A DNA stretch of 35,833 nt. Source: an uncultured Nitrososphaerales archaeon. Lineage in GTDB: Archaea; Thermoproteota; Nitrososphaeria; Nitrososphaerales; JACAEJ01. Of the stretch, positions 1 to 35,833 are shown piece by piece (positions within the stretch are counted from its first letter, which is position 1; each line of letters opens with the position of its first letter). Under the pieces are notes generated by a model. It made no database searches, had not been told where the DNA came from, and was given only the letters and a program-made list of their open reading frames with translations. Location: positions 1 through 35,833 of the forward strand of contig CALLJF010000014.1 of assembly GCA_938091495.1 (NCBI GenBank), given 5' to 3'. The position numbers and the translations under genes were made by a program.

Positions 1-85
1 ACAAGAATATTATGTTATCTGGTCCTTATAGAACTTTCTAAAGAACGATAAGGAAAAAAGGCAGTGTAAATCAATCCTCATAGAT

Positions 86-985
86 ATGACTAAATCTTCA
101 CAAAGAGAATGGCTGATAGCTCCAGGACCAGCATCGAAGGAATTGGCGATAAACATAGCTAGGAATGTTGGGGCTGATATTTTGTATATCGATTCAAAAA
201 TCTTCCCAGACGGTGAAAGCTACTTTAGGATAATCAATGATGTTAGAAATAAAAGAGTTGCAATAGTTCAATCGACTTATCCGCCTGTTGATAGGCATAT
301 CTCACAACTATTGTTTCTAGCTCATAAGCTCAGTGAAGATGGAGCAGAGGTTCATGCAATAATTCCATATCTTGCCTATGCTAGGCAGCATAGGGCATTC
401 TTACAAGGAGAGGTAGTCAGCTTGGGAGTTTTTGCCCATCTGCTAAGGTCTGTAGGAGTCAAAAGAGTAGTTACAGTTGATATACACAATGTAGAAGGTT
501 TGGGGCTCTTCTCCATGCCTGCTTATAGCGTATCAGCGATTCCTTTATTGGCTGAATACTTCAGCAAAAACCATACTTTAAGTGAAGCAGTAGCAATATC
601 TCCAGACTTTGGAGGGTCTGTCAGGGTAGAAGCCTTTGCAAGAATTCTTAAGATAAATCATATCGTCCTTGAAAAGGTAAGAGATAGGACTACTGGTGAA
701 ATCATATTCAAGGATGTGGCTAAGCAAGTTCAGAACAAAGATGTAATACTTGTGGATGATATAATAAGTAGTGGTAAGACTATGGAGCTAGCTGCAATGA
801 AGTTGAAGGAATGGGGGGCTAAAAGAATTTTTGCGACTTGCACTCATCCATTACTGGTAGAAGATGCTTTGGATAGAATTAAAAAAGCAGGGTTTGAAGA
901 AGTCATAGGAACCAATACCATACCAAGTCCTGTAAGCAAGATCGATGTTGCTCCAATTTTAGCGTCTTACCTTTCTACTCTATGA
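86..985 (+). CDS. prs: Ribose-phosphate pyrophosphokinase (PRPP synthase)
   Basis: Makes phosphoribosyl pyrophosphate from ribose 5-phosphate and ATP in the cytoplasm, feeding nucleotide, histidine, tryptophan and NAD synthesis. The 299 residues match the family length. Visible motifs are FPDGESYFRI (about 40-49), the D132-I-H134 metal site, SPDFGGSVRVEAFARI (about 172-187), the flexible-loop KVRDR (197-201), and the PRPP-binding loop VILVDDIISSGKT (220-232). The usual YARQDR motif reads YARQHR (residues 98-103), so the Asp after Arg-Gln is His here. The ATG at 86 leaves a normal N-terminus. The stop codon touches an inverted repeat at 985-1004 that carries the TATA box of the next gene. Confidence 0.96.
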   Translation: MTKSSQREWLIAPGPASKELAINIARNVGADILYIDSKIFPDGESYFRIINDVRNKRVAIVQSTYPPVDRHISQLLFLAHKLSEDGAEVHAIIPYLAYARQHRAFLQGEVVSLGVFAHLLRSVGVKRVVTVDIHNVEGLGLFSMPAYSVSAIPLLAEYFSKNHTLSEAVAISPDFGGSVRVEAFARILKINHIVLEKVRDRTTGEIIFKDVAKQVQNKDVILVDDIISSGKTMELAAMKLKEWGAKRIFATCTHPLLVEDALDRIKKAGFEEVIGTNTIPSPVSKIDVAPILASYLSTL

Positions 986-1004
986 CTTACGTTATAATGT
1001 AAGT
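985..1004 (+). promoter_or_regulatory. TATA box inside an inverted repeat, upstream of the tRNA methyltransferase gene
   Basis: ACTTAC (985-990) and GTAAGT (999-1004) are perfect complements around GTTATAAT. The TATA-like core ends about 20 bases before the TTG start at 1017, so the transcript would be nearly leaderless. The arms could be an operator overlapping TBP binding, or a small hairpin ending prs. The sequence does not decide between these. Confidence 0.5.
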
Positions 1005-1016
1005 TCATTATTCAAA

Positions 1017-2039
1017 TTGACAAACAAGAAATTCTTCTTACTCTCAGGAGAGAGAAGTACATTACCCCAAGCAGAACTGAGGGCTATAGTAGAAACCTAT
1101 GATGATAAAGCAAAGTTTGAAACGATTAATGAGAGAGTGATGATTGTAGATGGAAGGTTCGACTTAAAAATAATTTTAAAGAGAAGCGCATACGTTAATG
1201 CTGGTGGTAATCTTTTAACTCATTGTAAAATAGAGAATGCAGAGAAATCCATCAAAGCTATAGCCTTCGATGAATTTATGGAAGATTCTGTGAGTTTTGC
1301 AGCATATATCTTCAATCTATCTGATCAACACTTATCAGGGAAAATGGAAGCCATTATAGGCTCTGCTGTTAAGAAAAGATTACCTAAAGCAAAGGTTTCA
1401 TTGGAAAATCCTCAAAATATCGTAATTGGCATAATCTTTGATGATCATATTCTTTTAGGCTTCACAGATTATATGGCAAAAAGAATTTGGAAGTCAAGGA
1501 GACCTAGGGCAAGGCCTTTCTTTCATCCCTCAGCTCTTTATCCTAAGTTTGCAAGAGGACTTGTCAATTTAGCACATGTTAAAGAAGGAGATTTGCTACT
1601 AGATCCATTTTGTGGCACAGGAAGCGTGTTGATAGAAGCATCCATCATCGGGATCAATACGATTGGGATAGATGTATCTATGAAGATGTGTAGAGGATCC
1701 ATGGATAATCTAAAGCATTATGAGCTAGAAAGCCTTGGCGTAATAAATTCAGATGCATTAATGCTACCAATAAGGAATGTTAATGCCATAGTAACAGATG
1801 TGCCTTATGGGAGATGTGCATCATCAAGGGGGATAAAGACTATGAATTTGTTAAAAGATTTCATCCTACAGGCAGATGCAATTTTGCCTAAAGGAAGGTA
1901 TTGCATCATCGTTCATCCTAACACTATCGAACTGAATAATTTAGATACATTCGAAGTAAAAGAGAGACATGAGGTTTATGTCCATCGAAGTTTGACTAGG
2001 GCTATAACTGTATTAAGAAAAAATAGAGTTACGAAGTAA
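1017..2039 (+). CDS. tRNA (guanine-10 N2) methyltransferase, Trm-G10/Trm11 family
   Basis: Methylates N2 of G10 in tRNA, often to m2,2G in archaea, using S-adenosylmethionine. The N-terminal half (about 1-155) fits the ferredoxin-like plus THUMP region. The C-terminal half is a Rossmann methyltransferase with motif I DPFCGTG at 196-202 and motif IV at 261-265. Motif IV reads DVPYG where the family normally has DPPYG. The start is TTG, supported by the TATA box 20-25 bases upstream and the lack of a nearby in-frame ATG. It lies 31 bases after prs on the same strand. Family confidence is high; mono- versus dimethylation cannot be told from sequence. Confidence 0.9.
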   Translation: MTNKKFFLLSGERSTLPQAELRAIVETYDDKAKFETINERVMIVDGRFDLKIILKRSAYVNAGGNLLTHCKIENAEKSIKAIAFDEFMEDSVSFAAYIFNLSDQHLSGKMEAIIGSAVKKRLPKAKVSLENPQNIVIGIIFDDHILLGFTDYMAKRIWKSRRPRARPFFHPSALYPKFARGLVNLAHVKEGDLLLDPFCGTGSVLIEASIIGINTIGIDVSMKMCRGSMDNLKHYELESLGVINSDALMLPIRNVNAIVTDVPYGRCASSRGIKTMNLLKDFILQADAILPKGRYCIIVHPNTIELNNLDTFEVKERHEVYVHRSLTRAITVLRKNRVTK

Positions 2040-2128
2040 TAATGGCAAATAATTTAGTCTTCAAAAGAATTTTTCAAAACCTTGGTTATATTTAATAGAT
2101 ACCTATGGTATTAATTCTATGGGAAACC

Positions 2129-2536
2129 ATGATACTACCTTACGAGATGGTCTACAAGACCGCTATTCCAACTTTGAGGGCCATGATAGCAAGAAGGCTC
2201 GTTGAAGATTATGGTCTAATGCAAGAGGAAGTTGCTAAGAAGTTGGAAATAACTCAGGCTGCTGTAAGTTATTATATGAAAGGAAAGCGGGCCATAATTT
2301 TGAAATTAGATGATGTTGATGAAATTAAAAGCATAACAAACGAGATTGCCGATCTTCTTTTCCAAGGAAAGATAAGCCGAAGGGAGTTTAGGCTAAGAAT
2401 TACAGAAGCCTGTGATTTCATAAGAGACTCCAAGTTATTATGCGAAATTCATAAGCGCCTTGAGCCTGATGTTGATTCTGAGGATTGCCATGCTTGTGAT
2501 GGAGCCTTAAAGAAAAGAATGAACATTATGGTCTAG
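2129..2536 (+). CDS. Small helix-turn-helix transcriptional regulator (COG2522-like)
   Basis: Residues about 15-55 form an XRE-type helix-turn-helix with EEVAKKLEITQAAVSYYMKG. The C-terminal part has a C-x-x-H ... C-x-x-C arrangement (LLCEIHKRL, then DCHAC), suggesting a metal or Fe-S site. This matches the archaeal COG2522 regulators. An upstream in-frame ATG at 2105 exists, but the TATA box at about 2087-2094 predicts a transcript start near 2118, which favours the ATG at 2129. The gene converges on the cobT homologue with an 11-base overlap. Its targets are unknown; the neighbouring symporter-cobT operon is one candidate. Confidence 0.8.
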   Translation: MILPYEMVYKTAIPTLRAMIARRLVEDYGLMQEEVAKKLEITQAAVSYYMKGKRAIILKLDDVDEIKSITNEIADLLFQGKISRREFRLRITEACDFIRDSKLLCEIHKRLEPDVDSEDCHACDGALKKRMNIMV

Positions 2537-3665
2537 TAAGATTCTTTAACCTAGATTCTACTATCTTTTCGTAATTTCTCTCAATTTCAGCTTTTATTAC
2601 ATCGGTGGTTATCTTGCCTTTAGATTTAAGCATGGCTGCCAGAGTTACACCACCAGCTCCTACTCCTTCTCTAACAAAGCCATGGGCATAGGCTCTGAGG
2701 CCCTCTTTCTTGGATTCGCCAAGTCCTGGATCTGCGCCAAAGATGGGAATGTTTGCAGATTTGTTGATAAGCCAGCCGATGCTGGATGTTTTATCCTCGA
2801 CTATATAATTGGTCGTGCCTACAGCAACATTTCTAAGAACATTAGGTCTAATTCTGCTGATCAATGCTACTATTGCTGTCATCTGTGTACCCCCTGCCAA
2901 AATCACTGGGACTTTCTGTGCAGCTCCTAAAGTCATGCCTGTAACGCTTACCATCATGGGATCGCCGAGAGTGGATATTGCCCCGATAGGATCATCTTTA
3001 AGGCTGCCCATCTTAATGCCTGCTGCCTTCATCCCTTCCTCAACAACTTTGTTCTTTATCTCATGAGGGTTATCAGGCATGCTACTGCTTACTTTACCTC
3101 TAGCATCTATGCCGAGGCTCATCAACACTCCTAAAGCTGTAGTAGTCCCTGCTGGTATGCTCTCTCCCAGAACCAAATAATCAGCTATCTCGGCAAAATT
3201 TCTTCCTATGATCTCTGCATAGTTCATAGCCCTCTCAACAATATCTCTATCCAAGGCTCTTCCATTCTGTATGTTATCCCCAGGGCTTGGAATATTGATG
3301 GAAATATATGGTGCATTGGGCTTCACTTCACAGCCAGCCTCTACGATGAATAAAGGTATATTCGCCAACCTTAGAGCGCTCAAGGTTATTATCGCTGGCG
3401 TTGGCTTCCCATCAGGAGTTGCTGGTATTCCAGAAATGCACTTACACTCGCCGTAGTAGATCAACTCAGCATCTGCTGGAGGGGTACACTTTACAATTTC
3501 AGGGACTGCACCAGCAACCGTTATCCCTGGCACCATGGCAGTTTTAGTGTTGGCTATAGTGCAAACAAAGACAGGATTTTTTCCCTTTAATTTCTCTATG
3601 AATTGAGACGCTTTTGCTTTATCTCCTATCATGCTGACTTTATTAAGAATAATACTCATCTTCAT
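2526..3665 (-). CDS. cobT: CobT-family nicotinate-nucleotide:dimethylbenzimidazole phosphoribosyltransferase homologue (UPF0284)
   Basis: Archaeal relative of CobT, the enzyme that activates the lower base for the nucleotide loop of cobamides. The 379 residues are full length. Family features include GESIPAGTTTALGVLMSLG in the middle and a glycine-rich substrate region further on (AGGTQM). Start choice: the upstream symporter gene ends in TGATG, where its TGA (3667-3665) overlaps this ATG (3665-3663). A longer TTG start at 3668 is possible. The overlap makes translational coupling likely. The function is transferred from the family; the lower base used is unknown. Confidence 0.87.
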   Translation of the reverse strand: MKMSIILNKVSMIGDKAKASQFIEKLKGKNPVFVCTIANTKTAMVPGITVAGAVPEIVKCTPPADAELIYYGECKCISGIPATPDGKPTPAIITLSALRLANIPLFIVEAGCEVKPNAPYISINIPSPGDNIQNGRALDRDIVERAMNYAEIIGRNFAEIADYLVLGESIPAGTTTALGVLMSLGIDARGKVSSSMPDNPHEIKNKVVEEGMKAAGIKMGSLKDDPIGAISTLGDPMMVSVTGMTLGAAQKVPVILAGGTQMTAIVALISRIRPNVLRNVAVGTTNYIVEDKTSSIGWLINKSANIPIFGADPGLGESKKEGLRAYAHGFVREGVGAGGVTLAAMLKSKGKITTDVIKAEIERNYEKIVESRLKNLTRP

Positions 3666-5107
3666 CAACTCTTTTCTTTTTCATAAGGCTTTGGGTCTCT
3701 CCTTGGTATAAAAAGCTGCAATTTTTCCATAGAAGGCGGATTAGTCAAGTAAGAAACTATTATTAGAGCTATAAAAGATGCAAGAACTCCTATGAACGTT
3801 GGTTCTAGTAAAGTCGGTTGTAGTAACAATGGATCCACTCCTAACAAAGGAAGAGCTAGAAAAGCCCATGAGACTGCTATACTGGACCCTATAAGGGAAG
3901 AAGCAAAGGCTCCTGCTGCTGTTGCTCGCTTCCAATAGAAGGCTGCTAGGACTGTAACAAACGTTGCTGGTATCATTATGCGAAAGGTAAGTTCTACCAA
4001 CAGGATTATGTTTTGAAAGATGGCTGCTAAAACAAACCCTGCACTTCCCATTATGGCGCTTATCACTCTTATTCTGTTCATGCTCATCTTCAATTTGGGC
4101 CAGATGCCCCTTATGAGTAGAGTTGCAGCTACAATTTGGAAGATCACTACAGCTATCGCGCTTCCACTGAGTAAAGCTACTGATACAAGTCCAGAAAGTC
4201 CGGTATCTAGATTGGTTAAAGCAACGAATGGAGCTGCTGCTTCTGGTGGTATACCTGGGAATTGTACTGAAGCGAACATGCCTATAATAGCTGCTGCCAT
4301 TCCTACAATTATTATCAAAATACCCGCAAAGACCAACCCTATCCTTGCAGTGCGAACACTCTTGGCTGCGAATAGTATCTGATAGATATCAGCAGCTACC
4401 CAGAAGCTCAGAGTCATGAGCCAGAAGAAGGACCATATGGACAAAAGACCAACGTCTGAAAATAGGTTCAATTTATCTGGCGAGAGCGTTGTGATAACTT
4501 TCTCCCATCCACCTGCTCCAGACAAGGCAGTGGGTATTAGAATTGCTAACCCAGCTACAAGAACAAGGAACTTGACTATGTTTGTTACTGCAGATGCCCA
4601 TATTCCTCCCAAGGCTGTATATGTGATGAAGGGTATGGCTATTATTAGCATGGCTATGACAAGAGGAATGTTAAAGAAGGCATTCAAAACGAGCCCACCT
4701 CCCACAAAGCCTATGCTAAGAAGAGTTATGTATGCAAATACACCTAATACTGTAATAAGAACACGGCAACGAGAATCATACCTTAGCTCATAAATGTCTG
4801 TTATGGCATATTGCGCTAAAACTCTTAACCTTCCTGCTATTGTAAAGAATAGTATCCATGCGCCAATACCCAGCATTATGAAGAACCATGCTCCAGATAG
4901 ACCAAACAAGTATCCAAGCCCGCTCACACCTAGAGTAGCGCTAGAGATCATGGCAGCAAGGGTCAAAGCAATGTATAGAGCATTGAACTTTCTCCCAGCT
5001 ATTAGATAATCATCGTAAGCTCCAGAGCGTTTATACATGGTTATTCCTACAATGAACATCAATGCTATATATGCAAAGACTATTGCCCAATCGATAATCG
5101 TTATCAT
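3665..5107 (-). CDS. Sodium:solute symporter, SSS family
   Basis: Integral membrane protein of about 480 residues with some 13 hydrophobic segments, the SSS (LeuT-fold) layout. It begins ITIIDWAIVFAYIALMF and continues with DDYLIAGRKFNALYIALTLAA, a typical first-helix and early-loop region of this family. A more upstream ATG at 5161 is in frame, but the TATA box (about 5139-5149) puts the transcript start near 5117 and so favours the ATG at 5107. It forms a two-gene operon with cobT through a TGATG overlap. The substrate cannot be read from sequence. Linkage to cobT makes a cofactor precursor conceivable but unproven. Confidence 0.87.
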   Translation of the reverse strand: MITIIDWAIVFAYIALMFIVGITMYKRSGAYDDYLIAGRKFNALYIALTLAAMISSATLGVSGLGYLFGLSGAWFFIMLGIGAWILFFTIAGRLRVLAQYAITDIYELRYDSRCRVLITVLGVFAYITLLSIGFVGGGLVLNAFFNIPLVIAMLIIAIPFITYTALGGIWASAVTNIVKFLVLVAGLAILIPTALSGAGGWEKVITTLSPDKLNLFSDVGLLSIWSFFWLMTLSFWVAADIYQILFAAKSVRTARIGLVFAGILIIIVGMAAAIIGMFASVQFPGIPPEAAAPFVALTNLDTGLSGLVSVALLSGSAIAVVIFQIVAATLLIRGIWPKLKMSMNRIRVISAIMGSAGFVLAAIFQNIILLVELTFRIMIPATFVTVLAAFYWKRATAAGAFASSLIGSSIAVSWAFLALPLLGVDPLLLQPTLLEPTFIGVLASFIALIIVSYLTNPPSMEKLQLFIPRRDPKPYEKEKS

Positions 5108-5138
5108 ATCGTATCTTATTTTGCATGGATAAGAAGAC

Positions 5139-5176
5139 CATATAAGCCTTAATTTATGCACTACAATTGTAGTACA
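5139..5176 (-). promoter_or_regulatory. Promoter of the symporter-cobT operon with a 20-bp palindrome upstream
   Basis: On the minus strand a TATA element reads GGCTTATATGG (5149-5139), about 30 to 40 bases before the ATG at 5107. Just upstream of the TFB-recognition position lies TGCACTACAATTGTAGTACA (5157-5176), symmetric at nine of ten base pairs. The position suggests an operator for a dimeric regulator. The regulator is unknown. Confidence 0.6.
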
Positions 5177-5212
5177 AATATCTTGAGTTAATTATAATGA
5201 CTTACTCGGTTT

Positions 5213-6100
5213 TCAGCAACCTTTACTCTCTTCGTTTATATGCAGTTTGTGCCTCTCTTTATCTTCTATCTGTATAGTGCTATGAACTACTTTAAACCTC
5301 TCTTTAAGGACTTTCCTTGCCTCTTCTAAGATACAACACCATTCTCCAGATTTATTTATAGTGAGATGGGCGCTTATTGAATATATCCCAGAAGTTATCG
5401 TCCATAAATGCAAATGATGGACTTCTTCAACACCTTTTATGCTCAACAAAGCCTTTTCAACTTCTTTAGGAGATATCTGCTCTGGTGCGCTCTCCATAAG
5501 TATGTTCACGCTCCCCTTCAATAGTCTGTAGATGGTAGGCATCATGATAAGTCCTATGGCTACACTTGCTATAGGATCAATAACTCTTAATCCTGTCAGA
5601 AAGATTACTGCTCCAGAAGTAATGGCACCTATAGAACCTAAGGCGTCCATGATCACATGAAGAAAGGCTGATCTAAGGTTAAGGTTTTCCCTCGATGAAT
5701 TCCATAGTATCCTAGCCCCTATCAAGTTCACGGCTAAGCCTACAGTAGCTATTATCAGCATCTCTAGACCTAGAACTTGTGGTGGATAAAGGAAACGCTT
5801 GTAAGCCTCGAAGAATATGTATGCTACCAATGCTATTAGTATGATACCATTGAATAGAGCTACAAGTATCTCGATACGATGGTACCCAAAGGACTTTTCA
5901 GGGGTAGGTGGCTTCATGGCGTAGAAGCTAGCAAAAAAGCACATAGATAATCCTCCGACATCAGATAGCATGTGGACAGCATCAGACATCAAAGCTAGGC
6001 TATTTGTCAAAATGCTTCCTATGATCTCAATCACCATATATGAAGAAGTAAGGAAAAGAACAATCCCTAACCTTAGCCTGTTCCCAGCATTAATGGACAT
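5213..6100 (-). CDS. Cation diffusion facilitator, zinc-type exporter
   Basis: Exports divalent cations from the cytoplasm in exchange for protons. The 295 residues give six membrane segments and a C-terminal cytosolic domain (about 205-290). The membrane site is intact: D40-x2-H43-x3-D47 on helix II and H148-x3-D152 on helix V. The His-Asp pairs are typical of zinc (and cadmium) transporters in this family. An AT-rich TATA-like stretch lies about 27 to 40 bases before the ATG. The next gene downstream on this strand, the symporter, has its own promoter, so this gene is probably transcribed alone. Confidence 0.92.
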   Translation of the reverse strand: MSINAGNRLRLGIVLFLTSSYMVIEIIGSILTNSLALMSDAVHMLSDVGGLSMCFFASFYAMKPPTPEKSFGYHRIEILVALFNGIILIALVAYIFFEAYKRFLYPPQVLGLEMLIIATVGLAVNLIGARILWNSSRENLNLRSAFLHVIMDALGSIGAITSGAVIFLTGLRVIDPIASVAIGLIMMPTIYRLLKGSVNILMESAPEQISPKEVEKALLSIKGVEEVHHLHLWTITSGIYSISAHLTINKSGEWCCILEEARKVLKERFKVVHSTIQIEDKERHKLHINEESKGC

Positions 6101-6194
6101 TTAGCTATATCAACACTCGTCTAAAGCTTATAGTATAAAAATATACCACTAGAAATCAGCGTTAACTCTAATGATTCTATCTTGATCAGTTCTA

Positions 6195-7034
6195 TTAAAT
6201 CTTTCTTATGAACTCTGCAAGTCTTGCAACCTGCAATGTGGAAATTACATCGTGAGTGCGTATCAAATGAGCACTATTGTAAACGGCTATAGCTGTTGCT
6301 GATAGAGAGCCAAAGAGCCTATCTTCAGGCTCTTTTAGGTCCAATATCTTTCCTATGAAAGATTTTCTTGATACAGCTATGCATATAGGCTTATTGAGTT
6401 CACGAAGTTTCTCAAGGTTTTTTAACACATGACAATCCCAGATATGCCATGGCAAGTTCTCATTGCGAATAAAGCCTATTGCAGGGTCTATGAGTATCTT
6501 CTCATCATCTATCCCAGCCTTTCTCGCAATATTCAAACTTTCTTTCAAAGCCATTTTGATTTTTTCGATAGGATCTCCTTGATCGTGTTTTATTGCATGA
6601 GCAGCAATTATGAGACCGACATTGTAATCAGAAACGACCTTTGCCATGCTTACATCATGTTTTAGACCATAAACATCGTTGACAATAGTGGCTCCAGCCT
6701 TTATGGCTGCCTCTGCAGACTTGCTTCTTGTTGTATCAACGGATATTGGTAAAGAAATAGTCTCCTTTACCACTTTTATAGCCATGGATAATCTCTCGAT
6801 CTCTTCTTCTATGGATATTTCTGTCTTTAAGTATGGTGCTGTTGACATAGCTCCAATGTCTATTATATCCGCGCCTTCTTCTTCCATCCTTTTTGCCAAT
6901 TTTGCTATCTCACTAGGAGAAGTTCTTACTGATCCTTTGTAGAAAGATTCAGGACTTACGTTTATTACTCCCATTATTCGAACAGGATGCTCATCACCAA
7001 TCTTTACTCCAGCTAAATCCGAAAAAATTGCCAT
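6195..7034 (-). CDS. folP: Dihydropteroate synthase family protein
   Basis: TIM-barrel pterin-binding enzyme. It joins a hydroxymethylpterin pyrophosphate to an aryl amine, giving dihydropteroate or, in archaea with methanopterin-type cofactors, the ribofuranosyl-aminobenzene adduct. Motifs in order: GVINVSPESFYKGS, ADIIDIGAMSTAP, PISVDTTRS, IVNDVYG, DPAIGFIRN, SRKSFIG and a final RTHDV. DIGAMSTAP stands where bacterial enzymes have DIGGESTRP, as expected for an archaeal form. 279 residues, ATG start. The cofactor made (folate or methanopterin) cannot be decided here. Confidence 0.88.
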   Translation of the reverse strand: MAIFSDLAGVKIGDEHPVRIMGVINVSPESFYKGSVRTSPSEIAKLAKRMEEEGADIIDIGAMSTAPYLKTEISIEEEIERLSMAIKVVKETISLPISVDTTRSKSAEAAIKAGATIVNDVYGLKHDVSMAKVVSDYNVGLIIAAHAIKHDQGDPIEKIKMALKESLNIARKAGIDDEKILIDPAIGFIRNENLPWHIWDCHVLKNLEKLRELNKPICIAVSRKSFIGKILDLKEPEDRLFGSLSATAIAVYNSAHLIRTHDVISTLQVARLAEFIRKI

Positions 7035-7188
7035 AAGAAAGATTTTATTACATAAAGTTTAATCTTTTCCTTTCTAAGATGAACCGAAACACGTTATTTG
7101 TATACTTTTTTCTTTCGTTACTCATAACTTATACATAATTATTTGCTTAAATTATTGACCTTACCCATAAACGATAAGCAGAGTCTTC

Positions 7189-7200
7189 CATATTTAAATA
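7189..7200 (+). promoter_or_regulatory. TATA box of the secreted subtilisin gene
   Basis: The AT-rich element ATTTAAATA (about 7191-7200) is centred roughly 25 bases before the ATG at 7220, so the transcript probably starts at or next to the start codon. Confidence 0.5.
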
Positions 7201-7219
7201 TTTGTAATATAAATACGTT

Positions 7220-9055
7220 ATGGATATGTTAAAAACTAAGCAGGTTGCTAATAATTTGTTCAAGAGACGTAATGGGGAAAAGCTTCCAAGAGCATCTAGC
7301 ATCATGTTGACTTTTGTAATCCTTACTGGACTTTTCGTAACCCCTATGCTCGGATTAACTGTCAATTTAGGCAATTTATCAAATGAATTATTGATTAAAT
7401 TCAAGCCTGGGGTAAGTGAGCAATACAAAGTAGGGCTTCTAAATATACTGGGGCTTGAGATAGAGGACGAAATTCCTCAGACTCAGGTCCTTAAAGTCTC
7501 TGCTTCACGAGGATCTTTACAATACATTAAATCAGAATTATTGAGCAATCCTTTGATAGATTTTGTAGAAGAAGACTTTAAGATACCTCCTTCCATAATT
7601 CCTAATGATCAATATTATTCATCTGAGTGGCACTTAGAAAAAATCTCAGCTCCACAGGCATGGGACATTTCAACAGGAGATTCTAACGTTATAATAGCTG
7701 TTCTCGATAGCGGAGTTGATCCTAACCATCCCGATTTATCGTCAAAATTACTTCAAGGATACAACTTTTACGATAACAACTACAACACTACTGATGTTTA
7801 TGGTCATGGAACAAAGGTTGCAGGAGTTGCTGCAGCATTGACGAACAATACTATAGGTGTCTCATCCATAGGCTGGCAGTGCTCTATATTGCCTTTAAGG
7901 GTCACTGATACGAATGGCTACGCATACTCCTCACTCCTGACTAAAGCCCTGATTTATGCTGCTGATAGAGGTGCCAAAGTTGCAGTGATTAGCTTTGCAA
8001 TATTTGGTGGTAGCATGATATCTGATGCTGCAAAGTACTTCATGGATAAAGGAGGATTGGTAGTTGCTGCTGGAGGCAATGACAATACAAATCACACAGA
8101 CTCTGACAATCCCTACATAATTTCTGTAAGTGCAACTACGAGTAGCGATTCTAGAGCATCCTTCTCCAGTTATGGACCTTACATAGACCTATCGGCCCCA
8201 GGCTCGAGCATCTACACTACGATTAGAGGAGGTAGTTATGGTGGTGTATCTGGCACGTCCTTCTCAGCACCATTGACAGCAGGCTTGGCAGCTTTGATCT
8301 TTTCAGCCAACCCATCTTTGACCCCTACTCAAGTGGAGCAGATAATGAAGTCTACAGCCTTAGACCTTGGTGATCCTGGATACGATGTATATTATGGCTA
8401 TGGTAGAATAGACGCTTTAGGGGCTTTGACAAAAGCATCTGGCTTTGCAATTTATAGAGATACAGACCCTCCAAGCGTAATGATAACCTATCCAAGTGAT
8501 GGTGCTACAGTCTCTGGAAGTATCACTATAAGCGTCGATGCCTACGATAATGATTGTGTATCAATGGTAGAACTCTATAAAGATGGAGTCCTATATGCAA
8601 TTGACAATACAGCTCCTTTCAGCTTCTATTGGGATACGAATAACGAATCTAATGGCTTTCATACTTTAATGGCTAAAGCGTATGATGCATCTGGAAACAT
8701 TGGAGAATCAGATTCAGTCAGTATAAATGTATATAATGAAGTAGTTGGCGATGGAACTCCTCCTATTATAAGCATCACAAAACCTAGGAACGGCGCAAAG
8801 GTCTCAGGTAATATAAGGATATCAGCATCTGCATCTGATGAATCTGGTATAAGCAAAGTAGAGTTTTACGTGAATGACAATTTGATAAGCACTGATTATA
8901 GCAATCCTTACTATTGTTATTGGAACACGAAGTCTGTCAGCAATGGTTGGCATACGATAACTGTTAGAGCTTATGATAACTTTGGCAATTTTGCAGATGA
9001 TAGCATAATGGTAAATGTGTATAATAGATTATCGATTAGTAGATGGCGAAGATAA
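7220..9055 (+). CDS. Secreted subtilisin-like serine protease (S8) with two Ig-like repeats
   Basis: 611 residues. A hydrophobic export segment lies at about 28-46. An inhibitor-like propeptide (NELLIKFKPGV to about 122) is followed by the S8 catalytic domain (about 135-405). The triad is complete: D163 (AVLDSGVDPNHPD), H196 (YGHGTKVAG) and S347 (GVSGTSFSAP), with oxyanion Asn N287. The histidine that usually follows GHGT is Lys199. After the protease come two tandem modules of about 95 residues (415-508 and 512-605). Each begins with D/G-x-x-P-P and ends with a VN-V-YN strand, typical of bacterial-Ig-like (Big) domains. No C-terminal anchor is visible. It converges on the gene for the large surface protein, 59 bases away. 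Confidence 0.94.
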   Translation: MDMLKTKQVANNLFKRRNGEKLPRASSIMLTFVILTGLFVTPMLGLTVNLGNLSNELLIKFKPGVSEQYKVGLLNILGLEIEDEIPQTQVLKVSASRGSLQYIKSELLSNPLIDFVEEDFKIPPSIIPNDQYYSSEWHLEKISAPQAWDISTGDSNVIIAVLDSGVDPNHPDLSSKLLQGYNFYDNNYNTTDVYGHGTKVAGVAAALTNNTIGVSSIGWQCSILPLRVTDTNGYAYSSLLTKALIYAADRGAKVAVISFAIFGGSMISDAAKYFMDKGGLVVAAGGNDNTNHTDSDNPYIISVSATTSSDSRASFSSYGPYIDLSAPGSSIYTTIRGGSYGGVSGTSFSAPLTAGLAALIFSANPSLTPTQVEQIMKSTALDLGDPGYDVYYGYGRIDALGALTKASGFAIYRDTDPPSVMITYPSDGATVSGSITISVDAYDNDCVSMVELYKDGVLYAIDNTAPFSFYWDTNNESNGFHTLMAKAYDASGNIGESDSVSINVYNEVVGDGTPPIISITKPRNGAKVSGNIRISASASDESGISKVEFYVNDNLISTDYSNPYYCYWNTKSVSNGWHTITVRAYDNFGNFADDSIMVNVYNRLSISRWRR

Positions 9056-9072
9056 AGAAATTTGATGGTTGA

Positions 9073-9104
9073 GATATTCGCAGTTTATTCAACTCACGAA
9101 TATC
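9073..9104. terminator. Inverted repeat between convergent genes, possible bidirectional terminator
   Basis: GATATTCG (9073-9080) and CGAATATC (9097-9104) form a perfect 8-bp stem with a 16-base loop, in the 59-base gap between the protease and surface-protein stop codons. No long T tract follows on either side, so a termination role is inferred from position. Confidence 0.4.
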
Positions 9105-9114
9105 CCAGCGGCTG

Positions 9115-11718
9115 CTAGGTAGGAAGTTTGAAGCTTACCGTATGATGGAAGACATGAATTCCATCAGGATGGTTAAAAATCGTCACTTCAACAGTATTCC
9201 TCCAAGAAGCGTTAGCCGGTATTCCAGATGCATCGAAGATTGCGTAGTACTGAAGCGTTACGGTCTGACCTGCATCTACAGTTGTGATGACTGGTTCATA
9301 GACGAATTCTGAGGGCTTAATTTGAACCCAGATGTTGTTCCCTTGTTCCTTGTATTCAATTATGTCGTTTATGCTCATTATGATTGCATCGTATGAGCCG
9401 GTGTTTTTGTTTTTTATTGTGATAGTCCCTGTTATGTTGTAAGTTCTTGTAACCATGTTGTAAGTTCTTGTAACCCCGTCGACTGTTTTGGTAACAGTTA
9501 AACTTGTAACTCCGAACCTATATTCATTTGTCACTTCTCCAGTAATGTTTTCTATTCCGCTATCGATTACGATCTCCGTATTGGTAGTCTTGTCGATTGT
9601 GTAGATCTTCCAGTCATATAGTCCAGGCGTAAGATTTGGAATCGTTCCTGAGCGATATGTAGCAGTACCAGTCAACTCGACCGATTGCCATCCATCCTGC
9701 GTATCAGCAAGTCTCACAGCTCCATAGTATGTATAACCTGTCTGTGGGTTGTTCTTTGTTAATGTCAACACGAAGGTCTTTGTAACCTGTAATGCATATA
9801 CGTTCACTGTGACTTTTTCATTATCAGAATTTAGTAAGCCTTTATCGCCTGTTACCGTTGCTGTATCATTAATAACATACGTTCCTGCTGTACTACTCTT
9901 GACATTTTTATCGAATTCGAAGGTAGTAGTTGAATTAATAGTCTGAGGCCATTTAGGCTCATTACTACTTACTAAGTCTAGACCGCATGGAATAGTCTCG
10001 TCATCGCTCACTTGTACCTCATTATTCGCTAACCCAGTAGGTTTGCCAGGTAGGCTGAAACTTTCTATAGCTTCTGGTCCATAATCATATCCTAAGTGAC
10101 CAGAGTAGTTTGTGATGGTTATAATCGCTATATTTCTGTACTCTGTTGCATTTTCATAAGGAGTGAATTCTATCTCATAGTTGTAATATTTTGTTTGTCC
10201 TATCGATATGGTATCGTTACCCTTTGCTACGATTTCCATTGTCGTTATATTGACCCAATTTCCGTCTACATAGGCTTGTACAACATCTCTGATCCATAAC
10301 CCCTCAGTATCTACTGATCCAGTATTATTGACTGTAATATTGCCTGAAACATAGTATCTTTCTGTAAGCTCAGTCTTTGTTACAGTTATTGTATAATGTA
10401 TAGTGCCCTGATCATTCACGAATAAATTCAGTGTGCTTGGAGTTACGCTCTTATCTATATTCCATGTGTAGTTTTTTATCCAATGGCCAGTGGCTGTCTT
10501 TGAAGCACTCAGTGTAGTGGTTTGTTTATTTCCAAAGTTTTTACCATCAAAACTATTGCCGAGGTATTCTTCATTGATGGTTATTTCATAGTAGCCATTG
10601 TCTGGTGCTGTTTGATCCCATCCTTGCTGTAGAGTCTCGTAAACTTTGTAAGTGCCTGCTTCACTGACAGAGAATTCATAATATCCATTCTTATCAGTAG
10701 TAGTATTACCTACTTGAACCCATTGGTTTCCATCCCATTTGTGTAGTGTAATTGTCCAACCAGATAGCACTTCTTCACCATCATTTTTTATGCCATCACC
10801 ATTTCTATCGTGAAACTTTATGCCTGAGATAGTACTGACTTCCTGTGGTGGAGTTATTGTCTCAGCTTCCAGTTTGAAAGGATCTATTATGATTAGATCC
10901 TGATATCTAGAATTGGTTAGATCTACTATCTTTGGCCATCCGCCCATTGTATAAGCAGTTACTTTATAAGGATAGTCTCCAAAGTATTCTACAGTTGCTT
11001 GACCACTAGTATCTGTGAAGGCATAGGTCGAGGTTATTGTCTCAGTATCACTAAAACTACCGCCTTCCTCGTCGGTGCTGAAGATAATCTTAACGTCTTT
11101 TCTAGGAGGATTAAGGGTTGCTATCATGGTAAAACTGGATGATTCTTCCCACGTCAATGTTAACGTATCTCCTTGGCGAGCTACATTATGGCCATTTGCT
11201 TCGTTATAAATTACATTCATCCTAGTAACTACGGATGATGGCCAAATTACGCCATAGGGTGGTGAGAAGAATACTCTCCAGATGGCTCCTTGAATAGATG
11301 CGGCCTCAAAATTTGGGTTTGGTGCTATCTTTGGATCATACCATGCGGTTATATAGGCTATGCGTCTAAATTGTGTAGTATCAGGGGCATCTGTTATGTT
11401 TTTTATCGATCCAGTCCCCAAGCGATGATTTATGTCTATACAGTATCCTTCATATACTTTGCCATCAATAACCAACCTTAAGAGGCCAGCTTTGCAGGAA
11501 TAAATTCCAAAAGATTGACTTCGGATCCAGACTCTTTGGCCATAAACAACAGTAACAGAAGTTAGATTGGCTGCTAAGGCGATTTGAGAGACTAACGCAA
11601 ATGAGAGAATTACTAAAATAGCTATACCTATAGTCTTTTTCTTCAATTTCGCTGAGAATTTTAACGCGATAAAGTCCTTAATTAACCTTTCCTTTATATG
11701 CCCGTTATTTTGCTGCAA
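9115..11718 (-). CDS. Large secreted surface protein with a thioester-domain signature and an SdrD-B-like domain
   Basis: 867 residues. A signal peptide (KLKKKTIGIAILVILSF, cleavage near residue 50) is followed by a region at about 55-165 with GYCIDIN (Cys93) and ASIQGAIWRVF (Gln143). These match the [YFL]C-hydrophobic and hydrophobic-Q-x-x motifs of thioester (TED/TQXA) domains of Gram-positive adhesins, where Cys and Gln side chains form an internal thioester. A beta module follows, then at about 296-398 an SdrD-B-like domain with DRNGDGIKNDGEE (calcium loop) and a closing FGN. The remaining 460 residues are beta-rich with many N-x-S/T sequons, so glycosylation is likely. There is no C-terminal membrane helix or LPXTG. 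The start is TTG, with an AT-rich TATA-like element about 25-30 bases upstream. Confidence 0.8.
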   Translation of the reverse strand: MQQNNGHIKERLIKDFIALKFSAKLKKKTIGIAILVILSFALVSQIALAANLTSVTVVYGQRVWIRSQSFGIYSCKAGLLRLVIDGKVYEGYCIDINHRLGTGSIKNITDAPDTTQFRRIAYITAWYDPKIAPNPNFEAASIQGAIWRVFFSPPYGVIWPSSVVTRMNVIYNEANGHNVARQGDTLTLTWEESSSFTMIATLNPPRKDVKIIFSTDEEGGSFSDTETITSTYAFTDTSGQATVEYFGDYPYKVTAYTMGGWPKIVDLTNSRYQDLIIIDPFKLEAETITPPQEVSTISGIKFHDRNGDGIKNDGEEVLSGWTITLHKWDGNQWVQVGNTTTDKNGYYEFSVSEAGTYKVYETLQQGWDQTAPDNGYYEITINEEYLGNSFDGKNFGNKQTTTLSASKTATGHWIKNYTWNIDKSVTPSTLNLFVNDQGTIHYTITVTKTELTERYYVSGNITVNNTGSVDTEGLWIRDVVQAYVDGNWVNITTMEIVAKGNDTISIGQTKYYNYEIEFTPYENATEYRNIAIITITNYSGHLGYDYGPEAIESFSLPGKPTGLANNEVQVSDDETIPCGLDLVSSNEPKWPQTINSTTTFEFDKNVKSSTAGTYVINDTATVTGDKGLLNSDNEKVTVNVYALQVTKTFVLTLTKNNPQTGYTYYGAVRLADTQDGWQSVELTGTATYRSGTIPNLTPGLYDWKIYTIDKTTNTEIVIDSGIENITGEVTNEYRFGVTSLTVTKTVDGVTRTYNMVTRTYNITGTITIKNKNTGSYDAIIMSINDIIEYKEQGNNIWVQIKPSEFVYEPVITTVDAGQTVTLQYYAIFDASGIPANASWRNTVEVTIFNHPDGIHVFHHTVSFKLPT
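9434..9475 (-). repeat. Tandem 21-bp duplication inside the surface-protein gene
   Basis: A 21-base unit occurs twice with no difference (9434-9454 and 9455-9475). It keeps frame and doubles the heptad VTRTYN-M/I. It looks like a recent replication-slippage event in a beta-strand region. Confidence 0.85.
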
Positions 11719-11815
11719 GTATACGTTGCAGATGCGTTATTTATTGGGACTAAGCCGAAGATTTACTTTGAACAGCTTTATGAATAAGATAATTCGAGGG
11801 GTTAGGATTCCGCTT

Positions 11816-11881
11816 CTATATGTCAAAGTATAGATAGAATTCATGAGGATGAGGTCTTATAGCTATCTCCAAAGACTCTCT
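11816..11881 (-). pseudogene. Orphan copy of the glnA 3' end (glutamine synthetase remnant)
   Basis: These 66 bases align with glnA positions 12797-12862 at 59 of 66 and encode the same C-terminus, LEIAIRPHPHEFYLYFDI, plus a stop. Of seven differences one changes an amino acid (Tyr to Ser), one swaps the stop codon and the rest are silent. This suggests the fragment diverged while still part of a working glutamine synthetase gene. Upstream of it (by its own strand) the similarity stops abruptly and the vapBC genes begin. It has no recognisable start. Confidence 0.8.
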
Positions 11882-11963
11882 TTCATAACAAAAGAAGAAT
11901 GTGCGCCAATAGAGCCTAACAAACTTAAATACCAGTTTACATGTTAAGTTCTTTAGAGTATGC

Positions 11964-12254
11964 TTGAAAAAAGTTAGCCTGTATTTAAATGAGGATTTAT
12001 GGAACAAGTTTAAGGAGGCTGTTTTAAGAAGGCATGGAACATTAAGAAGGCTAAGTAGTGAAGTTGAAGAACTGCTTAGAACTTCTCTGGTCGATGAAGA
12101 TGTTGAGCAAGCCTTCAAGAGGATGAATTTTGATATGAAGACCATCTTCTCCCCTGAAGGGGTAAAGCAGGGTAGACCTAAGCTTCAAGGCCCACCCTCA
12201 GAGATCATTATCCGAGAGATGAGGGGAAGACGTATTGCTGAGGGTCTATCTTGA
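11964..12254 (+). CDS. vapB: Antitoxin of a VapBC pair (ribbon-helix-helix-like)
   Basis: 96 residues. The N-terminus KKVSLYLNEDLWNKFKEAV is a typical ribbon-helix-helix strand plus helix, which binds the operon promoter as a dimer. The C-terminal part (about 55-96), rich in Arg, Lys and Pro, is expected to wrap round the toxin. The start is TTG; a TATA-like CTTAAATACC about 30-40 bases upstream supports it. It overlaps the PIN-domain toxin gene by 20 bases, the usual toxin-antitoxin layout. Autoregulation is likely from the family, but no operator palindrome stood out. Confidence 0.85.
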   Translation: MKKVSLYLNEDLWNKFKEAVLRRHGTLRRLSSEVEELLRTSLVDEDVEQAFKRMNFDMKTIFSPEGVKQGRPKLQGPPSEIIIREMRGRRIAEGLS

Positions 12255-12720
12255 TAGCAGTGCGCTAGTCAAAAGGTATGTATCTGAGCCTGGCAGCTCT
12301 GGGGTAGATTACGTGTTCGATAAAGGTTGGGCAGGCGAAGTATCCATTATCTCGTCCGTCTGGAATATTGGTGAAGTATTGGGAGTATTCGATGAGAGAA
12401 GGAGAAGAGGCTGGCTTAGCGAGAGTGAGTTTAAGAAGGTCTTGGAGGGCTTTGCAAGCGAAACCGTAAGGTTAATACGCTTAAAGGTCTTAGAGATGCT
12501 TCCTGTTCTAACTCCAACTCTTATTGAAGCTTGGCCCTTGATCTTAAATGAGCACATTTATGAAGCTGATGCTCTTCAAATCCAAACATGTATACATTCT
12601 GGTAGCAATTTACTCTTAAGTAGCGATAAAGAATTAGTTAACGTTGCATTAAAAGCAGGTTTAAAAGCCATAAACGTTAAAGATGAAGATAGGATCAAAG
12701 AATTATTTAATGAAGAATAG
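12235..12720 (+). CDS. vapC: PIN-domain toxin, VapC family
   Basis: 161-residue PIN-fold ribonuclease, expected to cleave tRNA or rRNA when freed from VapB. The acidic metal-binding residues are all present: D7 (VYLDSSALVK), E47 (NIGEVLG), D112 (YEADALQ) and D131 (LSSDKEL). The TTG start at 12235 sits inside the antitoxin gene. The pair lies between glnA and a detached glnA tail, so it is probably an acquired cassette. The cleavage target cannot be predicted. Confidence 0.9.
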   Translation: MLRVYLDSSALVKRYVSEPGSSGVDYVFDKGWAGEVSIISSVWNIGEVLGVFDERRRRGWLSESEFKKVLEGFASETVRLIRLKVLEMLPVLTPTLIEAWPLILNEHIYEADALQIQTCIHSGSNLLLSSDKELVNVALKAGLKAINVKDEDRIKELFNEE

Positions 12721-12796
12721 AAAGCTTGATGCCTAACATTATGATCAAGACCATTTATGATTTACATGTATCATAGTCTCGTTAGAAGTTATAGCT

Positions 12797-14302
12797 TTAT
12801 ATGTCAAAGTAAAGATAGAATTCATGAGGATGAGGCCTTATGGCTATCTCTAGATACTCTCTCATCCCGTTCTCTACTAGCTTGTCTATGCATTCATCTG
12901 TGAATATCGATTTAAGATAATCTCTATCACTCTCCAATTCCTCTATTGCTTCCTTAAGGCTTCCTGGAAGCTCTCTTATCCCAAGTTGCCTTCTCCTTTC
13001 AGGACTTAGTTTGTATATGTCTTCATCGACAGGGTCTCCTATGTCTATCTTCTTCTTTATGCCATCCAATCCAGCAGCTATCATAGCAGAGAAGCAGAAG
13101 TATGGGTTACAAGAAGGATCAGGGGTTCTGAACTCTATCCTTTTAGCTGCTGAGCTATTTGGACCTTTTTGATATACAGGTATTCTTATGTTAGCAGATC
13201 TATTGCGGCGAGACCAAGCAATGAATACTGGTGCTTCATAGCCAGGAACCAATCTTCTGTAGGAGTTTGTAGTAGGAGCTACTATTGCAGCCAATGATCT
13301 GCTATGCTCCATCAACCCTCCAGCAAAGTATCGACCTAGTTGGCTCAATTCTGCATAAGAATCGTCAGGATCATAGAAAAGGTTCTGATTATTGTTCCAT
13401 AAACTAACATGAACGTGCATTCCTGAGGCATTGTCCATGAAGACAGGTTTGGGCATAAAAGTGGCTATCATTCCTTTCTGATGGGCTATGTTCTTCACAA
13501 TGAACTTGTAGGTCATAACGTTATCAGCCATCCTCGTCAAAGTGTCATAGTGTATATCTATCTCACACTGACCAGCTGTAGCTACTTCATGATGATGGGC
13601 ATCACAAGGGATGTAAAAAGATTCTTCCATGGTTTTAACACACTCAGCCCTGAAGTCCATCAATGTATCTTGTGGTGGAGCTGGAAAGTAGCCTTCTTTG
13701 AACCTTATAGGATAGTTCATCCCTGAAGAACTCCATAAAGCCTCTCTCGACTCTATCTTGTAGCCTTGGCTGTAAAAGGGCGTTACAGTATCAAAAGTTA
13801 CTTTATCAAAAACAAAGAACTCTAGCTCTGGACCCCAATAAGAGGTATCGTAACCTTCATTCTTTAAGACTTCTTCAGCTCTTTGAGCAACTGCCCTAGG
13901 CTCTCTCGAAAACCTCCCAAGCCCATAGCCCCAATATACATCACAGATCATTCTTGCCGTTTTTATACTATCTGAAATCCAAGGAATTATAGCCAGTGTG
14001 GAAGGATCTGGCTTAAGGTTCATATCTGATTCATGGATATCGACGAATCCCCTTATGGAAGAGCCATCTAGCTTTGGTACTCCTTCTTTAAAATGATTGA
14101 GCTTTAGAGTATGAGCAGGAATAGTTACATGTTGTAACCTTCCAGGACCGTCTGTAAACTGAAGGTCGACGAACTTCACTTTCTGTTCCTCTATGATCTG
14201 TAGAGCTTCTTCAGGGCTTATGATCAACGGCTCTAGCTTGCCGTCAGCTCCTATTCTGTAAGGCATCTTTTCGTCTTCTCTGAATAAAGTTTTCATAGTC
14301 AT
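12797..14302 (-). CDS. glnA: Glutamine synthetase, type I
   Basis: Makes glutamine from glutamate, ammonia and ATP, the main ammonia-assimilation step. About 500 residues, full length for GS-I. Motifs in order: VDLQFTDGPGRLQH, LDGSSIRGF, WGPELEFFVFD, GQCEIDIHYDTL, NASGMHVHVSLW, SRRNRSANIRIP and RIEFRTPDPSCNPYF. The C-terminus HPHEFYLYFDI is the archaeal type. The reading frame opens with ATG at 14302 and again at 14296. The TATA box (14319-14329) predicts a transcript start near 14297, so 14296 may be the true start on a leaderless mRNA. An 11-bp inverted repeat just upstream suggests transcriptional control by nitrogen status. Confidence 0.96.
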   Translation of the reverse strand: MTMKTLFREDEKMPYRIGADGKLEPLIISPEEALQIIEEQKVKFVDLQFTDGPGRLQHVTIPAHTLKLNHFKEGVPKLDGSSIRGFVDIHESDMNLKPDPSTLAIIPWISDSIKTARMICDVYWGYGLGRFSREPRAVAQRAEEVLKNEGYDTSYWGPELEFFVFDKVTFDTVTPFYSQGYKIESREALWSSSGMNYPIRFKEGYFPAPPQDTLMDFRAECVKTMEESFYIPCDAHHHEVATAGQCEIDIHYDTLTRMADNVMTYKFIVKNIAHQKGMIATFMPKPVFMDNASGMHVHVSLWNNNQNLFYDPDDSYAELSQLGRYFAGGLMEHSRSLAAIVAPTTNSYRRLVPGYEAPVFIAWSRRNRSANIRIPVYQKGPNSSAAKRIEFRTPDPSCNPYFCFSAMIAAGLDGIKKKIDIGDPVDEDIYKLSPERRRQLGIRELPGSLKEAIEELESDRDYLKSIFTDECIDKLVENGMREYLEIAIRPHPHEFYLYFDI

Positions 14303-14318
14303 AAGGATTTCTAAAATA

Positions 14319-14366
14319 CATATATATAGTTTTTCCTAAATAATATGAACTAACATTCATATTATT
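14319..14366 (-). promoter_or_regulatory. glnA promoter with an 11-bp inverted-repeat operator
   Basis: On the minus strand CTATATATATG (14329-14319) is a strong TATA box. About ten bases upstream, AATAATATGAA (14339-14349) and TTCATATTATT (14356-14366) are perfect complements separated by six bases. Location and symmetry fit an operator for a dimeric regulator. The N6 spacing resembles NrpR operators of methanogens (GGAA-N6-TTCC), but the half-site sequence differs, so the regulator is unknown. Confidence 0.65.
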
Positions 14367-14496
14367 CACTAGAATCTGCACAATAAATCAGAAAGAATAA
14401 CTATAAAAAGGAATGAATTGAACGTTTGATTACCTTCATGCATATAATCTTGACTTATTTTCATTTGATACTGTTAAATTTAGAATAATGGTAGAT

Positions 14497-15444
14497 TTAC
14501 CTACTGGAAGACACTCCATACATCCTTTCCAAAGTCTTGATCAAATTGACTACAGTCTCATTGACAGGAGTCTTTATGCCATGAGCCTTTCCTAATCTCA
14601 CTATCGCTCCGTTCATATAATCTACTTCTGTTTTCTTATGCCTTTCTAAATCCTGAAGCATAGAGCTAATATGCTCTGAAGTTGGTGGTAATTGCTTTTC
14701 CATAAGGTAGTCAAAGTATTCATCATAAGTGAATTTTAGCCTTATCCCTTCTTTCTTTGCAACTCGGAAAGCTTCTTGAAGCATGCTCTTGATAATCGCT
14801 CTTGTCTCATCGTAAATTCCTAGTGCACCGTATCGAACCTTAAGAATTGCTGAGAGAGGGTTTAAAGCGATATTATAGAATACTTTCATCCACTTCTCTC
14901 TTATTATGTCCTCTGTTGGCAAAGAAGGAATTCCAGCTTTAGATATCATCCCAGCTATAGCCCTTGACTTTTTCATATCCTGTGAAAGAGTACCAAAAAG
15001 GCATTCACTGGCATAGACTGTAACTTTTACATGCCCAGGCTCTATCATCATAGCTCCGAAGATGGCCATGCCTCCCATCGTTCTCTCCTTTCCAACTATC
15101 TTGGCAATTACTTCTTCGTTTCCTATACCATTCTGAACAGAAACTACAATACTATCTTCTCCTATCAAAGGTAGTATTTGCATTGTAGCATGCTCAGTAT
15201 CGTAAGACTTTGTAGTTATTAGCACTAAATCATAAGGCGCATATATCTTACATTCATCAGTAGATGTGAAAGCCTTAAGATTTTTGAATAAATGCTCGCC
15301 CCAAATCCCAGATACTCTGAGCCCCTTTTTTCTAATGGCAGATATATGATCCTCTCTACCAATTAGTGTTACATCTTGTGAATTTGATAGAAAACCTCCA
15401 AATACAGAGCCTATTGCTCCTGCGCCCATTACCAATATCTTCAT
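14497..15444 (-). CDS. panE: 2-dehydropantoate 2-reductase (ketopantoate reductase)
   Basis: Reduces ketopantoate to pantoate with NADPH, a step in coenzyme A synthesis. 315 residues. The N-terminal Rossmann fold begins KILVMGAGAIGSVFGGFLS with the GxGxxG at 7-12. The middle has VSVQNGIGNEE. The C-terminal ApbA/PanE domain contains REKWMKVFYNIALNPLSAIL with the expected Lys and Asn of the active site. ATG start. It is separated from glnA downstream by a 194-base gap that holds the glnA promoter, so the two are not one transcription unit. Family members of unproven substrate exist, so the exact reaction is inferred. Confidence 0.87.
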   Translation of the reverse strand: MKILVMGAGAIGSVFGGFLSNSQDVTLIGREDHISAIRKKGLRVSGIWGEHLFKNLKAFTSTDECKIYAPYDLVLITTKSYDTEHATMQILPLIGEDSIVVSVQNGIGNEEVIAKIVGKERTMGGMAIFGAMMIEPGHVKVTVYASECLFGTLSQDMKKSRAIAGMISKAGIPSLPTEDIIREKWMKVFYNIALNPLSAILKVRYGALGIYDETRAIIKSMLQEAFRVAKKEGIRLKFTYDEYFDYLMEKQLPPTSEHISSMLQDLERHKKTEVDYMNGAIVRLGKAHGIKTPVNETVVNLIKTLERMYGVSSSR

Positions 15445-15565
15445 GGATCATTATTATGCTATTGTTTTGAATTTTTAAACACTACTATAACTTGCTAATA
15501 TTAGAGATCTAGTGGAACAAATAGGTATGATGATCTTTACATTAAGAAGTGAATGGCTACGAATT

Positions 15566-16279
15566 CTATATCGCTTTTAGTATTTGCTCTTGTTTCGGTT
15601 TTATAGGCGAGTATCTTTTCACTATAAGGTATGTAAATAATGCAACGATAAAGGTCATAGCAAATAGAATCCCCTCAACAAGCCAGACTTCTTCAACGAA
15701 TATATAATGGTAAATCCATAGGGCTATTATGTCCACTGCTGCATGAATTCCTATTGCTAATATGAGAAAACTTTTCATATTTAGTGCACAGAGGACCAAG
15801 AAGGATAGAGCGATGTGTAGAAGAATAGCAGTATTCCTTTCTATAGCTCCAGGCAATAGATCCATGAAGGTATATTCAGGCATCAGAAAAAGGATGACAA
15901 TAACGTTTAACGCATAGATGATCACTGCTTCTAAGAACCCCCATCCAAGACCAAGGGATAGGACATGCTTATGATCTTCTCTAGCAAATGATGCCTTACT
16001 TATGCAAATATATCGAATGCCTTCCTCAAAGAGACCTGCAAGGAGAGATGCATAGCCAAAGTAAATCAAACTCGATGCAAAATCCTGCCCATAAATCAAC
16101 AATGGAAGCTGTAGAGGTAGAACTCTTAGAAGTAATGCACCGAACCAGCCTGCTCCTCCAAGTACGAAGGCAAGCCACATAGACCCCTTAGTTTTAGCAA
16201 AGTATACGAATACAGCAAAAGCTGGGATTAGAGCTATTAGAATGGCAACCCAACTAGGGATTTGAAGTTCGAAAGCCAA
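15566..16279 (-). CDS. YhfC-like integral membrane protein, possible glutamic-type intramembrane protease
   Basis: 237 residues with about seven hydrophobic segments. Conserved-looking polar motifs inside helices are FEEGIRY (about 83-89), GWGFLEA, NTAILLHIALSFLV and GIHAAVDI. An E-E-x-x-R motif followed by helix-embedded Glu and His residues is the pattern of YhfC/PrsW/CPBP-type membrane proteases. No substrate is known. The start is TTG. The gene follows a smaller membrane-protein gene on the same strand after 27 bases, so the two are probably co-transcribed. Confidence 0.7.
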   Translation of the reverse strand: MAFELQIPSWVAILIALIPAFAVFVYFAKTKGSMWLAFVLGGAGWFGALLLRVLPLQLPLLIYGQDFASSLIYFGYASLLAGLFEEGIRYICISKASFAREDHKHVLSLGLGWGFLEAVIIYALNVIVILFLMPEYTFMDLLPGAIERNTAILLHIALSFLVLCALNMKSFLILAIGIHAAVDIIALWIYHYIFVEEVWLVEGILFAMTFIVALFTYLIVKRYSPIKPKQEQILKAI

Positions 16280-16306
16280 AAGCTCTTCACTTTTATGAAG
16301 ATTAAA

Positions 16307-16780
16307 TCACTCTATAGTCTTAGGAGTGAATCTGTTATAGAAGTAGCCTAGAAGAAGACCGAAGATAAGGGACGTGATCAAACCCTCTACTAGACTGTAT
16401 AGATAGTAAGTAACACCATATCCCAAATTACCAAAGCCAAGTATTACAGAGAAGATCAGCCATATAATTATGCCAAAGATAATGCCCTTTATTATAGCTG
16501 TTCTGCCAGGAATCTTTTCATAGGCCCAGCCGTATATTAGCCCAAATATTACTCCTAGAATGATTCCTGCGATAAAGACAGAGATGATCCCCATGAGCAA
16601 TGCAAAACTGAAAATCTCTTCTGTCGTCAATGAATAACCTTCAGGTAGACTAGCCATAATCATGGATATTATATCCTCCTTCAAAAGGACCAATGTGAGA
16701 TATGTAAATGGAGCAAGAATGACGCTGTAAATAACTCCTGCAACGACTCCAGCCTTGATACCTGTCACAACTTTACCCAA
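16307..16780 (-). CDS. Small glycine-rich membrane protein of unknown function
   Basis: 157 residues, mostly four hydrophobic helices with glycine-rich faces (AGVVAGVIYSV, FIAGIILGVIFGLIYGWA, GIIFGIIIWLIFSVILGFG, SLIFGLLLGYFYNRF). No catalytic motif or recognised family. TTG start. It lies 27 bases upstream of the YhfC-like gene and just downstream of tRNA-Ile on the same strand. The glycine patterns suggest close helix packing; nothing more can be claimed. Confidence 0.7.
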   Translation of the reverse strand: MGKVVTGIKAGVVAGVIYSVILAPFTYLTLVLLKEDIISMIMASLPEGYSLTTEEIFSFALLMGIISVFIAGIILGVIFGLIYGWAYEKIPGRTAIIKGIIFGIIIWLIFSVILGFGNLGYGVTYYLYSLVEGLITSLIFGLLLGYFYNRFTPKTIE

Positions 16781-16855
16781 TTAAACCATCTTTTACCGCA
16801 TATTATGATATAAAACTCTATCGGATAGTGAGATTTAATCTGATTAATTTTGTAA

Positions 16856-16941
16856 TGGGCCGGACCGGATTTGAACCGGCGACCTTTGAGTGTCTGAATT
16901 TTTATCAGCTCAACGCTCTAACCATGCTGAGCTACCGGCCC
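16856..16941 (-). tRNA. tRNA-Ile(GAU) with an 11-nt intron
   Basis: Acceptor arms GGGCCGG and CCGGCCC pair fully, with discriminator A at 16856 and no encoded CCA. D arm GCTC/GAGC, anticodon stem TTGAG/CTCAA and T arm GCCGG-TTCAAAT-CCGGT complete the cloverleaf. The anticodon loop is 18 bases instead of 7. Placing an intron at the canonical 37/38 site (16892-16902) leaves loop CTGATAA with anticodon GAT. CTGA can pair with TCAG in the intron, as in a relaxed bulge-helix-bulge. The exact splice ends are inferred. Confidence 0.93.
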
Positions 16942-16992
16942 ACTTTATGAGTTAAAGTTGTCAAGAGTTTTTATGCTTTTTTATGTGATAAA

Positions 16993-17820
16993 CTAAGACC
17001 ATTTCGGATAAGAGCCCAGTATCTTTACGAATAATGCCTTCTTCTTCAATCCTTCTAATGCTTTTTTGCATTTATCTTCATTTCTATGCCCCTCAAAGTC
17101 TAGGTAGAAGTTATACTCCCAAGGAGTTATCCTTGTAGGTCTCGACTCTATCTTTGTCAAGTTTATCCTTCTTATTGCGAACTCTTTTAGAGCTGAGTAT
17201 AAAGCCCCAGGGATATTTTTTGTAGAAAATATTATTGAAGTTTTATCCTTACCTGTGTATGGCGAGTCATTTTTTGACAATATAAAGAACCTAGTGAAGT
17301 TGTTCTTATCATCTTCTATGCCTTTAACTAATATCCTCATTTTATAGATCTTGGCAGCTCTCTCACTTGCTATGGCGCAAGAGTCCATCAATTTCTTTTC
17401 TTTTATTAGCTTAACACTGCCAGCAGTATCGTAAGTTGGTATTACTTCACATTTTAAACTATTCAAGAAGTTTCTGCATTGAGCAAGAGCCTGAGGATGT
17501 GAATATACTGTCTTGATAGATTCTAAACTCATCTTCTTATTGGCTATTAGGCAGTGATTAACCCTAAGAATTACTTCTCCACTTACTTTTAGCTCAGAAC
17601 TCAAAAGCAAATCGTAAGTCTGATTTACGCTACCTTCAAGAGAATTCTCTGCTGGAACGATGCCAGTATCTACTTGCCCTTTCTCTACAGCTTTAAAGAC
17701 TTCAAGGATAGATTTACAGGGCTCTGTCTTTATGGATGGGCCAAAGAATAGAATAGCTGCTTCTTCGCTATATGCTCCCTTTTCGCCTTGGAATGCTAAT
17801 GTCTTTATGCTTTTGCTCAA
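16993..17820 (-). CDS. pheA: Prephenate dehydratase
   Basis: Converts prephenate to phenylpyruvate for phenylalanine synthesis. 275 residues. The periplasmic-binding-like catalytic domain (about 6-185) has GEKGAYSEEAA, VPAENSLEGSVNQTYDLL and the catalytic T176-R177-F178. The C-terminal ACT domain (about 190-270) has PGALYS and ESRP, the two phenylalanine-binding motifs, so feedback inhibition by phenylalanine is expected. The start is TTG at 17820. There is no fused chorismate mutase. It sits alone upstream of tRNA-Ile. Confidence 0.94.
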   Translation of the reverse strand: MSKSIKTLAFQGEKGAYSEEAAILFFGPSIKTEPCKSILEVFKAVEKGQVDTGIVPAENSLEGSVNQTYDLLLSSELKVSGEVILRVNHCLIANKKMSLESIKTVYSHPQALAQCRNFLNSLKCEVIPTYDTAGSVKLIKEKKLMDSCAIASERAAKIYKMRILVKGIEDDKNNFTRFFILSKNDSPYTGKDKTSIIFSTKNIPGALYSALKEFAIRRINLTKIESRPTRITPWEYNFYLDFEGHRNEDKCKKALEGLKKKALFVKILGSYPKWS

Positions 17821-17993
17821 ATCATCACTATTTGAAATTATTTAACATTCCAAGATGATCCTTTATGAACGTTTTGTTAAGCCAAAAATTCGCTTTTTCT
17901 TCTCCCCCATTTTTAACAAGGCTATTATTCCAATTATTTTATTTTTTTATCAGAAAATCATCTATCTTTAACTCAATTGAGAAATGTAGTCGC

Positions 17994-18010
17994 TATAAAT
18001 TTATATATAT
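17994..18010 (+). promoter_or_regulatory. Strong TATA box of the micro-ORF unit
   Basis: The 17-base AT-only stretch TATAAATTTATATATAT would place a transcript start near 18030-18033, giving a leader of about 20-25 bases before the ATG at 18054. It is one of the best TATA-like elements in the window. Confidence 0.6.
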
Positions 18011-18053
18011 CGGACTGATAATTAAAATTCCGAAATAGGCTGGGAAGTTGTGT

Positions 18054-18098
18054 ATGGCCAAGAAAGCTAAGAAAAAAGCCAAGAAGAAGGCAGCATAA
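18054..18098 (+). CDS. 14-residue lysine/alanine micropeptide (MAKKAKKKAKKKAA)
   Basis: A complete tiny reading frame: ATG, 13 codons made only of Ala and Lys, and TAA. Eight of 14 residues are Lys. It has its own TATA box upstream and a GC stem plus T tract downstream, so it appears to be a deliberate transcription unit in an otherwise empty 515-base gap. The composition resembles the lysine/alanine tails of H1-like or nucleoid-associated proteins, so nucleic-acid binding is plausible. I do not recognise a family. The transcript could instead act as an RNA, with the peptide fortuitous. Confidence 0.5.
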   Translation: MAKKAKKKAKKKAA

Positions 18099-18120
18099 AC
18101 TAAATGTAAACAGTTGAAGT

Positions 18121-18159
18121 GGGGGAAGCATGCTTATGGTAAATTCCCCCTATATTTTT
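18121..18159 (+). terminator. Terminator-like hairpin after the micro-ORF
   Basis: GGGGGAA (18121-18127) pairs with TTCCCCC (18144-18150) over a 16-base loop and is followed at once by TATATTTTT. The seven-base-pair stem plus T tract looks like an intrinsic terminator. Archaeal termination mainly needs the T tract, so the stem may also protect the RNA end. Confidence 0.6.
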
Positions 18160-18335
18160 AAAATTGATTTCTTAACAAAAAAGATTTTGATAAGACAGTG
18201 AAAAATGCTACTTGTGCAAAGAAAAAATCTTTCTTTGATCTTATTTTTGCTTACTATTGGAACTAGAATGGTTGGTAGTGAAGGTTTGCCAAATCAAACA
18301 TAATATTTTATAATGCTATAAAAGGAGTCTGTATA

Positions 18336-18932
18336 ATGAATTCTATGAATAAAAAGCAGATATTGGAGAAGGTAAAGGCCCTGATAATGAATGTTAAGGG
18401 AGTTGTTGGAGTTGCTGAGTTAAACAAGGAACAATGTGAGACTATTGCACAATTAGAAGAGATGGCTATGAAGAACGTCTTTGGCGGTTTGGGACGTGGT
18501 AAGAACGAGGGAGTCAAAGAGTCCATTTCCCGTGAGGTTACTATGGTTCTTTTCACCAATATTTACTTTGAAATACCAAAAGATAGCAATGTGATGCAAC
18601 TTATAAGCAAAGGCGAAGTTGTAGGGATGGCTTTAGATTCTGACGAAATTGAGGAATTCAAAAAAGACAAAAAATATGTGGTCATTAGTGATTTTTTTGC
18701 AATAAAGAGGGATGCAAAGATCAACTCTACTGCATTTGCTAGCGGGGACGCTTACTTTCTTTTAAACGGGGTCCAGATTGATCACTTTTCAAAGATTAAA
18801 GAGATAAAGGATCATGTTCTTTCATTTCCTTCGCCACCAGCCTTTGACTTTTTGAAGAGCCAGTTCAAGGATAGGATGGACCTTTCAGACCCTCAACTTG
18901 CAGGTTTCTTAGTCGGTTTTAATTTGAGTTAA
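18336..18932 (+). CDS. Protein of unknown function, first gene of a DUF1638 operon
   Basis: 198 residues, soluble, no signal or membrane segment. I do not recognise the family. It has an N-terminal helical region (about 1-50), a glycine-rich stretch FGGLGRGK (about 49-56), and a mixed alpha/beta remainder ending in LAGFLVGFNLS. A TATA-like TTTTATAAT (18306-18314) lies about 25 bases before the ATG at 18336; a second in-frame ATG at 18345 is possible. The DUF1638 gene starts 13 bases after its stop behind a good ribosome site, so the two probably work together. Confidence 0.72.
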   Translation: MNSMNKKQILEKVKALIMNVKGVVGVAELNKEQCETIAQLEEMAMKNVFGGLGRGKNEGVKESISREVTMVLFTNIYFEIPKDSNVMQLISKGEVVGMALDSDEIEEFKKDKKYVVISDFFAIKRDAKINSTAFASGDAYFLLNGVQIDHFSKIKEIKDHVLSFPSPPAFDFLKSQFKDRMDLSDPQLAGFLVGFNLS

Positions 18933-18945
18933 AGGAGTATGGAAC

Positions 18946-19557
18946 TTGAAACCTTACCTAATTTCTTGTAGCATGTTAAAGAGAGAGATAGAAAAACTGA
19001 TGGAACGAGGTCTTTTGCAAGTTGAACCATATTTCCTAAATGCAGACCTCCATGTAGATCATAATGAATTAGAAAGAGAATTAAAGCTGGCCTTTGAAAA
19101 ATATTCAAAAGATAAATCGAAAGTAGTCGTTGTTTATGGCGATCTTTGTCATCCTAACATGAAAGGTATTATTAAGAGATTTGATAACGTTGTCAAAGTT
19201 GATGCTTTGAACTGTATCGATTGTCTGCTGGGCGGTCATGGAAGACTTTTAGAAATAGATCCGAATCACGATTATTTTTATTTATCGCCTGGCTGGATGC
19301 CCTCAAACCTAAAGACGAGCCCAAGACTCAACAGTATCTTCGACCTTAGTAAGAAAGAAGCAAAAAAGCAATTCAGAAATCTTAAAGGAATAATTCTAAT
19401 AGACTCTCTTGGAAATTTGAATGAGTTTAAATATGAAGTAAAGAAGTTCAGCAATCACACCGGGCTTTCAGTCCTAGGTGAAGAAACAGTGGGGCTTGAC
19501 AGGCTTAAAGATGTCATTCTTGAAGCTATTGGGAAGCTTAAAGAAGTCAGTAAGTAA
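18946..19557 (+). CDS. DUF1638-family protein
   Basis: 203 residues. Conserved-looking cysteines and histidines are ISCSMLKREIE (near the start), YGDLCHPNMKG, and ALNCIDCLLGGHGRLLEIDP in the centre, followed by SPGWMP. This fits DUF1638. In methanogens and acetogens, DUF1638 genes often sit beside corrinoid methyltransferase genes; that is family knowledge, and no such partner is visible here. The Cys/His cluster suggests a metal or cofactor site. The start is TTG, with AAAGGAG eight bases upstream (18931-18937), a clear Shine-Dalgarno site in a window where most genes lack one. Confidence 0.75.
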   Translation: MKPYLISCSMLKREIEKLMERGLLQVEPYFLNADLHVDHNELERELKLAFEKYSKDKSKVVVVYGDLCHPNMKGIIKRFDNVVKVDALNCIDCLLGGHGRLLEIDPNHDYFYLSPGWMPSNLKTSPRLNSIFDLSKKEAKKQFRNLKGIILIDSLGNLNEFKYEVKKFSNHTGLSVLGEETVGLDRLKDVILEAIGKLKEVSK

Positions 19558-19614
19558 TAGCACAAAAAGCATTAAATTAAAATCCTTATTTGTTGGTATA
19601 TCTTCTTGATTGAT

Positions 19615-20160
19615 ATGCCAGAGGCAATCTTAGTAATAGACATGGCAAAGGACTTCGTGTATGGGAAACTAAAGTGTGACAGAGCCCAAAGGATAATACC
19701 GAATATGAAGAAGCTCTTAGAATCTGCTAGAGAGAAATCAAAGCCAGTAATTTATGTAACAGATACACATCTTCCAGTGGATAGAGAAATGGCACTCTGG
19801 GGGGAGCATTCCATGAAAGGAGAAGAAGGAGCTCAAGTAATAGACGAGTTAAAGCCTGACAAGAAAGACTACTTAATTGAAAAAAGAACCTATAGCGCCT
19901 TTTATGAGACAGGTCTAGACCCATTACTTAGAGATTTAAAGGTTGATACTGTTGTAATAACAGGTCTGCATACCAATATATGTGATAGGCATACAGCTGC
20001 AGATGCTTTCTTCAGAGGATACAAAATAATAGTCCCAGAAGACTGTGTTGATGCCTTCACAGAGAAAGATCATTTAGAAGGATTAGATTATATCAAGAGA
20101 ATATATGGCGCAGAAATTATTAATAGCAAAGAATTGATGAAGAGGTGGAAAAGCAAATAA
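19615..20160 (+). CDS. Isochorismatase-family cysteine hydrolase, nicotinamidase-like
   Basis: About 181 residues. The catalytic triad is present (numbering from the ATG at 19615): D9 (VIDMAKDF), K90 (IEKRTYSAF) and C123 (HTNICDRHTA). A D-x-H plus distant His set (TDTH, then WGEHSMKGEEGAQ) matches the metal site of nicotinamidases, which release nicotinate and ammonia from nicotinamide for NAD salvage. Substrate assignment is by motif only. An in-frame TTG at 19606 is the alternative start. The gene is followed closely by the convergent SepCysS gene. Confidence 0.83.
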   Translation: MPEAILVIDMAKDFVYGKLKCDRAQRIIPNMKKLLESAREKSKPVIYVTDTHLPVDREMALWGEHSMKGEEGAQVIDELKPDKKDYLIEKRTYSAFYETGLDPLLRDLKVDTVVITGLHTNICDRHTAADAFFRGYKIIVPEDCVDAFTEKDHLEGLDYIKRIYGAEIINSKELMKRWKSK

Positions 20161-20166
20161 TATTTT

Positions 20167-21411
20167 TCAAGCTTTTTGTGATTCATAATTTAACTTAAAT
20201 TCATCAACATATTTTTTAGTTAAATCATAAAAAGCATCTCTAACCCCCCTCACTTCTTCCCAACTCAATCCATACAATGAAATCTTCATGTGCTTGCTCA
20301 ATCCACGATGAAGCCCAACTATTCCTCTCTTTATCATTTCTTCAGCAAGGAAGAATCCTTTCCTCTTATGATGCTTTGATATCTCCCAAAAGATCGGAGT
20401 TTCAAAATGCATTAGATGATGGTTATGAGGTCTTTCTCCTACTAGTCTTATACCATCTATCTTCTCCATTTCTGATATGAACCATCTTGCCTTATCCAAT
20501 TCTTCTTCCCATTTCTTTACTCTTTCTGCAACATGAGGAAAAGAATACATGGCTGAGATCAAAGGTAATCCTCCGATGCTACAACCAAAGATATTGACAA
20601 TCTTTTTACTAAAGGTCCTTCCAGTCCGATCAGGCTTTATCGTCGATTTCTTGAAGGCTTTATCCGACCACTCATAGTTTGTAACTAAGAAGCCCAAGGG
20701 ACCTATTGATGCCATGGACTTATGGGCAGATACTGTAAGAAAGTCTGCTTTTAATTCTTTCATACTAACAGGAAATATGCCTGCAGTGTAGGCAGCATTG
20801 ACCATGTATGGTATACCATAATCTTTTGCTATCTTGCCTACTTCTTTAGCGGGATTCAAATTTCCATAATATGGCTCAACGTGAGTCACTGCTATCAATC
20901 CAGGCAATTTTCCGGTCTCTTTTTTTATGCTCTCAATCCTATCTACAAAATCCTCTGCATTAACTTTGTAATCTGGATAATTAGAATGCTGCGCTTCTAC
21001 AATCTTAAGATTGTTCATCTCTGCTGCAATAGCAGTTGTATAATGGCATAATGGGTCTGTTAGAACTATTTTTGCAAAATCTTCTGAAATGTTATCTGCT
21101 ATAGTCTTCATAACAGAGAATTGGGCAGCCCTTGACCCAAAGGTATGCTCAGCCGTATCACCATCAAAGAATTCTGCTACAGTTGGGAGAAACTCATTGA
21201 TAGGAGGTTTCGATACCAAGCCTGATCTTCCTTCAATACAATCATAGCAAACAGCATAGCCAACTTTCATCCATCCTTCATCTATTAGCATCTTTTGAAC
21301 TTCATCAGGAATTATTCCACCTCTCATGATAGGATGAATTATTACATCCTGCTTGTATGGGTTATTGATTGATTGAAACTTGACTATTTTTTTATCAAAT
21401 TTATAACTCAC
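20167..21411 (-). CDS. O-phospho-L-seryl-tRNA:Cys-tRNA synthase (SepCysS)
   Basis: PLP enzyme that turns Sep-tRNA(Cys) into Cys-tRNA(Cys), the second step of tRNA-dependent cysteine synthesis after SepRS. 414 residues. K231 in SAHKSM is the PLP lysine. C55 and C58 (VCYDCIEGRSG) and C277 (FGCSIGG) match the three cysteines known to be essential in the Methanocaldococcus enzyme, which holds an Fe-S cluster. Opening motifs such as HPIMRGGIIP are also typical. The start is GTG. No SepRS or SepCysE gene lies in the window. Confidence 0.92.
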   Translation of the reverse strand: MSYKFDKKIVKFQSINNPYKQDVIIHPIMRGGIIPDEVQKMLIDEGWMKVGYAVCYDCIEGRSGLVSKPPINEFLPTVAEFFDGDTAEHTFGSRAAQFSVMKTIADNISEDFAKIVLTDPLCHYTTAIAAEMNNLKIVEAQHSNYPDYKVNAEDFVDRIESIKKETGKLPGLIAVTHVEPYYGNLNPAKEVGKIAKDYGIPYMVNAAYTAGIFPVSMKELKADFLTVSAHKSMASIGPLGFLVTNYEWSDKAFKKSTIKPDRTGRTFSKKIVNIFGCSIGGLPLISAMYSFPHVAERVKKWEEELDKARWFISEMEKIDGIRLVGERPHNHHLMHFETPIFWEISKHHKRKGFFLAEEMIKRGIVGLHRGLSKHMKISLYGLSWEEVRGVRDAFYDLTKKYVDEFKLNYESQKA

Positions 21412-21522
21412 TTTCTTATACCTCTTCCAATCTACTTGCTCTTTATTCGGTAATCTTCTAACCTTTAATCGTTTCTCTTTGAAATTCGTTGTCAGAATGT
21501 AACTTTACCTTATGATTTAAGC

Positions 21523-21530
21523 ATAAATAT
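21523..21530 (+). promoter_or_regulatory. TATA box of the YHS-domain gene
   Basis: ATAAATAT predicts a transcript start near 21553. That lies downstream of the in-frame ATG at 21541, so it supports the TTG start at 21562. Confidence 0.45.
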
Positions 21531-21561
21531 TTTGAGTGGAATGAATCTGAGGGGTGAGATT

Positions 21562-21705
21562 TTGGCAAAAGACCCTATATGTGATATGACTGTAGATGAA
21601 AAGACGGCAAAATTCAAATCAGACTACAAAGGCAAGACTTATTACTTCTGCTCTAGTGCTTGCAAATCGACCTTCGATAAGAACCCTGGAAAGTATGCCA
21701 AATGA
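21562..21705 (+). CDS. YHS-domain small metal-binding protein
   Basis: 47 residues beginning AKDPICDMTVDEKTA, then TYYFCSSACKSTFDKNP. The C-x-M start and FCS-x-x-C core match the YHS/TRASH-like fold, which binds heavy metals such as copper. The TTG start fits both the family N-terminus and a GGGGTGAG sequence a few bases upstream. An ATG at 21541 would add seven residues but lies before the predicted transcript start. It is encoded alone between SepCysS and a small nucleoside-fold protein. Confidence 0.83.
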   Translation: MAKDPICDMTVDEKTAKFKSDYKGKTYYFCSSACKSTFDKNPGKYAK

Positions 21706-21739
21706 CTTTTATTAATTAATTATTCTAAAGTACTATGGT

Positions 21740-22135
21740 TTGAAGATCGTAGTCTGTGGTGCAATAGCCAATAAAGGAGTATCGAAGATAAGAAAGGTTC
21801 AATCTCTCCTTAAAGAGAAAGATTTCCATGTTGTAGATCAGATCTCTGATGAGGATTATAGCAAAATCAAGGACTTTGAGGATAAGAAGAACCTTGCTGA
21901 GGAGATAGTAAAGCACGATCTAGATTTCATTAAAGAGAGCGATATAGTTGTTGCTCTAATAGATAGACCTAGTTTTGGAGTAGCTATAGAGATTTACTTT
22001 GCCAAGACTCTTGGTAAAAAGGTGATAATTATGAGTAAGAGGAAAGTGCCTTCACCATGGCCTATCGCTTTTTCAGATAGAATAGTTCATGATGAAGAAC
22101 AGTTGATACTGACTTTAAGAGAATTACAAAGTTAA
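21740..22135 (+). CDS. Nucleoside 2-deoxyribosyltransferase-like small protein
   Basis: 131 residues with a flavodoxin-like pattern: KIVVCGAIANKG at the start, a central EIVKHDLDFIKESDIVVALIDRPSFGVAIEIYFAKTLGKKVII and a short C-terminal helix. The DIVVA-x-x-D plus G-x-x-x-E-I pattern resembles nucleoside 2-deoxyribosyltransferases and related nucleotide N-glycosidases (Asp nucleophile region, Glu in the second motif). The substrate is unknown and it could act only on a signalling nucleotide. The start is TTG; the upstream gap to the YHS gene is 34 bases. Confidence 0.65.
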   Translation: MKIVVCGAIANKGVSKIRKVQSLLKEKDFHVVDQISDEDYSKIKDFEDKKNLAEEIVKHDLDFIKESDIVVALIDRPSFGVAIEIYFAKTLGKKVIIMSKRKVPSPWPIAFSDRIVHDEEQLILTLRELQS

Positions 22136-22314
22136 AAATCATGATGGCTTCTAGATTAGCCAGCTGATACTCCAGCTTAAATATCTCCTAATTGATGTCA
22201 CTTTTACATTTCTTAGATGGTGAAGTGATTGCTTCTGGACCGGTACGCTAAAACAATCTCGTGATTCTAAATATCTTTGGAAATTAATTATTTGGCCTAG
22301 TAGTTAGGAATTGT

Positions 22315-22320
22315 TATAAA
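22315..22320 (+). promoter_or_regulatory. TATA box for the small gene at 22345
   Basis: TATAAA is centred 27 bases before the GTG at 22345, so the transcript would begin on the start codon. The 209 bases upstream of the gene (22136-22344) hold nothing else that I can name. Confidence 0.55.
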
Positions 22321-22344
22321 CTTGGAAAGTTTACCATTGCTATT

Positions 22345-22578
22345 GTGGTTGTTTTGACCTGCTTTAGCCATCTTAAACAAGTTTTCGAGAAGGCTGGAAT
22401 TAATGTTAATAGTGAGAACAGGAAAGAAGTTGATAAAATTATTCACAGCATTGTTGATGTAGAGTATAAGAATTGCCCTACTGCTTGGAGAGAAGTTAAA
22501 AAGAGGATATTAGAAAATGAGGAAGTCTTCGTTTTTAAACTAAAAGAAGAATGGAGCAAAAGAATACGTTGTAGTTGA
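22345..22578 (+). CDS. Small conserved-looking hypothetical protein
   Basis: 77 residues, charged and helical (HLKQVFEKAGINVNSENRK, then IVDVEYKNCPTAWREVKKR). No membrane segment and no family that I can name with certainty. The GTG start fits the TATA box 27 bases upstream. The last codons KRIRCS look less ordered than the rest, so the C-terminus may have been changed by a frameshift. tRNA-Gln follows on the opposite strand. Confidence 0.6.
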   Translation: MVVLTCFSHLKQVFEKAGINVNSENRKEVDKIIHSIVDVEYKNCPTAWREVKKRILENEEVFVFKLKEEWSKRIRCS

Positions 22579-22629
22579 TTATGAAAAATTATTGGCAAAA
22601 TTATGGCGCATGCTAACTCGGTTTGTTGG

Positions 22630-22734
22630 TAGCCCGGGCCAGATTCGAACTGGCGTCAGCGGGTAACTTCGAATATCTCCAAAGCCCGCTACTCAAGGGT
22701 TTTATTCCTTGCTTGACCACTACACCACCGGGCT
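22630..22734 (-). tRNA. tRNA-Gln(UUG) with two introns
   Basis: Acceptor AGCCCGG/CCGGGCT with discriminator A, T arm GCCAG-TTCGAAT-CTGGC and anticodon stem GCGGG/CCCGC are intact. The 105-base gene is 32 bases too long. Removing 18 bases between positions 24 and 25 (22692-22709, at the D-stem edge) and 14 bases at 37/38 (22665-22678) gives a 73-base tRNA with loop CTTTGGA, anticodon TTG. TCAAG before the first site and CTTGA near its end can pair, as expected for a bulge-helix-bulge. Exact ends may shift by a base. Confidence 0.92.
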
Positions 22735-22786
22735 ACAATAGATCGTTATCAGTGCATATTTTAAATTTTGGCATCAATCAGCTTTC

Positions 22787-23032
22787 TTGCATTTCTTTTT
22801 GACACATCTCTCAACACATTACCGAGCTTTCTGGCCTAAGCTTGCTTTGCTTGATACTCTTGTAGACCTTAGAAAATATAAGAACTGGATAAGTGGAGTG
22901 GTGAGAGGAGATGTATTGTCCTATAAGCCCAGAGTCAAAGAAGATATATCTATTTTATACACAGAATTATTTTCTGGCAAAAAGATTGACATGGGTATGA
23001 ATTCATGTCTAGAGAGTTTGTACCTAATCTGA
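22787..23032 (+). CDS. Doubtful small open frame, possibly a gene remnant
   Basis: 81 codons from a TTG. A TATA-like TTTTAAAT about 25 bases upstream would allow a leaderless transcript. The product is neither clearly membrane-bound nor of a recognised family; the middle (LLDTLVDLRKYKNWISG) is the most protein-like part. It ends six bases before the convergent NSS transporter stop. It may be a decayed gene or chance. Confidence 0.3.
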   Translation: MHFFLTHLSTHYRAFWPKLALLDTLVDLRKYKNWISGVVRGDVLSYKPRVKEDISILYTELFSGKKIDMGMNSCLESLYLI

Positions 23033-23038
23033 GATTAA

Positions 23039-24331
23039 TCAACCAAACTTAATTATAGTGGTCAAAAGGTTGAGGAGAAGGATGATAGGTATGAAAAACC
23101 TTATTATGAGCATGAATAGTCTCTGCATCTTTTTACCGCCTCCAATCTTCTCGAATATGATCTTTGGGTCAAGGAACCATCCTGCAATTATGCTCAAAAT
23201 CAGTCCCGCCATGGTAATGCCTATTGTGCCAAAGGCATAGTCCTTGAGATCGAGAAGGGGAGTCCCGAATAACTCCAATTTAAGGGCAGTGTAACTTAAA
23301 GCCGAAGGCAGCCCGATCAGAATTATGATTATTGAGGCTATTAAAGTAGCTTTTTTCCTGTTAAAACCATAAGTATCAATAAGAGTAGCAACGGGCACTT
23401 CCAGCATGGAGACTGCAGAAGTCAGGGCAGCAAAGAAAAGGAGCAAAAAGAAAACAGCTCCTAGGAGAATTCCAAAATTCATTTCCTGAAAAATCGGAGG
23501 TAGAGTCACGAAAGTAAGCTGTACTCCTGCTGCTGGGTCAAGTCCAAATGAGAAGACTATAGGGAATATCACCAATCCTGCCATCATTGCCACTAATAAA
23601 TCAGAAACCGTAACTATTGTGGCGCTCTTTACGATTTTCTCATCCTGCATATAGCTGCCATACGTGAGCAAGATGCTTGTGCCCACGCTCAACGAAAAGA
23701 ACGCTTGCCCTAAAGCCGCAGTCCAAACAAAAGGATCGGACAGTTTTGAGAAATCCGGGGTTAGATAGAACTCTATCCCCTGTACAGCTCCAGGCAGTGA
23801 GAGAGAGGAAGCGAGTAGCAGAAATAGCATCCCAAACAAAAGCGGTATGAGCGACTTCGAAAGTTTTTCTATACCTCGCTTAACACCTGCTCTAACAACG
23901 AAGAAGGTTATTCCGCCTGAGATTAGAAAGAATATCACTGGATAATAAGAATCAACGAAAAGAGAGAATGAGATAGGCTTTCCAAGAATAAAAAAGAGGG
24001 AATAAGCAAGAACCCATCCTGTAATTACAAGATAATAGCTCAATATCATGCCCATGATAAAGACAAGGGAAAAGCCAGCCAATCTGAATCTTTTCCTGAT
24101 AGCACTAAAGGTTGGCACCACTGAGGTCCTAAAATGCCGTCCCATGGTGAACTCAAGCATCATCAGAGGCAGTCCGAACATGAAAACTGCGATTAGATAA
24201 GGAAAAAGGAAGGCTCCACCTCCATTAGAGCCTACAATGTAGGGAAACCGCCAGATGTTGCCTATGCCCACGGCAGAGCCTGTGCTCGCAAGAATGAAGC
24301 CTATGCTAGATGACCATTTTTCTCTTGACAC
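23039..24331 (-). CDS. Sodium-dependent transporter, NSS (SNF) family
   Basis: Sodium-coupled uptake of an amino acid or related amine. 430 residues with about 11 membrane helices, the shorter prokaryotic form. The family hallmark is at the N-terminus: GFILASTGSAVGIGNIWRFP, whose unwound first helix holds the sodium and substrate sites. Other features are GGGAFLFPYL and TFVTLPPIF. The start is GTG, supported by a TATA element (minus strand, about 24352-24362) 27 bases upstream. The 255-bp repeat begins 20 bases beyond that element. The substrate is not predictable. Confidence 0.92.
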   Translation of the reverse strand: MSREKWSSSIGFILASTGSAVGIGNIWRFPYIVGSNGGGAFLFPYLIAVFMFGLPLMMLEFTMGRHFRTSVVPTFSAIRKRFRLAGFSLVFIMGMILSYYLVITGWVLAYSLFFILGKPISFSLFVDSYYPVIFFLISGGITFFVVRAGVKRGIEKLSKSLIPLLFGMLFLLLASSLSLPGAVQGIEFYLTPDFSKLSDPFVWTAALGQAFFSLSVGTSILLTYGSYMQDEKIVKSATIVTVSDLLVAMMAGLVIFPIVFSFGLDPAAGVQLTFVTLPPIFQEMNFGILLGAVFFLLLFFAALTSAVSMLEVPVATLIDTYGFNRKKATLIASIIIILIGLPSALSYTALKLELFGTPLLDLKDYAFGTIGITMAGLILSIIAGWFLDPKIIFEKIGGGKKMQRLFMLIIRFFIPIILLLNLLTTIIKFG

Positions 24332-24382
24332 GACCCCATTAAAGTTTAGAAGCGATTATAAATCTGTTCTTATACTCTCTTT

Positions 24383-24637
24383 GGCGATGTTAACTTAAGG
24401 CCCACTCACCTCGAGGCTCAGTATCTCTTTAAACTTGATGTGTCTTCTAGCATCGTGTAGATATGTGAAGAGATAGAGCAATCTATTCACATGCTCAAGC
24501 ATGGATAGTAATCATAAAAGCCATCAATCCTATTTTAAGATACTGAATGGTTCTCTCTTGAACCAAGACATCCCTTCAAGTCCTAAGAGGAAAAGATCTG
24601 GCCATCAAGTCAAAATGATGCTAATTTAACACCGCCC
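24383..24637 (+). repeat. 255-bp dispersed repeat, copy 1 (MITE-like)
   Basis: Matches 34088-34342 at 251 of 255 positions, same orientation and same length. The ends are imperfect inverted repeats: GGCGATGTTAACTTA at the left, and GGCGGTGTTAAATTA when the right end is read on the other strand (13 of 15). No target-site duplication is evident. There is no long reading frame; the longest I followed is 35 codons on the minus strand (24395-24502). Inside are hairpins: GGTTC-TCTCTT-GAACC, and ATGCT-CA-AGCAT flanked by CTAT/ATAG. It occupies most of the 360-base gap between the NSS transporter and the next gene. Confidence 0.9.
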
Positions 24638-24691
24638 TTCTTTTATCATTATTGACAATTTAATGTTAATGGAAACTCTTTTAGACTTGGG

Positions 24692-25909
24692 ATGAAATTA
24701 TATTCTGGATTGTATAAACGCCTTACTCCTGTGACAATATTCGGTTTAAGCACTGAAGGGTATAAGATAGCATCATCCTTATCATCTTACAATTTGCAGA
24801 CAACCATAGTGGATGAGAATCTTAATGTTGGCATGCAGTTGAAGAGGGATATTCTTGAAAGATTCGATTCAGTTGCTGCACTTCTAGAAGATGAAGCATT
24901 GCTAGGTCTAGAGCCTATTGAGGATGCCATAAGCAAGGCAAAATGTTTGTTCTTTACTCCTAAGATAAGAATTAGGGAGATGGAGGCTAAATCTACTATA
25001 GGCCTAAGGCTAAAGACCATAGTGAAGAATCTATCAAAGGGTACTATTATTGTCAATACATTACCAACAAGTTACGGTGGTAACAGGGAGAATGTATCTT
25101 TGATAGAAAAGTTGACTGGGCTGGAAGCTGGTGTAAGCTTTGATTACATATACGCTCCATTAGTTCCTGGTACCAATAAACCATTGGTTTTAGGTTCGAT
25201 TAAAGTCAATGCAGATAAAGCTTTGATCGAATGCCTTAAATCTGCTCTGACAGATGTGCCCGAGATTTTACCTATTCAACTGGCCGAACTCATCTATTCA
25301 AAGCACATAATAGAAAAGTACAACTCCATAATCACAAAGTTGGAGTTTTTTGAAATGTTGGACAAAGATAGCAAGTTGGCTTTGAAGGACTTTACAAAAA
25401 ATCATGAAATTTATCTGGAAAGTATGGTCGATAATCTATTCGATATAAAGGTTATTGCAGACTCTTTGAAGACAGGGGAGCCTATGAAGTATATGGTAAC
25501 AGGCATCTTAAAAAGTCTCGATAGTTATTTCAAATACGTAGTAAATGAAGTTCGTTCTATAATAAGAGACGAAGGTCTAAAAGCAAGTAGAACAAGAATC
25601 TTGGTGGTTTGGTCCATCGATCCTTTTGAGATTAGAGGCGATAAAATGTCAACTCTTTCTACCCTCGTAGAAAGGCTTCACGATTGTGTTGGAGATATAG
25701 CTACTTTTAATGCCATACCTTATCTCAAGGCTCTTCGCTTAGAATCAGGGATGAAGAAGGGGTTACCCCTCTCAATGGATAAGGAAAACGTAATCTTGAC
25801 TTGCTCAGAGGGTGATTTTGAACTAGTCTTTAAAAGTACAAAAATTGAAAGACCAGAAATTAGGCCCATCATAATAAAGGCCAACCTTCCCATAGAGGTT
25901 GTAAAGTAA
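24692..25909 (+). CDS. UDP-glucose/GDP-mannose dehydrogenase-like protein, probably not a dehydrogenase
   Basis: 405 residues with the layout of UDP-sugar dehydrogenases: an N-terminal Rossmann-like half (VTIFGLSTEGYKIASSLSSY), the central IVNTLPTSYGGNRENVSLIE and FDYIYAPLVPGT (equivalent to the STVPPG and PER segments), a long central helix, and a C-terminal nucleotide-binding half (ILVVWSIDPFEIRGDKMSTL). The glycine motif is degenerate, and I find no FGG-x-C-x-PKD motif, so the catalytic Cys is missing. It may bind a sugar nucleotide without oxidising it. A TATA-like TTTAATGT lies about 30 bases before the ATG. It is followed after 34 bases by a polyprenol-kinase-like gene. Confidence 0.72.
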   Translation: MKLYSGLYKRLTPVTIFGLSTEGYKIASSLSSYNLQTTIVDENLNVGMQLKRDILERFDSVAALLEDEALLGLEPIEDAISKAKCLFFTPKIRIREMEAKSTIGLRLKTIVKNLSKGTIIVNTLPTSYGGNRENVSLIEKLTGLEAGVSFDYIYAPLVPGTNKPLVLGSIKVNADKALIECLKSALTDVPEILPIQLAELIYSKHIIEKYNSIITKLEFFEMLDKDSKLALKDFTKNHEIYLESMVDNLFDIKVIADSLKTGEPMKYMVTGILKSLDSYFKYVVNEVRSIIRDEGLKASRTRILVVWSIDPFEIRGDKMSTLSTLVERLHDCVGDIATFNAIPYLKALRLESGMKKGLPLSMDKENVILTCSEGDFELVFKSTKIERPEIRPIIIKANLPIEVVK

Positions 25910-25943
25910 ATCCTTTCTAAAGGTTCTATTCATTGGTGATAAA

Positions 25944-26534
25944 ATGGTTCAGCTGAAGCAGATAAACCCCTTTAGACTTTCCATACATCTATCGGGCTTT
26001 TTTGTTCCTTTTATCACCATCATCATAGGTCTTTTCTACACATTTCTTATCATAGCTACAGTAACCATATTATATTGCATATCAGAGTATCTTCGAACTA
26101 GAAGGAGCCATGGTCTACCACTCATCAGGAAGATAACGATCTTAGCGAGTAAAGATGAAGAAAAAAGTAAATTTATTCTTGCACCTGTTTACTTTGCTTT
26201 AGGCATATTGATTGCTTTGATCATCTTTAAGGGTTCGATAGGGTTTGCAAGCATGGAGATAGTTGCTCTTGGAGATAGCTCTGCAAGACTTTTCGGAACG
26301 TTGATAGGATGCACCCGCTTACCCTTTAACAAGATGAAGACCCTTGAAGGTAGCATTTTCTGTTTCATCTTTTCATGGCTAGGCGCTTCCCTTTTTGTTC
26401 CTTTGTCAATAGCGCTTTTAGGAGCTTTAATAGGTTCTATTGTTGAAAGTTTCCCTCTTCCTATAAATGATCATCTAACTATGTCTATTGCTTCGGGCTT
26501 TACTATGCAGATAGCTTCTCTTATGGTAAGCTAA
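25944..26534 (+). CDS. CTP-dependent polyprenol (dolichol) kinase-like membrane protein
   Basis: 196 residues with about five hydrophobic helices. The core motifs VALGDSSARLFGTLIG and KTLEGSIFCFIFSWLGA, and the later ESFPLPINDHLTMSIASG, match the dolichol-kinase/CTP-transferase membrane family, which phosphorylates polyprenols or related lipid alcohols using CTP. The acidic residues of GDSSAR and NDH are the likely catalytic and metal ligands. It lies next to a sugar-nucleotide-dehydrogenase-like gene and a PAP2 phosphatase, which suggests lipid-carrier recycling for glycosylation. ATG start; it overlaps the convergent PAP2 gene by 14 bases. Confidence 0.78.
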   Translation: MVQLKQINPFRLSIHLSGFFVPFITIIIGLFYTFLIIATVTILYCISEYLRTRRSHGLPLIRKITILASKDEEKSKFILAPVYFALGILIALIIFKGSIGFASMEIVALGDSSARLFGTLIGCTRLPFNKMKTLEGSIFCFIFSWLGASLFVPLSIALLGALIGSIVESFPLPINDHLTMSIASGFTMQIASLMVS

Positions 26535-27570
26535 ATTGCAATAATGAAAGGTAGATCAATAGGGATAAGGCTGATGCTATCATTATAAGGCTTAATATGA
26601 AGATAAACATGCTTGTCTTTGAAGTGAAATTTGATAAATTAGTATCTTTTATCTTCTTGGAAGATAGCATCAAAATAATGCTAATAAACTGCAAGAAAAG
26701 CGATAAAATTGGATAAATAAGTGCAGATAGTGCTGATAAAGGCCAAAGGAAAATTAGACCATAATCGAAGAAGTTTCTTAAATCCAAGATAATTGGCAGG
26801 TTGGAGATCATATATTGAAGATTGAGAAGATTTGGCTCTTTGACGAGAATAAAACTCATTGATAGAATAGATAGAATAATGCAAAGCGATACAGCGAGCA
26901 TCTTTCTCCATGGGTTTCTGGAAAGATTCATCCATGCATTGTCCACTTTATCCATAATAGAATATTCTTTTTTTGCGAACATGAATATGAGATTGGCAAT
27001 AGCTAATCCTAAAAATGCTCCTGCAATCGTATCTGTTGGGTAATGAATTCCTAAGTATATTCTTGAGAAGGCAACGGCCAAAGACAGAACCAGTAAAGGC
27101 GAAGCTATCCTTCCATACCTTCTAAACGTCAGAGTGCTACAAGCAAAAGCTCTGAAGGAGTGGCCTGAAGGAAAAGAAGAACCATATTCTTCTAATCCAA
27201 TCAATTTTATTCCTATCAATAGCTCATAAGGCCTTGGACGGTATAAGAAAGCCTTCAAAGTTAAACCTAGTATTACTGATATAATTATGGCTATGATTAG
27301 AAATATGGCAAATCTTCTCTCTTCAGCCTTACCATAAACCCATAAAACTATTATGAATAGAAGCCAAAAAAATCCCCCACCGAATTCTGTCAATGTCAGC
27401 ATAATAGTATCTAAAAACTTTGATCCAGAAGTACCGTTTATTAGATGGAGTAAATCTTTGTCACAAGAATAAAGAAAAGATGAATGAACAATAAAACTCA
27501 ATAAGACAAAGCCAATCAATGGTAATATTATGAATAAAGTAACATGCCTTATGTTGATACTAATCTTCAT
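26521..27570 (-). CDS. PAP2-family membrane phosphatase with extra C-terminal helices
   Basis: Acid-phosphatase-fold lipid phosphatase. The complete signature is visible: K106-x6-R113-P (LKAFLYRPRP), PSGHS at 134-138, and SR-x5-H176-x3-D180 (SRIYLGIHYPTD). Residues about 200-349 add several hydrophobic helices with no known motif, making it longer than the usual PAP2 enzyme. Likely substrates are isoprenoid pyrophosphates or phosphatidyl-type lipids. The neighbouring polyprenol kinase makes a carrier-lipid role attractive. ATG start at 27570, 11 bases after the stop of tiaS. Confidence 0.9.
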   Translation of the reverse strand: MKISINIRHVTLFIILPLIGFVLLSFIVHSSFLYSCDKDLLHLINGTSGSKFLDTIMLTLTEFGGGFFWLLFIIVLWVYGKAEERRFAIFLIIAIIISVILGLTLKAFLYRPRPYELLIGIKLIGLEEYGSSFPSGHSFRAFACSTLTFRRYGRIASPLLVLSLAVAFSRIYLGIHYPTDTIAGAFLGLAIANLIFMFAKKEYSIMDKVDNAWMNLSRNPWRKMLAVSLCIILSILSMSFILVKEPNLLNLQYMISNLPIILDLRNFFDYGLIFLWPLSALSALIYPILSLFLQFISIILMLSSKKIKDTNLSNFTSKTSMFIFILSLIMIASALSLLIYLSLLQFSLP

Positions 27571-27581
27571 AAAATCATCCT

Positions 27582-28856
27582 TTATAAGATTCGAGAGAGG
27601 GGCTTTGCCAAATGTCTTCTAGCTCTAGGCGGGACTTCATAGACCCCCAATTTTATACTTCTTGGGATTTCTTCAATGGTTATAGCATCTTTTGGGAGCT
27701 TTTTCTTACAATTTTTGCATACGAAGCCCTTTTCTTTGCCTGCTGACTTCATTCTCTTTTTGCACAAAGGACAGATAGGATTCAACTTCTTTAATATTCG
27801 ACTTAGCCTAATTACTTCCATCTTTTCAAGGTTTATGGTCAATGGTAGATTTGGCTTTGGCTTGACCCCTCCATTAACTCTAACTATATCTCCAATGGCT
27901 AACTTCATGACAATCTCTCTGAACTTTCTTGTAGGCTCATAGGCGGCACAATCAATACTGCCGCTATCATCCTTTATTTTAAATATCACATGCCCTCCCG
28001 CTATGATTCTTGGCTTCTCACAGACTTCCCCTTTAATTGAAAAAGAGCGATAAGGTTGAACATCAGATATCTTTGCACTCTTTATATGCTCATCTGTAGC
28101 CTGATTCGTCTTGTATATTACCCATCTTTCTATAGGCTCAAAGGCTTTTACCATTCTATGGGCTTTCTCAGCTATGAAAGGATTTTCGGCTCTAATACCA
28201 TAAAGGATTGGGCAAGGAGTATGAGGAGTTATCCTTATCTCATTTGTATAAGGGTCAATGTTATCAAAGGTAATGGGATAGGTTAATTCATTCATCTTGA
28301 ATACTGATTCTCTATCTATTCTCCTCTCTTTACCTCTATTGCTAGGCACTCTGTAGGCTATCAACTCGTAAGTGAAATCTTCCTCTAATCTTTCGCCAAT
28401 GGCTGCCAAAGCTCCTATTATCCCCCTTCCTATCTTGAATTTGAAGAATTCAGCCCCTATCTTCTTTGCCAATTCCTCTGCTTCATCTATGGTCACTATA
28501 TCTTGGATCACTTTTCTTGAAAAAGCCCTTAATTCTTCAGGTATATTTTTGCTCTCAAGGAAGACTACGCCTGGGTTAGTAGTTTCATAGTCCAACTCTG
28601 CCAGTTTCTCTACAGTATCTAGCACCATGTTTTTTATTTTGACAATTAGATCATCTTCAACCTCAACTTCAATGGCAATGGCACAATTCCCTCTTGTCTT
28701 CAAGATCCAGTTTGGATTTAGCCTTATCAAACGAGGATAGTCGATGATCTTTGCGCCCATTTCAATAAGCCTATCTATGACTACTGCACCAACGTAAGTT
28801 GTGCACATTCCATCCTTAGAATCTGTATCATCGAAGCCTATGTGAAGCCTTTTCAC
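27582..28856 (-). CDS. tiaS: tRNA(Ile2) 2-agmatinylcytidine synthetase
   Basis: Attaches agmatine to C34 of the CAU-anticodon isoleucine tRNA so that it reads AUA; an archaeal hallmark enzyme. 424 residues. It opens with LHIGFDDTDSKDGMCTTYVG and RLIRLNPNWILKTRGNCAIA, both typical. An OB-fold lies at about 265-350 and a zinc ribbon near 370-395 (CPLC and CKNC). The start is GTG. It is closely followed by the PAP2 gene (11 bases), so the two are probably co-transcribed. The CAU-anticodon tRNA itself is not in this window. Confidence 0.96.
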   Translation of the reverse strand: MKRLHIGFDDTDSKDGMCTTYVGAVVIDRLIEMGAKIIDYPRLIRLNPNWILKTRGNCAIAIEVEVEDDLIVKIKNMVLDTVEKLAELDYETTNPGVVFLESKNIPEELRAFSRKVIQDIVTIDEAEELAKKIGAEFFKFKIGRGIIGALAAIGERLEEDFTYELIAYRVPSNRGKERRIDRESVFKMNELTYPITFDNIDPYTNEIRITPHTPCPILYGIRAENPFIAEKAHRMVKAFEPIERWVIYKTNQATDEHIKSAKISDVQPYRSFSIKGEVCEKPRIIAGGHVIFKIKDDSGSIDCAAYEPTRKFREIVMKLAIGDIVRVNGGVKPKPNLPLTINLEKMEVIRLSRILKKLNPICPLCKKRMKSAGKEKGFVCKNCKKKLPKDAITIEEIPRSIKLGVYEVPPRARRHLAKPLSRIL

Positions 28857-29001
28857 TCTAAGAGAAAGAAAGTGTTATCACTAAAATCTTTTTCTGAAGA
28901 ATGTTTATGCTTGAATTTCTTCGGTTTTTGTTCTTCAAGGCCCTTTCTTAATTATCATTAATTTGTAAGAATTAAAAAATTGGTAGCAAGAGGAGCTTGT
29001 G

Positions 29002-29235
29002 TTATGCTTCGACCACTATCATCGTTAGAGTTGATCTGACTTTGTCCAAGCGCCTTATCTTCCAAGTAACTATCTCCTTTAACCTTTCCATAGTGTCGGC
29101 TTCTATCTTCGCTACGATGTCATACACTCCATAAACCACGTAAACCTCTTTTACGTTCTCAATCTTCCTTAACCCTTTCACTAACTCCTCTTCTGCACCA
29201 AGTTCTACATTTATCAATACGAAGGCTGTTGGCAT
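29002..29235 (-). CDS. Stand-alone Lrp/AsnC ligand-binding (RAM) domain
   Basis: 77 residues: TAFVLINVELGAEEELVKGL, then VKEVYVVYGVYDIVAKIEAD and VRSTLTMIVVEA. This is the beta-alpha-beta RAM fold that binds amino acids in Lrp regulators. The DNA-binding half is absent, so it may modulate full-length Lrp proteins or act as a small-molecule sensor. ATG start. RNase P RNA lies upstream on the same strand, 81 bases away. Confidence 0.92.
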   Translation of the reverse strand: MPTAFVLINVELGAEEELVKGLRKIENVKEVYVVYGVYDIVAKIEADTMERLKEIVTWKIRRLDKVRSTLTMIVVEA

Positions 29236-29316
29236 GTATATCTAGCCTTCATTCTAGTTAATAAATTTGATGTCTACTTCATCCTTGATTTTAAAATTTA
29301 TGATATCTTACTTTTT

Positions 29317-29608
29317 GGGCACGTGTCGGCCGTAGCCCTCTTTTTGTTCTAGGTGGGATTTAGCTTAGCGACCTACCCAGGTCTCGTGCAGAACTCATGG
29401 ACCTTTTTTTGGTCTTGCTCCACGCGGGACAACCGTTTCACTCTTACCCAGGAATCTCAAAAATTTTATCATCGTACACCCTGGTTGGGATATCGTTTCT
29501 GTTTTGTTGCCAACCATCTCTGGTTGTGCCTCACGACACCGCGCTTCTGCACGGAGAGAGGAGCTTCCTCAGGGCATAGCCCCGTGGCCCACCCGCCGAC
29601 TCGCGCCC
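29317..29608 (-). ncRNA. rnpB: RNase P RNA
   Basis: About 292 bases, clearly GC-rich against AT-rich surroundings. The ends pair as helix P1: GGGCGCGAGTCGGC with GCCGACACGTGCCC, 13 of 14 pairs counting one G-U. Conserved elements in order (minus strand): TGAGGAAGCTCC near 29561-29572 (CR-I), AACAGAAACGATA (29492-29504), AGTGAAACGGT (29432-29442), GTGGAGCAAG (29414-29423), GGGTAGGTCGC near 29368-29378 (CR-IV) and ACAAAAAGAGGGCTAC near the 3' end (CR-V). These match archaeal RNase P RNA. It is the ribozyme that removes tRNA 5' leaders. Ends are placed by P1 pairing. Confidence 0.93.
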
Positions 29609-29657
29609 AATTTAATATCATCTACAATCATGTATTAGTCTTTCGATCACTATTTGA

Positions 29658-29789
29658 TTATGGCCACTGGTAGATAATTCTGCCACAATTCTTACACAAA
29701 TACATCGGGATTATCTTGTCATCATCATTTTCGTAATATGGTTCTAGCTCCCCGCCGCATAAACATTTGAATATAGTTGTAGTTGACAT
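29658..29789 (-). CDS. 43-residue zinc-ribbon protein
   Basis: Complete small frame, ATG at 29789 to TAA at 29658. It has C-x-C-GG near residue 9 (FKCLCGGELEP) and C-x2-C later (LCKNCGRIIYQWP), a zinc knuckle pair about 20 residues apart with an acidic stretch (ENDDDK) between. Function unknown; zinc ribbons of this size are common in archaeal transcription and translation proteins. It lies 49 bases upstream of RNase P RNA on the same strand and may share its promoter. Confidence 0.75.
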   Translation of the reverse strand: MSTTTIFKCLCGGELEPYYENDDDKIIPMYLCKNCGRIIYQWP

Positions 29790-29975
29790 GACAAGATTGT
29801 CCTTACTAATCAGTATTTAAGTAATTAGGTGTAAGCATAAATAATATTCGACAATTAGTTAAAAATTATAGGAACGATATGGCAGAAATTTTTTAGCTTT
29901 TTTCTCTTTGGGGACAGTATGAAAGAGAAGATAGTCAAGTTCCTGATTACAAGACTGGGCGAAGTAGACTGATTC

Positions 29976-30164
29976 ATGTTATTTGGGAGATATTTGCCGC
30001 CATTCATTACTATGGATATAGTATACAGTATAATTATTGCATCAGCGGTTATTTCGGTGTTTTTATCGTGGAAAAAGGAACACTTGCTTCACAGTAAGAT
30101 TTTCGCTATAGGTTTAATGATTTTTGTTTTGGTAGGCTTGATCGGATGGACAGTCAATTATTAA
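29976..30164 (+). CDS. Small two-helix membrane protein, possibly 5'-truncated by a TGA
   Basis: 62 residues with two hydrophobic segments (MDIVYSIIIASAVISVFLSW and FAIGLMIFVLVGLIGWTV) around a short basic loop. Just upstream, in the same frame, ATG at 29919 opens 17 codons (MKEKIVKFLITRLGEVD) that end in TGA at 29970-29972, two codons before this ATG. If that TGA were TGG the two parts would join as one protein of about 81 codons. So this could be a full short protein with an upstream ORF, or a gene with a nonsense mutation. Function unknown. Confidence 0.55.
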   Translation: MLFGRYLPPFITMDIVYSIIIASAVISVFLSWKKEHLLHSKIFAIGLMIFVLVGLIGWTVNY

Positions 30165-30167
30165 TTG

Positions 30168-30725
30168 TTACTCGGGAATAATCATCCCAAAGTATTCTCT
30201 TTCTATTTCGATAATATCTTCATGGCTTTTGGAAAGCCTATAATCTTCCAGAGGATTCTTGTTTAATTCTAAGAAGTTTGGTCCCCATTTTAATATGGAC
30301 ATCAACTTTTTACTTTCTTCAATATAGTCAGCAATGTATAGCGCGGCAGCAAGGGCTTCTACAGAACTTAGCATTGAAATCTTGCCATAGTTTATAGGAT
30401 TGGCAGCCATCAACAGAGGAAGCCTTCTGTTTAAGCCTTTGAACCTTTTTGAGAAGGTCTCATCAATTCTTTTCCATGAGCAGTCTATGGCAACAAGACC
30501 GTAGATTAGATAAGGTTTATCTAAAGGTGAAAAAATGCTCGATGCTTTTGGATTTAGAACTATGCTTTTCTTAGGGATTTCGCTCTTCCTTAAAATAGGC
30601 TGGGCTAAGCCAAAACGGCAGAGCTTTGCTGCAGTGCACTTTTTTTGATCATCTTGCTTCATCGAATAGACGTAAAGCTTTGGTTTAAGGGTTAAAGGAG
30701 TTTTTTCCGATTTACTCTGCTTCAC
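30168..30725 (-). CDS. tsr3: rRNA aminocarboxypropyltransferase Tsr3
   Basis: Adds the acp group to the hypermodified pseudouridine of small-subunit rRNA, using S-adenosylmethionine, late in ribosome assembly. 185 residues (DUF367). Diagnostic motifs: YSMKQDDQKKCTAAKLCRFG, LVAIDCSWKRID, RRLPLLMAANPINYGK, LSSVEALAAALYI, and near the C-terminus WGPNFLELNKNPLEDYRL. The start is GTG. It follows the PEP synthase gene after a gap of 10 bases, which suggests one transcript. Confidence 0.95.
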   Translation of the reverse strand: MKQSKSEKTPLTLKPKLYVYSMKQDDQKKCTAAKLCRFGLAQPILRKSEIPKKSIVLNPKASSIFSPLDKPYLIYGLVAIDCSWKRIDETFSKRFKGLNRRLPLLMAANPINYGKISMLSSVEALAAALYIADYIEESKKLMSILKWGPNFLELNKNPLEDYRLSKSHEDIIEIEREYFGMIIPE

Positions 30726-30735
30726 TTTTTGACCT

Positions 30736-33114
30736 CTAAGACTCTTGAATTTTTTTCAAGCGTTCCAGCAGTATCTTTTGTTCAACACTTGCAACAAGCT
30801 TTCTTGTTTGAGCAACAACATCTGGGTTAACGCTTACGCTGTCGATACCAAATCTCACTATAGCTTCTGTGAAGTCTTCATAGACTGAAGGAGCCTGTCC
30901 ACAAATGGAGACTGTCACCTTGGCGTTATGAGCGACTTTTATCAAATGCTCTATGGCTCTTAACACTGCTGGATCGCGCTCATCAAAGTATCTGCTGTCT
31001 ATGGCAGGTAGTATTTGGCTATCACGGTCAGTCCCTAGAATTAGCTGAGTTAGATCGTTGCTACCGATGCTAAAACCGTCACAAAGCCTACTAAACTCAT
31101 CAGCCATGAATATTATCGATGGAACTTCAGCCATAAGCCAGACTTTAAAGTCTCTTCCCCTCTCTAGCCCTTCTTCTTTCATTATAACAAGGCATTTCTC
31201 GACTTCCCAAGTTGTGCGCACAAAAGGTAGCATGACCCAAACGTTTCTCAAGCCCCACTCATTGCGACACTTCTTTATAGCTCTGCACTCAAGCCTGAAA
31301 GCTTTCTCATATTGAGGGCTAACGTATCTGCTAACTCCTCTCCATCCTAGCATGGGATTGTCCTCTCTTGGCTCATACTTTTCTCCTCCTTTTAACTGCG
31401 CATATTCGTTTGTCTTAAAGTCTGAAAATCGAACCACGACTGGTCTTGGCTGTATCGCTCTTGCTACTCTTGCTACTCCCTCTGCCATCCTTTCAATGAA
31501 CTTTGATTCTTGGTGACTTTCAATCAAGTAGAGGGGATGCTCGCCTATTTCTGTCGCCATGATAAATTCAACTCTCATAAGACCTATTCCATCGAAGGGA
31601 AGGTGAACATAGTCTTCTATCTTCTCAGGAATTCCTAGATTCATGTAAATCTTGGTTGCTGTAACCAAAAATGGTTCAGCATAACCTTGCATTGCTACTG
31701 GCTTTTCAACAGGCTTTCTAAACTCCTCTATAGCTCCTTCATAAACAAGACCAGCCCTTGCATCTACTGTATAAGAATTACCAGTAACTAGAACTTTTGT
31801 GGCATTCCCGCTCCCTACTATACAAGGAATACCAAGCTCTCTACTTACTATTGCTGCATGACAAGTCATTCCGCCTTCATCAGTTACTATAGCGCCAGCA
31901 ACCCTCATGTAAGGTGCCCAGTCTGGGTTCGTCATTCTTGTTACCAGTATGTCTCCTTGCTTCATGAGTTTAGCAGCTTCTTCTGGCGTGATTACTACCT
32001 TTGCTTGACCTATGTGAAAGCCAGGACTTGCTGGCAATCCTTTAAGAGCGATTAAACGCTCTACGGTCTTGGTTTGAATCGTTGATTCTTTCGAAACCAA
32101 AGGCGCTTCTGCCTTAATACTCCAAACAGTCTCGGGTCTAGATTGGACTATGAAAATGCTTTTTGGAAAAGGTAAGTCCTTATCTACGGCAAACTCTATA
32201 TCTTGAGGCTTTTGATAATGCTCCTCTATCCTTTTGCCAAGCTCTGCTAACTTAAGAACTTCCTCATCTGTGAGAGAAGGCGCGTCTTGCTTATCAGAAG
32301 GCACTGTCAGATGAACAGTCTTATCTGCTTCATCTCTTGTGTAAAATACAGTTTTATGGACAATTTCACGCTCTACAATCTTCATTGTATCTTTATCAAT
32401 AACGAAACGGTCAGGAATCACTGATCCAGATACCAAACTCTCTCCCAAGCCCCATGTAGATTCAATAACGATCTTTGATCTATCCCCTGTGACAGGATGG
32501 AGGGTGAACATAACTCCTGCTGCTTTTGCGTTGACCATTTTTTGAACACCAACGCTTATCAAAACCTTTTCATGAGGAAAACCCTTCTCATCTCTGTAAA
32601 ATATAGCCCTTGGTGTGAACAGGCTTGACCAGCATTTTCTAACACTGTAGATTAAATCATCAAAACCCTTGACGTTCAGGTAAGTCTCTTGTTGACCTGC
32701 AAAAGAAGCATCAGGTAAATCCTCGGCTGTAGCAGATGAGCGTACGGCTACGTAAGCATCTACAATGCCTAAATTGTCACATAGCTTTTTATAAGCTTCC
32801 TTTATGACTTTGACTATATCCTTAGGGATTTGTTCTGACTCGATGATAGTTCTTATCTTCTTTGAAGCTTCTTCATACTGCTTTGGATCTTTCTTTTCCT
32901 TAACACTTTCTCTAATTATGTCATAAATCTTTTCAGATAAACCCGTCTCTTCCAAAAATCTTTTGTAAGCATAAGAAGTTATGGCAAATCCAGGGGGTAC
33001 TGGTATTCTTGCCTTTAACATCTCTCCTAGATTGGCATTTTTACCTCCCACTAGAGGAGCATCTTCCTTGCCTAACTTTTCAAATTCAACTACTAATCTG
33101 TTTGCTACTGCCAT
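30736..33114 (-). CDS. ppsA: Phosphoenolpyruvate synthase
   Basis: Makes PEP from pyruvate and ATP (releasing AMP and phosphate), the entry to gluconeogenesis. 792 residues, standard length. Domains: ATP-grasp (about 1-330, AVRSSATAEDLPDASFAGQQ), phosphohistidine (about 355-450, GGMTCHAAIVSRELG with H419), and PEP/pyruvate TIM barrel (about 470-765, GSNDLTQLILGTDRDS, catalytic C738 in SICGQAPSV). ATG start. A TATA box at 33148-33155 puts the transcript start about ten bases upstream. It is the first gene of a probable ppsA-tsr3 operon. Confidence 0.97.
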   Translation of the reverse strand: MAVANRLVVEFEKLGKEDAPLVGGKNANLGEMLKARIPVPPGFAITSYAYKRFLEETGLSEKIYDIIRESVKEKKDPKQYEEASKKIRTIIESEQIPKDIVKVIKEAYKKLCDNLGIVDAYVAVRSSATAEDLPDASFAGQQETYLNVKGFDDLIYSVRKCWSSLFTPRAIFYRDEKGFPHEKVLISVGVQKMVNAKAAGVMFTLHPVTGDRSKIVIESTWGLGESLVSGSVIPDRFVIDKDTMKIVEREIVHKTVFYTRDEADKTVHLTVPSDKQDAPSLTDEEVLKLAELGKRIEEHYQKPQDIEFAVDKDLPFPKSIFIVQSRPETVWSIKAEAPLVSKESTIQTKTVERLIALKGLPASPGFHIGQAKVVITPEEAAKLMKQGDILVTRMTNPDWAPYMRVAGAIVTDEGGMTCHAAIVSRELGIPCIVGSGNATKVLVTGNSYTVDARAGLVYEGAIEEFRKPVEKPVAMQGYAEPFLVTATKIYMNLGIPEKIEDYVHLPFDGIGLMRVEFIMATEIGEHPLYLIESHQESKFIERMAEGVARVARAIQPRPVVVRFSDFKTNEYAQLKGGEKYEPREDNPMLGWRGVSRYVSPQYEKAFRLECRAIKKCRNEWGLRNVWVMLPFVRTTWEVEKCLVIMKEEGLERGRDFKVWLMAEVPSIIFMADEFSRLCDGFSIGSNDLTQLILGTDRDSQILPAIDSRYFDERDPAVLRAIEHLIKVAHNAKVTVSICGQAPSVYEDFTEAIVRFGIDSVSVNPDVVAQTRKLVASVEQKILLERLKKIQES

Positions 33115-33147
33115 GATTTACAACCCAATACATAAATTTCCCTACTG

Positions 33148-33155
33148 ATATAAAT
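33148..33155 (-). promoter_or_regulatory. TATA box of ppsA
   Basis: Minus-strand ATTTATAT lies about 35-40 bases before the ATG at 33114, giving a predicted leader of roughly ten bases. Confidence 0.5.
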
Positions 33156-33314
33156 CTATGCGTTATCTTATCATTCTTCATTTCATCTTATTCGCTTCAT
33201 GGTATTACATAACTTTTTAAACATTGGATCATCTTTTTCTGCAATTATGACATCATGATTATGTAAGGCAATCTAACCAACGCTGATATAGATCAGGGCC
33301 CTATCTCGAGGATA

Positions 33315-33376
33315 CTAGGAATAGCTTCCCTTAAAGTCCAAACTGCTGGCTATTCAGCCACGCTAGGGGTTTAGCT
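33315..33376. other. Inverted-repeat cluster in the ppsA-yjbQ gap
   Basis: In the 519-base gap (33115-33633), GAATAGC (33319-33325) pairs with GCTATTC (33349-33355), and TGGCT-ATT-CAGCCA (near 33347-33360) forms an alternative hairpin. A shorter stem TATC-TCGAG-GATA precedes them. This may be a structured RNA or operator array; I could not match it to a known RNA or a whole tRNA. The rest of the gap holds the ppsA promoter and one doubtful small ORF. Confidence 0.3.
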
Positions 33377-33410
33377 AAGATAAGAATAGAAGGAATGGAG
33401 AGATTTCATA

Positions 33411-33533
33411 ATGAATTTCATCGGGGTAGGAAACAGTGGCTGTAGAAACCTACAAAGAAGAAAATATCAACTTAGAATTCTTGATGAATTGGTCAAGATC
33501 AGGGAATTATTAGAAAGGGCTTTAGAAAAATGA
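33411..33533 (+). CDS. Doubtful 40-residue helical ORF
   Basis: ATG to TGA, product NFIGVGNSGCRNLQRRKYQ followed by an amphipathic helix (ILDELVKIRELLERALEK). GGAGAG lies about ten bases upstream and could be a ribosome site. The helix is well formed, but the family is unknown and chance cannot be excluded. It is 101 bases before yjbQ on the same strand. Confidence 0.35.
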   Translation: MNFIGVGNSGCRNLQRRKYQLRILDELVKIRELLERALEK

Positions 33534-33633
33534 TTTTCCTCCCTCATAAAGAAGGGACTTAATAACTCAAATGTAAGAGGTGAAAAGTATTTCTTATTTG
33601 AAGAACGATCTAATAAAGGGGGGTAGATGGTAA

Positions 33634-34044
33634 TTGAAGGTCTTTTTCGATGAGATCGATGTCTTAACAGAAAGCAGAACAGAGTTGGTAGACATAAGCA
33701 GTTATGTTGAAGACCATGTGAGAAAAAGCAACATAAAAAATGGCTTCTGCCTAGCCTATGCTTTACACTCAACAGTTGCTATAATAGTAAATGAACATGA
33801 AACGGGTTTGATACAAGATATAATAAACAAAGTAGAGAAGGATTTTCCAAAGGGTATGGGCTGGCTTCATGATAGAATTGATGATAACGCTGATGCCCAT
33901 TTAGCATCTACGTTTATTGGACCGTCAAGAATATTCCCTATCAAGAATGGAAGATTGGTTAAAGGAAAATGGCAAAACATCTTCGTATTGGAGCTTGATG
34001 GACCTAGAACAAGAAAGATAGTATTAGAAACATTGGGCGAATAG
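33634..34044 (+). CDS. YjbQ family protein (UPF0047)
   Basis: 136 residues. A conserved cluster AYALHSTVAIIVNEHETGL, then HDRIDDNADAHLASTFIG, holds the His and acidic residues of the YjbQ metal site. The function is not settled; some members show weak thiamin-phosphate-synthase activity. The start is TTG, preceded by AAAGGGGGG (33616-33623), an unusually G-rich ribosome-site candidate. The 255-bp repeat lies 43 bases after its stop. Confidence 0.88.
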   Translation: MKVFFDEIDVLTESRTELVDISSYVEDHVRKSNIKNGFCLAYALHSTVAIIVNEHETGLIQDIINKVEKDFPKGMGWLHDRIDDNADAHLASTFIGPSRIFPIKNGRLVKGKWQNIFVLELDGPRTRKIVLETLGE

Positions 34045-34087
34045 AGCATATGAACTAGTCGATGCGGGCATAGACCCTTGCGCTAAG

Positions 34088-34342
34088 GGCGATGTTAACT
34101 TAAGGCCCACTCACCTCGAGGCTCAGTATCTCTTTAAACTTGATGTGTCTTCTAGCATCGTGTAGATATGTGAAGAGATAGAGCAATCTATTCATATGCT
34201 CAAGCATGGATAGTAATCATCAAAGCCATCGATCCTATTTTAAGATACTGAATGGTTCTCTCTTGAACCAAGACATCCCTTCAAGTCCTAAGAGGAAAAG
34301 ATCTGACCATCAAGTCAAAATGATGCTAATTTAACACCGCCC
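34088..34342 (+). repeat. 255-bp dispersed repeat, copy 2 (MITE-like)
   Basis: Partner of 24383-24637, differing at four positions. The terminal inverted repeats are as in copy 1, extended by one G on the left flank (GGGCGATGTT against GGGCGGTGTT read from the right end). One of the four differences changes CACATG to CATATG in a stretch that can pair with ATGTGA upstream, replacing a G-C pair with G-U. The 35-codon minus-strand frame is also open here with Val to Met. It fills most of the 356-base gap between yjbQ and the next gene. Confidence 0.9.
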
Positions 34343-34367
34343 ATAAATGTTAGAAAACATTTTTTCC

Positions 34368-34380
34368 AATACATTTAAAT
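34368..34380 (+). promoter_or_regulatory. TATA box of the small EMC6-like gene
   Basis: CATTTAAATTTCG is centred about 27 bases before the GTG at 34401, just outside the right end of repeat copy 2. Confidence 0.45.
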
Positions 34381-34400
34381 TTCGTTAAAACTTTCTCAGT

Positions 34401-34688
34401 GTGATAAGCATGAAGCAACTCGACCAAGTCTTCTGGATTCGTGCCTTCTTAGGAGCGACTACAGGCTTGCTCTCAGGCGCAGTGGGCTTTTCTGATGATA
34501 TGCCATACATAGGGCTTTTGCTTGGACCAATAATGTATATCCTATCTTACCTGCTGGCTAAGTATGCTGTAAGATTAAATCTTCCCCAACAAGAATCTCA
34601 CAAGATATTTACCACTGGCTTAGGTAGCTTCATAGCTCTCTGGCTCTTTACTTGGATTATCCATTATACTATCAGCCTTCCTCCTTGA
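34401..34688 (+). CDS. Three-helix membrane protein resembling EMC6
   Basis: 95 residues with three hydrophobic segments: WIRAFLGATTGLLSGAVGF, IGLLLGPIMYILSYLLAKYA and FTTGLGSFIALWLFTWIIHY. The R-x-x-x-G-A-x-x-G start and the F-x-T-G ... W-x-x-x-Y end resemble EMC6, a subunit of the eukaryotic membrane-protein insertase with archaeal relatives. This is a pattern match by eye. The frame opens with GTG at 34401; ATG at 34410 is the alternative. Its 3' end overlaps the convergent downstream gene by 69 bases. Confidence 0.7.
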   Translation: MISMKQLDQVFWIRAFLGATTGLLSGAVGFSDDMPYIGLLLGPIMYILSYLLAKYAVRLNLPQQESHKIFTTGLGSFIALWLFTWIIHYTISLPP

Positions 34689-35012
34689 TTCCATTTGCCT
34701 CTGTAAGAAGTTGAGAAAACCTATCCACGTCTCAAAGTACTTTCTATCGAAATCATCGCTCCATGAAGATGAAGACTTGCGCTTAAAAAATTGACACAAT
34801 TTCTTTAAACGGTCGACATCTCTAAGTTGCTTCTCTTTGGACTCGTTGGTTAGGAAATCTATTATGCCTTCGATTGCAAACTTGATGCCTGGGTTTGTAT
34901 CAGGACCTGAATGATTATCTTTAGGCTTGAGAAGGTTTCTTGCATCGGAATACTTCTTTTCAAGGATAAGCTGAAAACATCTTATTATTTTGTCTCTTCT
35001 CATGTCGATCAT
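34620..35012 (-). CDS. Small archaeal protein overlapping the RadA-family gene
   Basis: 130 residues, helical and charged. It begins MRRDKIIRCFQLILEKKYSD (from the second Met at 35003). The most family-like segment is SDDFDRKYFETWIGFLNFL, a D-x-F-D-x-x-Y-F-x-x-W pattern I associate with archaeal small hypotheticals. It overlaps the preceding RadA-family gene by 44 to 53 bases in another frame, so translation is probably coupled. The 3' end overlaps the convergent EMC6-like gene by 69 bases. Function unknown; linkage suggests DNA repair. Confidence 0.65.
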   Translation of the reverse strand: MIDMRRDKIIRCFQLILEKKYSDARNLLKPKDNHSGPDTNPGIKFAIEGIIDFLTNESKEKQLRDVDRLKKLCQFFKRKSSSSWSDDFDRKYFETWIGFLNFLQRQMESRRKADSIMDNPSKEPESYEAT

Positions 35013-35833
35013 TATCGATTATCCCTCTTGAATCTACTGCAAAATAAGCAGCGGGTTTAGCAATGGGTGGCTGGACCAGTTCAGCCTTTAATCCAAAAGC
35101 GTCTCTAGATAGGCGAACTCTAATATGAGCCCCTTGAGATACAACATTCCCCCCTGTTTCTACTTCATAATAAGTTTGCTCCGCACCAACTCTTGCTCTA
35201 ACAGTGTTGGTAATTAGAACAGCCATATCATCTCTGATGGCTAATGAGCATAAATCATGTAAATGCCTAGCCAGTTTTGCCTGCCTTTCTATGATTCTCT
35301 CCCCGCCTTGATATTCAAAGATGAAATTGTCCGTTAACGTGTCTATGATGAGCAATTTGACGTTGAATGGGGCCTCTTTCTTTATCCTTCTTGGTACTTC
35401 TATCTGCTCATCTACGCTTCTTGCTCTCACAACCATTATCCTGTCGAATACATCTTCTTCCAATTTAATACTTTCTGCCATCTCTATAATCCTTTCAGGT
35501 CTGAAGGTTCCTGAAGAGTCCACAAATACAACTCCACTCTCCTCATTCAAACGCTGCAGATTAATACAGAGTTGAAAGCATATCTGGGTCTTCCCTGTTT
35601 TGCTGGCTCCAAAAAAGTCTGTTACAAAGCCTGTCCCTACCCCCCCATTCAATAGTTCATTCAGCGATTTTGACCCTAAGTCTATCTTTTTACGACTGAT
35701 TGCCCTATGGAATGCTTCAGAACCTTTACTCGCATTGCTTAAGAACATGATTACATTTCTTATGATTTCCATCACATCTTGTCTATTTGGCTCTAATTCT
35801 TCCAAGGCATTCATAGGAAGTGTAGCAATTTCT
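34960..35833 (-). CDS. radA: RadA/Rad51-family recombinase, 5' end beyond the window
   Basis: The RecA-like ATPase core is clear: LGSKSLNELLNGGVGTGFVT, Walker A GASKTGKTQ, VVFVDSSGTFRPERI, Walker B KLLIIDTLT, and VLITNTVRARVGA. RadA forms filaments on single-stranded DNA for strand exchange. An ATG at 35814 exists, but the frame stays open to the window edge (EIATLP before that Met). The segment before the core resembles the end of the RadA N-terminal helix-hairpin-helix domain, so the gene probably starts outside. NTV replaces the usual NQV of the L2-side motif, and the C-terminus is divergent, so a paralogue (RadA-like or RadB-like) is possible. Confidence 0.85.
   Translation of the reverse strand, partial: EIATLPMNALEELEPNRQDVMEIIRNVIMFLSNASKGSEAFHRAISRKKIDLGSKSLNELLNGGVGTGFVTDFFGASKTGKTQICFQLCINLQRLNEESGVVFVDSSGTFRPERIIEMAESIKLEEDVFDRIMVVRARSVDEQIEVPRRIKKEAPFNVKLLIIDTLTDNFIFEYQGGERIIERQAKLARHLHDLCSLAIRDDMAVLITNTVRARVGAEQTYYEVETGGNVVSQGAHIRVRLSRDAFGLKAELVQPPIAKPAAYFAVDSRGIIDNDRHEKRQNNKMFSAYP

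What the first reader, a model, noticed from the sequence alone, without database searches (positions are those of the whole stretch)
9115..11718. Archaeal surface protein with a Gram-positive-type thioester domain signature
Seen: after a signal peptide, GYCIDIN (Cys93) and, 50 residues on, ASIQGAIWRVF (Gln143), then an SdrD-B-like calcium module and a sequon-rich beta stalk. Known: in Gram-positive TED/TQXA adhesins the same two motifs supply the Cys and Gln that form an internal thioester used to bond covalently to host or surface ligands, and these domains often precede SdrD-B or Cna-B modules. Inference: this archaeon may carry a covalent-attachment adhesin, a chemistry rarely considered outside Gram-positives. 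No LPXTG or membrane anchor is visible, so surface retention would need another route.
Basis: partly seen in the sequence, partly recalled or inferred. Interest (0 to 1): 0.82.

Follow-up and report, generated by a model that had tools for sequence, protein, structure and literature searches.

The report
Archaeal class II-type thioester adhesin domain

Summary
The protein is as described: secreted, with GYCID (Cys93), IQGAIW (Gln143), an SdrD_B module, a sequon-rich stalk, and no LPXTG or C-terminal membrane helix. The window protein itself does not match Pfam TED. Its profile does find homologues (one in its own family, ten Bathyarchaeota proteins used in the alignment), two of which exceed the Pfam TED gathering score. 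An AlphaFold model of residues 49-290 (pLDDT 84, pTM 0.83) has as its best solved matches the class II thioester-domain proteins BaTIE (Foldseek E 9.5e-8) and SaTIE. So the thioester-domain reading is supported.

In characterised TEDs the Gln of the QxxIW helix motif does not form the bond; a Gln in a C-terminal PhiQzetaPhiPhi strand does. Here that is RYQDLI, Gln273. Across 12 homologues exactly one Cys column (Cys93) and one Gln column (Gln273) are invariant; Gln143 is Ala in one. Between helix and Gln273 lies a Big_1-like Ig sandwich, as in class II ('slipknot') TEDs.

The gene sits beside a subtilase in a slot that holds a different surface protein in sister genomes. The thioester and the covalent target are inferred, not shown. 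A 2015 survey found TEDs only in Gram-positives.

The parts
9115..11718 (-). whole ORF of the TED surface protein (867 aa; probable real start TTG at 11646, 843 aa)
11569..11646 (-). signal peptide (residues 25-50, ALA/A cleavage site)
   Evidence: sequence; aligns with the ATG start and signal peptide of the G003 homologue
10849..11574 (-). class II-type thioester domain, residues 49-290: beta-barrel + three helices + inserted Ig sandwich + returning hairpin
   Evidence: AF2 model; Foldseek to 6fwv and 6fx6; homologues over Pfam TED cut-off
11440..11442 (-). Cys93, thioester Cys in GYCID, strand C of the model
   Evidence: invariant 12/12
11278..11292 (-). QGAIW (Gln143-Trp147), TQxxPhiW helix motif; not the bond-forming Gln
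   Evidence: Gln 11/12, Trp 12/12
10891..10905 (-). YQDLI (residues 272-276), PhiQzetaPhiPhi motif; Gln273 is the likely thioester partner
   Evidence: QDL invariant 12/12; parallel to invariant Q-x-L of pLS20-type TEDs
10942..11166 (-). Ig-like (Big_1-type) sandwich inserted between helix 3 and Gln273, residues 185-259 (model strands 137-211)
   Evidence: PF02369 over cut-off in homologue L007
10522..10833 (-). SdrD_B module, residues ~296-399, with Lys301/Glu361/Asn394 or Asn397 spaced like isopeptide-forming SdrD_B
   Evidence: PF17210; spacing compared with PMC12617251
9115..10521 (-). sequon-rich beta stalk, residues 400-867, no membrane anchor
   Evidence: AF2 model of this part unusable (pLDDT 34)
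7220..9055 (+). secreted subtilase (Peptidase_S8 + two Big_7), convergent neighbour, also next to the TED gene in G003

Best explanation
The gene encodes a secreted fibrillar surface protein of a non-ammonia-oxidising archaeon whose order also holds AmoA-bearing families (Nitrososphaerales by inference). [quoted passage not shown] Cys93 (strand C) and Gln273 (returning hairpin after an inserted Ig sandwich) most likely condense spontaneously to an internal thioester, with loss of ammonia; Gln143 and Trp147 lie on the helix beside it, as in bacterial TEDs. The thioester would be attacked by an amine (or hydroxyl) on a partner surface, fixing the protein covalently through Gln273. The SdrD_B module and the probably glycosylated stalk hold the tip away from the cell. 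Shown here: domain homology, predicted fold, conservation of Cys and Gln. Inferred: the bond, its reactivity, the ligand, and how the protein is retained.
For: Profile search with the window domain plus its G003 homologue finds Bathyarchaeota homologues at E 5.5e-21 to 5.1e-9 and, with a fuller profile, further ones at E 2e-96 or better. Of these, L034 (25.5 bits) and L011 (23.2) exceed the Pfam TED cut-off of 22, and seven others score 13.6-21.8. AF2 model pLDDT 83.7, pTM 0.83, with strand-Cys, three helices, Ig sandwich, returning strands, as described for class II TEDs. Foldseek against the PDB: ranks 1-2 BaTIE (E 9.5e-8, prob 1.00), rank 3 SaTIE-TED (E 0.017, prob 0.97); no match outside the TEDs has E below 0.019. 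Only Cys93 and Gln273 are invariant among Cys and Gln columns. The Cys-Gln spacing (180) lies within class II values computed from PMC6194298. Bacterial pLS20-type TEDs keep Cys and a C-terminal Q-x-L.
Against: The window protein itself has no Pfam TED match at E<=1; membership rests on intermediates and on fold. Profile-profile comparison with eight pLS20-type TEDs is weak (hhalign prob 2.8, E 0.016, though Cys aligns with Cys). Whole-domain TM-score to BaTIE is only 0.48, with rmsd 11 A. No anchor is visible. No experiment.
Confidence: 0.82

Rival explanations
1. One reading: thioester between Cys93 and Gln143 of the QxxIW motif.
For: Both motifs are present, and Gln143 is conserved in 11 of 12.
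Against: In bacterial TEDs this Gln is on helix 2, contacts the Cys backbone and is not essential for the bond; the bonding Gln is elsewhere. One homologue (L010) has Ala here and keeps Cys and QDLI.
Confidence: 0.04
2. TED fold kept as a non-covalent adhesive or structural tip, with no thioester formed in this protein; Cys93 might instead pair with the extra Cys75.
For: Cys75 is in the window protein but not in its G003 homologue. One homologue has a degenerate helix motif and one is broken by a stop.
Against: Cys93 and Gln273 are invariant in 12/12, including proteins that lack Cys75.
Confidence: 0.12
3. Ordinary archaeal surface stalk protein with chance motifs, unrelated to TEDs.
For: No Pfam TED match for the window protein itself; no TED found by sequence in the PDB.
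Against: Homologues over the Pfam TED cut-off and class II TEDs as top structural matches.
Confidence: 0.03
4. A variant of the best explanation, differing in the target: the thioester reacts with the cell's own envelope (S-layer or glycan) and so replaces a missing anchor, rather than binding a partner cell or particle.
For: The protein is secreted with no LPXTG or membrane helix; the ten Bathyarchaeota relatives have a C-terminal hydrophobic segment that the window protein lacks.
Against: No direct evidence; the bacterial TED with a known target binds outward (SfbI to fibrinogen).
Confidence: 0.2

Closest known systems
Class II thioester domains of Gram-positive TIE proteins (BaTIE 6FWV, SaTIE 6FX6, EfmTIE86; pLS20 p34)
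   Same: YC-hydrophobic-hydrophilic Cys motif, QxxIW-type helix motif, three-helix bundle, Ig-like sandwich inserted before the returning hairpin with the Gln, Cys-Gln spacing 180 against 171-204, N-terminal position, TED followed by a CnaB/SdrD_B-like stalk module.
   Different: Archaeal; sequence too diverged for Pfam TED to see the window member; inserted sandwich is recognisably Big_1-like in a homologue; Gln motif is QDLI; no LPXTG anchor (hydrophobic tail in Bathyarchaeota, none in the window).
Class I thioester domains (SfbI, Cpa, PnTIE, CpTIE)
   Same: Same core fold, Cys motif and QxxIW motif. Archaeal relatives L050, L051 and L054 look closer to this class, with a PGxG[QD][VI]xA[IV]L stretch soon after the helix.
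   Different: No inserted sandwich and an extra alpha0 helix in class I; the window protein has the sandwich and no alpha0 in the model.
Archaeal alpha2-macroglobulin/TEP homologues (CxEQ thioester)
   Same: Predicted secreted archaeal proteins with an internal thioester (PMC8416519).
   Different: Unrelated fold and motif (CxEQ, adjacent Cys and Gln), complement-like; no such motif at Cys93 here.
Archaeal fibrillar adhesin-like proteins with DUF11/SdrD_B isopeptide domains (PMC12617251)
   Same: Secreted, stalk of beta modules, SdrD_B with a Lys-Glu-Asn triad.
   Different: That survey reports that co-occurring known domains are rarely detected in archaeal members; here the N-terminal domain is a TED.

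Membership tests
Pfam TED (PF08341) | Window protein scores over the gathering cut-off | tested here: not met
   no match at E<=1
Pfam TED (PF08341) | Clear homologues of the domain score over the gathering cut-off | tested here: met
   L034 25.5, L011 23.2 bits against 22; homology to the window by profile search
Thioester domains (TED superfamily) | Cys in [YFL]C-hydrophobic-hydrophilic, invariant | tested here: met
   GYCID; 12/12
Thioester domains (TED superfamily) | Gln in C-terminal PhiQzetaPhiPhi, invariant | tested here: met
   YQDLI in the window; QDL 12/12, though the residue before Gln is not always hydrophobic in homologues
Thioester domains (TED superfamily) | TQxxPhiW helix motif | tested here: met
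   IQGAIW on model helix 87-102 (Ile in place of Thr); Gln 11/12, Trp 12/12
Thioester domains (TED superfamily) | Internal Cys-Gln thioester (-17 Da) | not testable with these tools
   needs protein and mass spectrometry
Class II TED | No alpha0 between strand D and alpha1 | tested here: met
   model: strand 57-62 then helix 67-78
Class II TED | Beta-sandwich between alpha3 and the Gln hairpin | tested here: met
   model strands 137-211 between helix 113-126 and Gln at model residue 225; Big_1 in homologue L007
Class II TED | Fold match to solved class II TEDs | tested here: met
   6fwv E 9.5e-8 prob 1.00; 6fx6 prob 0.97; but TM 0.48 over the whole domain
Class II TED | Slipknot threading of the Gln hairpin through the N-terminal lobe | not testable with these tools
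   model coordinates not exposed
TIE protein | LPXTG sortase anchor | tested here: not met
   none; no C-terminal hydrophobic segment
TIE protein | Isopeptide stalk domains | tested here: inconclusive
   SdrD_B present with a suitably spaced Lys301/Glu361/Asn394-397; bond not shown, stalk model unusable
Complement/alpha2-macroglobulin thioester family | CxEQ motif | tested here: not met
   GYCIDIN at Cys93 in the window sequence; no alpha2-macroglobulin family match

The most novel reading that the evidence does not exclude
Thermoproteota archaea (Bathyarchaeota and a non-ammonia-oxidising family of an AmoA-bearing order) possess their own lineage of class II-type thioester domains, with a Big_1-like Ig insert and a QDLI glutamine motif, used for covalent attachment at the archaeal surface and exchanged as a cassette in a subtilase-linked surface-protein slot; TED chemistry is then not a Gram-positive peculiarity.
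Probability: 0.6. Interest if true: 0.75.

Novelty: new variant of a known kind. Interest (0 to 1): 0.62.

Why it matters
The 2015 survey that described TEDs found them exclusively in Gram-positive bacteria (PMC4450167), and I found no paper in the searched library describing a bacterial-type TED in archaea. If the bond forms, covalent surface attachment by a spontaneous thioester exists in a second domain of life with quite different envelopes and no known animal host, which raises what the ligand is and how old the domain is. It is cheap to test: one small domain, one mass spectrum, a few point mutants. It also corrects a trap in motif-based annotation, where the eye-catching QxxIW Gln is taken for the bonding one.

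Tried and rejected
Direct Pfam and NCBIfam scans of the window protein: no TED. PF08341 against the own genome: nothing, and none of the 14 control genomes has the family, so not informative alone. PDB sequence searches with the two- and twelve-row profiles gave only chance hits. Viral, plasmid and first genome-contig scans with the window protein: no relatives. Profile-profile comparison with one or eight pLS20-type TEDs: inconclusive. AF2 of the stalk: pLDDT 34, discarded. Low-scoring hits L012-L023 were inspected in part and look unrelated. L048, a TED over the cut-off in a Bathyarchaeota bin, looks like a bacterial sequence and may be contamination; not used. L031/L043 has an in-frame TGA and was left out of the alignment. 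Alpha2-macroglobulin-type thioester: rejected, no CxEQ.

Full report
What is there. The ORF 9115-11718 (-) encodes 867 residues from a TTG. A signal peptide is clear, but the homologue in G003 starts with ATG at the position of the TTG of residue 25, so the N-terminus is probably 24 residues shorter. SdrD_B (PF17210, 44.2 bits, cut-off 29.7) follows at residue 301. The rest is a sequon-rich stalk with no LPXTG and no second hydrophobic segment.

Relatives. The window protein has no Pfam TED match at E<=1. Among 61 relatives one full-length homologue was found, in another genus of the same family (G003, 942 aa); its N-terminal region (A3) is 58% identical. A two-row profile of that region found homologues in family f18 of the same phylum at E 5.5e-21 to 5.1e-9, and more on a second round. 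Records of these are titled Candidatus Bathyarchaeota. They are compact: signal peptide, the same domain, and a hydrophobic C-terminal segment after a [VLI]PE motif. L034 (25.5 bits) and L011 (23.2) exceed the Pfam TED cut-off of 22; L007, L024, L030, L033, L009, L010 and L008 score 21.8 to 13.6; L032 does not appear. The link from the window protein to TED is therefore through intermediates.

Which glutamine. [quoted passage not shown] PMC4450167). Gln143 belongs to the helix motif. In the 12-row alignment A5, one Cys column is invariant (Cys93) and one Gln column is invariant (Gln273, in RYQDLI); Gln143 is 11/12, the exception being L010, which reads VAVAIW and keeps Cys and QDLI. Eight TEDs of the pLS20 type keep an invariant Cys and an invariant Q-x-L near the C-terminal end. 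The Cys-Gln spacing of 180 lies within that of the solved class II TEDs (BaTIE 195, SaTIE 171, EfmTIE86 204; computed from residue numbers in PMC6194298).

Fold. AlphaFold of residues 49-290 with the 12-row alignment gave pLDDT 83.7 and pTM 0.83: strand with Cys93, helices 67-78, 87-102 (Gln143, Trp147) and 113-126, a beta-sandwich at 137-211, then strands around Gln273. That is the order given for class II TEDs, including absence of alpha0. Foldseek against the PDB ranks BaTIE chains first and second (E 9.5e-8 and 3.4e-7, prob 1.00) and SaTIE-TED third (E 0.017, prob 0.97); fourth is an intimin Ig domain, which would match the sandwich alone. TM-score is only 0.48 with large rmsd, as would be expected if the two lobes are differently placed, but this was not checked. 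The tool does not return coordinates, so the Cys-Gln distance is not measured, and the slipknot is untested.

Other archaeal TEDs. Pfam TED over 398 genomes of the phylum rings in nine, five over the cut-off, and not in the window's own genome. Besides the Bathyarchaeota class II-like proteins there are class I-like ones in families f20 (L050, L051) and f22 (L054: GWCVD, VTQGAIW, then PGPGQIVAVL); L051 has PGCGDVYAIL at the last of these places but keeps a later AQIVII, as L050 does, so their bonding Gln is unsettled. One of them, L050, also carries SdrD_B and a stalk resembling that of the window protein.

Stalk. Lys301, Glu361 and Asn394 or Asn397 of SdrD_B are spaced much like the triad that PMC12617251 lists for this family (Lys159, Glu218, Asn248), and both SdrD_B copies of G003 keep a K...E...NFGN pattern. 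An isopeptide bond is plausible, not shown. The stalk model is unusable.

Neighbourhood. The convergent neighbour is a secreted subtilase with two Big_7 domains, next to the TED gene in G003 too. In G002 (same genus) the subtilase is 86% identical and, by inspection, flanked by the same outer genes (dihydropteroate synthase on one side, glutamine synthetase and ketopantoate reductase on the other), but the slot holds a VWA+DUF11 surface protein; G001 has the same VWA+DUF11 gene before glutamine synthetase; in G005 and G006 the position beside the subtilase holds another surface protein (CARDB+DUF11 with a C-terminal hydrophobic segment in G006). The site thus looks like an exchangeable slot for surface proteins; the subtilase may process whatever is in it (inference).

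Organism. AmoA is found in families f2, f8 and f10 of the same order but not in the window's family, so this is probably a non-ammonia-oxidising family of Nitrososphaerales (inference from AmoA; no names are given for these genomes).

Verdict. Literature: the 2015 survey found TEDs exclusively in Gram-positives, and nothing in the searched library reports this type in archaea, while the unrelated CxEQ type has been predicted there. Public domain databases may already list archaeal TED members, since some pass the Pfam cut-off; I could not check that.

Noticed in passing
window 11817-11881 and 12798-12862: 65-nt repeat (91% identical) of the glutamine synthetase 3' end; the stretch between the copies holds a PIN-domain gene (12235-12720) and a small overlapping ORF (11964-12254), resembling a toxin-antitoxin pair inserted at the 3' end of glnA, next to the TED gene.
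   Followed up: partly
window 7220-12797, L072, L073, L074, L075: Beside the subtilase, sister genomes carry a different surface protein (VWA+DUF11, or CARDB+DUF11) where the window has the TED protein.
   Followed up: yes
L050, L051, L054: Other Thermoproteota families have class I-like TEDs with the pattern WC[AV]D ... Q[RG]AIW and a short distance to candidate C-terminal Gln residues.
   Followed up: partly
L048 (G148:C101): A TED over the Pfam cut-off in a Bathyarchaeota genome bin that looks like a bacterial protein; possible contamination.
   Followed up: no
L031, L043: One Bathyarchaeota TED gene has an in-frame TGA at the Trp of QVAIW and a further stop; decaying gene or sequencing error.
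   Followed up: no
window 9434-9475: Two exact tandem copies of 21 nt inside the stalk coding sequence (VTRTYN repeated).
   Followed up: no
window 16855-16942: ARAGORN reports a tRNA-like gene on the - strand with an unassigned four-base anticodon (ataa).
   Followed up: no
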